Source of the DNA: Ectothiorhodospiraceae bacterium
Lineage (GTDB): Bacteria > Pseudomonadota > Gammaproteobacteria > Nitrococcales > Aquisalimonadaceae
Direction of reading: 5' to 3'
DNA: 64,000 nucleotides
Assembly: GCA_020831845.1 (NCBI GenBank)
Contig: JAFIFV010000043.1
Location: 31,673-95,672 of the forward strand
Part shown: positions 1-64,000 of the stretch, in pieces
How the letters are laid out: each line of letters begins with the position of its first letter
Numbering within the stretch: the stretch's first letter is position 1
Translations under genes and position numbers: made by a program
Notes under the pieces: model-generated
Seen by the model: the letters and a program-made list of their open reading frames with translations, nothing else
Database searches by the model: none
What the model was told of the DNA's origin: nothing

Positions 1-1876
1 CCAGGCCCGCACGCAGTATCGCTTGCAGATCCGCCTGGGTGGGGTCGGGGGTGGCATCAAGCATTACGCGCGAACGCAGCAGCGGGTTATCCGCCAATGC
101 CGCGGGCTGATGAAAGTCCTTCAGCGCCTGGCGTACGGCGATAGCGAAATCCGGTTCCGAGAGTACCAGTCTAAAGGTGGGCTCCACAGGGGCGTGGGTC
201 GACACCTGGGAAGGACGAGTGGCCAGCTCCCGTTCCGCCATGCTCTCGAGCCACGCCGCACCGGGTTCCAGGCGCCAGTCGCGCGCAAACAGCTGGGGGC
301 CGAGATCACCGGCCTCTTCTCCAATGGAGAAGAACCCCAGATGATTGAACATCGGCTCGAGCCGCTCGCCGTCCGGGGTCACAATGAAGGCCCATGCCAG
401 TCTGGGCGTGCCGAGCCAGTAGCGGGTGGAGAGCAGAGCCAGCAGATTGTAGGAGGTGGAGCCAGGGCCACCCCCTTCCACCGGCCAGTAACGCTGCAGT
501 AACAGCGCTTCACCCGGGCGCAGCGGCGCGTGCCGTCGCGCGTGCGCATGAGCGAGGCGCAGGGCGGGATCCAAGGCCAGATCGGTGGCTTCGAACGCCC
601 GCAGAACCAGGAGCTGTGCTACGGCCAGCAGCTTGCGATGGCGATCGCGGAATACGCTGAAGGCGTGTGGCTGCATCGCCAGCCAGTGCGCGGCCAGCGC
701 TGCGGACGGCGCACCCTCCAGCCTCCGTACGAGCCCGAGGATGGCGGGGTGATCGACTGTTTGTGCCGCCTCGATGGATGCAGCGTCCGAGAACTTCCAG
801 TCGTAGTAGGGACGCATGGAGGGAGAATGGCGGTGCAGGAACAGCAGATCAAAAAAGGCGTCCTGCTGGTCGGTGCCGGTGTTGCTGCGGAATCGCCGGA
901 TCACGGCATCCCGCACCCTGGCGTGCAGAGCGTGGTAATCCTCGGGCGCCCGCCAGCGCAGGTCGTAATCCAGCGCATCGCGGACCAGGTCGTGCGGGCA
1001 CAGCCCCCGCTCGCCGTGCTCCACCAGGGAAAGACCGCGGAGCCAGTTGAACATCGTGGGCGCGTCCTCCGGACGTTCAAGCACCTGTGCCAGCAGGGTT
1101 TCGGTGGTGAAACGGGCATGAGCGCAGATTTCCAGGGCGCGACGGTATGCCGGGCCTGGCAACTGCTGCAGCAGACGCTCCAGCAGCATGCCGATAACGG
1201 CGTGTTGTCGGCGCAGATCGAAGGCGACATTCCCCTTCTTCTGTGCCAGTACGTCGGCCGCCAGCGAGAGTGCCAGCGGGTGCCCGTAGGTGAACGAGAG
1301 CAGTTGCTGATGGTGCGCTTCGGCAACCCCCCTCAGCCGCAGGTAGCGCCTGCTTTCCTGCGAGCGAAGATTGCGCAGCGTCACGTGGCGGGAAATCTCT
1401 CCCCATGCGGAGTCTGCCAGCCATCCGGTGGACGGCGGCCCGCGCCCTGCCAGCACGGTCAGGCTGTGGCCGGGGAGTTCAGGCAGCAGGCATTCCCGCA
1501 ACCAGCTGTCCAGCGGGGCCATGTGCTCGTAGCCGTCGATCAGCAAGACCAGGTCCGGGGGAAGCCTGGCGGTCGGTCCCAGTTGCCGTTGCAGGTTTTC
1601 CGGTGTCGGATCGATATCCCGGCCGCTCAGCCACGCGACGGGCCTGCCCGCTTCCCGGGCGAGCGACTGGAAACGCTGCAGCAATGTGGTCTTGCCGATG
1701 CCCCCGGTGCCGTGCAGGTGAAGCACGGCGAAAGGTGGGTTCCCGGCCCGAAGCGCCCGCCGGAACAGGGCGATCTCTGCTCGCCGGCCCACCATCAGGC
1801 GCAGGCGGGCCGCAGCCAAACGGTCGGCCAACCGAGGAATCTGCTGTCCAGGGCAATGACGCATGAGCCTGTCCAT
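1..1876 (-). CDS. AAA/NB-type ATPase, possible transcriptional regulator, C-terminus cut by window edge
   Basis: This gene is absent from the ORF track because it has no stop inside the window. I read it by hand: the minus frame is open from 1876 to base 2, about 625 codons. The protein starts MDRLMRHCPGQQIPRL; a second Met lies at 1864 and neither has a strong ribosome site. A P-loop GTGGIGKTTLL sits near residue 60, and a Walker B-like hydrophobic strand LVLLIDGYEH follows. This is the layout of STAND/LuxR-type regulatory ATPases. The visible end (ALKDFHQPAALADNPLLRSR) resembles the region before a C-terminal helix-turn-helix-like segment in a family annotated as ATP-binding regulators; that is recollection, not a search. 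The DNA-binding end and the signal sensed cannot be judged here. No partner gene is adjacent; the next gene is on the same strand 115 bp upstream. Confidence 0.75.
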   Translation of the reverse strand, partial: MDRLMRHCPGQQIPRLADRLAAARLRLMVGRRAEIALFRRALRAGNPPFAVLHLHGTGGIGKTTLLQRFQSLAREAGRPVAWLSGRDIDPTPENLQRQLGPTARLPPDLVLLIDGYEHMAPLDSWLRECLLPELPGHSLTVLAGRGPPSTGWLADSAWGEISRHVTLRNLRSQESRRYLRLRGVAEAHHQQLLSFTYGHPLALSLAADVLAQKKGNVAFDLRRQHAVIGMLLERLLQQLPGPAYRRALEICAHARFTTETLLAQVLERPEDAPTMFNWLRGLSLVEHGERGLCPHDLVRDALDYDLRWRAPEDYHALHARVRDAVIRRFRSNTGTDQQDAFFDLLFLHRHSPSMRPYYDWKFSDAASIEAAQTVDHPAILGLVRRLEGAPSAALAAHWLAMQPHAFSVFRDRHRKLLAVAQLLVLRAFEATDLALDPALRLAHAHARRHAPLRPGEALLLQRYWPVEGGGPGSTSYNLLALLSTRYWLGTPRLAWAFIVTPDGERLEPMFNHLGFFSIGEEAGDLGPQLFARDWRLEPGAAWLESMAERELATRPSQVSTHAPVEPTFRLVLSEPDFAIAVRQALKDFHQPAALADNPLLRSRVMLDATPDPTQADLQAILRAGL

Positions 1877-1990
1877 GCACGATGAGGGCAGCGCCTTCTT
1901 GAAGAATATGCGATGCGGAGAAGAGCGCCAGCAGCAATGCTCCGCAAGGCTGTCGGGGCCGGCGACGCAGCGAAGACCCGGCGCACGTCG

Positions 1991-2731
1991 TCAGGCTGTC
2001 CGGTCTCCGTGGTCCGGTTCCAGCAGCATGCGCGTCAGTTCCTCCGGGGCCGTGACCATGGCGTCATGGCCGGTGGCGATTTCCAGCCATTCCCAGGCGT
2101 CCTGTCGGCGTACCCAATCCCACACACCCCGCAGCACCGGGTAAGGCGGCTCGGTACAGGCGATATAGCAGCGCGGCAGGCCGTTGCCCACCGGGTTTTC
2201 GATGTTCAGCGGCGAGGCATACAGACTGAACGGATGCGGCGTCAGCCGCCGGTCTACCCAGGCCTCGTCCTCCGGGTCGGTGATGGCGAATGAGCTGGCC
2301 GGCGGCGTCGGCAGGCTGAGCCCGTTGCTGGTTTTCTGTGCCAGGCGTCGGCGCTCCGCTGCCGCCTCCGGCGGCAGGATGTCGAAGGGTGCCTGGCCTG
2401 GCTGGACGATCAGTGCATCCAGATAGACCAGCCGGCGGATTCGCTCGGGCATCCGGTCCGCGACGCCGCTGATCACGATGCCGCCAAAGGAGTGGCCCAC
2501 CAGCACCACGTCCGAGAGTTCCTCGAAGGTGATGACGTTGCAGATGTCGTCGGTGAGCGTGTCCAGTGTGATGTCCGGGGAGAGCAGGTGGGAGCGCTCC
2601 CCCAGGCCGGTGCAGGTGGGCGTGAAAACGCGATGCCCGGCCTTCTGCAGTCGCTGTTCCACCCGACGCCAGCACCAGCCGCCGTGCCAGGCCCCGTGTA
2701 CCAGGACATACGTCAGACTTTCGTCCGTCAT
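1991..2731 (-). CDS. alpha/beta hydrolase, plant-esterase/hydroxynitrile lyase-like
   Basis: This is a 246-residue alpha/beta-hydrolase, the usual length for the small esterase subfamily related to plant methylesterases. The oxyanion-hole segment VHGAWHGGWCW is near residues 11-21. The nucleophile elbow GHSFGG places the catalytic Ser at 81, and the catalytic His is in ATGHDAM (His222). The acid residue is probably one of the aspartates between them. There is no signal peptide, so it should be cytoplasmic. The substrate cannot be told. It precedes the ATPase gene by about 115 bp and follows a GNAT gene by 33 bp, so a loose minus-strand operon with the acetyltransferase is possible. Confidence 0.85.
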   Translation of the reverse strand: MTDESLTYVLVHGAWHGGWCWRRVEQRLQKAGHRVFTPTCTGLGERSHLLSPDITLDTLTDDICNVITFEELSDVVLVGHSFGGIVISGVADRMPERIRRLVYLDALIVQPGQAPFDILPPEAAAERRRLAQKTSNGLSLPTPPASSFAITDPEDEAWVDRRLTPHPFSLYASPLNIENPVGNGLPRCYIACTEPPYPVLRGVWDWVRRQDAWEWLEIATGHDAMVTAPEELTRMLLEPDHGDRTA

Positions 2732-2764
2732 CCGTCTCCCCTCGAGTCGCCGTCCGGACGCCGG

Positions 2765-3253
2765 TCAGCGGACCGGCAGTTTCTTTTCCCAGAACATCGC
2801 CCTGCCCATCTGCGGGTCCAGAGCGTAGGCCTCGAAGCCGAAGGCCTGGTAAGCGCCGCGGGCGGGATGATTGTCTTCCAGCACTTCCAGGGTCAGCTTG
2901 CAGCAGCCCAGGGAGAGTGCCAGTTCCTCTGCCCGCGCCAGCAGCAGTTTCCCGACGCCCCGGCCCCGGTGGGCTTTGGTGACCACGATATCGTGAATGT
3001 TCAGCAAGGGCTTGCACGCGAAGGTGGAAAAGCCCTCCATGCAGTTGGCCAGGCCGATGAACGCGTCACCGTCGGTGGCCAGGAGGACATGGGCCGAGGA
3101 CCGTTCGCGCAGCTCGGCCACCAGGTGCTCGCGGGTGTACGCGGGCAGGTCCTGCCCGCCGCCCATCGGATCCTGCGCATACTCACGTAGCAGTTGAACC
3201 AGCGCCTGTCCATGCGTGGGGTTCGCCAGGTCCGCCCGGATGATCTTTGTCAT
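2765..3253 (-). CDS. GNAT-family N-acetyltransferase
   Basis: The protein has 162 residues, a single GNAT domain. The acetyl-CoA pyrophosphate loop reads VTKAHRGRGVGKLLL (the Q/RxxGxG/A motif), and the fold closes with a C-terminal segment GAYQAFGFEAYALDPQMGRAMFW. The acceptor is unknown; it could be a small molecule or a protein N-terminus. It lies 33 bp upstream of the hydrolase on the same strand and 37 bp from the lipoprotein gene, so the three may be co-transcribed. The start ATG at 3253 fits the family, because the first beta strand (KIIRADL) begins straight after it. Confidence 0.88.
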   Translation of the reverse strand: MTKIIRADLANPTHGQALVQLLREYAQDPMGGGQDLPAYTREHLVAELRERSSAHVLLATDGDAFIGLANCMEGFSTFACKPLLNIHDIVVTKAHRGRGVGKLLLARAEELALSLGCCKLTLEVLEDNHPARGAYQAFGFEAYALDPQMGRAMFWEKKLPVR

Positions 3254-3290
3254 GAATGCCGTGCTCCGCCTTGTTCTTGTTTGGTTCAGG

Positions 3291-3935
3291 TCAGTTGCCT
3301 GCGGGCGTCACCCCCGCGGTGTCCGGATCATAGTGGTAGCGACTGCCGTCGACGCTGAACAGCAGCTTCCCGCCCCGCCAGGCAATGGCCTGGTAACGGG
3401 TTTCCGGCGGTACCGTGTCCGCGTGCTCCGGCAGCCGCACCGGAGTGGCGTTCTCCTCCACCGTGTCGGCCAGCGCCTCGCGGTCGACCACCTCCAGCAT
3501 CCGGCCAGGGCCCGGGCTCTCCCGGAGGAAGGTGGCGTAGCGGCCGTCCTCGCTCCAGGGGCCCGGTTCTACCGTGCCGCCGTACTGGAAGGCAGCGGGG
3601 TAGGGATGGTTCTCCCCGGTTGCCAGCAGCCAGCCGGCGCCATGGGCCGCGCCCATCGTGCTGACGGCCAGCCAGGTACCATCCGGCGAGAGGGCGCCGC
3701 CGACGAAGCGCCCGCTGGCCCCGAACCAGGTATCCCCGGTGACCTGTATGTTGCCGGGAATGGCCTCCATGTCCAGCAGTACGGTTCCTTCCCCATCTCG
3801 CACGGCATGGTCCGAGATTTCCACCGATGCGCGTTCACGGGGCTGTTCGCCAGGTTGGGGGTCCGCGCAGCCGCCCAGGGCAAGCAGACAGACCATGGCC
3901 AGCAAGCGCGTCACTCTGCGATGGAAAACATGCAT
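3291..3935 (-). CDS. predicted outer-membrane or periplasmic lipoprotein, unknown function
   Basis: A 214-residue protein begins with a basic n-region, a hydrophobic core and a lipobox (LALGGC, Cys at about 23), so signal peptidase II processing is expected. The mature part is rich in Trp and Gly and has repeated strand-like patches such as GTWLAVST, GRYATFLRE and GGKLLFSVDGSRY. These look like blades of a beta-propeller or WD/TolB-like repeat, but I cannot assign a family. It is on the minus strand next to the GNAT gene. No function is proposed. Confidence 0.7.
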   Translation of the reverse strand: MHVFHRRVTRLLAMVCLLALGGCADPQPGEQPRERASVEISDHAVRDGEGTVLLDMEAIPGNIQVTGDTWFGASGRFVGGALSPDGTWLAVSTMGAAHGAGWLLATGENHPYPAAFQYGGTVEPGPWSEDGRYATFLRESPGPGRMLEVVDREALADTVEENATPVRLPEHADTVPPETRYQAIAWRGGKLLFSVDGSRYHYDPDTAGVTPAGN

Positions 3936-4075
3936 GCTGACGGTATCGTCCCCTTCACTGGAAGCGGGTCCCGCAAGACACTGTGTCAGGCTTGATCCTT
4001 CGGGGGCAACTCCGGATCCGTGGCAGGCTCCCGGGAGCGCCCGGGGCGTGGACAGCTCGCCACCGCTGCTTCGGA

Positions 4076-4106
4076 AAAAGAAAAGGGGTTCCGGCGGGAA
4101 CCCCTT
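4076..4106 (-). terminator. intrinsic terminator downstream of panB
   Basis: A perfect 10-bp inverted repeat (AAGGGGTTCC / GGAACCCCTT, 4-nt loop) lies 31 bp beyond the panB stop. On the minus strand the stem is followed by TTCTTTTTCC, giving the U-rich tract of a rho-independent terminator. Confidence 0.9.
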
Positions 4107-4136
4107 CGAGGGACTGCGTGGTCAGGAGGCGTGTAT

Positions 4137-5033
4137 CTAGCGGGCCAGCGCCACGGCCACCGGTCCGTCCACCGAGCCGCAGGTGCGGTTCAGGTGCTCG
4201 GTCAGCCGGCGGCGCTCTTCCGCCGGCAGGTCGCTGGACTGCTCGCGGCCCGGGAATACCCGCTGTTCGACATCCTGACGGTACTGCTCGGCCGCAGCGG
4301 TGATCTGCTCGGCGACGTTGGCGTAGCGCTTGGTGTGGCGCGGCTTGAAGTCGGTGTACAGCCCGAACAGATCGTGGAACACCTGAATCTCGCCGTCGCA
4401 CTCCGCACCGGCGCCGATGCCGATGGTGGGCACTTTCACGCGGCGGCTGACTTCCGCCGCCAGCGAACTGGGGACCAGCTCCAGCACAATGGCGAAGGCG
4501 CCGGCATCCGCCAGCGCCTTGGCGTCCTCGACCAGGGTCTGCGCATCTTCCAGCGCCTTGCCCTGGACGCGCGGGCCGCCCAGCGTATGGGTGGACTGCG
4601 GGGTGTAGCCCAGGTGGGCGCAGACGGGGATGCCCGCCTTGACCATGCGGCGGACGATGGGCGCCATGTCGGCCCCACCTTCCAGCTTGATGGCGCCGAC
4701 GCCGGCTTCCTGCATCAGCCGGCCGGCATTGCGAATGGCCTCGTCGCTGTTCACCTGGTAGGTGAGGAACGGCATGTCGGCAATCACCATGGCCCGGGGC
4801 GCGCCGCGGACCACCATGCGCGCATGGTAGATGATCTGCTCCAGGGTGACCGGCAGCGTGGTGTCCTGTCCCTGCACAACCATGCCTACGGTATCGCCAA
4901 CCAGCAGCACCTGAATGCCGGCCCGGTCCAGCATCTGAGCGGACGTGTAGTCATACGCCGTCAGCGCCGTGATCCGCTGCCGCTTGTGCTTCATGGCAAT
5001 CAGATCGCTGGGTGTGTAACGCTTGGTAGTCAT
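4137..5033 (-). CDS. panB: 3-methyl-2-oxobutanoate hydroxymethyltransferase (ketopantoate hydroxymethyltransferase)
   Basis: PanB transfers a hydroxymethyl group from 5,10-methylene-THF to 2-oxoisovalerate, the first committed step to pantothenate and coenzyme A. The 298-residue sequence carries family signatures: TALTAYDYTSAQMLDRAGI, LLVGDTVGMVVQG with the metal-binding Asp, HARMVVRGAPRAMVIADMPF, and GIGAGAECDGEIQVFHDLFG with the active-site Glu nearby. At 298 aa it is longer than the usual 264 or so; the extra residues are a C-terminal tail after the barrel. It stands alone: panC and panD are not in the window. It is divergent from a lysR gene across an AT-rich 112-bp intergenic and ends in a strong terminator. 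Confidence 0.95.
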   Translation of the reverse strand: MTTKRYTPSDLIAMKHKRQRITALTAYDYTSAQMLDRAGIQVLLVGDTVGMVVQGQDTTLPVTLEQIIYHARMVVRGAPRAMVIADMPFLTYQVNSDEAIRNAGRLMQEAGVGAIKLEGGADMAPIVRRMVKAGIPVCAHLGYTPQSTHTLGGPRVQGKALEDAQTLVEDAKALADAGAFAIVLELVPSSLAAEVSRRVKVPTIGIGAGAECDGEIQVFHDLFGLYTDFKPRHTKRYANVAEQITAAAEQYRQDVEQRVFPGREQSSDLPAEERRRLTEHLNRTCGSVDGPVAVALAR

Positions 5034-5096
5034 GACCGCTACTCCTCACTACTGGTGAACGGTCGGGCAAGCCTTTCATTCCTTTATTCATTAGTC

Positions 5097-5125
5097 AATT
5101 CTTAGAATTATTGAATAATTCTTAG
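5097..5125. promoter_or_regulatory. operator-like repeats between panB and lysR
   Basis: The panB-lysR intergenic is sharply AT-rich. It holds a direct repeat AATTCTTAG at 5097 and 5117, exactly 20 bp apart (two helical turns). Two overlapping palindromes lie here: AATTCTTAGAATT (5097-5109) and AATTATTGAATAATT (5106-5120). Such stacked symmetric sites between divergent genes are typical of LysR-regulator binding regions. Binding by the adjacent LysR protein is inference. Confidence 0.55.
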
Positions 5126-5145
5126 TAATTGCTTATATATTATGT

Positions 5146-6066
5146 ATGACTCTGGAAGATCTGAAAATTTTCGTGGCAGCGTGCCAGGCGGGGAGTTTGA
5201 GCGCGGTGGCCAGGGAGGCGGGATGCACGCAGTCCGCTGTCAGTCAGCACATCGGCAGGCTCGAATCTGAGCTCGGAGTGCCGCTCCTCGAGCGCCTGGC
5301 CCGGGGGGTGGAGCCCACCCCTGCCGGGCGCATACTCAGCGAACTTGCGCAGGAAGGGCTGGAGTCGATCGACTTCGGCCTTCAGCGAATCCAGGCGATG
5401 AGGGAAGGTGATGCCGGTACCCTGACCATCACCACCGGCGGCACCACGGTGCGGCATTTCTTCCGCCGGGCAGTGGTGCGTTTCCGGGAATTGCACCCGG
5501 AGGTGAACCTGCGCTTTCAGCCTGCCAGTTCCACCCGCCGCTGTTTCGAGATTCTGCGCCGTCGTCAGGCGGATCTCGCCTTCGTGAGCATGGGCAACAA
5601 CGAACGCGGTGTACGCGAACGCCCGGTCGCCGAACAGCATTTCTTCCTGATGGCGGGCAGGGATCACCCGCTGGCCGGGCGGCAGCAATTGCGGATGAAG
5701 GAGCTGGCGGGGATCCGCTACCTGGGGTTGTCGCACGGCACGTCCCACCGCGACGCGCTGGCGGCGGCGTTGGCCGAAGAGGGCCTGACGCTGCAGGCGG
5801 AAATGGAGCTGGATGATTTCGATACCGCTTGCATCTTCGTGGAATTGGGGCTGGGCCAGGCAATCTGCCCGGCCATGCAGGCGCACAATTTTTCACGCAG
5901 TTCCGCCGTGAGCGTGGTGCCCATCATGGATCTGCCGCCGGTATCCGTTGGCTGGGCTTACCGCGGCCCGGGAGCCATTACCCCGCCGGCCAGGGATTTC
6001 CTGCAAGTCTTCGAGCAGGTCCTGGCCGATATGGGGGCCATTCCCGGGCTGCGTCTGGTGTCCTGA
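5146..6066 (+). CDS. LysR-type transcriptional regulator
   Basis: This is a 306-residue LysR protein with a standard winged helix-turn-helix at residues 1-60 (MTLEDLKIFVAACQAGSLSA, then TQSAVSQHIGRLESELG). A linker helix follows, then a periplasmic-binding-protein-like effector domain from about residue 90 (GTLTITTGGTTVRHFFRRAV). The effector is unknown. The gene is transcribed away from panB and probably autoregulates through the intergenic palindromes. Whether it controls panB or the downstream, convergent aldehyde dehydrogenase is not shown. The start at 5146 puts the first helix at residue 4, as in the family. Confidence 0.9.
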   Translation: MTLEDLKIFVAACQAGSLSAVAREAGCTQSAVSQHIGRLESELGVPLLERLARGVEPTPAGRILSELAQEGLESIDFGLQRIQAMREGDAGTLTITTGGTTVRHFFRRAVVRFRELHPEVNLRFQPASSTRRCFEILRRRQADLAFVSMGNNERGVRERPVAEQHFFLMAGRDHPLAGRQQLRMKELAGIRYLGLSHGTSHRDALAAALAEEGLTLQAEMELDDFDTACIFVELGLGQAICPAMQAHNFSRSSAVSVVPIMDLPPVSVGWAYRGPGAITPPARDFLQVFEQVLADMGAIPGLRLVS

Positions 6067-6159
6067 TCTGTCTGTTTCCGGTATCGGCTGGAGCGGTATG
6101 GGAAGGCCGCCGACGGCTGGTGCGGGAGGAGGAGCCTTCGCCGCCGACGGCCGGGCGCT

Positions 6160-6431
6160 TAAGGAAGCGCTGAAGTATCCACGTTGTCGCGCTCGAGACC
6201 GGTTTTCGTTCGTGGCCATTGCCTGCGAACGCCGTCTTGCCAGTGCGCGCCGATGGCTTCGCAGAGCCCCATGCGAATCGATCAGAGGCTCCCAAAGGGT
6301 TACGGTCAGATTTTTCGCGCTGCGTTGTTGCGGCGCTTGACCGTGGAATGACCACGGCGCTGCGCACCGCGCCTTGCATCGCGAAAAATCTGACCGTAAC
6401 GCGGCAGCGTGAGTACTTCAGCGCTTCCTTA
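6160..6431. repeat. 272-bp palindromic MITE-like repeat, complete copy (copy A)
   Basis: The element is bounded by perfect 18-bp terminal inverted repeats, TAAGGAAGCGCTGAAGTA (6160-6177) and TACTTCAGCGCTTCCTTA (6414-6431). Inside lies a perfect 21-bp inverted repeat (6299-6319 with 6380-6400) enclosing a smaller hairpin, CCGTGG AATGA CCACGG. It has no convincing ORF. A second copy begins at 63767: 80 bases of the right half (6310-6389) match with one difference, and 31 bases of the left part (6188-6218) also match with one difference, while the centre differs. It fills the gap between lysR and the aldehyde dehydrogenase gene and supplies the latter's stop codon. Confidence 0.85.
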
Positions 6432-7949
6432 GAAGAACCCCAGCGCCCTGGGGCTGTAGCTCACCAGAAGATTCTTGGTCTGCTGGTAGTGCTCAAGCAT
6501 CATCTTGTGCGTCTCACGCCCGATGCCCGACTGCTTGTAGCCGCCGAATGCTGCGTGCGCCGGGTACAGGTGATAGCAGTTGGTCCACACGCGGCCGGCC
6601 TGAATGCCGCGGCCGAGACGATAGGCGGTGTTCATGTCGCGGCTCCAGACACCGGCTCCCAGGCCATAGAGCGTGTCATTGGCGAGCGCCAATGCCTCGT
6701 CCTCGTCCTTGAAGGTGGTGAGAGAAACCACGGGGCCGAAGATCTCCTCCTGGAATATGCGCATGCTGTTGTTGCCCCTGAATAGCGTCGGTTGTACGTA
6801 GTACCCGTCCGCCAGATCGCTGCCGACCGACGCCCGGGAGCCGCCGGCCAGGCACTCCGCACCTTCCTGGCGACCGATTTCCATGTAGCCGAGGATCTTT
6901 TCCAATTGCTCGGAGGATGCCTGGGCCCCGATCATCGTTTCTGTATCCAGCGGGTTGCCCTGCTTTACACGGCCAAAGCGCTCGACGACGCGACCGATGA
7001 ACTTGTCGGCAATGGATTCCTGCATCAGCGCGCGCGAGGGGCAGGTGCAGACCTCGCCCTGATTCAGGCAGGCCAGCACCACGCCCTCGATTGCCTTGTC
7101 GAGAAAATCATCGTCGTGCGCCATCACGTCTTCCATGAAGATGTTCGGCGACTTGCCGCCCAGCTCCAGGGTGACCGGGATGATGTTTTCGGCGGCATAC
7201 TGCATGATCTGGCGTCCGGTGGAGGTTTCACCGGTGAATGCAACCTTGGCGATGCGATCACTGGTTGCCAGCGGCTTGCCGGCCTCGAGGCCAAAACCGT
7301 TGATCACGTTGAGTACGCCTGGGGGCAGCAGATCCTGCACCAGTTCCAGCCAGATATGGATGGAGGCCGGTGTCTGCTCGGCGGGCTTGAGAACGATGCA
7401 GTTGCCCGCCGCGAGCGCCGGCGCCATCTTCCAGGCTGCCATCAGCAGCGGGAAGTTCCAGGGGATGATCTGCGCGACAACGCCCAGCGGTTCATGGAAG
7501 TGATAGGCGACGGTGGTTTCGTCGACCTCTCCCAGAGAGCCCTCCTGGGCGCGAATGCAGCCGGCGAAGTAGCGGAAATGGTCGATCGCCAACGGCACGT
7601 CGGCAGCGAGGGTTTCGCGTATCGGCTTGCCGTTGTCCCAGGTCTCGGCTACCGCCAGACGCTCGATATCGGCTTCCATCCGGTCAGCGATCTTCAGCAG
7701 GATATTCGAGCGTTCGGTGATCGAGGTGCGGCCCCAGGCTGTTTTCGCGGAGTGAGCGGCATCCAGCGCCCGTTCGACGTCCTGCTGGCACGAGCGTGCA
7801 ACCTCACAGAACGGCTGTCCAGTAACCGGCGTTACGTTCTCGAAATATCGACCGTTGATAGGCTCTACCCATTCACCATTGATGAAGTTGCCGTAGCGCG
7901 ACTTGAACTGAACTTTTGAATCCTGATCCCCAGGTCTCGCGTAGATCAT
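6429..7949 (-). CDS. NAD-dependent aldehyde dehydrogenase, ExaC/AcoD (acetaldehyde) type
   Basis: The protein of about 506 residues matches the group of acetaldehyde dehydrogenases linked to ethanol and acetoin catabolism. It starts MIYARPG and ends [13 protein letters not shown], both typical of that group. Cofactor and active-site signatures are [31 protein letters not shown] with the general-base Glu, and [11 protein letters not shown] with the catalytic Cys. I chose the ATG at 7949 over the GTG at 7952 because AGGAG sits 6-7 bases before it. Its stop codon TAA is formed by the last three bases of the repeat element (6429-6431). A sigma-54-like promoter and an 18-bp palindrome lie upstream, so it is probably controlled by an enhancer-binding activator that is not encoded in this window. 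No partner alcohol dehydrogenase is adjacent. Confidence 0.92.
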
Positions 7950-8085
7950 CACATTCTCCTCGGTGTCTCGCTTGTCGCTGTTGTAGCGCCGGCTGCGGTG
8001 CCGGCGCTTTGATCATCGCGCCAGGGCTGGCCAACCGGTGTCAAAGGCGGGCCGGCTGTGCCGACGTCGATTCGCGAACATCCGA

Positions 8086-8100
8086 GCAAGAGGCGGGCCA
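8086..8100 (-). promoter_or_regulatory. sigma-54 promoter (-24/-12) for the aldehyde dehydrogenase gene
   Basis: The minus strand reads TGGCCCGCCTCTTGC, one mismatch from the consensus TGGCACGNNNNTTGC, with GG and GC ten bases apart as required. Transcription would start near 8074, giving a leader of about 125 nt before the ATG at 7949. Confidence 0.7.
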
Positions 8101-8197
8101 TATCGCTGACGCCGCGTGTCAAGGAGGTTTTCGCAGGACAGAAGATAGAGAGGGAGCGGTTCCACTGTGACGCGCACGGAACACAGTGATGGACAGG

Positions 8198-8215
8198 TGT
8201 CCCATTAATGAGACA
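8198..8215. promoter_or_regulatory. 18-bp palindrome, likely enhancer (UAS) for a sigma-54 activator
   Basis: TGTCCCATTAATGAGACA is a near-perfect palindrome about 100 bp upstream of the sigma-54-like promoter, the usual position for an enhancer-binding protein. The TGTC...GACA form resembles sites I associate with AcoR-type activators of aldehyde and acetoin genes. The activator identity is inference. Confidence 0.6.
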
Positions 8216-8328
8216 ACAAACATGGAACAGAACACATGCCGTCAGTGTGTCATCATTGGATGGTCTGCTGTTGAGGCCAGAGTGGGCGGCACTTTACAGT
8301 GTGCAATGTCCCTCTTCGATTGTATCGG

Positions 8329-8903
8329 TCAGTCGCCCCAGAGCGCGTCCAGGCGCCGGTCGCGTCCGCAATTACTGCGGTAGAAGCGATACCTCAACGG
8401 GTTCTTCCTGTAGTAGTCCTGATGATAGCCGTCTGCCAGGTAGAACGCCCCGGCATCCAGGATTTCCGTGACGATGGGGTTGCTGAAACGGTCGGAGGCC
8501 TGCAACTCGGCACGGGATGCTCCGACGCTTCGCGTTGCTCCTGGCCGACTGCGAAGATGCCGCCACGGTAGTGGGCGCCGCGGTCGCAGAATTGCCCGCC
8601 GGCGTCCAGCGGGTCGATGTTGCGCCAGAACACGGCGAGCAGTTCCTCGTAGCTGACCACCGCGGGATCATACTTCACTCTCACCGCTTCCACGTGGCCG
8701 GTGCGGCCGGCGGTGACCTGTTCGTAGGTGGGGTTTTCCACGTGACCGCCGGTGTAGCCGGCTTCGGTTTCAAGCACGCCGTCCAGTCGATCGTAGGGGG
8801 GCTGCATGCACCAGAAGCAACCGCCGGCGAAGATCGCCTCGTGCTCGCTGCTAGTCTCCTCGGCGGCCGGCGCGCCCGCAATGCTCAGCCCCACCAGCAG
8901 CAC
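8329..8903 (-). pseudogene. msrA: peptide methionine sulfoxide reductase A, frameshifted
   Basis: MsrA reduces methionine-S-sulfoxide. The N-terminal part is intact: a short hydrophobic leader (VGLSIAGAPAA, suggesting export), then GGCFWC with the catalytic Cys, then GYTGGHVENPTYEQV and GQFCDRGAHYRGGIF. After REASE, near 8513-8525, the ORF-track frame turns to nonsense. The proper continuation, ASRAELQASDRFSNPIVTEI then GYHQDYYRKNPLRYRFYR and a natural stop at 8329, lies in a neighbouring frame. One inserted base would restore a full-length gene, so this is a recent single-base deletion or a sequencing error. The start is a GTG at 8903 that overlaps the end of the nucleoside hydrolase gene by 53 bp. 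The ORF-track version (8394-8903) has a false C-terminus. Confidence 0.85.
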
Positions 8904-9981
8904 GGCGGAGCAGACCGTGACAGTACAGCGCCCGGGCTTCGTTCCCGGGACCGGCGTCGATTGGTTCGATCAGCAAGGACTGCATGCGGCTGAAGGGAAA
9001 GAACACCGTGCCGTCACGCCGCAAATCGACCGCAACGGGGGCGCAGGCGAACCGCGTTGGATCGGTGACAAACAGGGCAGCAAGCAGGTCGAAGGGGTAG
9101 AAGCCCTCGCGGCCGATATCGGTCTGCCAGTATTCCAGCCATGGCCGCGCCCGCTCTGCTACCCATTGGCCGTCCGCTCCGCTGGCGGCAATCTGGTCCA
9201 GTGTGCGGTCATCGATTTCCAGCTCCCTGGCGACTTCGTATGGAACCAGTACCAGCGGTATGCCCAGGCCGATAATGACCTCAACCGCATCGGGATCCTG
9301 CGCCACGTTGAAGTCCCGGAACACCGGTCCGTGCCCGAACAGGCTGCCGCCGCCCGCACCCTCTGCCGGATGGAAGATATGGCCCGGCCGGCGCCCCATG
9401 ACCGCGACGATCATCCGGACGTTGTCGTGCAGTTCCGGCCGCCCCCGCAGGGCGGCGGCCAGGTTGGTCAACGGACCGAGCGCGACGATGGTCAATCTGT
9501 CTTCCGACAGTGCCGAGGCCAGGGCGTGTTCCGCGTCCGTCCCCGTGCCGGCTTGCCGCATGGGGGCCGCGGCGCCGCGATGGACCGGGACATCGTCGCG
9601 CAGTGGCGCAAGCCTGGCCAACAGTTCGCGAGCGATGGCGTCGGTCGTTTCCAGCGGCGCGTTTCCGAATACCGTGGATACGCCGGCTATGGAGATGCCG
9701 CTGTGGCGTACCAGATGCCGGATGGCGAGGCAGTCATCGGGGTCCACGCGGGGACCCTTGCCGCAGGCCGGGTCGGCATCGATCCAGATCCGGGCGGGCG
9801 CAGTCGGCAGCTCGGATGGTGCCAGGATCGGAAGCGGCTCCGATGACTGCTGCCCGGTGCGCCAGGTTTCCACCGGCATGGCCAGCGTCAGGCCGAACAG
9901 CATCATGAGGGCGGCCAGCCCGAGTCCGGCCCAGGTAGCGGCTCTGCAGAGCATGGTCGTTTTCCGCGATGACCCGTCCAT
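8851..9981 (-). CDS. membrane-anchored nucleoside hydrolase family protein (IUNH)
   Basis: Inosine-uridine-preferring nucleoside hydrolases split the N-glycosidic bond of ribonucleosides. A hydrophobic segment near the N-terminus (WAGLGLAALMMLFGLTLA) should act as a signal anchor, so the enzyme probably faces the periplasm. The calcium-binding signature is present in an expanded form: WIDADPACGKGPRVDPDDCL, where most family members have the two Asp pairs only a few residues apart. Later family segments are GPLTNLAAAL and a FDLLAALF motif containing the conserved metal-binding Asp. The last 27 or so residues (from EARALYCHG) look like low-quality extension into the msrA leader. The start at 9981 has GGAG ten bases upstream; 9990 is the alternative. 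Confidence 0.8.
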   Translation of the reverse strand: MDGSSRKTTMLCRAATWAGLGLAALMMLFGLTLAMPVETWRTGQQSSEPLPILAPSELPTAPARIWIDADPACGKGPRVDPDDCLAIRHLVRHSGISIAGVSTVFGNAPLETTDAIARELLARLAPLRDDVPVHRGAAAPMRQAGTGTDAEHALASALSEDRLTIVALGPLTNLAAALRGRPELHDNVRMIVAVMGRRPGHIFHPAEGAGGGSLFGHGPVFRDFNVAQDPDAVEVIIGLGIPLVLVPYEVARELEIDDRTLDQIAASGADGQWVAERARPWLEYWQTDIGREGFYPFDLLAALFVTDPTRFACAPVAVDLRRDGTVFFPFSRMQSLLIEPIDAGPGNEARALYCHGLLRRAAGGAEHCGRAGRRGD

Positions 9982-10185
9982 CACCCGCATTCTCCGCCGG
10001 GGTCGCCGACAGGGCTCCCTTGAACACGCCTTGATCCGGCAGGAGTTCCGGAAAGCCCGGAACCCGAGGCGCAGCGCGGCCTATTGCGCCCGTTCACCCT
10101 GTTTTGCCGGACCCGGTGAGACCTCGTCGTACGGGGCATCCAGGATTCGACATGCCGAGCGGGAAACGCGAACCCCGGACGCCAT

Positions 10186-10971
10186 TCAGTACACTCCCGC
10201 TGCCCGCAGACTGGCCTTCCCCAGTTCCAGGCGCATGGCTGCATCCGATGGGTCCAGAATATCCATGTTAAGCGCAAACCCGTAGAGGCTGTCGCCGCTC
10301 CGAACCCAGCCGGTCCACCATCCGGTGCCCGGTGAGGGCGCGTTCTGCCAACCGGTCTTGCCGTGAAGCGCGCGGTCGCCGTTCTCCTCCAGCAGGACGA
10401 TCTCCCGTACCGCTGCCTGGTGGTCGGGGTCAAAGGGCAGCGCACCCGCCGCCAGCCTTGCCATGAAGCGGGCCTGCTCCATGGCGCTGATTGCCAGCGG
10501 GCCGTCGAGCCAGAAGCGATCCACGACCGTGCCGATGTCGCCATTGCCATAACCGGCGCTCCGCAGACGGTCGCGCATCCCTTCGCTGCCAATCTTCCGC
10601 GCCAGCCCCTGGTAAACCGGAACGTTGGAGACAACGATGGCATCCCGCAGGCTCATATCCGACTCCCAGACGGAGAATGGTTGGGGGGCGCCGCCAAAAG
10701 GCAGAATTTCGTCGACGCCCTCCACCACACCGGTGGCTAGCCCAATCAGTGTGTGCGGGACCTTGAAGGTGGATGCGGGAACGTAGCGGGTCTCTGCCCG
10801 TGCGCGATCATGGCCGATGAACAGCTGGGACTGGGCATCGTAGAGCACGAATGTGCCCTCCACCCCGGCTTCCTCGAACAACTGGCTGATGGCTGGATGG
10901 TCGCGCCATTCCCCGGCGGCTGCCTGAAACACGACGAGCGCCAACAGTACCCCAAGCAGTAAACGAGCCAC
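10186..10971 (-). CDS. class D (OXA-type) serine beta-lactamase
   Basis: All class D hallmarks are present with normal spacing. Numbered from the GTG start they are: Ser67-Thr-Phe-Lys70 (acyl-ester Ser and carboxylated Lys), Ser115-Asn-Val, Tyr141-Gly-Asn, Trp154 in the WLDGPLAIS stretch, and Lys205-Thr-Gly. A signal peptide (MARLLLGVLLALVVFQAAAG) exports it to the periplasm. I moved the start from the ATG at 10992 to a GTG at 10971 because AAGGAG lies 8 bases before the GTG and nothing precedes the ATG. This gives 261 residues. There are no mobile elements or regulators next to it, so it looks like an intrinsic chromosomal enzyme. The substrate range cannot be predicted from sequence. Confidence 0.92.
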   Translation of the reverse strand: MARLLLGVLLALVVFQAAAGEWRDHPAISQLFEEAGVEGTFVLYDAQSQLFIGHDRARAETRYVPASTFKVPHTLIGLATGVVEGVDEILPFGGAPQPFSVWESDMSLRDAIVVSNVPVYQGLARKIGSEGMRDRLRSAGYGNGDIGTVVDRFWLDGPLAISAMEQARFMARLAAGALPFDPDHQAAVREIVLLEENGDRALHGKTGWQNAPSPGTGWWTGWVRSGDSLYGFALNMDILDPSDAAMRLELGKASLRAAGVY

Positions 10972-11056
10972 GATGCTTTTCTCCTTGTGCATGCGTTAAG
11001 GAAGTATTGGTGGCGGGTGCGCCCGCCACGGTGAGGTCCTGCAACCGGTGTGCCGC

Positions 11057-11815
11057 TCATTGCCTGGTCGCGGCAAAGCGCAGGCGTGTGTAATCCGCGA
11101 TCCACCGGCCGTTCCGGTCGCACAACAGCGGGCGGCAGCGTTCCGCCACGTCGTCCAGGAGGATCTTTCTGGAAAGCTGGGGCAGCGCGCCGAGATACGC
11201 CTGGGCAAAGGTTTCCAGCCAACCGGTGACGTCGTTCGGCAGTGGCGTCGGGCGGGGAAACGCCTCCGCGACGGTGACCTGGAAGTCGTGCCGTTCGAGC
11301 AAGGCGCGATACGCGTCCACGCTGGGGAAATACCATGGGTTGAGTGGCGCGGGGTCGATGTCCCGTTCCCGAAGCGCTGCCTCCAGCGCCCCCACGATCA
11401 CGGCCACATTGCCCTCGCCGCCGAACTCGCCCACGAAGCGACCACCGGGCCTGAGCGCTCTGCGAACGCCTGCCAGCACCGCCTCGGGCCGCGTCATCCA
11501 GTGCAGCGCAGCGTTGGAGAAGACGGCGTCGAACGCGTCCGCGAAAGGCAGCGCATGGCCGTCGATTACGTGCGCCTCAAGGCCCAGCTCTCGCGCGGCG
11601 GCCACCATCTCCAGGCTCGCATCGACGCCCACGACCTCGCAGCCGAGATCGGCCAGCGCCCTGGTCAACGCGCCGTCGCCGCACCCAAGGTCCAGCACGT
11701 GCTCGCCGGGCTGCGGTGCCAGCAGCGCAAGCACACCATCACCGAGCTCCGAGACGAAGCGTGCCTGTTCCGCATATTGCGCGGGATTCCACCGTTGCCG
11801 GTCCGGCGTTTCCAT
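11057..11815 (-). CDS. SAM-dependent methyltransferase, trans-aconitate methyltransferase-like
   Basis: This is a 252-residue class I methyltransferase. Motif I is HVLDLGCGDGALTRALA near residue 40. The acidic end of strand 2 is VVGVDAS, motif II is FDAVFSNAALHWM, and motif III is LRPGGRFVGEFGG. The opening MxxxRWNPAQYAEQARFVSEL and the overall length fit the Tam/UbiE-like group of small-molecule methyltransferases. The true acceptor is not evident. It stands about 85 bp upstream of the beta-lactamase on the same strand and about 500 bp from the NUDIX gene. Confidence 0.87.
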   Translation of the reverse strand: METPDRQRWNPAQYAEQARFVSELGDGVLALLAPQPGEHVLDLGCGDGALTRALADLGCEVVGVDASLEMVAAARELGLEAHVIDGHALPFADAFDAVFSNAALHWMTRPEAVLAGVRRALRPGGRFVGEFGGEGNVAVIVGALEAALRERDIDPAPLNPWYFPSVDAYRALLERHDFQVTVAEAFPRPTPLPNDVTGWLETFAQAYLGALPQLSRKILLDDVAERCRPLLCDRNGRWIADYTRLRFAATRQ

Positions 11816-12324
11816 TTGCTACTCCAGTGCCTGCCGTAGCACGCATTCCTGCCAGAGACGTGTTGCTTGTTCCCCCGCAGGGGGATTGGCGTTTCGGTGT
11901 AAGGGATATTGCCGACTTCCATGCCGATCCATGCCGCCGGGTGGCGGTTGGCACAGGAGCAGCGCCGGCCAAGCATAGTTCGAAAAGGCTCATGGTGGAA
12001 TCGGTTCCCTGAAGTCTTTGCAGGCTGCATCTGCCATTGCTCGCGCCAAGGCGTTCAGTCATAACCGGGCGGCGGCGAGGGTGATGCCGCACGGAAAGGC
12101 GCCGGCAATGAGAAACAAGGCGCCAACGCTCCGGTTACGTGGCTGTGGCATTTCAGTGTTTCCTTTATCCTTGTGGTTCCTCGGTGAAGCGACGATGCCC
12201 GGTGCGCTTGCATCACCAAAGTCCCGACGAGGCGTATCTCAGCTCCCCGACGACATGACCGCGTGACTCGACGGCGGCTGGCTGCCCCGGTTGCCGTTGA
12301 GGGGGAATGCCGGGGTTTGTCGGC
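11816..12324. other. 509-bp gap without a convincing gene
   Basis: Short ORFs on both strands here have no RBS, no recognisable motif and unconvincing composition. A CCCCC-GCA-GGGGG hairpin lies near 11873-11885 without a T-run. The stretch probably holds the promoter of the minus-strand methyltransferase gene near its left end. No tRNA-like TTCGA arm is seen. Confidence 0.5.
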
Positions 12325-12705
12325 TCACTCCGACCGTGCTGCAAGGTGCTTTTCGCACAACAGCCTGACGGCGGGGGCGAGCTTGTCGCTGTCGTGGATA
12401 TGGATAGGCCTGGCGTCGGTAATCTCCGCCGCGGGGCGGATATCGCCTTCCCAATCCGCGGAGAAACAGATCAGTTCCACGTCGCCATTCGTGCCGTAGG
12501 CAGGGCCTTTTACCGTGTACAGGTAGCGTATGGACTCACTGGCGAGGGTGATACGCAGCTCCTCCTGAAGCTCCCGGGTCAGGGCCTGCTCGGCCGTTTC
12601 GTCCGGCTCGATCTTGCCGCCGGGCAGGTACCAGTGCTGATTCTCCCGGACACGGACCAGCAGCAGGTGGTCGTCCTTGAACTCTACGAGACATGCGCAT
12701 CGCAT
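12325..12705 (-). CDS. NUDIX hydrolase
   Basis: A 126-residue single-domain NUDIX protein. The Nudix box reads GKIEPDETAEQ ... RELQEELRI, with the metal-binding Glu residues intact, but the conserved Gly near the end is Arg (EELRI instead of EExGU). NUDIX enzymes hydrolyse nucleoside diphosphate derivatives; the substrate is unknown. I moved the start from 12762 to the ATG at 12705 (MRCACLVEF), where the first beta strand begins. It lies 69 bp downstream of the YciI gene on the same strand. Confidence 0.88.
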   Translation of the reverse strand: MRCACLVEFKDDHLLLVRVRENQHWYLPGGKIEPDETAEQALTRELQEELRITLASESIRYLYTVKGPAYGTNGDVELICFSADWEGDIRPAAEITDARPIHIHDSDKLAPAVRLLCEKHLAARSE

Positions 12706-12774
12706 GGCGTTTTCCTTCCGTGATGAATGTCTGATCCGGCTTCCTCGATGTTCGCCCTGCACGATGGTTGGCTG

Positions 12775-13083
12775 CTATGTCGCGGGGTGGATCGGTGTGG
12801 TGGGCTCGGTGCCGACGACAGTGGCCCAGCTGCGAATCCGGTAGGCGCGGACCAGTCCGTTCTTCACGTAGACGTCTTCTTCCGCGAAGCGCCGCACCAC
12901 GTCGGGGTTGTCGCATTGGAATAGCAGCACCGCTGTATCAGTGGGCTCCGTGAGGGCGCCTCCCAGCAACAGCTCGCCGCGATCCTTGGCGGCCCAGGCC
13001 TGGGCCAGGTGTTCGTCCCGGAACTGGCCGCGGCGTTCCAGATAGTCCGGCGCGAGGTCGTAGAACAGCAGGTAGTGGGCCAT
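12775..13083 (-). CDS. YciI-family protein
   Basis: A 102-residue protein with the small ferredoxin-like YciI/DGPF fold: MAHYLLFYDLAPDYLERRGQ, then the conserved His in RDEHLAQAW. GELLLGGALTEPTDTAVLLF and FAEEDVYVKNGLVRAYRIR follow. The biochemical role of the family is not settled, though a His/Asp pair suggests an enzyme. The ORF track starts it at 13197, but the 38 added residues are Arg/Pro-rich and derive from the GC hairpin behind lpd, so the ATG at 13083 is correct. Confidence 0.88.
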   Translation of the reverse strand: MAHYLLFYDLAPDYLERRGQFRDEHLAQAWAAKDRGELLLGGALTEPTDTAVLLFQCDNPDVVRRFAEEDVYVKNGLVRAYRIRSWATVVGTEPTTPIHPAT

Positions 13084-13104
13084 GGGTCTTCTCCGCGTCG
13101 CACG

Positions 13105-13130
13105 CCCGCCGGCCGGAGTGGGCCGGCGGG
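13105..13130. terminator. strong GC hairpin after the aceEF-lpd operon
   Basis: CCCGCCGGCC, a 6-nt spacer, then GGCCGGCGGG: a perfect 10-bp stem 9 bp downstream of the lpd stop on the minus strand. No T-run follows, so it may be a rho-assisted or 3'-end-protecting structure, not a classical intrinsic terminator. Confidence 0.45.
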
Positions 13131-13138
13131 GGGCGGGC

Positions 13139-14902
13139 CTATTTCTTCTTCGGAATGTACAGATCGGTGATGGTGCCTTCGGCTGCCTCCGCCGCAAAGC
13201 CCACGGTTTCGACCAGCGTGGGGTGCGGGTGGATTGTCAGGCCGATATCGGCGGCCACGGCGCCCATCTCGATAGCCAGGGCCATCTCGCCCATCAGGTC
13301 GCCGGCGTTGGGGCCCAGTGCCGCTCCGCCCAGCAGGCGGCCGTTTTCGGCGTCGAACAGCAGCTTGGTCAGGCCTTCCTCGCGGCCCATGGCCAGGGCG
13401 CGGCCGCTGGCAGCCCAGGGGAATACGCCTTTTTCCACCTTGATTCCCTGTTCCTTTGCCTGCTCTTCGGTCAGGCCTACCCAGGCCACTTCCGGGTCGG
13501 TGTAGGCCACGGAGGGAATGCAGCGGACGTCGAAGGCCACTTTCTCGCCAGCGGCATGTTCGGCAGCCACCTTGCCTTCGTGGGTCGCCTTGTGGGCCAG
13601 CATGGGCTGACCGACGATGTCGCCGATGGCGTAGATGTGCGGGACTTCGGTCTGCATGTGCTCGTTGACGCGGATGAAACCCTTGTCCGGTTCCAGCCCG
13701 GCGGCCTCGGCGTTGATCAGGTCGCCATTGGGGCGACGGCCCACCGCCACCAGCACGCGGTCGAAGGTGTCGTTTTCCGGCACGTCCTTGCCCTCGAAGC
13801 TGACCTTGATGCCCTTCTTCTGGGCCTCCATGCCGGTCACCTTGGCGCTGAGGTAGACGTTCTCGTACTGTTTGCGAATGCGTTTCTCGTAGGGGCGGAT
13901 CAGGTCCTTGTCTGCACCCACCATGATGCGGTCCAGCAGCTCCACCACGGTGATCTTCGAGCCCAGCGCGTGGTAGACGGTGGCCATTTCCAGGCCGATG
14001 ATGCCGCCGCCGATCACCAGCAGCCGCTTGGGGATGTCTTCCAGTTCCAGCGCGCTGGTGGAATCCATCACGCGGGGGTCGTTCAGGTCCATGCCCGGCG
14101 GAGTGACCACGCGTGAACCGGCGGCAATGATGGCGTTACGGAATGTGATGTTGCGTTCCTTGCCGTCGTGGGCCACGGAAATCTCGTGGGGGCCGGTGAA
14201 GCTGGCCACGCCAGTGACGGTTTCCACTTTGCGCTGCTTGGCCATGCCGGCCAGTCCGCCGGTGAGCTTCTTCACCACCGATTCCTTCCAGCCGCGCAGT
14301 TTCTTCAGGTCGATCTTCGGTTTGCCGAACGTCACACCGTGTTCACTGAATTGCTCGGCGGAGTCGATGATATGGCCCACGTGCAGCAGGGCCTTGGACG
14401 GGATGCAGCCCACGTTCAGACAGACGCCGCCCAGCGTCGGATAGCGTTCCACCAGGATCACCTTCAGGCCCAGGTCTGCGGCGCGGAAGGCGGCGGTGTA
14501 GCCGCCGGGGCCGGAGCCGATGACCACCACGTCGCAGTCGGCGTCGGAAGGCGCCTTGCTTTGGGGTTGCTGCGCGGCAGGTTCCTGCTCGGGCCTGGAA
14601 CTCCCCTGTTTGGTGGGTGTCTCGCCGGCGGGTTCTTTCTTCGCCTTTGCCTCGCCGCCGCCCTCGCTGGGCTCCAGTTCCAGGATCGCCTTGCCTTCGG
14701 CTACCTTGTCGCCCACCTTGATCAGCACCTTGGTGATCTTGCCGGCCCTGGGGGCCGGTACTTCCATGGTGGCCTTGTCGGATTCCAGCGTGATCAGGCT
14801 TTGTTCTGCTTCAACGGTGTCGCCCTCGGACACCAGCACTTCAATCACGTCGACTTCGTCGAAGTCGCCGATGTCGGGAACCTTGATCTGTTCTGCAGCC
14901 AT
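13139..14902 (-). CDS. lpdA: dihydrolipoyl dehydrogenase (E3) with N-terminal lipoyl domain, pyruvate dehydrogenase complex
   Basis: E3 reoxidises dihydrolipoyl groups of the PDH complex with FAD and NAD. The 587-residue protein is a fusion. A lipoyl domain occupies residues 1-80 (lipoylated Lys in ESDKATMEV). A flexible Ala/Pro/Glu/Lys linker spans 80-120. The flavoprotein follows: GSGPGGYTAAFRAADLG for FAD, the redox disulfide [26 protein letters not shown] for NAD, and the catalytic His/Glu in HPHPTLVE. Lipoyl-bearing E3s occur in several bacterial PDH operons. It is the third gene of aceE-aceF-lpd, 25 bp behind aceF. A second, lipoyl-free E3 sits with sucAB at 52.7 kb, so each complex has its own E3. 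Confidence 0.95.
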   Translation of the reverse strand: MAAEQIKVPDIGDFDEVDVIEVLVSEGDTVEAEQSLITLESDKATMEVPAPRAGKITKVLIKVGDKVAEGKAILELEPSEGGGEAKAKKEPAGETPTKQGSSRPEQEPAAQQPQSKAPSDADCDVVVIGSGPGGYTAAFRAADLGLKVILVERYPTLGGVCLNVGCIPSKALLHVGHIIDSAEQFSEHGVTFGKPKIDLKKLRGWKESVVKKLTGGLAGMAKQRKVETVTGVASFTGPHEISVAHDGKERNITFRNAIIAAGSRVVTPPGMDLNDPRVMDSTSALELEDIPKRLLVIGGGIIGLEMATVYHALGSKITVVELLDRIMVGADKDLIRPYEKRIRKQYENVYLSAKVTGMEAQKKGIKVSFEGKDVPENDTFDRVLVAVGRRPNGDLINAEAAGLEPDKGFIRVNEHMQTEVPHIYAIGDIVGQPMLAHKATHEGKVAAEHAAGEKVAFDVRCIPSVAYTDPEVAWVGLTEEQAKEQGIKVEKGVFPWAASGRALAMGREEGLTKLLFDAENGRLLGGAALGPNAGDLMGEMALAIEMGAVAADIGLTIHPHPTLVETVGFAAEAAEGTITDLYIPKKK

Positions 14903-14927
14903 GGTTGTGTCCTTTGTCGTGCGACTG

Positions 14928-16286
14928 TCAGAGGATGAGCCGGCGCAGATCGCCCAGCAGCCCGGAGAGGTAGGTGGTGAAACGGGCCGCGGCGGCGCCG
15001 TCGATCACCCGGTGATCGTAGGATAATGACAGTGGCAGCATCAGCCGCGGTTCGAAATCCTTGCCGTTCCACTTCGGCTTCATCTCGGACCGGGAAACGC
15101 CCAGGATGGCCACTTCGGGTGCGTTGACGATGGGCGTGAACGCGGTACCGCCGATGCCCCCGAGGCTGGAGATGCTGAACGTCCCGCCCTGCATGTCCGA
15201 AGGCCCAAGCTTGCCGTCACGCGCCTTGCCACTGAGCTCGGCCAGGTCGGCGGCGATCTGGTAGACGCCCTTCCTGTCAGCATCCTTGATCACTGGCACC
15301 ACCAGGCCGTTGGGGGTATCCACCGCCACGCCGATATTGATGTATTTCTTGATGATCAGCGCATCGCCGGTGGGCTTCAGGCTGCTGTTGAGTTCCGGCA
15401 TGGCCTTGAGTGCGCCGGCGCAGGCTTTCACCAGAAAGGCGAGCGGCGTCAGCTTCACGCCATGCTGCTTTTCGGCAGTGTCCTTCTCGGCCTTGCGGAA
15501 GGCTTCCAGCTCGGTGATGTCGGCCTCGTCGAACTGGGTGACGTGGGGCACGTTCAGCCAGCTGCGGTGCAGGTGCGGGCCGGATATCTTCTTGATGCGG
15601 GACATCGGTTGTTCTTCGATTTCCCCGAACTTGGAGAAATCCACCGCCGGGATTGGCGGTATGCCCATGCCGCCCTTGGCGCCGGCCGGTGCCGCCGCGC
15701 CGCCAGTGTGCATGACGCCTTTGACGAAGTCCTGGACGTCTTCTTTCAGGATGCGGCCGCGCCGGCCGGAGCCCTTCAGCTTCGAGAGGTCCACGCCCAG
15801 TTCGCGGGCGAAACGGCGTACGGCCGGTGAGGCGTGGGCCTTGCGGAAGATGGAGCTGTCGATCTCGCTGTGGGCGACCGGGGCCTGATCGGCTTCCACC
15901 TGGTGGGCCGGATGGTCGGTGGCGGGGGGAGGAGAGTCGTTCTTCGGGGCCTCCTGCTTCGGCTCCTGCCTGGTTTGCGTTTCCTGTTCCTGTTCCGGCT
16001 TATCTTCCTTCTTCTCGTCCTTGGGTTCCTCCTGCTTGCTCTCGCCGGAGGCTGGCTCCAGCTCCATGATCACCGAGCCTTCCTTGACCTTGTCACCCAC
16101 CTTGATCTTCACGCTTTTCACGGTGCCGGACTCCGGCGCCGGCACTTCCATGGTGGCCTTGTCGGATTCCAGCGTGATCAGGCTCTGCTCCGCCTCAACA
16201 CTGTCGCCTTCGGATACCAGAACCTCGATGACATCCACTTCATCGAAATCACCGATGTCCGGCACGGTTACTGTCTTTGTCGCCAT
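14928..16286 (-). CDS. aceF: dihydrolipoamide acetyltransferase (E2), pyruvate dehydrogenase complex
   Basis: E2 is the core of the complex and transfers acetyl from lipoamide to CoA. It has 452 residues and one lipoyl domain (1-80, Lys in [12 protein letters not shown]), fewer than the three in E. coli. A Glu/Lys/Gln-rich linker comes next, then the peripheral-subunit-binding domain ([20 protein letters not shown]). The catalytic domain contains [15 protein letters not shown] (the HxxxDG active site). I set the start at 16286 ([12 protein letters not shown]), preceded by AGGAAG. The first lipoyl domain is almost identical to the one on lpd, down to a shared run of 41 bases. Confidence 0.95.
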
Positions 16287-16337
16287 GGCTGCTTCCTGTG
16301 TCTGTTTGCGCTGTGTCGGCACCCGCGCGGGGCGGGA

Positions 16338-18998
16338 TCAGACCGATGTGGGGATGGGCTTTTCCGGGTCCAGGCCGTACTTCCTGATGGCCTCGGTCAC
16401 GGCTTTCGCCTCGATCTGGCCGTCATCGGCCAGCGCTTTCAGGGCCGCCACGGTGACGTAGTAGCGGTCCACCTCGAAGAAGCGTCGGAGTTGCTCGCGG
16501 GTATCGGAGCGGCCGAAGCCGTCGGTTCCCAGTACTACGTAGCGACGGTCGTCCATGTGCGGGCGGATCTGCTCCGGGAAGGCGCGCATGTAGTCGCTGG
16601 CGGCGATGGCCGGACCCTTGCGGTTCTTGAGCTTGTCCTGCACCCAGCAGGTGCGCGGCTTCTTGTCCGGGTGCAGCGTGTTCCAGCGTTCCACGGCGAT
16701 GCCGTCCCGGCGCAATTCGGTGAACGAGGGGCAGCTCCAGAGGTCGGCGTCCACCTTCCAGTCCTTCTTCAGCAGCTCGGCGGCTTCCATCACCTCTCGG
16801 AAGATGGTGCCGGAACCCAGCAACTGCACCTTCAGCTTGCCCTTGCCGCCTTCCCTGAACAGGTACATGCCTTTGCGGATGCCTTCCTCGGCGCCCTTGG
16901 GCATGGCGGGCTGGCCGTAGTTCTCGTTCATCATGGTGATGTAGTAGTAGACGTTCTCCTGCTCCTGGTACATGCGGCGCAGGCCGTCGTGGATCACCAC
17001 CGCCATTTCGTACGGGAAGGTGGGGTCATAGGAGATGCAGTTGGGAATGGTGGCCGAGATCAGGTGGCTGTGGCCGTCCTCGTGCTGCAGGCCCTCGCCA
17101 TTGAGTGTGGTGCGGCCGGCAGTGCCGCCCAGCAGGAAGCCGCGGGCGCGCATGTCGCCGGCGGCCCAGGCCAGATCGCCCACGCGCTGGAAGCCGAACA
17201 TGGAGTAGTAGGCGTAGAACGGAATCATGTTCACGCCGTGGTTGCTGTAGGCCGTGCCGGCGGCGATCCAGGAACTCATGGCGCCGGCTTCGTTGATGCC
17301 TTCCTGCAGGATCTGGCCGTCCTTGCTCTCCTTGTACAGCATCAACTGGTCGGAGTCCTCCGGCTCGTAAAGCTGACCCTTGGAGGCGTAGATCCCCATT
17401 TGCCGGAAAAGCCCTTCCATGCCGAAGGTGCGCGCTTCGTCAGGCACGATGGGAACGATGTGCTTTGCCAGCTCCTTGTCCCGGGCAAGGATCGCCAGGA
17501 TGCGCACGAACGCCATGGTGGTGGACATCTCGCGGTCGCCGGAGTCCTTCAGCAGCAGATCGAAGGCGGACAGCTCTGGTATTTTCAGGGGCTTGGCGTC
17601 GGTGCGGCGTTGCGGCAGATAGCCGCCGAGAGCCTTGCGTCGTTCCTTCAGGTACTTGATTTCCGGGCTGTCGTCGGCGGGTTTGTAGAACGGCGTTTTT
17701 TCCAGCTGGTCGTCGGGGACCGGGATGTCGAAGCGGTCGCGGAATTCCTTCAGGGCGTCCAGCGCCATCTTCTTCTGCTGGTGGGTGATGTTCTGCCCTT
17801 CGCCGGATCTGCCCATGCCGTAGCCCTTGACCGTCTTCGCGAGAATGACGGTGGGCTGGTCCTTGGTGTTCACCGCGGTGTGGTAGGCGGCATACACCTT
17901 GTGCGGGTCGTGCCCGCCCCTGGACAGGCGCGCGATGTCCTCGTCGGACATATTGGACACCATGTCCTTGAGCTCCGGATACTTGCCGAAGAAGTGCTCG
18001 CGGGTGTAGGCGCCGCCCTTGGCCTTGAAGTTCTGGTACTCGCCGTCGACGCACTCTTCCATGCGCTTGCGTAGCAGGCCCTTCTCGTCCTTGGCCAGCA
18101 GCGCGTCCCAGCCGGAGCCCCAGACCACTTTCAACACGTTCCAGCCGGCGCCGCGGAACTCGCCTTCCAGTTCCTGGATGATCTTGCCGTTGCCGCGCAC
18201 CGGGCCGTCCAGCCTCTGCAGGTTGCAGTTGACCACGAACACCAGGTTATCCAGCCCCTCGCGGGCAGCCAGGCCGATGGCGCCGAGGGATTCCGGCTCG
18301 TCCATCTCGCCATCCCCCATGAAGGCCCAGACCTTGCGGTTGCCCATGTCGATCACGCCGCGGTCGTGCAGGTATTTCATGAACCGCGCCTGGTAGATGG
18401 CCATGATCGGCCCCAGACCCATGGAAACGGTGGGGAACTGCCAGTACTCCGGCATCAGCCAGGGGTGCGGGTAGGAGGTGATGCCGATTCCACCGACGTC
18501 CTGGCGGAAACCGCGCAGCTGCTCTTCGGTCAGCCGTCCCTCAAGGAACGAGCGCGCATAGATGCCCGGGGCGGAGTGGCCCTGAATGAACACCATGTCG
18601 CCGCCGTGGTCCTCACAGGGCGCATGCCAGAAGTGGTTGAAGCCGACGTCGTAGAGCGTGGCGCTAGACGCAAAGCTGGCGATATGGCCGCCGATGCCTT
18701 CGCGTTCCTTGTTGGCCTGGAGAACCATCGCCATGGCGTTCCAGCGGATGATGGAGCGCAGCTGCCATTCCAGGGCATGATCGCCGGGGGAGCGCTGCTC
18801 CATGTGCGGGGGGATGGTATTGAGGTAAGCGGTGGTGGCCTTGAACGGTATGTGTCCACCGCGGCGCCGGGCCTTGTCCACCAGCGATTCCAGCAGGAAG
18901 TGCGCCCGTTCCGGGCCTTCTTCCTCGATCACCGCCTCCAGTGCGTCAATCCATTCCCGGGTTTCCTGCGGATCCACATCCTCCGGTCTTTCAGCCAT
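16338..18998 (-). CDS. aceE: pyruvate dehydrogenase E1 component, homodimeric type
   Basis: E1 decarboxylates pyruvate with thiamine diphosphate and reductively acetylates E2. The length of 886 residues is that of the alpha2 type. The thiamine diphosphate motif begins GDGEMDEPES and continues to VNCNLQRLDGP; other conserved patches are SMGLGPIMAIYQARFMKYL, DHALEWQLRSIIRWNAMAMV and LLGGTAGRTTLNGEGLQHED. It is first in the operon aceE-aceF-lpd, with 51 bp to aceF. The promoter should lie in the 314-bp gap upstream. A 746-codon open frame on the opposite strand (15834-18074) is a composition shadow. Confidence 0.97.
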   Translation of the reverse strand: MAERPEDVDPQETREWIDALEAVIEEEGPERAHFLLESLVDKARRRGGHIPFKATTAYLNTIPPHMEQRSPGDHALEWQLRSIIRWNAMAMVLQANKEREGIGGHIASFASSATLYDVGFNHFWHAPCEDHGGDMVFIQGHSAPGIYARSFLEGRLTEEQLRGFRQDVGGIGITSYPHPWLMPEYWQFPTVSMGLGPIMAIYQARFMKYLHDRGVIDMGNRKVWAFMGDGEMDEPESLGAIGLAAREGLDNLVFVVNCNLQRLDGPVRGNGKIIQELEGEFRGAGWNVLKVVWGSGWDALLAKDEKGLLRKRMEECVDGEYQNFKAKGGAYTREHFFGKYPELKDMVSNMSDEDIARLSRGGHDPHKVYAAYHTAVNTKDQPTVILAKTVKGYGMGRSGEGQNITHQQKKMALDALKEFRDRFDIPVPDDQLEKTPFYKPADDSPEIKYLKERRKALGGYLPQRRTDAKPLKIPELSAFDLLLKDSGDREMSTTMAFVRILAILARDKELAKHIVPIVPDEARTFGMEGLFRQMGIYASKGQLYEPEDSDQLMLYKESKDGQILQEGINEAGAMSSWIAAGTAYSNHGVNMIPFYAYYSMFGFQRVGDLAWAAGDMRARGFLLGGTAGRTTLNGEGLQHEDGHSHLISATIPNCISYDPTFPYEMAVVIHDGLRRMYQEQENVYYYITMMNENYGQPAMPKGAEEGIRKGMYLFREGGKGKLKVQLLGSGTIFREVMEAAELLKKDWKVDADLWSCPSFTELRRDGIAVERWNTLHPDKKPRTCWVQDKLKNRKGPAIAASDYMRAFPEQIRPHMDDRRYVVLGTDGFGRSDTREQLRRFFEVDRYYVTVAALKALADDGQIEAKAVTEAIRKYGLDPEKPIPTSV

Positions 18999-19312
18999 TG
19001 CTACACCTCGTGGGTTCTGGGCGAAAAACGCCTGCCGCGGGAATTTTGTTCCCGGGACAGAAAAGCTTCTTCTTGTGGAGGCGACCGGTGGCCGCCGTCA
19101 GAGGCTCACTGTCTGTTCGCCACCGTTTGCCTCTGTTTCAAGCCTAGCCCGCCTTTCCACCTTTTGGGTGGATGGCGCACCGGGAACCAAGCATAACGCG
19201 GCTACGGAGCAGACGTCACTGTATGGCAATGCGATCGCCCATGAGAAATATTCATGCCGCGGCTGTCTGTCTGCAGCTGCGGGGAACGGATATCCCGGGA
19301 TGGATCAGCCCT
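18999..19312. other. 314-bp upstream region of aceE
   Basis: There is no gene here. It holds two short inverted repeats, CGGGAA TTTTG TTCCCG near 19039-19055 and CCACC TTTT GGGTGG near 19159-19173. It should contain the aceE promoter on the minus strand. I see no convincing PdhR operator and no confident -35/-10 pair. Confidence 0.45.
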
Positions 19313-19954
19313 TCAGGGGCTGTTGCTGTGGTGGTTGTTGTGGTTGTGGTTGTGGTTGTTGTTGGGCTGTCCGGTGGACATGCCGGCCGTCACGGCGAAG
19401 CGCATGGCGGCATCCATGGTCATGTCGACGGGCTCCACCTGTTCGGCGGGCAGTATGAGGGTGTAGCCACCGATCTGGTAGCTCATGGGCATGTAGACGG
19501 CGATTTCCCCCTTGCCGCCCAGCTTGTCGGGCAGGCCCTCGAAATCCGTTCGGGTCACGAAGCCCAGCAGGCGGCCCCTGGTCTCGCCCAGGGTCACCGT
19601 CACCATGACCACTTGGCTGGCCTGGTCCTGGTTGGTCCGGCGCACGAAATCCATCAGGTCCTGCACGGCACCGTAGATTATCTTCACGCCGGGCAGTCGC
19701 TGCATCACGCCTTCGGCCCAGCCGAAGACGGCCTGGAACACGTAGGCCTGAAGCAGGAAGCCCAGCAGAAAGATCACCCCGATGCCCACCGCCAGACCCA
19801 GGCCGGGGAAGTAGAAGGGCAGCAGCGCGGCGACCACCGGGCCGAACACGCTTTCCGCGAGGCTGGCCAGCCAGTAGATCAGGTAGAGCGTGACCACGAT
19901 GGGGAGGATGGCCGCCAGGCCCTTGAGGAACGTCTTGGAGAGAAACCGTGTCAT
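19313..19954 (-). CDS. DUF502 family inner-membrane protein with His/Asn-rich tail
   Basis: A 213-residue DUF502 protein. Two hydrophobic segments (about 10-33 and 50-75) should span the inner membrane, followed by a cytoplasmic or periplasmic beta-rich domain (VMVTVTLGETRGRLLGFVTR, then GEIAVYMPMSYQIGGYTLIL). The family has no established function. The C-terminus is unusual: about 17 residues, PNNNHNHNHNNHHSNSP, encoded by a GTTGTG-type simple repeat, which could bind metal or simply be an unstable microsatellite product. It is last in the minus-strand run from dprA to this gene, 45 bp after the DUF4197 gene. Confidence 0.88.
   Translation of the reverse strand: MTRFLSKTFLKGLAAILPIVVTLYLIYWLASLAESVFGPVVAALLPFYFPGLGLAVGIGVIFLLGFLLQAYVFQAVFGWAEGVMQRLPGVKIIYGAVQDLMDFVRRTNQDQASQVVMVTVTLGETRGRLLGFVTRTDFEGLPDKLGGKGEIAVYMPMSYQIGGYTLILPAEQVEPVDMTMDAAMRFAVTAGMSTGQPNNNHNHNHNNHHSNSP
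19321..19365. repeat. GTTGTG/GGTTGT simple-sequence tract inside the DUF502 gene
   Basis: About 45 bases made almost only of G and T (GTGGTTGTTG TGGTTGTGGT...), with a 6-base period of GTTGTG in the centre. It encodes the His/Asn tail on the minus strand. Gain or loss of 6-base units would change tail length without shifting the frame. Confidence 0.8.
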
Positions 19955-19999
19955 TGCAGTGATTCCCTGTGCCTGTGACTAACCGCGTGCGGTTGGGGT

Positions 20000-20713
20000 C
20001 TAGCCGCCGAAGACGTCGCGCAGCAATTGCGTCGTGCGGGCTACCGGGTCCTCGCGGATGCGTTCCTCTTCCCGGGCCAGGACAGTGAACAGGCCGTCCA
20101 GCGCCTGCTCGGTGACATAGGCGTCCAGATCGGTCTGCAGCGGCTGCACCAGCGGCAGCCGGTTCCAGGCCTGGGTGAGCTGACGATAGTAATCGTAGCC
20201 GTTCACGGCGTTCAGGCGGCTGGCGACGATAGGCCGGTAGCGTTCGCGCAACTCGCTTTCGGATTGGCCGCGCAGATAGCGGGTGGCGGCGTCCGGTCCG
20301 CCGGTGAACACCGCTTGCACATCGCGGGGGCGCATGTCGGAAATCGCGTTGACGAAAATGGCCCTGGCTTCAGCAGCGGCCTGTTCGGCGGCGCGGTTCA
20401 TGGCCACTTCCAGCTCATCCACCTGCCGGCCAAGGCCCAGTTGCCGTAGCCTGCCGCTGGCCGATTGCAATTCCTGCGGCAGGGCGATGCGGATGGCTTC
20501 GTCGGCCAGATAACCATCCACCCGGTTGGTCTGCGCGACGGTCCGGTCGGTGCCCACACGCAGTGCCTCGCGCAGCGCGGCCTCCACGCGACTATCACCG
20601 TTATCCGCGCTACGGCTGCTGCGTTCGCTACTCTCGGTGGGCAGCAGCACGCATCCGCCGAGCAGCAAGATCAGCGCGAGCAGGCCGGGGAAGGCGAAAC
20701 GTCCTGGGGTCAT
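20000..20713 (-). CDS. DUF4197 family lipoprotein
   Basis: A 237-residue protein. The N-terminal hydrophobic run with lipobox LLLGGC (Cys near 21) predicts a lipoprotein. The mature part fits DUF4197: VEAALREALRVGTDRTV near the start, a central segment containing DMRPRDVQAVFTGGPDAATR, then a C-terminal VTEQALDGLFTVLAREEERI with RTTQLLRDVFG. The family function is unknown. It lies between hemF (35 bp) and the DUF502 gene on the same strand, and may be part of that operon. Confidence 0.88.
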   Translation of the reverse strand: MTPGRFAFPGLLALILLLGGCVLLPTESSERSSRSADNGDSRVEAALREALRVGTDRTVAQTNRVDGYLADEAIRIALPQELQSASGRLRQLGLGRQVDELEVAMNRAAEQAAAEARAIFVNAISDMRPRDVQAVFTGGPDAATRYLRGQSESELRERYRPIVASRLNAVNGYDYYRQLTQAWNRLPLVQPLQTDLDAYVTEQALDGLFTVLAREEERIREDPVARTTQLLRDVFGG

Positions 20714-20748
20714 GTGCGTTCTCCCTTGTCGTTGTCGCCGGCGATGGA

Positions 20749-22241
<1,493 letters not shown>

Positions 22242-22245
22242 GACC

Positions 22246-24567
22246 TCAGGTCTTCGCTGTGCGTTTCTTCGGTGCCGCCTTGCGACGGGCCTTGCGCTCC
22301 GGGGCCTTGGCCAGCAGATCCTTGCAGGTTTCCAGCGTCAGCTTGTCCGGCTCCTCGCCCTTCGGGATCTTGGCGTTCTTCTTGCCGTCGGTGATGTACG
22401 GCCCGTAACGACCGCGCAGCACCTGAATGCCTTCCTGCTTGAAGTCCTGGATCACCCGGTTGGCATCCGCTTCCTTTTTCTCGGCAATCAATTCCTTCGC
22501 CCGTTCCAGTTCGATGGTGTACGGGTCGTCGTCGCGGATGGAAACGTACTTCGAACCGAATTTCACGTACGGACCAAAACGGCCGATGTTGACCTGGATT
22601 TTCTCGCCTTCCTCGGTCTCGCCCAGTTCGCGTGGCAGTTCGAACAGCACCAGCGCCTCTTCCAGCGTGATGGTGTCCATTTTCTGCCCTGGGCGCAGAC
22701 CGGCGAACTTCGGCTTCTCCGCATCATCCTTGGTGCCGATCTGCACGAAGGGGCCGTAGCGGCCGACGCGGACCTGCACCGGCTTGCCGCTCTTGGGGTC
22801 GGTACCCAGTTCCCGCGCCTGCACGACCTCCTCGCGAGAGATGTCCTTCTTCTCATCGACAGTGGCCTTGAACGGATCCCAGAACTGCTTCAGCAGGGGC
22901 ACCCACTCCTTCTCGCCCAGGGACACCTGGTCGAGCTCATCCTCCAGTCGCGCGGTGAAGTCGTAATCCACGTACTGCGTGAAATGATCGGTTAAGAACT
23001 TGTTTACTACCCGACCGACCGACGTGGGCTTGAAGCGGCGGTTCTCCAGGATCACGTACTCGCGATTGGTCAGCGTGGAGATGATACTGGCATAGGTGGA
23101 CGGACGGCCGATACCGTATTCCTCCAGCGCCCGCACCAGGCTGGCCTCGCTGTACCGGGGCGGGGGCTCGGTGAAATGCTGTTCCGGCCGGATTTTCTCC
23201 AGCGCCACCACGTCGCCTTCTTCCATCGGGGGCAGGATGCGGTCGTTGTTGTCCGCCTTGGCGTCGTCGACGCCTTCCTGGTAGACGGCCATGAAGCCGG
23301 GGTCGGCGATGGTGGAGCCGGTGGCCCGGAACACGTTGCCCTCGCCGCAGGAGAGATCCACGGCCACGGTGTTGATCGTGGCGTGAATCATCTGGCAGGC
23401 GACGGCACGTTTCCATACCAGATCGTACAGGCGGAATTGCTCGTCACTGAGGAAGCGCTTGACCTCGTCCGGGTGGCGTGCCGCCGAGGTGGGGCGTACG
23501 GCCTCATGCGCTTCCTGTGCGTTCTTGGCCTTGGTCTTGTAGCTTTGCGGTGTTTCCGGCACTTTCTCCTTGCCGAAGCGCTCCGCGATGACGCCTCGGA
23601 TTTCCTGCACCGCTTCGCCTGCCAGGCTCACCGAGTCGGTACGCATGTAGGTGATCAGGCCCACGGTGCCGCCGCCGACGTCGATCCCCTCGTACAACTG
23701 CTGCGCCACGCGCATCGTGCGCTGGGCTCCGAAGCCGAGCTTGCGGGAGGCTTCCTGCTGCAACGTGGAGGTGGTGAAAGGTGGCGCTGGGTTGCGGCGG
23801 CGCTGCTTGCGTTCCACCTTGATGACGGCGAGACCGTCCCGGCCTTCCGCGCTCAGCACCTTCTCCACTTCCGTGGCCCGGGTTTCGTTGTCGATGGTGA
23901 ACTGTTCTATCTTCTCGCCGCGGAAGTAGGACAGCTTGGCCTGGAAATCCTGGGTATCCTTCTTCAGGTCGGACTCGATGGTCCAGTATTCCCGGGGCTT
24001 GAAGGCCTCGATTTCCAGCTCGCGCTCGACGATCATCCGTAGCGCGGGGGACTGCACCCGTCCCGCCGACAGCCCGCCATGGATCTTCCTCCACAGCAAT
24101 GGCGAGAGGTTGAAACCCACCAGATAATCCAGCGCCCGGCGTGCCTGCTGGGCGTTGACCAGGTCCATCGACAGGTCCCGGGCGTTGTCGATGGCCTCCT
24201 TGATGGCGCGCTGGGTGATCTCGTGGAAAACCACCCGCCGCACCGGCTTTTCCTTCAGCAGGCCGCGTTCCTCCAGCAGCTCGAACAGGTGCCAGGAAAT
24301 CGCCGCGCCTTCGCGGTCGGGGTCAGTGGCCAGGTACAGCGCGTCAGCGTCCTTCAACGCCTTGGCAATGGCATCCACATGCTTCTTGTTGCGATCGATC
24401 ACCGTGTACTTCATGGCGAACCCGTTGTCCGGATCCACCGCACCTTCCTTGGGGACGAGGTCGCGGACGTGGCCGTACGACGCCATCACCTGGAACTCCT
24501 TGCCCAGGTATTTGTTGATGGTCTTGGCCTTGGCCGGCGACTCGACGATGACGAGTGACTTGCTCAT
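22246..24567 (-). CDS. topA: DNA topoisomerase I (type IA)
   Basis: TopA relaxes negatively supercoiled DNA. Its 773 residues comprise a TOPRIM domain (SLVIVESPAKAKTINKYLG, DPDREGAAISWHL) and the type IA core with the catalytic Tyr in LITYMRTDSV. The C-terminal part has no cysteine zinc ribbons. Instead it has three short repeats of the Toprim_C type (VGRYGPFVQIG, IGRFGPYVKFG, RGRYGPYITDG) and a basic tail ending KKRTAKT. E. coli TopA is longer (about 865) and has zinc fingers, so DNA capture is arranged differently here. It is in the run dprA-smg-topA-tsaC-hemF. Confidence 0.97.
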   Translation of the reverse strand: MSKSLVIVESPAKAKTINKYLGKEFQVMASYGHVRDLVPKEGAVDPDNGFAMKYTVIDRNKKHVDAIAKALKDADALYLATDPDREGAAISWHLFELLEERGLLKEKPVRRVVFHEITQRAIKEAIDNARDLSMDLVNAQQARRALDYLVGFNLSPLLWRKIHGGLSAGRVQSPALRMIVERELEIEAFKPREYWTIESDLKKDTQDFQAKLSYFRGEKIEQFTIDNETRATEVEKVLSAEGRDGLAVIKVERKQRRRNPAPPFTTSTLQQEASRKLGFGAQRTMRVAQQLYEGIDVGGGTVGLITYMRTDSVSLAGEAVQEIRGVIAERFGKEKVPETPQSYKTKAKNAQEAHEAVRPTSAARHPDEVKRFLSDEQFRLYDLVWKRAVACQMIHATINTVAVDLSCGEGNVFRATGSTIADPGFMAVYQEGVDDAKADNNDRILPPMEEGDVVALEKIRPEQHFTEPPPRYSEASLVRALEEYGIGRPSTYASIISTLTNREYVILENRRFKPTSVGRVVNKFLTDHFTQYVDYDFTARLEDELDQVSLGEKEWVPLLKQFWDPFKATVDEKKDISREEVVQARELGTDPKSGKPVQVRVGRYGPFVQIGTKDDAEKPKFAGLRPGQKMDTITLEEALVLFELPRELGETEEGEKIQVNIGRFGPYVKFGSKYVSIRDDDPYTIELERAKELIAEKKEADANRVIQDFKQEGIQVLRGRYGPYITDGKKNAKIPKGEEPDKLTLETCKDLLAKAPERKARRKAAPKKRTAKT

Positions 24568-24686
24568 ATGTTTGCCAGTGGTTGCCAGTTACCGCGCACG
24601 GTCTGTAAGGGCGCGTGAGTATCCGAGGCCCGCAGCGCGGGCCGTTCCGATCGGCTGCAAGTTTGGCAGGCGAGGCAGGCGGGAGT

Positions 24687-25160
24687 TCAGTGCACCAGAT
24701 GAACCGGATTTTCGAACAGCAGGTTTTCCATCCACGCGTAGGCCTCTTCCTGACCGGGCTGATTGTACAGAACCATCAGCGAGACCCACTTGACCAGATC
24801 CAGGTCGGTCTCTTCCTCTTCCAGCGCCATCAACCGTTCGATGATCACCTCGCGGCTGGCGGGGCCGAGGACTCCGGCTTGCTCGAGAAACAGGATAAAG
24901 CCCCGGCTTTCCGTGTCCAGCTTCGCCTGCTCGTCGTCGGTGAACAGGCGGATGGCACGGCTTTCCTCCATCAGGCCGTGCGGCAGGTCCCTGGACTGCG
25001 TCAACGCGTCCAGCCAGTCGAAGGCCTTGCGGATCTCCACCTGGTGGAAGCCGGCGTCGAACAGTTCGGATTCCAGGGATTCCCGATCCGGTTGGGGTTC
25101 GTCGTCATAGATATAGTTTTCGAACAGGTACATCAGGACGTCGAACACATTTTCTTTCAT
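24687..25160 (-). CDS. smg: Smg (DUF494) family protein
   Basis: A 157-residue protein. The start MKENVFDVLMYLFENYIYDD is the invariant N-terminus of the Smg family, and I moved the start from 25181 to 25160 to match it. The protein is acidic and helical (DLVKWVSLMVLYNQPGQEEA, ENLLFENPVHLVH). Its function is not established, but it is constantly found between dprA and topA in gammaproteobacteria. The ATG overlaps the dprA stop by 4 bp, indicating coupling. Confidence 0.93.
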   Translation of the reverse strand: MKENVFDVLMYLFENYIYDDEPQPDRESLESELFDAGFHQVEIRKAFDWLDALTQSRDLPHGLMEESRAIRLFTDDEQAKLDTESRGFILFLEQAGVLGPASREVIIERLMALEEEETDLDLVKWVSLMVLYNQPGQEEAYAWMENLLFENPVHLVH

Positions 25161-26272
25161 TTGCGGTCCTCTGGCCGACACCGGGCGTAACGACCGCCGG
25201 GCATGGCAGTGACGTGGCCTTGCAACTCGAGTATGAGCAGGATGGAGGAAACGGCTTCGGGCGTCAATCCGGTGCGCTGCAACACTGTGTCGAGCGTCAC
25301 AGGATCATAGCCCAGGGCGTCCATGACCTGGGCATGTTCCGCGTCCGGGGTCTGCTGGCTGGTGCTTTCCTCTGCTTCCCCCGGGATATCCGGCAGCGCC
25401 AGTTGGCCGGGAAGTTCCTCCAGAATGTCGGCGGCCTGTTCCACCAGTTTCGCGTGGCCGCGGCGGATCAGCGCATGGCAGCCCTTGGCGAGCGGGTTGT
25501 GAATGGAGCCGGGAATCGCGAACACCTCGCGACCGTGTTCCAACGCGTAGCGGGCGGTGATCAACGACCCGCTGCGCAGGCTGGCTTCCACCACCAGGAC
25601 GCCGACACCCAGGCCGCTGATGATGCGGTTGCGCCGCGGGAAGTGGTCCGGCCGCGCGGTCACGCCGGTGGGAAACTCGGTGACGATGGCGCCCATCGCG
25701 GCGATGCGCTTCGCCAGTTCGCGGTTGCTTGAGGGGTAGATGCGGTCCGGCCCGGTGCCAGTGACGGCGATGGTGTAGCCGTCGGCGTCCAGGGCCCCTT
25801 GGTGGGCGGCGGTATCCACTCCCTGGGCGAGACCACTGGTGATCACCAGGCCAGAGCGGGCCAGGTAGGCGGCGAAGTCGCGCGCACTCTGGCGTCCTCC
25901 GGCCGTGGGGCGGCGACTGCCCACGATTCCGATCTGGGGGAAGGACAGCAGTTCCGGGTCCCCGACCACGAACAGCAGTGGCGGTGGATTGGGTATCTCC
26001 CGCAGGCGCTTGGGATAGTGGTGAGATGCCGGCGTGAGGATGTGGTGGTGTGGCGAGGCTTCTTCCCAGGCAAGATCCCGTTCCACGCCGGCGTCGTCCG
26101 GGGCGGTCAGGCCCTCCACGGTAGGCGCGTCCAGTTTGAGCTGCCCCCAGCCGCGCCGCCCGGCGGCGAACACCGCCCCGGGGTCACCGAAGCGTTCAAG
26201 CAGTTGCTGGAACACGCTGGGTCCGATGCCGGGCACTCGCCAGAGAGCGAGCCAGTCACGGAGTTGGGGCAT
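25157..26272 (-). CDS. dprA: DNA-processing protein DprA (Smf)
   Basis: DprA loads RecA onto incoming single-stranded DNA in natural transformation and binds ssDNA generally. The 371-residue protein has an N-terminal SAM-like helical region (PGIGPSVFQQLLERFGDPG). The Rossmann fold follows, with VGSRRPTAGGRQSARDFA and SGLAQGVDTAAHQGAL as the ssDNA-binding signature, then TGPDRIYPSSN and the ITARYALEHGREVFAIPGS region. A C-terminal winged helix (LDTVLQRTGLTPEAVSSILL) completes it. It is the first gene of the run to hemF. Whether the cell is competent cannot be concluded. Confidence 0.95.
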   Translation of the reverse strand: MPQLRDWLALWRVPGIGPSVFQQLLERFGDPGAVFAAGRRGWGQLKLDAPTVEGLTAPDDAGVERDLAWEEASPHHHILTPASHHYPKRLREIPNPPPLLFVVGDPELLSFPQIGIVGSRRPTAGGRQSARDFAAYLARSGLVITSGLAQGVDTAAHQGALDADGYTIAVTGTGPDRIYPSSNRELAKRIAAMGAIVTEFPTGVTARPDHFPRRNRIISGLGVGVLVVEASLRSGSLITARYALEHGREVFAIPGSIHNPLAKGCHALIRRGHAKLVEQAADILEELPGQLALPDIPGEAEESTSQQTPDAEHAQVMDALGYDPVTLDTVLQRTGLTPEAVSSILLILELQGHVTAMPGGRYARCRPEDRK

Positions 26273-26305
26273 GATGCATTAGCTATGGTCGCCGGTGAAA
26301 ACGGC

Positions 26306-26333
26306 GGAACCGGCCCCCAGAGAGGCCGGTTCC
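26306..26333 (-). terminator. intrinsic terminator of the LysM gene
   Basis: GGAACCGGCC / GGCCGGTTCC, a perfect 10-bp stem with an 8-nt loop, starts 18 bp beyond the LysM stop. On the minus strand it is followed by GCCGTTTTCACC, a short U-tract. It separates the LysM gene from dprA. Confidence 0.75.
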
Positions 26334-26350
26334 GGTTCCGCGCGATGATC

Positions 26351-27376
26351 TCAGGGGTTGCGGACGATGTCCATCACACCCATGTGCCGTTCCGCCCGCA
26401 TGACCAGCCCGAAGCTGAGCTTGTCGAACGTGCGGAAGATGATGAGTTCGCCGGCCCGCTCCTCGGGGAGGGTCACACGGTCGCCGGTGACCTGATCCCG
26501 AATCTGGCGACCGGCCTTGTAGATGGCCAGAACGTCGCCGACTTCTGCGCCCTGCTCGTCACCCAGGTTCAGCACCACGACGTCGAACTGACCGATCTGG
26601 CTGACCCCATCCAGCACATGGATGATCAGGCCGTTCAGCTCCATGTCCGGCGCCTTGGGGAAGAAATTGGCGCTGGCGGGCTGGCGCGGCGTGCGCAGGA
26701 GACGGTCGCCGGGCAGTATCTCGCGGTTGCTGCCGGAGACGACGGCCGTGGCGGGGTCGCCGTTGCGCTGGATGTTCAGGTCGCCAACGTGAGTCGCTTC
26801 ATACCCCAGTATCTGTCGGGTTTCCGGGTCGCGGAACGCAGCGCCTCGGCGTACGGCGGCGAACCCGCCATCGGCGTCGTCCTCGGCCAGCCTGCGGACG
26901 TAGACGCGGTCGCCGCGTGACGCCAGCACGCGCTCGTCCTCGCCGGCCACGATATAGGGGGCCTCATTGAAGAAATCCTCGTCCACCACGTGGCTGCGGC
27001 TCAGGAAAGGCCTGATGGCATCCATCGGGATGGTGGGGATCGCCGGCGACAGTTGCTCTTCGCGCACGCCCGGCGACAGCCGTACTTCGCGGGTGCCGCG
27101 CTCCACGGTCAGCCGCGGTTCACCGTCCACGAACACCAGGCTGATCACGTCGCCCGGATATATAAGGTGGGGGTTCTCGATCTCCGGGTTCACGTGCCAG
27201 ATTTCCGGCCAGAACCACGGGCTGGTGAGGAAACGCTGGGAAATATCCCACAACGTGTCGCCACGTTGCACCGTGTAGCGTTCCGGGTGGTTGTCCCTGA
27301 AAGCGTCGCTTGCAGCGAGCAGGGGCAGACAAATAAGCAGGCCGGTAACCAGGCTCAGCAGCTTCCTGATGCGCAT
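26351..27376 (-). CDS. exported LysM-domain protein
   Basis: A 341-residue protein with a signal peptide (LLSLVTGLLICLPLLAASDA) and one LysM peptidoglycan-binding domain at about residues 32-80 (RYTVQRGDTLWDISQRFL, then WHVNPEIENPHLIYPGDVIS). The remaining 260 residues are a beta-rich domain, conserved in proteins encoded beside dprA in many gammaproteobacteria but without an assigned role. It is divergent from def and has its own terminator. A cell-envelope role is inferred from the LysM domain and export. Confidence 0.9.
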   Translation of the reverse strand: MRIRKLLSLVTGLLICLPLLAASDAFRDNHPERYTVQRGDTLWDISQRFLTSPWFWPEIWHVNPEIENPHLIYPGDVISLVFVDGEPRLTVERGTREVRLSPGVREEQLSPAIPTIPMDAIRPFLSRSHVVDEDFFNEAPYIVAGEDERVLASRGDRVYVRRLAEDDADGGFAAVRRGAAFRDPETRQILGYEATHVGDLNIQRNGDPATAVVSGSNREILPGDRLLRTPRQPASANFFPKAPDMELNGLIIHVLDGVSQIGQFDVVVLNLGDEQGAEVGDVLAIYKAGRQIRDQVTGDRVTLPEERAGELIIFRTFDKLSFGLVMRAERHMGVMDIVRNP

Positions 27377-27434
27377 GTTTTATTCCTTCAACATCCGGCC
27401 GGTATCCGTGGGCGACGGGAGGCCATGATTTCGT

Positions 27435-27440
27435 TATAAT
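27435..27440 (+). promoter_or_regulatory. def: -10 element (TATAAT) for the def-fmt-rsmB operon
   Basis: A perfect TATAAT stands 65 bp before the def ATG in the divergent LysM/def intergenic. The matching -35 is weak (GACGGG or CGACGG at 16-17 bp). Transcription would begin near 27447. Confidence 0.6.
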
Positions 27441-27505
27441 CCGCGGTCAATGGCTTTTGCGTTCAAAGGCTAACCCGATCCTTCCCGCTCCGCAATGAAG
27501 TGACC

Positions 27506-28036
27506 ATGGCTAAACTCGACATCCTGCATTATCCCGACCCCCGGCTGCGGAAAAAAGCCGACCCCGTCACAACGGTGGACGAAAGTATCCGCAAATTGGT
27601 CGATGACATGTTCGAAACCATGTACGACGCGCCGGGTATCGGCCTCGCGGCCACCCAGGTGAACGTGCACAAGCGCGTCATCGTCATCGATGTGTCCGAG
27701 GACAGAACCGAGCCGCGCGTATTCATCAACCCGGAAATCCTGGAGCTGGACGGCGTCGAGCAGATGCAGGAAGGCTGTCTCTCGGTTCCCGGCTACTTCG
27801 ATTACGTGGAACGCGCCGAGCACATCCGCGTGCGGGCGCTGGGCCGGGACGGGGAAGCGTTCGAGCTGGAAGCCGACGGCCTCCTCGCCATCTGCATCCA
27901 GCACGAGATGGACCACCTGGAAGGCAAGCTGTTCGTCGATTACCTGTCGGAGCTGAAGCGCAAGCGCGTCCGCAAGAAACTGGAAAAGCAGGCCCGCATG
28001 GACGGCGAGGGTGCCCGTCAGGGCATCACCGCCTGA
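27506..28036 (+). CDS. def: peptide deformylase
   Basis: Def removes the formyl group from nascent protein N-termini. The 176-residue metalloprotease has its three motifs in order: [16 protein letters not shown] (metal Cys) and HEMDHLEG (two metal His and the catalytic Glu). The start at 27506 ([18 protein letters not shown]) is the family N-terminus; the ORF-track start two codons upstream is less likely. It heads an operon with fmt 10 bp downstream, the standard formylation/deformylation pair. Confidence 0.97.
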
Positions 28037-28046
28037 GTGATCCGGC

Positions 28047-28997
28047 GTGGCTGAACCTTCCCGCCTGGTTTTCGCGGGGACCCCCGAATTTGCCGTGCCC
28101 GCGCTGGACGCGCTGATCCAGTGCGGCCATCCACCCGTTGCCGTCTACACTCAGCCTGATCGCCCCGCCGGCCGTGGCCGGCAGTTGCGTGCATCGCCGG
28201 TGAAACAGCGCGCGCTGGAGGCCGGTATCCCGGTGTATCAGCCCACGTCCCTGCGGGACGCGGAGGCCCAGACGGAACTGGCGGCGCTGCGGCCCCGGTT
28301 GATGATCGTTGTTGCCTACGGCCTGTTGTTGCCGCAAACGGTCCTGGAGACGCCTGCACTGGGGTGCGTGAACATCCATGCCTCGCTGCTCCCGCGCTGG
28401 CGCGGCGCTGCCCCGATCCAGCGTGCGGTGCTCGCGGGCGATCGCGAGACCGGTGTCTGCCTGATGCAGATGGAGCGTGGTCTGGACACCGGTCCGGTGC
28501 TGGCTCGCGCGGTCACGCCGATTCATCCCGAGGATACCGGAGGCACGCTGCATGACCGGCTTGCCGCCATGGGGGGCAGTCTGCTGGCGGAACGGTTGGC
28601 GGAGCTGCTGGCAGGCTCGCTTGTGCCACAGCCCCAGGACAATGCCCTGGCGACCTACGCCAGCAAGCTCGACAAGGCCGAGGCGCGTCTGGACTGGTCT
28701 CGCCCGGCAGCCCGGCTGCAGCGTCAGGTGGCCGCCTTCAATCCCTGGCCGGTGGCGGAAACTGTCTGGCGCGGTCAGACCCTGCGCGTCTGGAAGGCGC
28801 GGGTGATCCCGGGGGCAGTCGAACCCGGCGGGCAGCCGCCCGGTACCGTTCTCGTCGCCACGAAGCAGGGAGTTGACGTCGCGACCGGCGACGGTGTGCT
28901 GCGTCTGCTGGAGCTACAACCCCCTGGCAAACGGCCGATGGCGGTGGATGCTTTTCTGAACAGTCGACCGCTGGAGCCCGGTGAACACCTCGCGTAA
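28047..28997 (+). CDS. fmt: methionyl-tRNA formyltransferase
   Basis: Fmt formylates initiator Met-tRNA using 10-formyl-THF. The 316 residues cover both domains: the N-terminal formyltransferase ([36 protein letters not shown] with the catalytic His and nearby Asn) and the C-terminal OB-like tRNA-binding domain. Translation starts at a GTG (28047). The end overlaps the rsmB start by 17 bp. Second gene of the def operon. Confidence 0.96.
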
Positions 28998-30330
28998 GCG
29001 CCGTCGCCCTGCCCAAAAGGGGCGCCAGCCTGCCGACGCGCGGCAGGTCGCCGCCGCAGCGGTGCGCGATGTGCTAGCCGCTGGCCGCTCGCTGTCCGAT
29101 TGTCTGTCCCCCCTGCTCGCGTCGTTGACCGATCCCGGTGAGCGCAGCCTGGCGCAGGAGCTGGCCTTTGGTACGCTGCGCTGGCAGCCCAGGCTTGCGT
29201 TCTGGCTGTCACGCCTGCTTGAGCGCCCGCTCAAGGCGCGGGATAGCGAGGTTCAAGCGGTATTGCTGGTCGGGCTCTATCAGTGCAGCGGTACCCGCAT
29301 GCCCGCGCACGCCGCCGTGGCCACGGCGGTGGATGCCGCCCGGGCGCTGTCGCAACCCTGGGCGGCGGGCATGGCCAATGCGGTGCTGCGTCGGTTTCTC
29401 CGCGAGCGGCAGCAACTGGAGGCCGCGGCGGAGCAGGATGCAGAAGCGGCTTCCGCGCATCCTGCCTGGTTGCTGGAGTGCCTGCGGCGCGACTGGCCCG
29501 AACACTGGCAGCATCTGGTGGCGGCCAACAACAGCCGCCCGCCGATGACCCTGCGCGTGAACCGTCGCCGTTATACGGCGGCCGAATACAAGGACAGGCT
29601 GGCCCGGGAGGGCATCGCAGCCGTGCTGCACGCCCACGCCGCGGAGGCCCTCGTGCTGGATGCGCCCGTCTCGGTGGAACGCCTGCCGGACTTCCAGTCA
29701 GGGGCAGTCTCCGTACAGGATGCCGCGGGCCAGTTGGCCGCCTCGCTGCTGCAACTGGAGCCGGGCCAGCGCGTCCTCGACCTGTGTGCGGCTCCCGGCA
29801 GCAAGACCTGTCACATGCTGGAGCGCGAGCCGGGGCTGGCGGGGGTGACAGCGGTGGATCTCGATGAGCACAGGCTGCAACGCCTGACCGCCAACCTGGG
29901 CCGGCTCGGCCTGGAGGCGGAGGTGCGGGTGGGTGATGGCTTGCGGCCGGAGACCTGGTGGGACGGCAAGCCCTACCAGCGTATCCTGCTGGATGCTCCA
30001 TGCTCGGCCACCGGGGTGATACGGCGCCATCCGGACATCAAGCTGCTGCGCCGCGCAGCGGACATTGCAGCGCTGACCGATACGCAGAGTAAGCTGCTCC
30101 AGGCCGTCTGGCCCCTGCTCGACACGGGGGGTATGCTGGTGTATGCCACGTGTTCCGTGTTACCTGGGGAAAATCAGGAGGTTGTTCGCGAATTCCTGAG
30201 CCGGAGACCAGATGCGCGTGAAGAGCCCCTTGCTGTCGACTGGGGCATGCCGCGGCCGGTGGGGCGCCAGATAATCACCGGAACGGCAGACATGGACGGT
30301 TTTTACTACGCGGTTCTGCGCAAACAGTGA
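28981..30330 (+). CDS. rsmB: 16S rRNA m5C967 methyltransferase
   Basis: RsmB (Sun) methylates C967 of 16S rRNA with SAM. The 449-residue protein has an N-terminal NusB-like helical domain (residues 20-150) and a C-terminal Rossmann methyltransferase. Signatures are [13 protein letters not shown] (SAM), [18 protein letters not shown] (release Cys) and [16 protein letters not shown] (nucleophile Cys). The start is GTG at 28981, inside the end of fmt, and the stop overlaps the next gene by 4 bp. Both overlaps support tight coupling. Confidence 0.95.
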
Positions 30331-30923
30331 CCACTATGAGCTGTCGATACTCGGTATACGGTCTCCGGCTACGCTGCCTGCTGCTGGCGTGCCTGCTGGT
30401 CGTCATGCCGATGCCGCTAAGCGCCGATGAGCCGGGCATAAGGCTGATTACCGGCGATGTGCGGGAAGCGGGGCGTCAACTGACGCTAGGCGCCCGTTTT
30501 CGTGTCACTCTCACGGACGAGGCGGCGGAAGCGCTGGCCAGCGGCGTGCCGCTGACGCTGGAAGTGCAGGCGCGGGTGACGCGCCCGCGCTGGTGGTGGC
30601 TGTGGGATGCGGAGCTGGCGGACGTGACGGTGCACTACGAGTTGCGTTATCACGCCCTCAGCCGCCGCTACGTGATCCTGCACCGGGAGACGGGGGATCG
30701 CCGCACGTTCTTCCGCCAGGATGTGGCCATGGACGCCTGGGGGACAGTGGACAGTCTGAACCTGATGCCGTTGCGTCGCCTGGACGGTGTCGACCGCTAT
30801 CAGGTGGAGGCCAGGGCACGGCTGGATCTGGATGCCCTTCCCCATCCCTTGCGGACCGTGGCGTACGTGAATCCGGACTGGCGTCTGGTGAGTGAGTGGT
30901 ACACATGGCCGGTGGGTCGCTGA
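30327..30923 (+). CDS. DUF4390 domain exported protein
   Basis: A 198-residue protein with a signal peptide (LRCLLLACLLVVMPMPLSA) and a beta-rich DUF4390 domain: VRLTxxxR-like RFRVTLTDEAAEALASGVPL, VHYELRYHALSRRYVI and a C-terminal EWYTWPVG. The family is nearly always encoded between rsmB and an NtrY-like kinase, which suggests an envelope function tied to that kinase; no activity is known. The start is either GTG 30327 (overlapping rsmB) or ATG 30336. The end overlaps the kinase gene. Confidence 0.87.
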   Translation: MTTMSCRYSVYGLRLRCLLLACLLVVMPMPLSADEPGIRLITGDVREAGRQLTLGARFRVTLTDEAAEALASGVPLTLEVQARVTRPRWWWLWDAELADVTVHYELRYHALSRRYVILHRETGDRRTFFRQDVAMDAWGTVDSLNLMPLRRLDGVDRYQVEARARLDLDALPHPLRTVAYVNPDWRLVSEWYTWPVGR

Positions 30924-33121
30924 AACGCTTTCCTCGGGAAACGATACTGCGTGTCGTTCTCTGTCTGCTGCTGCTGGGCTCGCTCTACCTGCTGAGCGTG
31001 GCCACGCAGAACTCCGAGATTTTCGGTGAGCTGCACCCGTGGCTGCTGATCATCAACAGCATCTGCCTGGTGGGGCTGCTCGGCCTCATCATCTGGAATC
31101 TTGCCCGGCTCATCATTCAGTACCGTCAGCGCCAGGCGGGCAGCCGACTCACGGTGAGGCTGGTGTCCATGTTCGTGGTGCTGGCGGTGGTCCCGGTCAG
31201 CGTGGTGTACATCTTCTCCGTGCAGTTCCTGGGGAGGGGTATCGAGAGCTGGTTCGATGCGCGCCTGGAACACCAGGCCATGGAGGATGCGTTGAACCTC
31301 TCCCAGGCGTCTTTCGACACCCGCATGCGCGAGCTGCTGCAGCGCACCGAGCGCGCGGCGCCCGAATTCTCCGGGGTGACCGAAGCCGGCGCTTCCCTTG
31401 AGCTGGGACGGCAGCGGGAGTACCTGGGCGCGGCGGAGCTGACGCTGATGAGCAATACCGGCCGGATCATCGCCACCAGCGCCCGGGAGCCCTCGGCGAT
31501 ACTGCCGCACCGGCCGGAGCAGGATATCCTGGTGCAGTTGCGCCAGGGCCGGAGTTACGTGGGGCTGGATCCGATCGGCGAGGGAGGTCTGCATATCCGC
31601 GTGCTGGTGCCGACGCCCTCCGACGAGGGGGTGCCCAACCAGCGTATCCTGCAGGCGCTGTTCCTGGTCTCTCCGCGCATGGACACCCTGGCGGAAAGCG
31701 TCCAGCTTGCCTATTCCCGTTACCAGGAGCAGGGCTATCTGCGCCGTCCCCTGCAGGACAGTTTCATACTCACGCTGTCGCTGGTGCTGCTGATCAGCCT
31801 GCTGTTCGCGGTGTGGTCCGCATTCTACGCGGCGCGGCGACTGGTGGCGCCGATCCGCTACCTGGCAGAGGGCACAGAGGCGGTGGCGGCCGGCGAGTAC
31901 GGCAAGCAGTTGCCACCGGCCGGGCGCGATGACCTTGGCTTCCTGGTGCGCTCCTTCAACGACATGAGCCGCCGCGTGGCCCATGCCCGCGACCAGGCGA
32001 AGACCAGCCAGGCGCAGGTGGAGGCGCAGCGTACCTATCTGGAAACGGTGCTGGGGCGGTTGTCCTCCGGCGTGCTGGTGCTCGAGCGGGACGGGACGCT
32101 GCGCACCTACAATGCAGCCGCCGAGCAGATCCTGGGGCTGCCCCTGCGCAGTGCCAGCGGCCGCTCGCTGGCCAACCTGACCGCCGGTTACCCGGAGCTG
32201 GAGCCGCTGCCGGGCGTGGTTGCGCGACGGCTGACCGGTGATGCCTCGGAGTGGCGCGAGGAAGTGGTGTTGCAGCGGTCGTCCGGCCGGCAGGTGCTGA
32301 TGTGCAACGGTGCAAGTCTGCCGGGGGCCGGCGTGGGTGGCTACGTGATCGTGTTCGATGACGTGACTGCGCTGATCCAGGCCCAGCGTGATGCGGCGTG
32401 GGCCGAGGTTGCCCGTCGTCTGGCCCACGAAATCAAGAACCCGTTGACACCGATCCAGCTTGCCGCCGAACGCATGCGCCGCAAGTGCCTGCCGGTGCTG
32501 GAGGGGCGCGAGGCGGACGTGCTGGACAAGGCCACCCACACTATCATCCAGCAGGTGGATGCCATGAAGACCATGGTGAACGCCTTCGGCGAGTACGCTC
32601 ATCCGCCGCAACTGCAGATGGTGCCGCTGGATCTCAACGGCCTGATCCGGGAAGTCATGGAGCTGTATCGCAGTGCCAGCGGCGGTCCGGATCTCACGCT
32701 GGAGCTGTCGCCGGAGTTGCCGGAGCTGTCCGCGGATCCGGGTCGTATCCGCCAGCTGCTGCACAATCTGGTCAAGAATGCGCTGGAGTCCACGCCGCCC
32801 GATGAACGTTGCCAGCTTGAGCTCAGGACCCGTAGCGTTGATGATGAGCGCTTTTATGGCGTCGAGCTGTCGGTTCGCGACCACGGACCCGGCTTTCCGC
32901 CCGAGTTGCTCGGCAACCTGTTCGAGCCGTATGTCACCACCAAGGCCCGGGGCACCGGGTTGGGCATGCCGATCGTGAAGAAGATTGTCGAAGAACATAA
33001 CGGCCAGATCACTGCAGAGAACCTGGACACCGGTGCGCAGGTGACCGTTCGCATGCCCTGCCCCGGGCCGCGTGCCGTAACCCCAGCCGCGGGCGCTGCA
33101 GCCGCAGGGAGTCGTTCCTGA
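30905..33121 (+). CDS. ntrY: NtrY-like membrane sensor histidine kinase
   Basis: A 738-residue kinase that should phosphorylate the NtrX-like regulator encoded next to it. The domains, in order, are N-terminal TM helices (VVLCLLLLGSLYLLSVA; INSICLVGLLGLIIWNLARL; VSMFVVLAVVPVSVVYIF), an extracytoplasmic sensor region (about 110-280), a further TM (LTLSLVLLISLLFAVWSAFY), HAMP, PAS (LETVLGRLSSGVLVLERDG), HisKA with RLAHEIKNPLTPIQLAAERM, and the ATPase domain (LLHNLVKNALES, VRDHGPGFPPEL, GTGLGMPIVKKIV). The start ATG 30905 overlaps DUF4390. The ATG of ntrX overlaps its stop. In other bacteria NtrYX pairs sense redox or nitrogen state; here the signal is unknown. Confidence 0.92.
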   Translation: MAGGSLKRFPRETILRVVLCLLLLGSLYLLSVATQNSEIFGELHPWLLIINSICLVGLLGLIIWNLARLIIQYRQRQAGSRLTVRLVSMFVVLAVVPVSVVYIFSVQFLGRGIESWFDARLEHQAMEDALNLSQASFDTRMRELLQRTERAAPEFSGVTEAGASLELGRQREYLGAAELTLMSNTGRIIATSAREPSAILPHRPEQDILVQLRQGRSYVGLDPIGEGGLHIRVLVPTPSDEGVPNQRILQALFLVSPRMDTLAESVQLAYSRYQEQGYLRRPLQDSFILTLSLVLLISLLFAVWSAFYAARRLVAPIRYLAEGTEAVAAGEYGKQLPPAGRDDLGFLVRSFNDMSRRVAHARDQAKTSQAQVEAQRTYLETVLGRLSSGVLVLERDGTLRTYNAAAEQILGLPLRSASGRSLANLTAGYPELEPLPGVVARRLTGDASEWREEVVLQRSSGRQVLMCNGASLPGAGVGGYVIVFDDVTALIQAQRDAAWAEVARRLAHEIKNPLTPIQLAAERMRRKCLPVLEGREADVLDKATHTIIQQVDAMKTMVNAFGEYAHPPQLQMVPLDLNGLIREVMELYRSASGGPDLTLELSPELPELSADPGRIRQLLHNLVKNALESTPPDERCQLELRTRSVDDERFYGVELSVRDHGPGFPPELLGNLFEPYVTTKARGTGLGMPIVKKIVEEHNGQITAENLDTGAQVTVRMPCPGPRAVTPAAGAAAAGSRS

Positions 33122-34494
33122 TGACCGCCAGCATTCTAGTCGTGGATGACGAACCGGATATCCGTACCCTGGTTCAGGATATCCTCGAGGATGAGGACTA
33201 CCACGTACAGGTGGCCGAGGACGCCGCTGCCGCCCGCAACGCGCTTCGTCAGCGCCGTCCGGATCTGATCCTGCTCGATATCTGGATGCCGGATACCGAC
33301 GGCATAAGCCTGCTTAAGGAGTGGTCCCAGGGCGCCGGGCTGCCTTGTCCGGTGGTGATGATGTCCGGGCATGGCAATGTGGAAACCGCGGTGGAGGCCA
33401 CTCGCCTGGGCGCCTACGATTTCATCGAGAAGCCGCTGTCGCTGGCCAAGTTGCTGCTGGTGGTGGAGCGCGCGCTGGAGGCGGAGCGGCTTGCACGGGA
33501 GAACCGCGGGCTGCGCGAGCGTGTGGACAGCGTGGTGGAGCCCGTGGGCAGCAGCGTGGTGTTCGAGGCCCTGCTGGAGCAGGCGCGGCGTGTCGCCGGA
33601 CATGATACCTGGGTGCTGATCACCGGCGAATCCGGCAGCGGCAAGCGCACCTTCGCGCATTACATGCACCGCCATAGCCCCAGGCGCACCGGGCCTTTCG
33701 TGGAGGTGGCGGCCGGCTCCATCGCCGGCTCCGGCGCCGCGCCCGAACTGTTCGGCTCCGAGGAAGGTGGCAGGGTGGTCTACGGGCGCCTGGAGCAAGC
33801 CAACAACGGCACGCTGTTCATCGACGAAGTTGCGGACCTGGACATGCAGGCTCAGGTACGACTGCTGAGTGCCCTGACCAGCCGCCGTTTCCACCGTGTT
33901 GCCGGCGTCGAGCCGGTGGAATCCGACGTGCGCGTGCTGGCCGCCACCCGCGTGGACCTGGAGGAACAGGTCCGCGAAGGGCGTTTCCGTGAGGATCTGT
34001 ACTACCACCTCAACGTCGTACCGCTCGCGATCCCGCCGCTGCGCGAGCACGCGCAGGACGTCAGCGAGCTGCTCAGCTTCTACCTGGACCGTTTCCTGCG
34101 CCGGGAAGCCCTGCCGCAGCGCAGCTTCTCCGCCGACGCCGAACGCTACTTGCGCCAGTACGAATGGCCCGGCAACATCCGGGAGCTCAAGAACCTGGTG
34201 CAGCGGTTGCTGATACTCGGGGACGGTCCGGAGATCAGCCTGGACGAGGTCCGGGCAGCCCTGGGTGGTGCATCCGCCAGGCTGCAGCAGATGGCCTCCC
34301 AGGCGGAATCGACCGAACTGCCGTTCGATCGGCCTTTGCGCGAGGCGCGGGAGGCCTTCGAACGCACCTATCTGCAGCGCCAGTTGAGGGAAGCCAGCGG
34401 CAGCGTGGGTGAGCTGGCGAAGCTGGCCGGCATGGAGCGTACTCATCTCTATCGCAAGCTGAAGGCGCTGGGAATTGATCCCAACGATTACTGA
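33121..34494 (+). CDS. ntrX: NtrX-like response regulator with AAA+ domain lacking the GAFTGA loop
   Basis: A 457-residue NtrC-family regulator. The receiver domain spans 1-120 (phospho-Asp in LILLDIWMPDTDG, Lys in IEKPLSLAK). The AAA+ domain spans about 145-380 (Walker A GESGSGKRT, Walker B GTLFIDEVADLD, arginine region VREGRFREDLYYHLNVV), and a Fis-type HTH lies at the end (SVGELAKLAGMERTHLYRKL). The sigma-54-contacting GAFTGA loop is missing: after ELFGSEEGG the sequence runs straight to GRLEQANNGTLF. It may therefore act without sigma-54, as reported for other NtrX-type proteins. It overlaps ntrY by 1 bp and is 39 bp before trkA. Confidence 0.92.
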   Translation: MTASILVVDDEPDIRTLVQDILEDEDYHVQVAEDAAAARNALRQRRPDLILLDIWMPDTDGISLLKEWSQGAGLPCPVVMMSGHGNVETAVEATRLGAYDFIEKPLSLAKLLLVVERALEAERLARENRGLRERVDSVVEPVGSSVVFEALLEQARRVAGHDTWVLITGESGSGKRTFAHYMHRHSPRRTGPFVEVAAGSIAGSGAAPELFGSEEGGRVVYGRLEQANNGTLFIDEVADLDMQAQVRLLSALTSRRFHRVAGVEPVESDVRVLAATRVDLEEQVREGRFREDLYYHLNVVPLAIPPLREHAQDVSELLSFYLDRFLRREALPQRSFSADAERYLRQYEWPGNIRELKNLVQRLLILGDGPEISLDEVRAALGGASARLQQMASQAESTELPFDRPLREAREAFERTYLQRQLREASGSVGELAKLAGMERTHLYRKLKALGIDPNDY

Positions 34495-34533
34495 TACACG
34501 CGACCACCGCCTGCCACGGCAAAGGCGTAGCGC

Positions 34534-35910
34534 ATGAAAATCATCATTCTGGGCGCTGGCCAGGTGGGCAGCTCGCTGGCGCACAACCTGGCCAGCGAGG
34601 CCAATGACGTCACCCTGGTGGATACGGATGCCCGCCTGCTGCAGGATCTGCAGGACCGGCTGGACCTGCGCACCGTGCAGGGAAACGCGACGCACCCCCC
34701 GGTGCTGATCCGTGCCGGTGCCGACGATGCCGACATGCTGATTGCGGTCACCAACAGTGACGAGGCAAACATGGTCGCCTGCCAGGTGGCCTATACGCTG
34801 TTCCACACGCCGACCAAGATTGCCCGCGTCCGGGCGGTGGAATATCTCAGTCATCCGCAGCTGTTTTCGCCGGATGCCATGCCGGTGGACGTGCTGATCA
34901 GTCCCGAGCAACTGGTCACCCAGTACGTGAAACGGCTGATCGAGCATCCCGGCGCCCTGCAGGTGCTGGATTTCGCCGGCGGCAAGGTGCGCATGGTTGC
35001 CGTGCGTGCCTATTACGGCGGCCCGCTGGTCGGCAAGGAGTTGCGTACCTTGCGCGAGCACATTGCCGGGGACCACGCGCGGGTGGCGGCCATCTTCCGC
35101 AGGGGCAAGCCGATGATCCCCGAGGGCAACACGGTGATCGAGGCCGCCGACGAGGTGTTCTTCGTTGCCGCGCGCAAGAACATCCGCGCCGTCATGGGGG
35201 AGCTGCGCAAGCTGGACAAGCCGGTGAAGCGCATCATCCTGGCGGGCGGTGGCAATATCGGCAAGCGGCTGGCGCAGGCGCTGGAAACCCGCTACCAGGT
35301 AAAGATCGTGGAGCGCTCGCGCAGCCGCGCCCGCGCCATTTCCGAGGATCTGCGCAGAACCATTGTCCTGCTGGGAGACGCCGCCGACGAGGAGCTGCTG
35401 CTGGAGGAAAACATCGAGAACACGGATGTGTTCTGCGCGCTCACCAACGACGACGAAGCCAACATTCTCTCGGGTATGCTGGCCAAGCGGCTGGGGGCGC
35501 GCATGGTGATGTCGCTGATCAACCGACCCGCCTACGTTGAGCTGATCCAGGGCAGCGAGGATATCGACATCGCCATCTCCCCGCAGCAGGCGACCATCGG
35601 CACGCTGCTGGCGCATGTCCGCCGGGGGGACGTGGTCATGGTGCACTCGTTGCGGCGTGGTGCGGCCGAAGCCATCGAGGCGGTCGCCCATGGTAGCCCG
35701 AGTACTTCCAAGGTGGTGGGGCGCCCGATCGAGGACATCAAACTGCCCAAGGGGGCCACCATCGGTTGCGTGGTGCGGGGCGACCAGGTGCTGATGGGGC
35801 ATCATGATCTGGTCATCGAGCCCGAGGACCACGTCATCCTGTTCCTGGTGGACAAGCGCCGGATTCGCGAGGTCGAGCGACTGTTCCAGGTGGGGGTGAC
35901 ATTCCTCTGA
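34534..35910 (+). CDS. trkA: Trk system potassium uptake protein TrkA
   Basis: TrkA is the cytoplasmic NAD-binding gate subunit of the Trk potassium transporter. The 458 residues form two RCK units. Each has a Rossmann part ([20 protein letters not shown] at the start; [18 protein letters not shown] near 233) and a TrkA-C part. It is followed 15 bp later by trkH, giving a complete transporter. Placement behind ntrYX is common in gammaproteobacteria. Potassium uptake is central to osmoadaptation, which fits a salt-adapted host, though that is inference. Confidence 0.96.
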
Positions 35911-35925
35911 TGGGGTCGGGCACCG

Positions 35926-37374
35926 ATGCATATTGACGCGGTACTGCGGATTCTGGGGCTGCTTCTGGTGCTGTTCAGCATCACCATGCTGCCGCCGGTG
36001 CTGGTTGCGGTGATCTACGGCAATGATGTGTACCCGTTCCTCGCGGCAATGGCCGTGATCATCATTGCGGGTGCGGTGCTCTGGGTTCCGGTCCGCAATA
36101 CCCGGCGCGAGCTCAGGACGCGGGACGGCTTCCTGATCGTAGTGCTGTTCTGGGTAGTTCTGGGCCTGGCGGGTGCGGTGCCGCTGGTGCTTTCGCCGTC
36201 GCCCTCTGTTGGCATCACCGACGCGATGTTCGAGAGCATGTCGGGGCTCACCACCACCGGTGCCACTGTGTTGACCGGTATTGATGATCTACCGCACTCC
36301 ATCCGGTTCTACCGGCAGCAACTGCAGTGGCTCGGGGGCATGGGTATCATCGTGCTCGCGGTGGCCATTCTGCCCATGCTGGGTGTCGGCGGCATGCAGT
36401 TGTACCGGGCCGAGATGCCAGGGCCGGTCAAGGACAGCAAGCTGACGCCGCGTATCGCGGAGACCGCCAAGGCACTGTGGTACATCTATCTGACATTGAC
36501 CATTGCCTGCGCCACCGCCTACTGGCTGGCAGGGATGAGCCTGTTCGACGCCATCGCCCATAGTTTCTCCACTGTCGCCATCGGCGGTTACTCCACCTAC
36601 GACGCCAGCATGGGTCATTTCAACAGCCCGTTGATCGAGATGATCTGCGTGGTCTTCCTGTTCTTCGCCGGGATCAACTTCGCCATGCATTTCGTGGCGT
36701 GGCGGCAGCGCACGCTGCGCAACTACCTGCTGGATCCCGAGGTGCGGACGTTCATCGCAATTCTGGTGACCGTGGGGATGGTGGTCAGCGTCACGCTGTG
36801 GCTGTATGGTCCCTACGACGGGATTGGGGGCACTCTGCACCATGCTATATTCCAGTCTGTGTCCATCGCCACCACCGCCGGCTTCACCACCACCAATTTT
36901 GCCGACTGGCCGCTGTTCCTGCCGGTGTTGCTGATCCTGTCCGCGTTTGTCGGAGGGTGCGCCGCTTCCACGGCTGGCGGGATCAAGGTGGTGCGGTTCC
37001 TGCTCCTGCTCAAGCAGGGCTATCGCGAAGTGATCCGGCTGATTCATCCTCAGGCGCAGGTGCTGGTGAAGATCGGTAACCGCGCGGTGGACGAGCGTGT
37101 GATCGACGCCGTATGGGGCTTTTTTGCCACCTTCATCGCCCTGTTCGGCCTGATGATGATGGTGTTGATGGCCACCGGGCTGGACCAGGTAACGGCGTTT
37201 TCCGCGGTGGGCGCCACCATTACCAACCTCGGCCCGGGTCTGGGGGCCGTCGCTGAGCATTACGGTGATATCGGGCCGGTGGCCAAATGGACGCTGATGC
37301 TGGCCATGCTGCTGGGGCGACTGGAAGTCTTCACCCTGCTGGTGCTGTTTACACCGGCGTTCTGGCGCCGATAG
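35926..37374 (+). CDS. trkH: Trk system potassium transporter TrkH
   Basis: TrkH is the membrane pore subunit of the Trk system. The 482-residue protein has about ten membrane segments and four pore loops with the selectivity-filter glycine: SGLTTTGATVL, FSTVAIGGYST, SIATTAGFTTT and ATITNLGPGLG. Another conserved segment, CAASTAGGIKVVRFLLLLKQ, lies near the end of the third repeat. It starts 15 bp after trkA and needs TrkA for regulation. Confidence 0.96.
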   Translation: MHIDAVLRILGLLLVLFSITMLPPVLVAVIYGNDVYPFLAAMAVIIIAGAVLWVPVRNTRRELRTRDGFLIVVLFWVVLGLAGAVPLVLSPSPSVGITDAMFESMSGLTTTGATVLTGIDDLPHSIRFYRQQLQWLGGMGIIVLAVAILPMLGVGGMQLYRAEMPGPVKDSKLTPRIAETAKALWYIYLTLTIACATAYWLAGMSLFDAIAHSFSTVAIGGYSTYDASMGHFNSPLIEMICVVFLFFAGINFAMHFVAWRQRTLRNYLLDPEVRTFIAILVTVGMVVSVTLWLYGPYDGIGGTLHHAIFQSVSIATTAGFTTTNFADWPLFLPVLLILSAFVGGCAASTAGGIKVVRFLLLLKQGYREVIRLIHPQAQVLVKIGNRAVDERVIDAVWGFFATFIALFGLMMMVLMATGLDQVTAFSAVGATITNLGPGLGAVAEHYGDIGPVAKWTLMLAMLLGRLEVFTLLVLFTPAFWRR

Positions 37375-37426
37375 GCGTCCCGCGCCCTTGCAGGCTGCTG
37401 GCGGTTTCGTTTTCCGGGAGGCCGGG

Positions 37427-37738
37427 ATGATCGACAGACTGGAGAAAATGCTGGCTTCGGGGCAGGACTCCGCCATGCTGCGATTCACGCTGGGCGGGGC
37501 CTATCTGAAGGAGGGCCGCGCCGGCGAAGCAGCGGGACATTTGCGTGAGGCGGTTCACCAGCAGCCGGACTATTCGGCGGCATGGAAGCTGCTGGGCAAG
37601 GCACTGGCGGAAGCCGGGGAACGCGAGCAGGCGCTGGATGCCTACGAGCAGGGCATAGCAATCGCCCGTGACAAAGGGGACCTGCAGGCCGCGAAGGAAA
37701 TGGAAGTGTTTCGGCGCCGGCTTCAGAAGCAGGGCTAG
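37427..37738 (+). CDS. small TPR-repeat protein
   Basis: A 103-residue protein with about two tetratricopeptide repeats: MLRFTLGGAYLKEGRAGEAAGHLREAVHQQPD and AAWKLLGKALAEAGEREQALDAYEQGIAIA, each with the W/LG.Y...A...P pattern. I prefer ATG 37427 (MIDRLEKML) to the ORF-track start at 37388. It ends QKQG just where a degenerate repeat end begins. It is probably an adaptor; the partner is unknown. It is 52 bp after trkH and may ride on that transcript. Confidence 0.85.
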   Translation: MIDRLEKMLASGQDSAMLRFTLGGAYLKEGRAGEAAGHLREAVHQQPDYSAAWKLLGKALAEAGEREQALDAYEQGIAIARDKGDLQAAKEMEVFRRRLQKQG

Positions 37739-37766
37739 GAGCGTTGTCCAATTCCCGCGTTCGCCG
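37737..37766. repeat. degenerate left-end copy of the palindromic repeat family
   Basis: AGGAGCGTTGTCC then AATTCCCGCGTTCGCCG aligns with the left ends at 62990 (AGGAAGCGCTCATC then AATTCCCACCTTCGCG) and 63767. It lies between the convergent TPR and acyltransferase genes. No downstream half is visible. Confidence 0.5.
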
Positions 37767-37769
37767 GGT

Positions 37770-38681
37770 TCATTTGGGTATGGGCTTGTTCTTGCCTTTG
37801 TTCTTGTAGGGTTTGCGGACCCCCTTCGGGGTTTTCCTGAATCGCCGGTAGGTCCATTGGTACTGCGCAGGCGCTTGCCGGACACAGGCTTCTATGTCGC
37901 GATTCATGGCCGCGGCCGCCGCCTCGGTGTCGTCGCTGGCGACGTCGTCGTTGCCCCTGCGCACGTGCAGCCGGAAACCGCGTCCCCAGGGCAACCGCTC
38001 GGAGAACACGAAGGCGACCGGCCGGCCGGATTTGCGAGCCATCTGGCATAGCAGCGTCATGGTCAGGGCCGGCTGGCCGAAAAACGGTGCGAAGACGCCG
38101 CTCTGTTCAGGGGTCTGGTCCGGCAGGATGCCGACCATCTCGCCTGCCTTCAGTGCCTTGTACAGGCTGCGGATACCGCTGGGTGTCGCCGGATAGGATT
38201 TCGCGCCGTTGTGCTGGCGATACTCGACCAGCAGTGGCTCCAGGCCTTTTTCGCGCGGGGGGCGGTACAGGTTGTTGATTGGGAAGCGGCGGTTGAGATA
38301 CAGACTGCAGAGTTCCCAGTTCCCCAGGTGCGGTGCGGCCAGCAGCAGTCCTTGCTGCGGATCCCACAGCGCATCCAGCGCGTCCATGGCGTCCGGGTTG
38401 CTGACCAGGCGCTGTAACCGGCGGTCGTCCGCGTGCCAGATGATGCCCATTTCCAGCATCTGCTTGCCCAGTTCCCGGTAGCTGCGCCGTTCCAGTCGGC
38501 GCCGGTCGCGTTCGGGCATGTCGGGAAAACACACGCGCAGATTGGTCCGCACCGTGGTTCTGGTCTGGCCGGGTAGTTGTGAGAGCAGGCTGCCCACCAC
38601 GGCGCCCAGGCCATGGGCCAGCGGTAGGGGTAGCAGGCTGCTCGCGCGCAGCAGGAATTTCAGAACGGCGATGCGTGACAA
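37770..38681 (-). CDS. lysophospholipid/lipid A-type acyltransferase (LpxL/LpxM family)
   Basis: A 303-residue inner-membrane protein of the family that adds secondary acyl chains to lipid A. The catalytic HX4E motif is HLGNWE, in LLLAAPHLGNWELCSLYL. Other conserved parts are NNLYRPPREKGLEPLL and GEMVGILPDQTPEQSGVFAPFFG. An N-terminal hydrophobic stretch follows the start. The ORF-track start (38753) adds an unlikely Cys/Ser-rich leader. I prefer the TTG at 38681 (MSRIAVLKFLLRAS), with AGAGG 7-8 bases before it. The very basic C-terminus (RKPYKNKGKNKPIPK) is unusual. Which step it performs (LpxL or LpxM) cannot be told. Confidence 0.88.
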   Translation of the reverse strand: MSRIAVLKFLLRASSLLPLPLAHGLGAVVGSLLSQLPGQTRTTVRTNLRVCFPDMPERDRRRLERRSYRELGKQMLEMGIIWHADDRRLQRLVSNPDAMDALDALWDPQQGLLLAAPHLGNWELCSLYLNRRFPINNLYRPPREKGLEPLLVEYRQHNGAKSYPATPSGIRSLYKALKAGEMVGILPDQTPEQSGVFAPFFGQPALTMTLLCQMARKSGRPVAFVFSERLPWGRGFRLHVRRGNDDVASDDTEAAAAAMNRDIEACVRQAPAQYQWTYRRFRKTPKGVRKPYKNKGKNKPIPK

Positions 38682-38844
38682 GAATCGGCCTCTGTCATGG
38701 GGAGAGGAGCAGATGCTACCGCAGGAAGCGATGCCGGTGCACGCTGACACCAAACGGTGAAAGGTGGCGAACTAGTGGGGATGGGCACTAGACTTGGTAG
38801 GATCGCCAAGCGACGACTCCGTTCTTCCACAGGGGGCAACAAGC

Positions 38845-39729
38845 ATGAACTGGCAGCAGCAGATGGAATCCATGGTCGCGGGCTGGACGGATATGCAGCG
38901 ACAGATGTGGGACAGTTGGGTGGACAGCGTCAGGCAGTTCGGACAGGCCGGAAGCGGGGCGGAGGACTGGCAGCAGGCATACGCCAAGCGTCTGGAGGAG
39001 TGGGAGAAATCAGTCCAGGAAGCGCTTGAAGCCCAGAAGAGCTGGGCGCGGAAATGGTCGGAAAGCATGGGGGCGCCTTCGGATGCGCCCGAGGCGGCCA
39101 GGCTCTATAGCGAGCAGGTACAGGCCATGATGCATGGCTGGACGGACTCCCAGCGCCAGCTCTGGACGGCCTGGTTCGAAACCGTGCGGGAGTTGGAGCC
39201 GGGAACTTTGTCAGGCGCCTGGGAAGCGGAGAGCAAACAGGTGATGGAAGCCTGGCAGCAGGCCGCCGAGCGTGCGCGTGAGACGTTGGCCGATTGGGCG
39301 CAATCAAACCCGATGGCGGCGGCCATGGCCGAGGCAAGTGCCGCTGCCGGGTCCACGGCGAAAACCACCCCTCGCCCTGCGCCCGCCGCAAAGGCCAAAC
39401 CCGCGCCGAAGGCAAAGCCCAAGTCCAGCACCCGTGCCAAGTCTGCCGCGAGCAGCAAGAGCACGAGCGGCAAACCTGCGGCCGGCAAGGCGGCCAAGGC
39501 CAAGGGCTCGGCGCCGAAGGCAGCGCCTTCGGGAAGGAAGGCATCCGCCGCCAAGGCGGCACCCAAGCCGCGCAAGCCGGCGGCTCCCAAGGCCGCGTCC
39601 GGCAAGCAGGCTACCAGTCCCTCCGGCAAGGCGGATGAAGGGACCGCTTCAACGCCCGCCGCCAAGCCGACATCGGGACAGGCGCCCGGTACAGGTGGCG
39701 GTGCCTCCGGCGGCGACAAGGGGAACTGA
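38845..39729 (+). CDS. tryptophan-repeat protein with histone H1-like Lys/Ala/Pro tail (phasin-like)
   Basis: A 294-residue protein of two halves. Residues 1-160 are helical and Trp-rich, with an internal duplication: GWTDMQRQMWDSWVDSVRQF at 13-32 and GWTDSQRQLWTAWFETVREL at 99-118, separated by another WE/WAR-rich helix. Residues 165-294 are almost wholly Ala, Lys, Pro, Ser and Gly (KPAPKAKPKSSTRAKSAASS), like the DNA-binding tails of PhaF and AlgP. The nearest known design is the nucleoid-bound phasin PhaF, but the N-terminal Trp motif is not a phasin sequence I recognise, and there is no pha gene nearby. I chose ATG 38845, preceded by AGGGGG, over 38794. It is divergent from the acyltransferase. 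Confidence 0.8.
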   Translation: MNWQQQMESMVAGWTDMQRQMWDSWVDSVRQFGQAGSGAEDWQQAYAKRLEEWEKSVQEALEAQKSWARKWSESMGAPSDAPEAARLYSEQVQAMMHGWTDSQRQLWTAWFETVRELEPGTLSGAWEAESKQVMEAWQQAAERARETLADWAQSNPMAAAMAEASAAAGSTAKTTPRPAPAAKAKPAPKAKPKSSTRAKSAASSKSTSGKPAAGKAAKAKGSAPKAAPSGRKASAAKAAPKPRKPAAPKAASGKQATSPSGKADEGTASTPAAKPTSGQAPGTGGGASGGDKGN

Positions 39730-39885
39730 GGTTTCCCGCCCGCCGGCGCCGGGTGTCGTGGCTGTGGTGCGACGGGGAGCGGGCACGATAGCCTGGCGCG
39801 AGCGGCTGCGCACCGGATGCAGCTTGTCGGGGACATTGCGAAGGGCTCTACCGAGGACGGGCCCTATCGGCGGCATGAATCGTGG

Positions 39886-39918
39886 GCAAAAGAAAGCCGG
39901 CACATCCGATGTGCCGGC
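39886..39918 (-). terminator. intrinsic terminator on the minus strand
   Basis: GCCGGCACATC - C - GATGTGCCGGC (39896-39918) is an 11-bp perfect stem. On the minus strand it is followed by TTTCTTTTGC. It begins 12 bp after the stop of a small minus-strand ORF, and no other minus-strand gene is in reach, so it points to a short minus-strand transcript. Confidence 0.75.
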
Positions 39919-39930
39919 AGTAGATATCAC

Positions 39931-40086
39931 TTAGCTGAAGGTGATCTGCGCGTTGGCTGTTCCGAACCTGTCCGTTTGACCTCCCTGACTCAACAAGTGC
40001 CATCCTGGCTCTATCCCTTTGAGTCGTCCCTGGCCGGTACTGCGCTCATCCCTGTTATTGTTATTACTTCCGACGTCGCCATCCAT
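39931..40086 (-). CDS. possible small protein of 51 residues, unknown
   Basis: ATG at 40086 is preceded by AGGAAG ten bases upstream and begins MDGDVGSNNNNRDERS. It ends QTDRFGTANAQITFS, 12 bp before an intrinsic terminator. The ORF track extends it to a TTG at 40191; I consider the internal ATG more likely. I recognise no family. The evidence is the combination of RBS and terminator; the coding content is too short to judge. It could equally be a small RNA with an incidental ORF. Confidence 0.4.
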   Translation of the reverse strand: MDGDVGSNNNNRDERSTGQGRLKGIEPGWHLLSQGGQTDRFGTANAQITFS

Positions 40087-40256
40087 GGCGGAAGAGCTTC
40101 CTGCAATCCGTCCACGAGGGAAATTCTGCCACGGTGGCGGAGGAAAGGAAGTCGGTAAAACGCGACAGAGCTTGTAAGAATTTTCTGACAAACCATGTGT
40201 AATTGTCTGACAGCATCCCTTCCGGGTGATCTTTTTCCCGTTTCGGTGACGACCTC

Positions 40257-40709
40257 ATGATCGGTCTGCTGCAGCGCGTGCGTCATGCCAGCGTAAGCAT
40301 AGACGGCGAGCTCGCCGGTGCCATTGATCAGGGGCTGCTGGTGTTGCTGGGGGTGCAGCGGGGAGACGATGAGACCACCGGCCGGCGCTTGCTGGAGCGC
40401 CTGTTGGGCTACCGGGTGTTTCCCGATACCCACGGCAGGATGAACCTCTCGCTGACGGACACCGGCGGCGGCCTGTTGCTGGTGCCCCAGTTCACGCTGG
40501 CCGCCGATACGCGCAAGGGAACCCGGCCCAGTTTCACGCCGGCTGCGGCCCCCGCCGTGGGCGAGGCCTGTTTCAGGCACGTGCTGGAACTGGCCCGAGC
40601 GATGCACCCTACCGTAGAGGCCGGCCGGTTCGGTGCCGATATGCAGGTGGAACTGCTCAATGACGGCCCGGTGACCTTCTGGCTCGAGGTGCCGCCGCGA
40701 CGGGGCTGA
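40257..40709 (+). CDS. dtd: D-aminoacyl-tRNA deacylase
   Basis: Dtd hydrolyses D-amino acids (and Gly mischarged on tRNA-Ala) from tRNA. The 150 residues match the family: MIGLLQRVRHASVSIDGELA, the QFTLAADTRKGTRPSF signature and the cross-subunit GP motif in LLNDGPVTFWLEV. One oddity is that the usual SQFTL reads PQFTL (LLVPQFTLAAD), replacing the conserved Ser beside the active site. It stands alone about 100 bp before hisB. Confidence 0.93.
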   Translation: MIGLLQRVRHASVSIDGELAGAIDQGLLVLLGVQRGDDETTGRRLLERLLGYRVFPDTHGRMNLSLTDTGGGLLLVPQFTLAADTRKGTRPSFTPAAAPAVGEACFRHVLELARAMHPTVEAGRFGADMQVELLNDGPVTFWLEVPPRRG

Positions 40710-40760
40710 AGCCGCCGGTTGCCAGTGGTGGGCGGGCGTCGCCCCGGCGCCTGCTTGTGC

Positions 40761-40766
40761 TATGAT
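40761..40766 (+). promoter_or_regulatory. hisB: possible -10 element before hisB
   Basis: TATGAT, preceded by TGTGC (an extended TGn-like context), lies 42 bp before the hisB ATG. There is no clear -35. Weak evidence. Confidence 0.35.
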
Positions 40767-40807
40767 GCCAGCCCTGTTTTCGTGTGGCTGCCAAGGGCTC
40801 AGCGACG

Positions 40808-41401
40808 ATGGCCGAACGTACGGCAATAGTGGAACGCAACACGCTCGAAACCCAGGTTCGGGTCGAGATCAACCTGGATGGAACCGGCAAATCCGATATC
40901 ACCATCGGCGTGCCGTTCCTCGAGCACATGCTGGACCAGATCGCCCGTCATGGGCTGATTGACCTGAGCATCCAATCCACCGGCGATCTCCACATCGATG
41001 ATCACCACACAGTCGAGGACGTGGGGATTACACTGGGTCAGGCGTTGCGTCAGGCGTTGGGGGACAAGAAGGGCATCCGCCGTTTTGGGCATGCCTATTG
41101 TCCGCTGGACGAGGCCCTGTCCCGGGTTGTGGTGGATTTCTCCGGCCGTCCCGGGCTCGAGTTCCATGTCGATTATCCCCGTGCACAGGTGGGCGGTTTC
41201 GACGTGGACCTGTTCCGTGAGTTCTTCCAGGGCATGGTCAACCACGCCTTCATGACCGTGCACGTGGACAATATTCGCGGGGTCAACACGCACCACATCA
41301 TCGAAACCGTGTTCAAGGCCACTGGGCGGGCGCTGCGCATGGCGGCGGAATGGGACCCACGGATGGCCGACATCATGCCTTCGACGAAGGGCGCTCTCTG
41401 A
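40808..41401 (+). CDS. hisB: imidazoleglycerol-phosphate dehydratase, monofunctional
   Basis: HisB dehydrates imidazole glycerol phosphate to imidazole acetol phosphate, step six of histidine synthesis. The 197 residues have both metal-binding repeats: [13 protein letters not shown] and [15 protein letters not shown] in the first, [15 protein letters not shown] and [19 protein letters not shown] in the second. There is no histidinol-phosphatase domain, unlike E. coli HisB. I chose ATG 40808 ([17 protein letters not shown]). It is the first gene of hisB-hisH-hisA-hisF-hisI-hisE. Confidence 0.96.
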
Positions 41402-41429
41402 CCACCGCACGACTGTCCGGATAGCTGGC

Positions 41430-42074
<645 letters not shown>

Positions 42075-42113
42075 TGCTGTTCCGGAACACCGTTTTCAAC
42101 TGACGAGAAACTT

Positions 42114-42854
42114 ATGCTGCTTATTCCCGCCATCGACCTGAAAGACGGTAAATGCGTTCGGTTGCGCCAGGGCAACATGGATGACGAAACGGTGTTCTCC
42201 GACGATCCGCTCGCCATCGCCCAGCGGTGGGTGGATGCCGGCAGCCGGCGCATACACATCGTTGACCTCGATGGCGCGGTTCAGGGGTTCCCGGTCAACG
42301 CGGACATCATCGGCCGTATCGCCGAAACCTTTCCGGGCGTGGAGATCCAGGTGGGGGGTGGCATTCGCGAATTCGAAACCATCCAGACCTACCTGGATGT
42401 TGGTGTGGATTTCGTCATCATCGGCACCCAGGCGGTACGTGCACCGCATTTCGTGGATGATGCCTGCCTGGAGTTCCCAGGCCATATCATCGTTGGCCTT
42501 GATGCCCGCGACGGCAAGGTGGCCGTGGAAGGCTGGTCCAAGCTGTCGCGGCATGACGCCGTGGACATGGCCCGGCGCTTCGAGGAAGCGGGCGTGGAGG
42601 CCCTGGTATTCACTGATATCGGCCGTGACGGCATGATGCGCGGTGTCAATACCGGCGCTACCCGCGATTTGGCGCGACAGGTGACTATTCCGGTCATCGC
42701 CTCCGGCGGCGTGACCAGCATGGATGACGTGCGTGATTTGTGCGATGCCGCCAACGATGGCGTTTCGGGTGCCATTGTCGGGCGCGCCCTGTATGAGGGC
42801 AAGCTGGACCTCGCGGAGGCACAGAAGCTCGCAAACGGTCTGGGAAAGAGCTGA
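42114..42854 (+). CDS. hisA: ProFAR isomerase
   Basis: HisA isomerises ProFAR to PRFAR by an Amadori rearrangement. The 246-residue TIM barrel shows the internal half-barrel repeat: [16 protein letters not shown] with catalytic Asp, the VDLDGAVQG strand, phosphate loops VGGGIRE and [11 protein letters not shown], and [12 protein letters not shown] carrying the second catalytic Asp. A 121-bp gap to hisF follows, larger than elsewhere in the operon. Confidence 0.96.
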
Positions 42855-42975
42855 TGTGTCATTGCCGCCGCGAAGCCTCAGGCTCTTCGCACGGCTGACA
42901 TCACATTTTCATATCACCGCCCTAGTCTGTGCGCTTGCCCGAGGGTCCGCGGCCGGGGCCAGAGTTCCGAACACC

Positions 42976-43782
42976 ATGAGTACAACTGAACCGACCGGCC
43001 TGGCCAAACGCATTATCCCCTGCCTCGACGTGGACCGGGGACGCGTGGTCAAGGGCGTGAAGTTTGTGGATATCCGCGATGCGGGTGATCCCGTGGAAGT
43101 GGCCCGCCGTTACGATGCGGCCGGAGCGGACGAGATTACCTTCCTCGACATCACCGCCAGCTCCGACCAGCGGGAAACCATGGTCCATGTGGTGGAGGCG
43201 GTCGCCAGCGAGGTGTTCATGCCGCTGACAGTGGGCGGTGGCATTCGCTCCACCTCCGACATCCGGCGCATGCTCAATGCCGGCGCCGACAAGGTGGGCA
43301 TCAATACCGCGGCGATTCACGAGCCGGAGCTGGTGCGACAGGCGGCTGACCGTTTCGGTTCGCAGTGCATCGTGGTGGCCATCGATGCCAAGCGGGTGGG
43401 TGACGGCGACGGCTCCGGCCGTTGGGAGGTGTTCACCCACGGTGGCCGCAAGCCCACGGGGATCGACGCCGTGGAATGGGCTGCACGAATGGCGGAGTAC
43501 GGTGCGGGCGAAATCCTGCTTACCAGCATGGATCGCGACGGCACGAGGGAAGGCTTCGATCTGGCCCTCACACGTGCGGTAAGCGAGGCGGTGCCGGTGC
43601 CGGTGATCGCGTCCGGCGGTGTTGGCAATCTGCAGCACCTGGTGGACGGCGTGGTGGAAGGCAAGGCCGACGCGGTGCTGGCCGCCAGCATCTTCCACTT
43701 CGGCGAGTACACTGTGAGCGAGGCGAAGGATTACATGGCCGCCCGGGGTGTCACCGTCCGCAGGCTGTGGGAGGACACATGA
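42976..43782 (+). CDS. hisF: imidazole glycerol phosphate synthase subunit HisF (cyclase)
   Basis: HisF forms IGP and AICAR from PRFAR and ammonia. The 268-residue barrel has [20 protein letters not shown] with catalytic Asp, [30 protein letters not shown] with the second Asp, and [13 protein letters not shown]. The ORF track extends it back to 42724, but that part is a shadow of hisA; ATG 42976 gives the family N-terminus. The 121-bp leader contains a hairpin-like GCGAAGCC TCA GGC TCTTCGC near 42870. It overlaps hisI by 4 bp. Confidence 0.96.
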
Positions 43783-44165
43783 ACTCGGAATGGCTGGACG
43801 CGCTGACCTGGAACGATGAGGGGCTTTTGCCCGCAATCGCCCAGGATGCCGACGACGGTGAAGTGCTGATGGTGGCGTGGATGAACCGCGAGGCGCTGGC
43901 GGCGACGGCCGAGCGCGGTGAAGCGGTTTACTGGTCCCGATCCCGCGGCCGGCTTTGGCACAAGGGTGAGTCGTCCGGCCATACCCAGACCGTGCGGGAA
44001 ATTCGGGTGGACTGTGATCAGGATGTCATTCTGTTGCTGGTTGAGCAGAAAGGCGGGATTGCGTGTCATACAGGTAGGCGGAGCTGTTTTTTCCAGCGCC
44101 TGGAGAATGGCCGTTGGGAGACCGTCGCTCCGGTGCTGAAGGATCCGGGAGACATCTATGGCTGA
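43779..44165 (+). CDS. hisI: phosphoribosyl-AMP cyclohydrolase
   Basis: HisI opens the ring of PR-AMP, step three of the pathway. The 128-residue Zn enzyme has [38 protein letters not shown] and the metal/cysteine cluster [13 protein letters not shown] with [10 protein letters not shown]. It is a separate gene and not fused to hisE. The start ATG 43779 overlaps the hisF stop; the ORF track listed it inside a longer frame from 43422. Its end overlaps hisE by 8 bp. Confidence 0.95.
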
Positions 44166-44499
44166 GCCCACGTCCGCTGACGGTCTTGCGGTTCTGCGGC
44201 AATTGGCACTGGTGCTTGAGGAGCGCAAGGGCGCGGACCCCGGCAGTTCCTACGTGGCCGGGCTTTACGGAAAGGGCATGGACGCCATTCTGAAGAAGGT
44301 AGGCGAGGAAGCGACGGAGACCGTCATCGCCGCCAAGGGTGGGGACCGCGATCAGATCGTTTATGAAACTGCCGATCTGTGGTTCCATACACTCGTCATG
44401 CTGGCCGCCTGTGATCTGGGGCCTGAGGATGTGCTGAATGAGCTGGCACGCCGCTTCGGCCTGTCCGGTCTGGACGAAAAGGCGGCCCGCACTCGCTGA
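44158..44499 (+). CDS. hisE: phosphoribosyl-ATP pyrophosphatase
   Basis: HisE removes pyrophosphate from PR-ATP, step two of histidine synthesis. The 113-residue all-alpha MazG-like protein has [20 protein letters not shown], then [13 protein letters not shown] with the metal-binding Glu/Asp, and [15 protein letters not shown]. It is last of the his genes and 32 bp ahead of tatA. A GCGGC ATAC GCCGC hairpin sits between them. Confidence 0.95.
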
Positions 44500-44531
44500 G
44501 TTGACGCGGCATACGCCGCGGGAGATGGAAA

Positions 44532-44792
44532 ATGGGTATCGGTGGTATCAGTGTTGGTTCTTTGCTTCTTATTCTGCTGATTGTGTTGCTGTTGTTCGGC
44601 ACCAAGAAACTGCGCAACATCGGCGGAGACCTGGGCGGCGCCATCAAGGGCTTTCGCAGCGCCATGAAGGACGGCGAAAGTGGCAAGGACGAGGAAGAGG
44701 AGAAGGATCCGGCGCGCCTGTCAGAGGACACGACCGTTCAGTCCGAAAAGGCCGAAAGCCAGGAGCAGTCCCGCGACCGCTCTTCCTCCTGA
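44532..44792 (+). CDS. tatA: twin-arginine translocase subunit TatA
   Basis: TatA oligomerises to form the pore for folded Tat substrates. The 86-residue protein has one N-terminal TM helix ([17 protein letters not shown]), the hinge [17 protein letters not shown] with amphipathic helix to about residue 45, and a charged Glu/Asp/Ser tail. It forms tatA-tatB-tatC behind hisE, a common gammaproteobacterial arrangement. Confidence 0.94.
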
Positions 44793-44812
44793 TTTGCGAC
44801 TGACGGTGCGTC

Positions 44813-45244
44813 ATGTTTGACGTCAGCTTCCAGGAAGTATTCCTGATCCTCCTGGTGGCGCTACTGGTCATCGGGCCGGAGCGTCTGCCGAAAGTGGCGC
44901 GCACCGCCGGTCTGTGGATCGGGCGGGCGCGGGCCATGTTCAACACCATGCGCAATGAGGTCGAGCGGGAAATCCAGCTTGACGAACTGCGCAAGGCGGA
45001 GAAGGAGCTGGAAAAGGATCTGGCGTTCCGCAAGGACATCGAGCGTGATTTGACGGCCCCGGTCGATGAGACCGACAAGCCGGACAAGTCACCGGGTTCC
45101 GGCAGCCAGGCGTCCAGCACCAGCCAGCGCAAATATCCGGCAGCGATGTCCTCGGAGTCGGCGACGGCTGAAGCAGATTCGGTCGGGTCGGGCGATGAGG
45201 GCAGCGATGGAAAGTCGGAGGAAGATCATGAGCGGAAGGCCTGA
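44813..45244 (+). CDS. tatB: twin-arginine translocase subunit TatB
   Basis: TatB with TatC forms the receptor for twin-arginine signal peptides. The 143-residue protein begins [20 protein letters not shown] and continues [15 protein letters not shown], the TatB signature with Glu near residue 8. A long amphipathic helix ([20 protein letters not shown]) and an acidic, Ser-rich tail follow. Its end overlaps the tatC start by 17 bp. Confidence 0.94.
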
Positions 45245-45992
45245 CCTGGATCAGGACAAGCCCTTCCTCAGCCATCTGCTGGAGCTTCGCAGCCGGCTGA
45301 TGTGGTCCGTGGGTGTGCTGCTGGTTGTTTTCCTTTGCATATTCCCTTTCTACAATCATCTGTTCTCGCTGTTTGCGGAGCCGCTTCGTGCGGTGTTGCC
45401 AGAGGGTGAGTTGCAGGCGATTCAGGTGGCCGGACCATTCCTGATCCCGATGAAGCTGACGCTCGTGGCGGCGGTGTTCATCGCGGTGCCTTACCTGCTC
45501 TACCAGATGTGGTCCTTCGTCGCGCCCGGCCTCTACAGGCACGAGCGGCAGCTGGTCTGGCCTCTGATGATTTCCAGCACGTTGCTGTTCTACCTGGGGG
45601 CCGCCTTCGCGTATTTCCTGGTGTTGCCGCTGGTCTACGCGTTCTTTGCCGGGGTCACGCCGCTGGGGGTGGTCTACCAGCCCGATATCGGGGAATACCT
45701 GAACTTCGTGCTGAAGATGCTGGTGGTGTTCGGCATTGCCTTCGAAGTGCCCATTGCCACATTGCTGATGGTGCGCTCAGGGGCGACCACGCGCGAGTCG
45801 CTGGCCGCGAAGCGGCCCTATATCATCGTCGGCGCGTTTGGCGTGGGCATGCTGCTGACGCCGCCGGATATGGTGTCCCAGGTGTTCCTGGCCATACCGG
45901 TGTGGTTGCTATTCGAGCTGGGGCTTTTCCTTTCCAAGTGGTATGGCAAGCCGTTGAGCGGTGAGCAGCGGTCCGAGGAGCCCGAACCCTGA
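45228..45992 (+). CDS. tatC: twin-arginine translocase subunit TatC
   Basis: TatC is the polytopic membrane receptor of the Tat pathway. The 254 residues have six TM segments. Conserved parts are [15 protein letters not shown] at the N-terminus, the first periplasmic loop with [25 protein letters not shown], and [15 protein letters not shown]. The ORF track starts it at 45066; the correct ATG is 45228 ([17 protein letters not shown]), preceded by GGAGGAAG. Confidence 0.96.
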
Positions 45993-46005
45993 GACGGCTG
46001 TAGGG

Positions 46006-47802
46006 TCAGCCCGCCGGCGGTTGAGTTGGCTTGAAACGAAAATGCGCGAATAGCCGCGTGGTTTCGATTATTTCCGTCAATTCCACGTAGATCACCAGTT
46101 GCTGCATGTTAACTGCCATCACCGTACCCACATCGAACACGGCAGCGGGGGTGATGAGCGTGGCCTCTTCCTTCATCGGGTTCACCCTCGGCAGTATCAT
46201 ACCGCGCAGGTACTCGGCCCCTGATCCCGGCCCCCTTACGGCGTAGCAGCCTACAGCCAGTGCCGTCTGCGCCAACTGCTGGACGCCCAGTTCGATACCT
46301 CCTCCGGTGCGGGTCCGCAGCCAGCGAATCACACCCACCTGCCAGAGCTCCCCGGGCGGCCTGGGTAGCGGGCTGTCGGTCCAGCACACCAGCTCGCCCA
46401 CGCGGGTTTGCATGCGGCTTTTCTCTGGGCAGAACAGCGCCATGCCTCCCTGGCTGACGTTCTTGCGGCTCCAGACCTCGGCGCGGAACAGGCCGCGTGT
46501 CTCATTTTTCTGGTCCTTGAGCTCGACGGTGTGTGCCTTTTTCCAGACGTCGTCGACCTCGCTGTCAAAGGCGCGGAAGCGGGAGGTGCGCGATTCGCCC
46601 GCCAGCGGTGTGTTCAGGTAGCTGCCCTCGTCGGCTAGTGCCAGGCCCGGCGTTCGTGGCTTGTGCTGCTGCTCGTTGCCGGAGAGCTTTTCGCGCCATT
46701 TGCGTTCGGCTTCCTCGGGATTGAAGGGGGCGCCGTCGGCCAGGAAGTGATGGCTGGCGCTGAGGCCGTCCGCCATGCGCAGTTTCGCCACCGTGGGTCG
46801 GCGCTGGGCGCTGCGCTCCTGGCGGCCGCCCAGAGCATTGCGGAAGCGGCTGTACATATCGCGCTGCATGCGTTCGGAAAGCATGGTGCCAGAGCGTCGC
46901 GTCTGCAGTGTGCTGTTCAGATTGTCGACCTGCTCACCCAGTGTGCGGACCAGTGCATCCAGCTCCAGCAGGCGCGGAGTCTTCGGTGCCGGGCCGGGCT
47001 GCTGTCGGGTCAGGAAACGCGGCGGCAGATCGGAGGAGAGGTCGACAATGAACCGACCCTGCAGCGGTTCGCCGGCGCGCGGTAACTGCAGCTGCGCGAA
47101 ATGCACCCAGCGGCCGATGCGTTTGTAGAGTTCTTCCGCTTCGCCCTGCATCAGATGGTAGGGGTTGGACAGCGCGAGGACCAGCGAGCGCAGATAGGCC
47201 TGTTTGATGGAAAGTGCGGTTTCCTCCGCATCCCGGCTGGCCTCGATGGGAAGGGCCTGCAGGCGCAGCAACTCCGCATTGCTGTACAGCGTATGCATCT
47301 CCGTCCAGATCAGGGTTGGCTCGGGCGCGTAGATGCGGTACGCCTCCAGCAGGCCGCGGCCATGGGCAAGCAGCGTGCGCTGTGTGGCCAGCAGCAGGTC
47401 GTTGCGGTCTTCACCGGTGAGTTTCGATTTTACCAGCAGTTTGTTCAGCGCCAGTTTGAAGGCGTTGGCCAGTTCTTCGTAGAGTTCGTGGACCAGCCGG
47501 GCCAGCGCTTCCTCGCCGGGTGGGAGCGGCAGCGCCTTGCCGCGGAAACGGCGCACAAGGGCGTCACAGATGTCGTAGACACTGGGCCGCACCTGCTCGG
47601 CCAGCGCGAATCGCTGCATGCGATGCAAGGGTGCGCGGTTGCTCTGCTGCAGCATGTCCAGCAGCCGGCGACCGCAGCTCTCAGGATTGCCCCTGGGAAG
47701 CTCGTCCAGCCACGCGCCCACCTGGGGCACGCCTGCCTGAGTAAACAGTGCATTCTCCCGGGTTTCCCCGGGGCTGCGCAGCTGAGTGAGCGTGATGGTC
47801 AT
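46006..47802 (-). CDS. large PilZ-like domain protein, unknown function
   Basis: A 598-residue soluble protein. Residues 1-300 are helical (LVHELYEELANAFKLALNKL, ETALSIKQAYLRSLVLALSN), and a basic linker follows. The C-terminal 170 residues are beta-rich with a PilZ-like signature: Arg residues, then NVSQGGMALF (the D/N-x-S-x-x-G form), then LPRPPGELWQVGVIRWLRTR and IELGVQQLAQ. PilZ domains bind cyclic di-GMP through the Arg and D/NxSxxG residues, so a c-di-GMP effector is plausible. I cannot confirm the RxxxR half. It is convergent with tatC and divergent from sucA. Confidence 0.75.
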   Translation of the reverse strand: MTITLTQLRSPGETRENALFTQAGVPQVGAWLDELPRGNPESCGRRLLDMLQQSNRAPLHRMQRFALAEQVRPSVYDICDALVRRFRGKALPLPPGEEALARLVHELYEELANAFKLALNKLLVKSKLTGEDRNDLLLATQRTLLAHGRGLLEAYRIYAPEPTLIWTEMHTLYSNAELLRLQALPIEASRDAEETALSIKQAYLRSLVLALSNPYHLMQGEAEELYKRIGRWVHFAQLQLPRAGEPLQGRFIVDLSSDLPPRFLTRQQPGPAPKTPRLLELDALVRTLGEQVDNLNSTLQTRRSGTMLSERMQRDMYSRFRNALGGRQERSAQRRPTVAKLRMADGLSASHHFLADGAPFNPEEAERKWREKLSGNEQQHKPRTPGLALADEGSYLNTPLAGESRTSRFRAFDSEVDDVWKKAHTVELKDQKNETRGLFRAEVWSRKNVSQGGMALFCPEKSRMQTRVGELVCWTDSPLPRPPGELWQVGVIRWLRTRTGGGIELGVQQLAQTALAVGCYAVRGPGSGAEYLRGMILPRVNPMKEEATLITPAAVFDVGTVMAVNMQQLVIYVELTEIIETTRLFAHFRFKPTQPPAG

Positions 47803-48472
47803 CCGAATCCGTTAATCTGGAGGCAAGTCTGTTCCCGCACCGAGCCGCCTGGCGTATACGCACGCCGGAGGCCACGTGATCAATGTCGGCGTGACTGCAA
47901 CGTTAACATAGGTCGTCAACGGCGAACCGCTGGGCAATATGGTGGCAATTTCGCGCCAGGACGCGATGCCAGCGCCGGTTCAGCTTGCGCGGATGCCATG
48001 CCACGCGTTATTTTAAGCAGCCATCGACAGACAGTCACCGGATGCCCGCCGAGTGAGCTTCCAGAAACCACTCGGTATACTGGCGTTCATCACGGTAGAA
48101 CCGGTACCGTCCAGAACCATACCGTGTTTTTGCATCAATGCAACGCATCGCGTAAGCGGTCGGGGGCGCTTAGATTTTCAATGCCTGATGCTTCCCACAG
48201 AGGCCTGTCTCGCCGCGGGAGGGCCTTGTCACCAACCACCGGCGACCCAGCGGGTCGTTCGGGCAGGATGGTGCCGATGTGGCGGGAGCCGCGCGCATGA
48301 GCCTGCCTGATGCCGCCCCTGCCGGAACACGAGTTGATGTCCAGGCCGGTTTCCGACACCGCCTCCCTGTCTTGATTTATTCCCTGCCGCGCAATGCCGA
48401 CCGATCCGGTCAGCCGCGGCTCGCCGGTCGTGTCTCTTGCCCGGCGTCTGCTATCTCCAAGGTGATGCAACC
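47803..48472. other. 670-bp upstream region of sucA
   Basis: No gene is convincing here, although short ORFs exist on both strands. The part around 48000-48200 is less GC-rich (TTATTTTAAGCAG, GTGTTTTTGCATCAATGCAA) and includes the palindrome TTGCATCAATGCAA at 48128-48141. It should hold the sucA promoter and the divergent promoter of the PilZ-like gene. No reliable -35/-10 pair is seen. Confidence 0.45.
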
Positions 48473-51313
<2,841 letters not shown>

Positions 51314-51406
51314 TGCGCAAACCATGCGCCGCTTCGGGCCATCGGGCCGGCGGCGGACTAATCTGAACAAGGGTTCTGGCCCAGACAGCTGAAGAGTGAG
51401 GATTGG

Positions 51407-54146
<2,740 letters not shown>

Positions 54147-54156
54147 TCGTATCCGG

Positions 54157-54195
54157 CCCCGGTCCGATACCCTCGGTCCGGGGTCTCTTTCATTT
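54157..54195 (+). terminator. intrinsic terminator of sucA-sucB-lpd
   Basis: CCCCGG-T-CCGA / TCGG-T-CCGGGG forms a stem of 6+4 bp with one T/T mismatch and a 5-nt loop, followed by TCTCTTTCATTT. It closes the operon. Confidence 0.85.
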
Positions 54196-54219
54196 GGCAG
54201 GCGTTCCGAACACGCCGCC

Positions 54220-54351
54220 ATTATTGAAAATCTCAATTAATAAAAATAATAAAGATTGCTTTTATCAACCCTTCTTCCTCGCTTTTTCCCTTTTCAAGTT
54301 TCTGTTTTTAAAAACATTTGGGAACAGCATTCCGCTTGAGCTAGACTAGCT
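54220..54351 (+). promoter_or_regulatory. AT-rich control region upstream of acuI-prp
   Basis: In a GC-rich genome this stretch is strongly AT-rich (CAATTAATAAAAATAATAAA; TTTTTAAAAACATTT). It contains AATCT..AGATT around 54229-54256, GGAA-N5-TTCC at 54321-54333 and a perfect 13-bp palindrome AGCTAGACTAGCT at 54339-54351, 30 bp before the acuI ATG. The palindrome is well placed for a repressor or activator of the propionate genes. No regulator gene is in the window. Confidence 0.55.
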
Positions 54352-54380
54352 TCCGCCCACCATGCTGCAAAGGGGTTATC

Positions 54381-55370
54381 ATGAGTTCCTTTAAGGCTTT
54401 ACGAGTGCATGACGCAGGCAAAGGGGTCGAGGCCCGCCTGGATTCCCTGACCCTGGATCAGTTGTCCGAAGGCCAGGTGGTTATCCGCAGCGCCTGGTCG
54501 GGTATCAATTACAAGGACGCGCTGGCCGTTACCGGCAAGGGCAAGATCATTCGCAAACCGCCGCTGAATGCTGGTATCGACGTCTCCGGAACGGTGGAGA
54601 CGTCCGAGGACCCGCGTTTCCTGCCCGGGGACGAAGTGTTGGTCACCGGGTGGGGCCTGGGCGAGATCCACGATGGCGGGTTCTCCGAATTCGTGCGGGT
54701 GCCCGGTGACTGGGTGGTTCCGCTGCAGGATCCACTGGACCTGCGTCAAGCCATGGCCGTCGGTACGGCTGGCTTCACCGCCGCGCTCTCGTTGGTGCGC
54801 ATGGAACAAAGCGGCCTGGCGCCGGATCAGGGCCCCATCCTCGTCAACGGTGCCACCGGTGGCGTCGGCAGCTTCGCGATCCGGCTGTTCAGCCGGGCCG
54901 GCTACAGCGTGACGGCGCTCACCGGCAAAACGGATGCGGCGGACTACCTGAAATCCCTGGGCGCTACGGACATTATGGACGCGGGTGAGCTGGATCCCGG
55001 CAACCGCCCGCTGGAAAAAGGTCTCTGGGCCGGTTCGGTGGACAGCCTTGGCGGTGAAGCGCTGGCCTGGCTGACCCGGACCACCAAGCCCTGGGGCTAT
55101 ATCGCCGCGGTTGGCCTGGCTCAGGGGATTGAGCTCAACACCACGGTGATGCCATTCATCATTCGCGGCGTCAGCCTGATTGGCATTGACTCCCCGCTCT
55201 GTCCCCGGGACATCCGCCTGGCGACCTGGAAGCGGCTGGCAGGCCTGTTGCGGCCGGAGGACATCGATGCCGTGGTCAGCCAGGAGGTGGGGTTGGACGG
55301 CGTGGTGGCCGCCGCGGGAACCATGATGGAACGACGACAGCGGGGTCGCACGCTGGTGAAGCTGGGCTGA
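54381..55370 (+). CDS. acuI: acryloyl-CoA reductase / YhdH-family quinone oxidoreductase
   Basis: AcuI/YhdH proteins are zinc-free NADPH-dependent medium-chain reductases that turn acryloyl-CoA into propionyl-CoA. The 329 residues show the family form: [67 protein letters not shown] (NADPH) and [19 protein letters not shown]. The function is supported by context: it stands 34 bp ahead of prpB, so its product propionyl-CoA would enter the methylcitrate cycle encoded next. No dddL/P/Q or acuN/K is seen, so the source of acrylate is unknown. Confidence 0.88.
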
Positions 55371-55404
55371 TGGCCCGGTCCTGAGATTACTGGAGGAAAG
55401 AACC

Positions 55405-56286
55405 ATGTCCGTAACCCCATCCGCAGGCCGCCGTTTCCGGGATGCCCTGGCGACCGAGCAGCCGCTGCAGATTGCCGGGGCCGCGAATGCCTATTCCGCG
55501 TTGCTGGCCGAACGGGCCGGCTTCCGCGCTATCTACCTGTCCGGCGCCGGCGTGGCAAACGCGTCGTTCGGGCTGCCGGATCTGGGTATCACGCAGTTGG
55601 CGGACGTGGTCGAGGATGCCCAGCGCATCACCTCCGCCACCGATGTGCCCCTGCTGGTGGACGTGGACACCGGCTGGGGCAGCGCCTTCAGCATTGCCCG
55701 CACGGTGCGCGAGATGGAGCGGGCCGGCGTGGCGGCCATACACCTGGAAGACCAGGTGCAGGCCAAGCGCTGCGGCCACCGACCGAACAAGGCGCTGGTG
55801 AGCAAGGAAGAAATGGTGGACCGCGTCAAGGCGGCGGTGGATGCCCGTCAGGATGACGATTTCGTGTTCATGGCGCGCACTGATGCCCATGCCTCCGAGG
55901 GTATGCAGGCGGCGGTGGAGCGCGCCAATGCCTACGTCGAGGCCGGGGCCGATGCCATCTTCGCCGAGGCCCTGCACACGCTGGAGGAGTTCCGTGCCTT
56001 CACGGCGGCGGTCCCCGTTCCGGTGCTGGCCAATATCACCGAGTTCGGCCAGACGCCGCTGTTCACTGTGGATGAGCTGCGAGAGGCAGGTGCCGGCATG
56101 GTGCTCTATCCCTTGTCCGCGTTCCGTGCAATGAGCCGTGCCGCGGAGCAGGTCTACGGTGCCATCCGGCAGCAGGGAACGCAGCGGGACGTGGTGGACA
56201 GCATGCAGACCAGGGCCGAGCTCTACGAGGTCCTGGACTACCATTCCTACGAAGAAAAGCTGGATCAGCTGTTCAAGCAATCCTGA
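55405..56286 (+). CDS. prpB: 2-methylisocitrate lyase
   Basis: PrpB splits 2-methylisocitrate to pyruvate and succinate, the last step of the methylcitrate cycle. The 293-residue PEP mutase/ICL-fold enzyme has [18 protein letters not shown], the metal site VDVDTGWG, the active-site loop [13 protein letters not shown] and [15 protein letters not shown]. It has GGAGG before the ATG and is followed 29 bp later by prpC. Confidence 0.96.
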
Positions 56287-56315
56287 ACGTTCAAACGTTT
56301 ACGAGTGAGGATCTT

Positions 56316-57443
56316 ATGACCGAGAAGAAGCTGGGCGGCGCCGGGTTGCGCGGAACCTCTGCCGGCGAGACGGCCCTTTGCACGGTGGGCAAGGAAGGTA
56401 CGGGCCTGACGTACCGGGGATACGACGTTCGGGATCTCGCGGATAACGTCACCTTCGAGGAGGTCGCGTACCTCCTTCTGTACGGCGACCTGCCCACGCA
56501 GTCCCAGCTGGATGCCTACCGCAAGCGCCTGCAGGGGCTGCGCGACCTGCCGCAGCCGCTGAAGGAAGTGCTGGAACGCATTCCCGCCAGTGCACACCCG
56601 ATGGATGTGATGCGTACCGGCTGCTCCATGCTGGGGAACCTGGAAACGGAGACGGATTTCTCACAGCAAAAGGAGCTGGTGGACCGCATGCTGGCGGTGT
56701 TCCCGTCCATCATCACCTACTGGTACCGCTACTCCCACGACGGCGTGCGGATCAATCCGGTGACCGACGATGACACCATCGGCGGGCACTTCCTGCATCT
56801 GCTGCACGGCAAGCCGGCCAGCCAGTTGCACGCCGACGTGATGAACGTGTCGCTGATCCTGTATGCCGAGCACGAGTTCAACGCCTCCACCTTCACCGCC
56901 CGGGTCTGCGCCTCCACGCTGTCGGACATGCATTCCTGCATCACCGGCGCCATCGGTTCGCTGCGCGGTCCACTGCACGGCGGCGCCAACGAGGCGGCGA
57001 TGGAGATGATCGAGCAGTGGTCCGATCCGGACCAGGCCGAGCGCGAGCTGCTGGCGATGCTGGAGCGCAAGGACAAGGTAATGGGCTTCGGTCACGCCAT
57101 CTACCGCGAGTCTGACCCGCGCAACGCGGTGATCAAGGAGTGGGCGCGGAAGCTGGCGCAGGAAGTGGGCGACAAGACCCTGTTCCCGGTGTCGGAGCGG
57201 GTGGACCAGGTGATGTGGCGGGAGAAGAAATTGTTCCCGAACGCTGATTTCTACCACGCGTCGGCGTACCACTTCATGGGCATTCCGACCAAGCTGTTCA
57301 CTCCCATCTTCGTGATGTCGCGGCTGACCGGCTGGGCGGCCCATGTGATGGAACAGCGTGCCAACAACCGCATCATCCGCCCCAGCGCCGATTACACCGG
57401 ACCGGAGTTGCGCAAGGTGGTGCCGATCGCCGAGCGCGGCTGA
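56316..57443 (+). CDS. prpC: 2-methylcitrate synthase
   Basis: PrpC condenses propionyl-CoA with oxaloacetate. The 375-residue citrate-synthase fold protein has LTYRGYDVRDLADNVTFEEV, GPLHGGANEAAMEMI (substrate His), MGFGHAIYRESDPRNAVIK (second His) and the active-site Asp in YHFMGIPTKLFTPIFV. The short C-terminus and GHA.YRESDPR form favour methylcitrate over citrate synthase, as does the operon. It also begins KKLGGAGLRGTSAGETAL, a typical PrpC N-terminus. Confidence 0.95.
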   Translation: MTEKKLGGAGLRGTSAGETALCTVGKEGTGLTYRGYDVRDLADNVTFEEVAYLLLYGDLPTQSQLDAYRKRLQGLRDLPQPLKEVLERIPASAHPMDVMRTGCSMLGNLETETDFSQQKELVDRMLAVFPSIITYWYRYSHDGVRINPVTDDDTIGGHFLHLLHGKPASQLHADVMNVSLILYAEHEFNASTFTARVCASTLSDMHSCITGAIGSLRGPLHGGANEAAMEMIEQWSDPDQAERELLAMLERKDKVMGFGHAIYRESDPRNAVIKEWARKLAQEVGDKTLFPVSERVDQVMWREKKLFPNADFYHASAYHFMGIPTKLFTPIFVMSRLTGWAAHVMEQRANNRIIRPSADYTGPELRKVVPIAERG

Positions 57444-57479
57444 TCCAGTCCCTGGTCGGGGCTGCCGTGCGATGCCTCA

Positions 57480-57503
57480 GGGGCGGACTGTCACGCCCGC
57501 CCC
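57480..57503. other. intercistronic hairpin between prpC and acnD
   Basis: GGGGCGG (57480-57486) pairs with CCGCCCC (57497-57503), 10-nt loop, followed by GTCTGTTAAAG. It could be an attenuator or an mRNA-stabilising structure inside the prp operon. Confidence 0.4.
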
Positions 57504-57539
57504 GTCTGTTAAAGCCCCACTCGACGGAAGTCTGACGCC

Positions 57540-60161
57540 ATGAACACTGAATACCGCAAGCCGCTGCCCGGCACCAGGCTGGACTACTTCGACGCCCGCG
57601 CCGCGGTAGAGGCTATCCAACCGGGCTCCTATGACACACTGCCGTACACCTCGCGCGTGCTGGCGGAGCAACTGGTGCGCCGCTGCGAGCCGTCGCTGCT
57701 GACCGATGCGCTTAAACAGCTGATCGAGCGCCGGCGCGATCTGGACTTCCCCTGGTACCCGGCGCGCGTGGTCTGTCACGACATCCTCGGGCAGACCGCC
57801 CTGGTGGACCTGGCCGGCCTGCGGGATGCCATTGCCGAGCAGGGCGGCGACCCGTCCAAGGTCAACCCCGTGGTGCAGACCCAGCTCATCGTCGATCACT
57901 CCCTGGCCGTGGAGCACGCCGGCTTCGAGCCGGACGCCTTCGAGAAGAACCGCGCCATCGAGGATCGTCGCAACGAGGACCGCTTCCACTTCATCGAGTG
58001 GACCAAGACCGCGTTCAAGAACGTGGACGTGATCCCCGCAGGCAACGGCATCATGCACCAGATCAACCTGGAGAAGATGTCGCCGGTGATCCAGGCCCGC
58101 GACGGCGTGGCCTTCCCGGACACCTGCGTGGGCACTGACAGCCACACCCCGCACATCGATTGCCTGGGTGTCATCGCTATCGGGGTGGGCGGGCTGGAGG
58201 CGGAAACCGTGATGCTCGGCCGGCCGTCCATGATGCGCCTGCCAGACATCGTCGGTGTCGAGCTAACCGGTAAGCCCCAGCCCGGCATTACCGCCACCGA
58301 CATCGTGCTGGCGATCACCGAGTTCCTGCGCAAGGAGCGCGTGGTGGGCGCCTATCTGGAGTTCTTCGGCGAGGGGGCCTCCAGCCTGACCATTGGCGAC
58401 CGCGCCACCATCTCCAACATGACCCCGGAGTACGGTGCCACCGCGGCGATGTTCTACATCGACGAACAGACCATCGAGTACCTGAAGCTTACCGGCCGCG
58501 AGCCCGAGCAGGTGGAACTGGTGGAGAATTTTGCCCGGACCACCGGGCTGTGGGCCGACAGCCTGAAGAAAGCGGACTACGAGCGCGTGCTCACGTTCGA
58601 TCTGTCCACCGTGGAACGCAACCTGGCCGGCCCCTCCAATCCCCATCGTCGCCTGCCCACCCGGGCGCTGCACGAGCGCGGCATCGCGGGGGACCTGGAC
58701 AAGGCCATGGCCGAGGAAAAGCAAGGCAGGATGCCCGACGGCGCGGTGATCATTGCCGCCATCACCAGTTGCACCAATACCTCCAACCCGCGCAACGTGG
58801 TCGCGGCCGGTCTGCTGGCGAAGAAGGCCAACGAACTGGGCCTCGTCCGCAAGCCCTGGGTGAAGTCGTCCTTCGCGCCGGGCTCCAAGGTGGCGCGTCT
58901 GTATCTGGAGGAAGCCGGTCTGCTGCCGGAGCTGGAGAAGCTGGGTTTCGGCATCGTGGCCTACGCCTGCACCACCTGCAACGGCATGTCCGGCGCGCTG
59001 GATCCGAAGATCCAGCAGGAGATCATCGACCGCGACCTCTACGCCACGGCCGTGCTTTCCGGCAACCGCAACTTCGACGGCCGCATCCACCCCTACGCCA
59101 AGCAGGCCTTCCTGGCCTCGCCGCCGCTGGTGGTGGCCTACGCCATCGCCGGCACGGTGCGTTTCGACATCGAGCAGGATGTTCTGGGGACGGATTCGGA
59201 CGGCGAGCCCGTGACCCTCAAGGACATCTGGCCATCGGACGAGGAAATCGACGCCATCGTCGCGCAATACGTGAAGCCGGAGCAGTTCAACAAGGTCTAC
59301 ATCCCGATGTTCAACCTGGGTGCGGTCAAGGAGGCCGAGAGCCCGCTCTACGACTGGCGGCCGCAGAGCACCTACATCCGCCGCCCGCCGTACTGGGAGG
59401 GGACCATGGCCGGAGCGCGCGCGCTCAAGGGCATGCGACCGCTGGCGATCCTGCCGGACAACATCACCACCGACCACCTGTCGCCGTCCAATGCCATCCT
59501 GCTGGACAGCGCGGCCGGCGAGTACCTGGCGAAAATGGGCCTGCCGGAGGAGGACTTCAACTCCTACGCGACCCACCGCGGCGACCATCTCACCGCGCAG
59601 CGCGCCACGCTGGCCAACCCGAAGCTGTTCAACGAGATGGTGCGCGACGAACACGGCGAGGTGAAGCAGGGCTCCCTGGCGCGGGTGGAGCCGGACGGCA
59701 AGGTCATGCGCATGTGGGAGGCCATCGAGACCTACATGAACCGCAAGCAGCCGCTGATCATCATCGCCGGGGCCGACTATGGCCAGGGCTCGTCCCGCGA
59801 CTGGGCGGCCAAGGGTGTGGCACTGGCGGGCGTGGAGGCCATCGTGGCGGAAGGCTTCGAGCGCATCCACCGCACCAATCTGGTCGGCATGGGAGTGATG
59901 CCGCTGCAGTTCCCGGAAGGCACCACGCGCCAGACGCTGGCACTGGACGGGACCGAAACCTACGACGTGGAAGGCACGCCGTCACCCGGTGCAACGCTGA
60001 CGCTGGTGATCCATCGTTCCAACGGCGAGGTGGATCGGGTGCCGGTGATCTGCCGGCTGGATACTGCCGAGGAAGTCTCGGTCTACTCCGCCGGTGGTGT
60101 GCTGCAGCGCTTCGCGCAGGATTTCCTGGAATCGGAGTCCCGGACCGAAGCCACCGGCTGA
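57540..60161 (+). CDS. acnD: 2-methylcitrate dehydratase, Fe/S-dependent (AcnD)
   Basis: AcnD dehydrates 2-methylcitrate to 2-methyl-trans-aconitate and needs PrpF. The 873-residue aconitase-family protein has the [4Fe-4S] ligands in ITSCTNTSNPRNVV and AYACTTCNGMSG. Other aconitase parts are VGTDSHTPHIDCLGVIAIGVGG, GNRNFDGRIHP and GADYGQGSSRDWAAKG. The N-terminus MNTEYRKPLPGTRLDYFDAR and placement before prpF separate it from AcnA. The 97-bp gap to prpC includes a hairpin. Confidence 0.95.
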   Translation: MNTEYRKPLPGTRLDYFDARAAVEAIQPGSYDTLPYTSRVLAEQLVRRCEPSLLTDALKQLIERRRDLDFPWYPARVVCHDILGQTALVDLAGLRDAIAEQGGDPSKVNPVVQTQLIVDHSLAVEHAGFEPDAFEKNRAIEDRRNEDRFHFIEWTKTAFKNVDVIPAGNGIMHQINLEKMSPVIQARDGVAFPDTCVGTDSHTPHIDCLGVIAIGVGGLEAETVMLGRPSMMRLPDIVGVELTGKPQPGITATDIVLAITEFLRKERVVGAYLEFFGEGASSLTIGDRATISNMTPEYGATAAMFYIDEQTIEYLKLTGREPEQVELVENFARTTGLWADSLKKADYERVLTFDLSTVERNLAGPSNPHRRLPTRALHERGIAGDLDKAMAEEKQGRMPDGAVIIAAITSCTNTSNPRNVVAAGLLAKKANELGLVRKPWVKSSFAPGSKVARLYLEEAGLLPELEKLGFGIVAYACTTCNGMSGALDPKIQQEIIDRDLYATAVLSGNRNFDGRIHPYAKQAFLASPPLVVAYAIAGTVRFDIEQDVLGTDSDGEPVTLKDIWPSDEEIDAIVAQYVKPEQFNKVYIPMFNLGAVKEAESPLYDWRPQSTYIRRPPYWEGTMAGARALKGMRPLAILPDNITTDHLSPSNAILLDSAAGEYLAKMGLPEEDFNSYATHRGDHLTAQRATLANPKLFNEMVRDEHGEVKQGSLARVEPDGKVMRMWEAIETYMNRKQPLIIIAGADYGQGSSRDWAAKGVALAGVEAIVAEGFERIHRTNLVGMGVMPLQFPEGTTRQTLALDGTETYDVEGTPSPGATLTLVIHRSNGEVDRVPVICRLDTAEEVSVYSAGGVLQRFAQDFLESESRTEATG

Positions 60162-60189
60162 GCCTGCCGCTCGCGCTGTGAACCGTCGG

Positions 60190-60208
60190 CCCGGCGTCTG
60201 GCGCCGGG
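60190..60208. other. intercistronic hairpin between acnD and prpF
   Basis: CCCGGCG (60190-60196) pairs with CGCCGGG (60202-60208) over a 5-nt loop TCTGG. No T-run. Similar in position to the hairpin between prpC and acnD. Confidence 0.4.
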
Positions 60209-60243
60209 TCGCTTCGTTAGCATAGATTCAGGAAGCGATTGTC

Positions 60244-61422
60244 ATGGCCCACGCACCCCAGATCCGCATTCCCGCCACCTACATGCGCGGTGGCACCAGC
60301 AAGGGCGTGTTCTTCCGTCTGGACGACCTGCCGGAAGCGGCACGTGTACCCGGTCCGGCCCGGGACGCTCTGCTGCTTCGCATGATCGGAAGCCCTGACC
60401 CCTACGGCAAGCATACCGACGGCATGGGTGGCGCAACCTCCAGCACCAGCAAGACGGTGATCCTGTCGAGAAGCGACAGCCCGGATCACGATGTGGACTA
60501 CCTGTTCGGTCAGGTGTCCATCGACAAGCCGTTCATCGACTGGAGTGGCAATTGCGGCAATCTGTCCGCGGCTGTGGGGCCATTCGCGATCAGCAACGGC
60601 CTGGTGGACCCCTCCCGGATTCCTGAAAACGGCGTGGCCGAAGTCCGCATCTGGCAGGCCAACATCGGCAAGACCATCATAGGCCGGGTGCCCATGGTTG
60701 ATGGTCGCGTTCAGGAAACCGGCGACTTCGAACTGGACGGGGTCACGTTTCCGGCGGCGGAAGTGCCGGTGGAGTTCATGGATCCGGCGGACGGTGATGG
60801 CGCCATGTTCCCCACAGGCAGTCTGGTGGACGAACTGGACGTGCCTGGTCTGGGCACGGTGAAGGCCACCATGATCAATGCCGGCATCCCCACGGTCTTT
60901 GTCAACGCGGTGGACATAGGCTACACCGGTACCGAACTGCAGGACGCCATCAACAATGATGTCAAGGCGCTGGCCATGTTCGAAACCATCCGCGCCCACG
61001 GGGCCGTCCGCATGGGCCTGATCGGCCATGTGGACGAGGCCGCCCAGCGGCAGCACACGCCGAAGGTGGCGTTCGTTGCCCGACCGGCGGACTACGTCGC
61101 TTCAAGCGGCAAGTCGGTGAAGGCCGCCGATATCGATCTGCTGGTGAGGGCATTGTCCATGGGCAAGCTGCACCACGCCATGATGGGCACTGCAGCGGTC
61201 GCCATTGCCACCGCCGCGGCGGTGCCGGGTACCCTGGTGAACCTGGCGGCTGGCGGCGGCGAGCGAAACTCGGTGCACTTCGGCCACCCCTCCGGCACGC
61301 TGAGGGTGGGGGCCGAAGCCGGGCAGGTCAACGGGGAGTGGACCGCCACCAAGGCCGTGATGAGCCGCAGCGCCCGGGTGTTGATGGAAGGCTGGGTCCG
61401 GGTGCCCGGTGACGCTTTCTAA
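60244..61422 (+). CDS. prpF: 2-methylaconitate cis-trans isomerase PrpF
   Basis: PrpF isomerises 2-methyl-trans-aconitate to the cis form so that aconitase can hydrate it; it accompanies AcnD. The 392-residue diaminopimelate-epimerase-like fold shows PATYMRGGTSKGVFFRLDDL, the KTDGMGGATSSTSKTVIL-type loop, DWSGNCGNLSAAVGPFAI and AGGGERNSVHFGHPSGTLRV. It starts 83 bp after acnD. A fragment of the repeat family lies just after its stop. Confidence 0.95.
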   Translation: MAHAPQIRIPATYMRGGTSKGVFFRLDDLPEAARVPGPARDALLLRMIGSPDPYGKHTDGMGGATSSTSKTVILSRSDSPDHDVDYLFGQVSIDKPFIDWSGNCGNLSAAVGPFAISNGLVDPSRIPENGVAEVRIWQANIGKTIIGRVPMVDGRVQETGDFELDGVTFPAAEVPVEFMDPADGDGAMFPTGSLVDELDVPGLGTVKATMINAGIPTVFVNAVDIGYTGTELQDAINNDVKALAMFETIRAHGAVRMGLIGHVDEAAQRQHTPKVAFVARPADYVASSGKSVKAADIDLLVRALSMGKLHHAMMGTAAVAIATAAAVPGTLVNLAAGGGERNSVHFGHPSGTLRVGAEAGQVNGEWTATKAVMSRSARVLMEGWVRVPGDAF

Positions 61423-61428
61423 GAGAAA

Positions 61429-61446
61429 TACTTCAGTGTTTCACTA
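61429..61446. repeat. degenerate right-end fragment of the palindromic repeat family
   Basis: TACTTCAGTGTTTCACTA resembles the copy A right end TACTTCAGCGCTTCCTTA (14 of 18 bases). It lies 6 bp past the prpF stop. No other half is visible nearby, so it is either a decayed end or coincidence. Confidence 0.4.
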
Positions 61447-61520
61447 AGCCGGTGGCGGCGCTCCTCCCGCTTGACGACTAGGCTTGTTACAAGTCGTTGA
61501 GCAACCGGGAGGAGCTGGCC

Positions 61521-62975
61521 ATGAGCACAGCTGACGGGGTCACGAAATCCAGCAAGCGGCCGAAGCCGGACAGGGAGCTGGTGGCTATCGCCGACTACGT
61601 CACCGGCTACACCGTCAAATCGGACGAGGCGTACGACACCGCGCGCTACATGCTGATGGACAGCCTGGCCTGCGCCATGCTCGCTCTGCAGTATCCGGCC
61701 TGCACCAAGCTACTGGGGCCGGTAGTGCCGGGCGCCGAGATGGCAAACGGCGTCAGGGTGCCGGGCACATCCTACCGGCTCGACCCGGTGCAGGCGGCGT
61801 TCAACATCGGCGCCATGATCCGCTGGCTGGACTTCAACGACACCTGGCTGGCCGCGGAATGGGGGCACCCCTCGGACAACCTGGGCGGCATCCTGGCAGT
61901 GGCGGATTACCTCAGCCGGCGGAACATCGCCGAGGGCAAGGAGCCGCTGACCATGCGCGAGGTCCTCACCGCCGCCATCAAGGCGCATGAGATCCAGGGC
62001 GTGATCGCGCTGGAGAACAGCTTCAACCGCGTCGGCCTGGACCATGTCATGCTGTGCCGGATTGCCACCGCCGCCGTGGTCACGCACATGCTGGGCGGCA
62101 GCCGGGAGGACGTGATCAATGCGCTTTCCCATGCCTGGATCGACGGCTCCAGCCTGCGTACCTATCGTCATGCCCCCAACACCGGTTCGCGGAAGAGCTG
62201 GGCGGCGGGGGATGCCTCTGCCCGCGGCGTGCGGCTGGCACTGATCACCATGACCGGCGAGATGGGCTATCCCTCCGCGCTGTCGGCCAGGGGTTGGGGC
62301 TTCAGCGATGTGCTGTTCAAGGGAAACAAGCTGAAGCTCAAACAGGATTTCGGCAGCTACGTGATGGAGAACATCCTGTTCAAGATTGCCTTCCCGGCCG
62401 AGTTCCATGCCCAGACCGCCGCCGAGGCGGCCATGACGCTGCACGATCAGGTGAGGGAGCGGCTGGACCAGGTCGACCGCGTGGTCATCGAGACCCAGGA
62501 GGCCGGAGTGCGCATCATCGACAAGACCGGCCCGCTGGACAATCCCGCTGATCGCGATCACTGCATCCAGTACATGGTGGCCGTGCCACTAGTGTTCGGT
62601 CGCCTCACCGCCGACGACTACGAGGACCACGTGGCCGCCGATCCGCGTATCGATGCCCTGCGCAAGAAGATGGAGGTTCGGGAAAACAAGGCGTTTTCCA
62701 AGGACTATCTCGATCCGAAAAAGCGCTCCATCGGCAACGCGGTGCAGGTCTTCTTCCAGGACGGCAGCCAGACCGACCGCGTTCAGGTTGATTATCCCAT
62801 CGGTCATCGCCGCCGTCGCAAGGAGGGCATTCCGATGCTGGTGGGCAAGTTCGACCGGGCCGTTGCCACGCGTCTGGCGCCGCGTCGGGTGGCCGCCATC
62901 CAGGCAGCCTGCGGCAAGCAGAAAACGCTGGAGAAAATGCCGGTACACGCCTTCATGGATCTCTGGGCGCTATAG
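61521..62975 (+). CDS. prpD: 2-methylcitrate dehydratase, iron-independent (MmgE/PrpD family)
   Basis: PrpD catalyses the same dehydration as AcnD but without Fe/S. The 484-residue protein carries the MmgE/PrpD signatures: [61 protein letters not shown] with catalytic residues, and [21 protein letters not shown] set the start at ATG 61521 (MSTADGVTK), with GGGAGGAG before it, not the GTT/TTG-side extension at 61497. It follows prpF by 98 bp and may have its own expression level. Having both AcnD/PrpF and PrpD is known from Pseudomonas-type clusters. Confidence 0.93.
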
Positions 62976-62989
62976 CCCCGGGGACACTG

Positions 62990-63022
62990 AAGGAAGCGCT
63001 CATCAATTCCCACCTTCGCGCG
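62990..63022. repeat. left-end fragment of the palindromic repeat family
   Basis: AAGGAAGCGCTCATCAATTC then CCACCTTCGCGCG shares the end sequence AAGGAAGCGCT with copy A and the AATTCCCAC.TTCGCGC block with copy B at 63767. It stops after about 33 bases. It lies between prpD and the convergent histidine phosphatase gene. Confidence 0.65.
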
Positions 63023-63068
63023 TGGGGTTGGTCAGATCCTTCATGCGATGCCGGGTCCGGTGCACAGC

Positions 63069-63686
63069 TCACCGGCTGCCGTGGCTGACCAGCGTGGACA
63101 GCAGCTCGCCGTCGGGACGGCGAGTAACCCTGACACGGCTGCGGCAGGCATAGGGAACCTCCAGCCGGGACAGCATGTGCGCTGGCGACAGTCCCAGGGC
63201 ATGGCTCAGCACCGTCCGGATCACACCGCCATGACAGACCAGCAGCACGTGCTGGCCCCAGAGCCGTTCCAACCAGCGATCCCAGGCCGCCCCCACCCGC
63301 TGATGAAAGTCGCTCACAGTCTCGCCGCCCGGCGGCGGATTTGCGTCGCCGTCCAGCCAGAATGCGCCCAGCGCCTTGCCGTAGCGGGCCAGAATCTCCT
63401 CGGTTTTCATGCCCTCCCAGTGACCGAAGCTGATTTCCACGAAGCCCGGTTCCTCATACACCGGAATCCCGCGCCCGTGTCCCACCTCCTCGGCAAAGGC
63501 GCGGCAGCGTTCCAGGCTGGAGCTCAGCACCGCATCCCAGTGGGTGCCGTCGGCCACTGCCCGGCGCATCTGCTCCCAGCCGAGCGGGCTCAGCGGGTCG
63601 TCACGTCTTCCCCGGTACATCTGGCCGCCTACCGGCTGGCCGTGGCGAAGCAGATCGACGAGGGTGGCGGACGGCTGCATGTGCAT
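63069..63686 (-). CDS. histidine phosphatase family protein, alpha-ribazole phosphatase (CobC)-like
   Basis: A 205-residue phosphoglycerate-mutase-type phosphatase. The phospho-His motif is LLRHGQP, the conserved Arg region SSSLERCRAFAEE, the acid/base region FVEISFGHWEGM, and the second His VCHGGVIRTVLSHAL. FGxWEG and RRDDPLSPLGWEQM fit CobC-like enzymes, which dephosphorylate alpha-ribazole phosphate in cobalamin assembly; other substrates are possible. The start is ATG 63686, with AGGAA 7 bases upstream, not 63776 inside the repeat. It is flanked on both sides by left ends of the palindromic repeat. No other cobalamin gene is in the window. Confidence 0.85.
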   Translation of the reverse strand: MHMQPSATLVDLLRHGQPVGGQMYRGRRDDPLSPLGWEQMRRAVADGTHWDAVLSSSLERCRAFAEEVGHGRGIPVYEEPGFVEISFGHWEGMKTEEILARYGKALGAFWLDGDANPPPGGETVSDFHQRVGAAWDRWLERLWGQHVLLVCHGGVIRTVLSHALGLSPAHMLSRLEVPYACRSRVRVTRRPDGELLSTLVSHGSR

Positions 63687-63766
63687 CGGATTGTTCCTGA
63701 ACTTCCGTTGATCCGGGCATACTACCGGCTCAAGGCGGACTTGCCTTGTGCCGGGGAGGCGACGCA

Positions 63767-64000
63767 AGGGAAGCACTGATTAATTCCCACGTTCGCGCTC
63801 GAGACCGATTTTCGTTCGTGGCCAGGAGCAAGGCGCCGCAGGTAGTGGTTCTACCTGTGGTGGCTTGCGACACCGCCACGGGCGAAAATCGGCCGAGCCC
63901 CTTGGGGTTACAGCTGGATTTTTCGCGCTGCGTTGTTGCGGCGCTTGACCGTGGAATGACCACGGCGCTGCGCACCGCGCCTAGCATCGCGAAAAATCCA
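63767..64000. repeat. palindromic MITE-like repeat, copy B, cut by window edge
   Basis: It begins AGGGAAGCACTGATTAATTC. It shares with copy A a 31-base block (63794-63824, one mismatch) and an 80-base block (63918-63997, one mismatch). A left stem CCGATTTTCG-TT-CGTGGC (63805-63822) pairs with GCCACG-GG-CGAAAATCGG (63875-63892), with CAGGTAG..CTACCTG nested inside. The right stem TGGATTTTTCGCG pairs with CGCGAAAAATCCA at the very edge. The right terminus is outside the window. Confidence 0.85.

What the first reader, a model, noticed from the sequence alone, without database searches (positions are those of the whole stretch)
6160..6431. Complete 272-bp palindromic element with 18-bp terminal inverted repeats and nested stems
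Perfect ends TAAGGAAGCGCTGAAGTA / TACTTCAGCGCTTCCTTA enclose a perfect 21-bp inverted repeat and an inner CCGTGG/CCACGG hairpin. No protein is encoded. The design is that of a non-autonomous mobile element or a structured RNA/DNA unit. I do not recognise a named family.
Basis: seen in the sequence. Interest (0 to 1): 0.75.

Follow-up and report, generated by a model that had tools for sequence, protein, structure and literature searches.

The report
Folded mini-transposon body with exchangeable ends
This 266-base DNA element is one of many copies of a small non-coding jumping element that borrows a transposase from elsewhere, and its folded interior turns up across many bacteria carrying quite different ends, which suggests one parasite body that has moved between several transposase systems.

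Summary
The true element is 266 bp (6163-6428), flanked by a 4-bp YTAR target duplication (TTAA/TTAG here). It is multicopy: 86 BLAST matches and 143 ends in its own genome. Across 64 full-length copies the two 4-bp flanks match far above chance. An IS5-group insertion sequence in the same genome, and four intact copies in a relative, have matching ends and the same YTAR target. It is therefore a MITE, most likely mobilised in trans by an IS5-group transposase. It often sits exactly at stop codons; here it forms the TAA of an aldehyde dehydrogenase gene.

Compensatory changes occur in 103 of 106 pairs of a diverse alignment. A covariance model found full-length relatives in 27 of 399 Pseudomonadota genomes, many with entirely different terminal repeats. 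BLAST of end-trimmed bodies independently links 39 of 46. A GC[AT]AGGCGC motif sits 53-58 nt from the ends. No Rfam family or paper found matches it. The window copy itself is a mosaic of two subfamilies. What the fold is for is not shown.

The parts
6159..6162 (.). left target-site copy TTAA (YTAR)
   Evidence: sequence; 4-bp YTAR duplication shown over 64 copies, 32 of 41 YTAR pairs identical vs 11.3 expected
6163..6428 (.). the element proper (266 bp, no credible protein)
   Evidence: covariance model match, 201 bits over model positions 1-274
6163..6190 (+). left terminal repeat = 5' side of the outer stem (GGAAGCGCTGAAGTA perfect, continuing imperfectly)
6401..6428 (-). right terminal repeat = 3' side of the outer stem
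6191..6290 (.). arm A position; in this copy it does not form the normal hairpin
   Evidence: alignment with intact copies and fold
6214..6293 (+). inserted/recombined segment: terminal half of another subfamily (GATCGATTC-type ends), about 78-83% identical to elements in relatives
6299..6400 (.). arm B hairpin (25-nt base stem, CCGTGG/CCACGG tip)
6369..6377 (-). conserved GCAAGGCGC motif (reads GCGCCTTGC on +), partly unpaired
   Evidence: motif in 55 of 78 arms vs 3.2 in shuffles, 38 of 39 elements
6429..6432 (.). right target-site copy TTAG; its complement CTAA supplies the TAA stop codon of the aldehyde dehydrogenase gene
   Evidence: orthologues end at the same residue
63766..64000 (+). 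second copy of the family, cut off by the window end
   Evidence: 244.8 bits, model 1-235

Best explanation
It is a MITE: a short non-coding element that an IS5-group transposase, encoded by separate insertion sequences, binds at the shared end GGAAGCGCTGA and inserts at YTAR sites, duplicating those 4 bp. Because YTAR contains TAA/TAG, it often lands exactly on a gene's stop codon and regenerates it, which makes many insertions harmless. The ends are only half of the element. The interior is a conserved, quasi-symmetric fold (outer stem, two arms of about 105 nt, mini-hairpin between them) with a GC[AT]AGGCGC motif at a fixed place. The same body is found in other bacteria joined to different terminal repeats and a different target duplication, so it appears to have moved between transposase systems over evolution. 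Shown: copies, target duplication, shared ends with an IS5-group IS, compensatory change, body homology across different ends. Inferred: trans-mobilisation by IS5-group transposase; that complementarity is kept at DNA level; that the motif is recognised by some protein.
For: Multicopy in own genome and in the family. Identical 4-bp flanks in 36 of 64 copies; 32 of 41 YTAR pairs vs 11.3 expected, 0 of 2000 shuffles. IS5-group transposase in own genome (NF033581, E 5e-102) inside a copy with ends GGAAACGCTGATCTAAT and GGAGACACTGATTTATTC and flanks CTAG/CTAA; four intact copies in G003 with GGAAGCGCTGATCTAAT and GGAAACGCTGATTTATTC. MITE ends in relatives carry the same 18 nt as these IS ends (rows L035 and L037). 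Stop-codon placement: ORFs of at least 150 codons end at the junction TAR in 36 of 145 ends vs 11 and 11 in the other frames. Fold: 45 of 106 pairs with double changes vs 20.1 shuffled; 103 of 106 in the diverse set, 92% paired vs 56% shuffled. Same body, different ends. Motif.
Against: No transposition was observed. No empty site was found for this copy: the neighbourhood is not syntenic in relatives. The own-genome IS ends match the commonest own-genome MITE ends over only about 12 nt. Several genomes rich in the element hold no DDE_Tnp_1 transposase at all, and no IS-sized pair of the GGGTCTGTTGACG ends was found in G132, G260 or G457, so the mobiliser there is unknown. Own-family copies are old: only 5 of 10 YTAR pairs are identical, not significant alone.
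Confidence: 0.75

Rival explanations
1. The fold is neutral: long imperfect inverted repeats are corrected by template switching during replication, which copies one side of a palindrome onto the other, so complementarity persists without any function.
For: Changes are mostly Watson-Crick to Watson-Crick, and G-T and A-C deviations are about equally frequent as events (34 vs 24; outer stem 8 vs 8; arm B 7 vs 10), unlike a strand-specific RNA. Collapsed 32-50 bp end-to-end forms show that the arms undergo replication-type deletion.
Against: Correction should erase, not preserve, the mismatched motif: GC[AT]AGGCGC stays at about nt 53-58 in 55 of 78 arms. It also does not explain the constant 261-281 bp length and four-part layout across lineages.
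Confidence: 0.2
2. It is a functional RNA element (3'-UTR stabiliser or two-way terminator) that was domesticated; mobility is a relic.
For: Frequent placement exactly at stop codons, including both sides of a convergent gene pair (L059); both strands fold alike; arm A alone leans to G-T over A-C (19 vs 5 events).
Against: Stop-codon placement follows from the YTAR target. Copies up to 99.6% identical and perfect target duplications in other genomes show recent movement. There is no strand-specific wobble signature overall, and no Rfam match.
Confidence: 0.12
3. The body itself is recognised by one unknown recombinase and the ends only need to be complementary, so the different ends are drift rather than transposase switching.
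For: Many different ends on homologous bodies; no DDE_Tnp_1 transposase in several host genomes.
Against: In the window's family the ends and the target duplication match an IS5-group IS. Unrelated bodies carry the same GGAAGCGCTGA ends (L075, L092, L078, L106), so the ends work as an independent module. The target duplication differs with the ends (4-bp YTAR vs 2-bp TA).
Confidence: 0.08
4. An ordinary deletion derivative of an IS5-group IS with no special interior.
For: Shared ends and target with IS5-group copies.
Against: Similarity to the IS is confined to the ends as read here; the interior matches elements with other ends in other bacteria and is strongly structured.
Confidence: 0.04

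Closest known systems
MITEs of bacteria mobilised by IS transposases (reviewed in PMC10969869)
   Same: Short, non-coding, multicopy, terminal inverted repeats and short target duplications, stable predicted fold of transcripts
   Different: Here the interior is conserved by compensatory change across lineages and is found with several unrelated ends
IS5 family, IS5 group
   Same: Ends GGAAGCGCTGA-like and YTAR duplication; a transposase gene with an open frame in the same genome
   Different: No transposase gene and no IS interior in the element
TIMEs, Tn3-derived miniature elements of Pseudomonas (PMC4133298)
   Same: Constant size (262 bp) despite sequence divergence, similar predicted folds, occurrence on plasmids
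   Different: 38-bp Tn3-type ends and 5-6 bp duplications; whether the body is related was not tested
REP/REPIN and BIME elements
   Same: Intergenic multicopy hairpins, symmetric doublets
   Different: Far longer, with perfect terminal repeats and target duplications; RAYT association not tested

Membership tests
MITE (non-autonomous DNA transposon) | short, multicopy, no transposase gene | tested here: met
   266 bp; 86 matches and 143 ends in the genome; no credible ORF
MITE (non-autonomous DNA transposon) | terminal inverted repeats | tested here: met
   18-bp perfect including target letters; matched ends in every subfamily
MITE (non-autonomous DNA transposon) | target-site duplication | tested here: met
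   4-bp YTAR, 32 of 41 identical vs 11.3 expected
MITE (non-autonomous DNA transposon) | empty sites in relatives | tested here: inconclusive
   flanks not syntenic; ALDH orthologues lack an element at the stop codon
IS5-group-mobilised MITE | ends match an IS5-group IS of the same or a related genome | tested here: met
   about 12 nt shared with the own-genome ends, 18 nt with relatives' elements
IS5-group-mobilised MITE | YTAR target (IS5-group habit, from own knowledge) | tested here: met
   MITE and IS copies both flanked by YTAR
IS5-group-mobilised MITE | movement in trans by the transposase | not testable with these tools
   needs a transposition assay
known structured RNA (Rfam) | match to a described family | tested here: not met
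   no relevant match for this element or 15 related loci
TIME (Tn3-derived) | 38-bp Tn3-type ends and 5-bp duplication | tested here: not met
   ends GGAAGCGCTGA, 4-bp YTAR; family features from PMC4133298
REP/REPIN | RAYT transposase and GTAG-type short hairpins | not tested
   considered on length and layout only

The most novel reading that the evidence does not exclude
The folded body is a transposase-independent parasite module: one ancient structured DNA, kept by selection on its fold and its partly unpaired GC[AT]AGGCGC motif (recognised by an unidentified host or element protein), which has repeatedly acquired the ends of different transposase systems and so spread through Pseudomonadota and into Spartobacteria.
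Probability: 0.35. Interest if true: 0.85.

Novelty: new variant of a known kind. Interest (0 to 1): 0.7.

Why it matters
MITEs are usually treated as decayed relics of one insertion sequence, each family tied to its own transposase. Here a single interior keeps its fold through changes in nearly every base pair and is coupled to about a dozen kinds of ends and at least two kinds of target duplication. That would mean the interior, not the ends, is the lineage, and that some non-coding elements survive by switching transposases. It makes a testable question of what the interior does. The exact use of stop codons as targets also explains how such elements could reach high copy number without breaking genes.

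Tried and rejected
TA as a 2-bp target duplication was my first reading; the wider set showed 4-bp YTAR for the GGAAGCGCTGA family. DUF4096 (IS427-type) transposases in genomes with other ends gave no full end match; only G169 showed partial matches. DDE_Tnp_1 scans in element-rich genomes gave mostly nothing. No match in phages or viral contigs; plasmid searches with the window, L175, L195 and L102 elements found nothing, with L178 four records. Empty-site search for this copy was inconclusive. Literature searches by end sequence and by description found no account. A plain RNA-gene reading was weakened by the G-T/A-C test. An integron attC site was considered and dropped on motif inspection only. 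Hits L083, L086, L093, L111, L113 look like chance matches (no terminal repeat beyond the pattern, no target duplication).

Full report
Observation. The inverted ends, the inner repeat and the small tip hairpin are all present as described. The ends are far beyond chance in the window and in the genome (143 ends vs 0 for the reversed control). Comparing many copies moves the boundary: the outermost TAA/TTA are target letters, and the element is GGAAGCGCTGA...TCAGCGCTTCC, 6163-6428, between TTAA and TTAG.

Copies and target. BLAST gives 86 matches in the own genome, with full-length copies of 271-275 bp including the flanking TA. A two-ended pattern scan of one genome per species found the same ends at the same distance in Nitrosospira, Spartobacteria, Burkholderiales, Methylobacter, Ectothiorhodospiraceae and others, many with perfect 4-bp YTAR repeats. 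Over 64 distinct copies 36 have identical 4-bp flanks; among 41 with YTAR on both sides 32 are identical against 11.3 expected. The own-family subset alone is not significant (5 of 10), consistent with older copies. Copies in three other genomes reach 97-99.6% identity to each other, so movement there is recent.

Likely mobiliser. The own genome has an IS5-family transposase in a copy ending GGAAACGCTGATCTAAT / GGAGACACTGATTTATTC, flanked by CTAG/CTAA. G003, of the same family, has four intact copies (95% identical protein) with ends GGAAGCGCTGATCTAAT / GGAAACGCTGATTTATTC and YTAR flanks. Elements of G005 and G010 share the first 18 nt with one or other of these IS ends. That the transposase moves the element is inferred.

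Stop codons. The window element's right target copy, TTAG, is on the other strand CTAA, and its TAA is the stop codon of the aldehyde dehydrogenase at 6429-7952. Orthologues in five relatives end at the same place (GFF or GLF, then stop) without an element; in G009 the natural stop is itself CTAG. Over 145 ends, ORFs of at least 150 codons end exactly at the junction TAR in 36 cases against 11 and 11 in the other two frames. Because YTAR contains TAA/TAG this may need no further targeting.

The fold. In 20 full-length copies from the family, 45 of 106 pairs show changes on both sides that keep the pair (20.1 in shuffles; at most 13 when partners are slid by 1-3 columns). The layout is outer stem, arm A, a CC-GG mini-hairpin, arm B. 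A covariance model from this alignment matches the Nitrosospira, Spartobacteria, Burkholderiales and other elements over full length, best strands mostly at E 1e-20 to 1e-34; a sequence-only model scores them far lower. Elements with the same ends but unrelated interiors (L075, L092, L078, L105, L106) score at most 40 bits or nothing, which shows how little the ends alone contribute.

Same body, different ends. Over 399 Pseudomonadota genomes the model found full-length elements in 27 genomes with matches; over 289 Verrucomicrobiota genomes, in 2, so it does not match palindromes in general. Many of the new elements have near-perfect terminal repeats of about 18-33 bp that are unrelated to GGAAGCGCTGA: GAGCCTGTCTCATAAAATC, GGGTCTGTTGACGTTTC, GAGCTCATTTCATAAATATT, CCTGCCCTCCCAAATAAG, GAACGTGTTTACGATCTC, ACCAAGTCTCGATGATAGGG, GAGCGCGATGACGTGGG and others. 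BLAST of bodies with 28 nt removed at each end, which does not depend on the model, links them: L118 vs L191, 73% over 224 nt, E 3e-31; L183 vs L195, 72% over 222 nt; L175 vs L186, 91% over 53 nt; the window copy vs L175, 75% over 91 nt, E 1e-10 (E-values are for a small database). At E below 1e-5, 39 of 46 bodies join one cluster; the Spartobacteria and Burkholderiales bodies join only at 1e-3, so for those homology rests on the model and layout. The GGGTCTG type has a 2-bp TA duplication rather than 4 bp. Relatives lie on plasmids of Azotobacter chroococcum, Pseudomonas aeruginosa and Halomonas, with nothing annotated under them.

Conserved motif. GC[AT]AGGCGC lies about 53-58 nt from the element end in most cases, in 55 of 78 arms and 38 of 39 elements, against 3.2 arms in dinucleotide shuffles and 1-5 in other windows. 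Most of the GGAAGCGCTGA-type elements from other taxa in that set were picked by their ends, not by the body, so for them the result is not circular. Part of the motif is unpaired. A purely neutral palindrome-correction process should have erased a mismatched site, so I read it as a recognition site for an unknown protein; this is inference.

DNA or RNA. In pairs whose majority is Watson-Crick, G-T and A-C deviations are similar in number of events (34 vs 24); the outer stem (8 vs 8) and arm B (7 vs 10) show no strand preference, and arm A leans to G-T (19 vs 5). This favours maintenance at DNA level, or on both strands, over one functional RNA, but is moderate evidence.

The window copy. Its left arm, about 6214-6293, matches the terminal half of another subfamily found in relatives (about 76-83% over 71-84 nt), while both ends and the right half are of the common own-genome type. 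It is a mosaic, which explains why this copy shows one clean inner hairpin only.

Status. No Rfam family and no paper in the held library describes it by end sequence or description; that library lacks most subscription journals. As an element it is a MITE; the conserved body with exchangeable ends is, as far as I could check, a new variant. TIMEs of Pseudomonas share the constant size and folded transcripts (PMC4133298) and should be tested against the model.

Noticed in passing
window 63766-64000 (+): A second copy of the family (245 bits to the model), cut by the contig end; contig ends often fall in copies, e.g. L002, L014, L019, L024.
   Followed up: partly
L054, L055, L065 near the listed ends; L261, L267, L269, L273, L274: Minimal end-to-end forms of 32 bp (own genome) and 49-50 bp (GGGTCTG type) that consist of little more than the two terminal repeats, some with intact target copies; likely collapse of the arms, possibly still mobile.
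   Followed up: partly
L075, L092, L078, L106: The same GGAAGCGCTGA ends and YTAR flanks enclose interiors unrelated to this fold in Methylobacter, Opitutaceae and Desulfarculales: the ends are a module used by several bodies.
   Followed up: partly
L277, L279 (G675): A genome sorted with the Verrucomicrobiota carries GGGTCTGTTCCC-type elements very like the gammaproteobacterial ones: horizontal transfer or a mis-binned contig.
   Followed up: no
L059 1501-1594: A 94-bp derivative between two convergent long ORFs, whose TAA stop codons both lie exactly at the element's two junctions.
   Followed up: no
L061 1241-1514: A copy in which one arm is inverted relative to the other members, as expected from recombination within a hairpin arm.
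   Followed up: no
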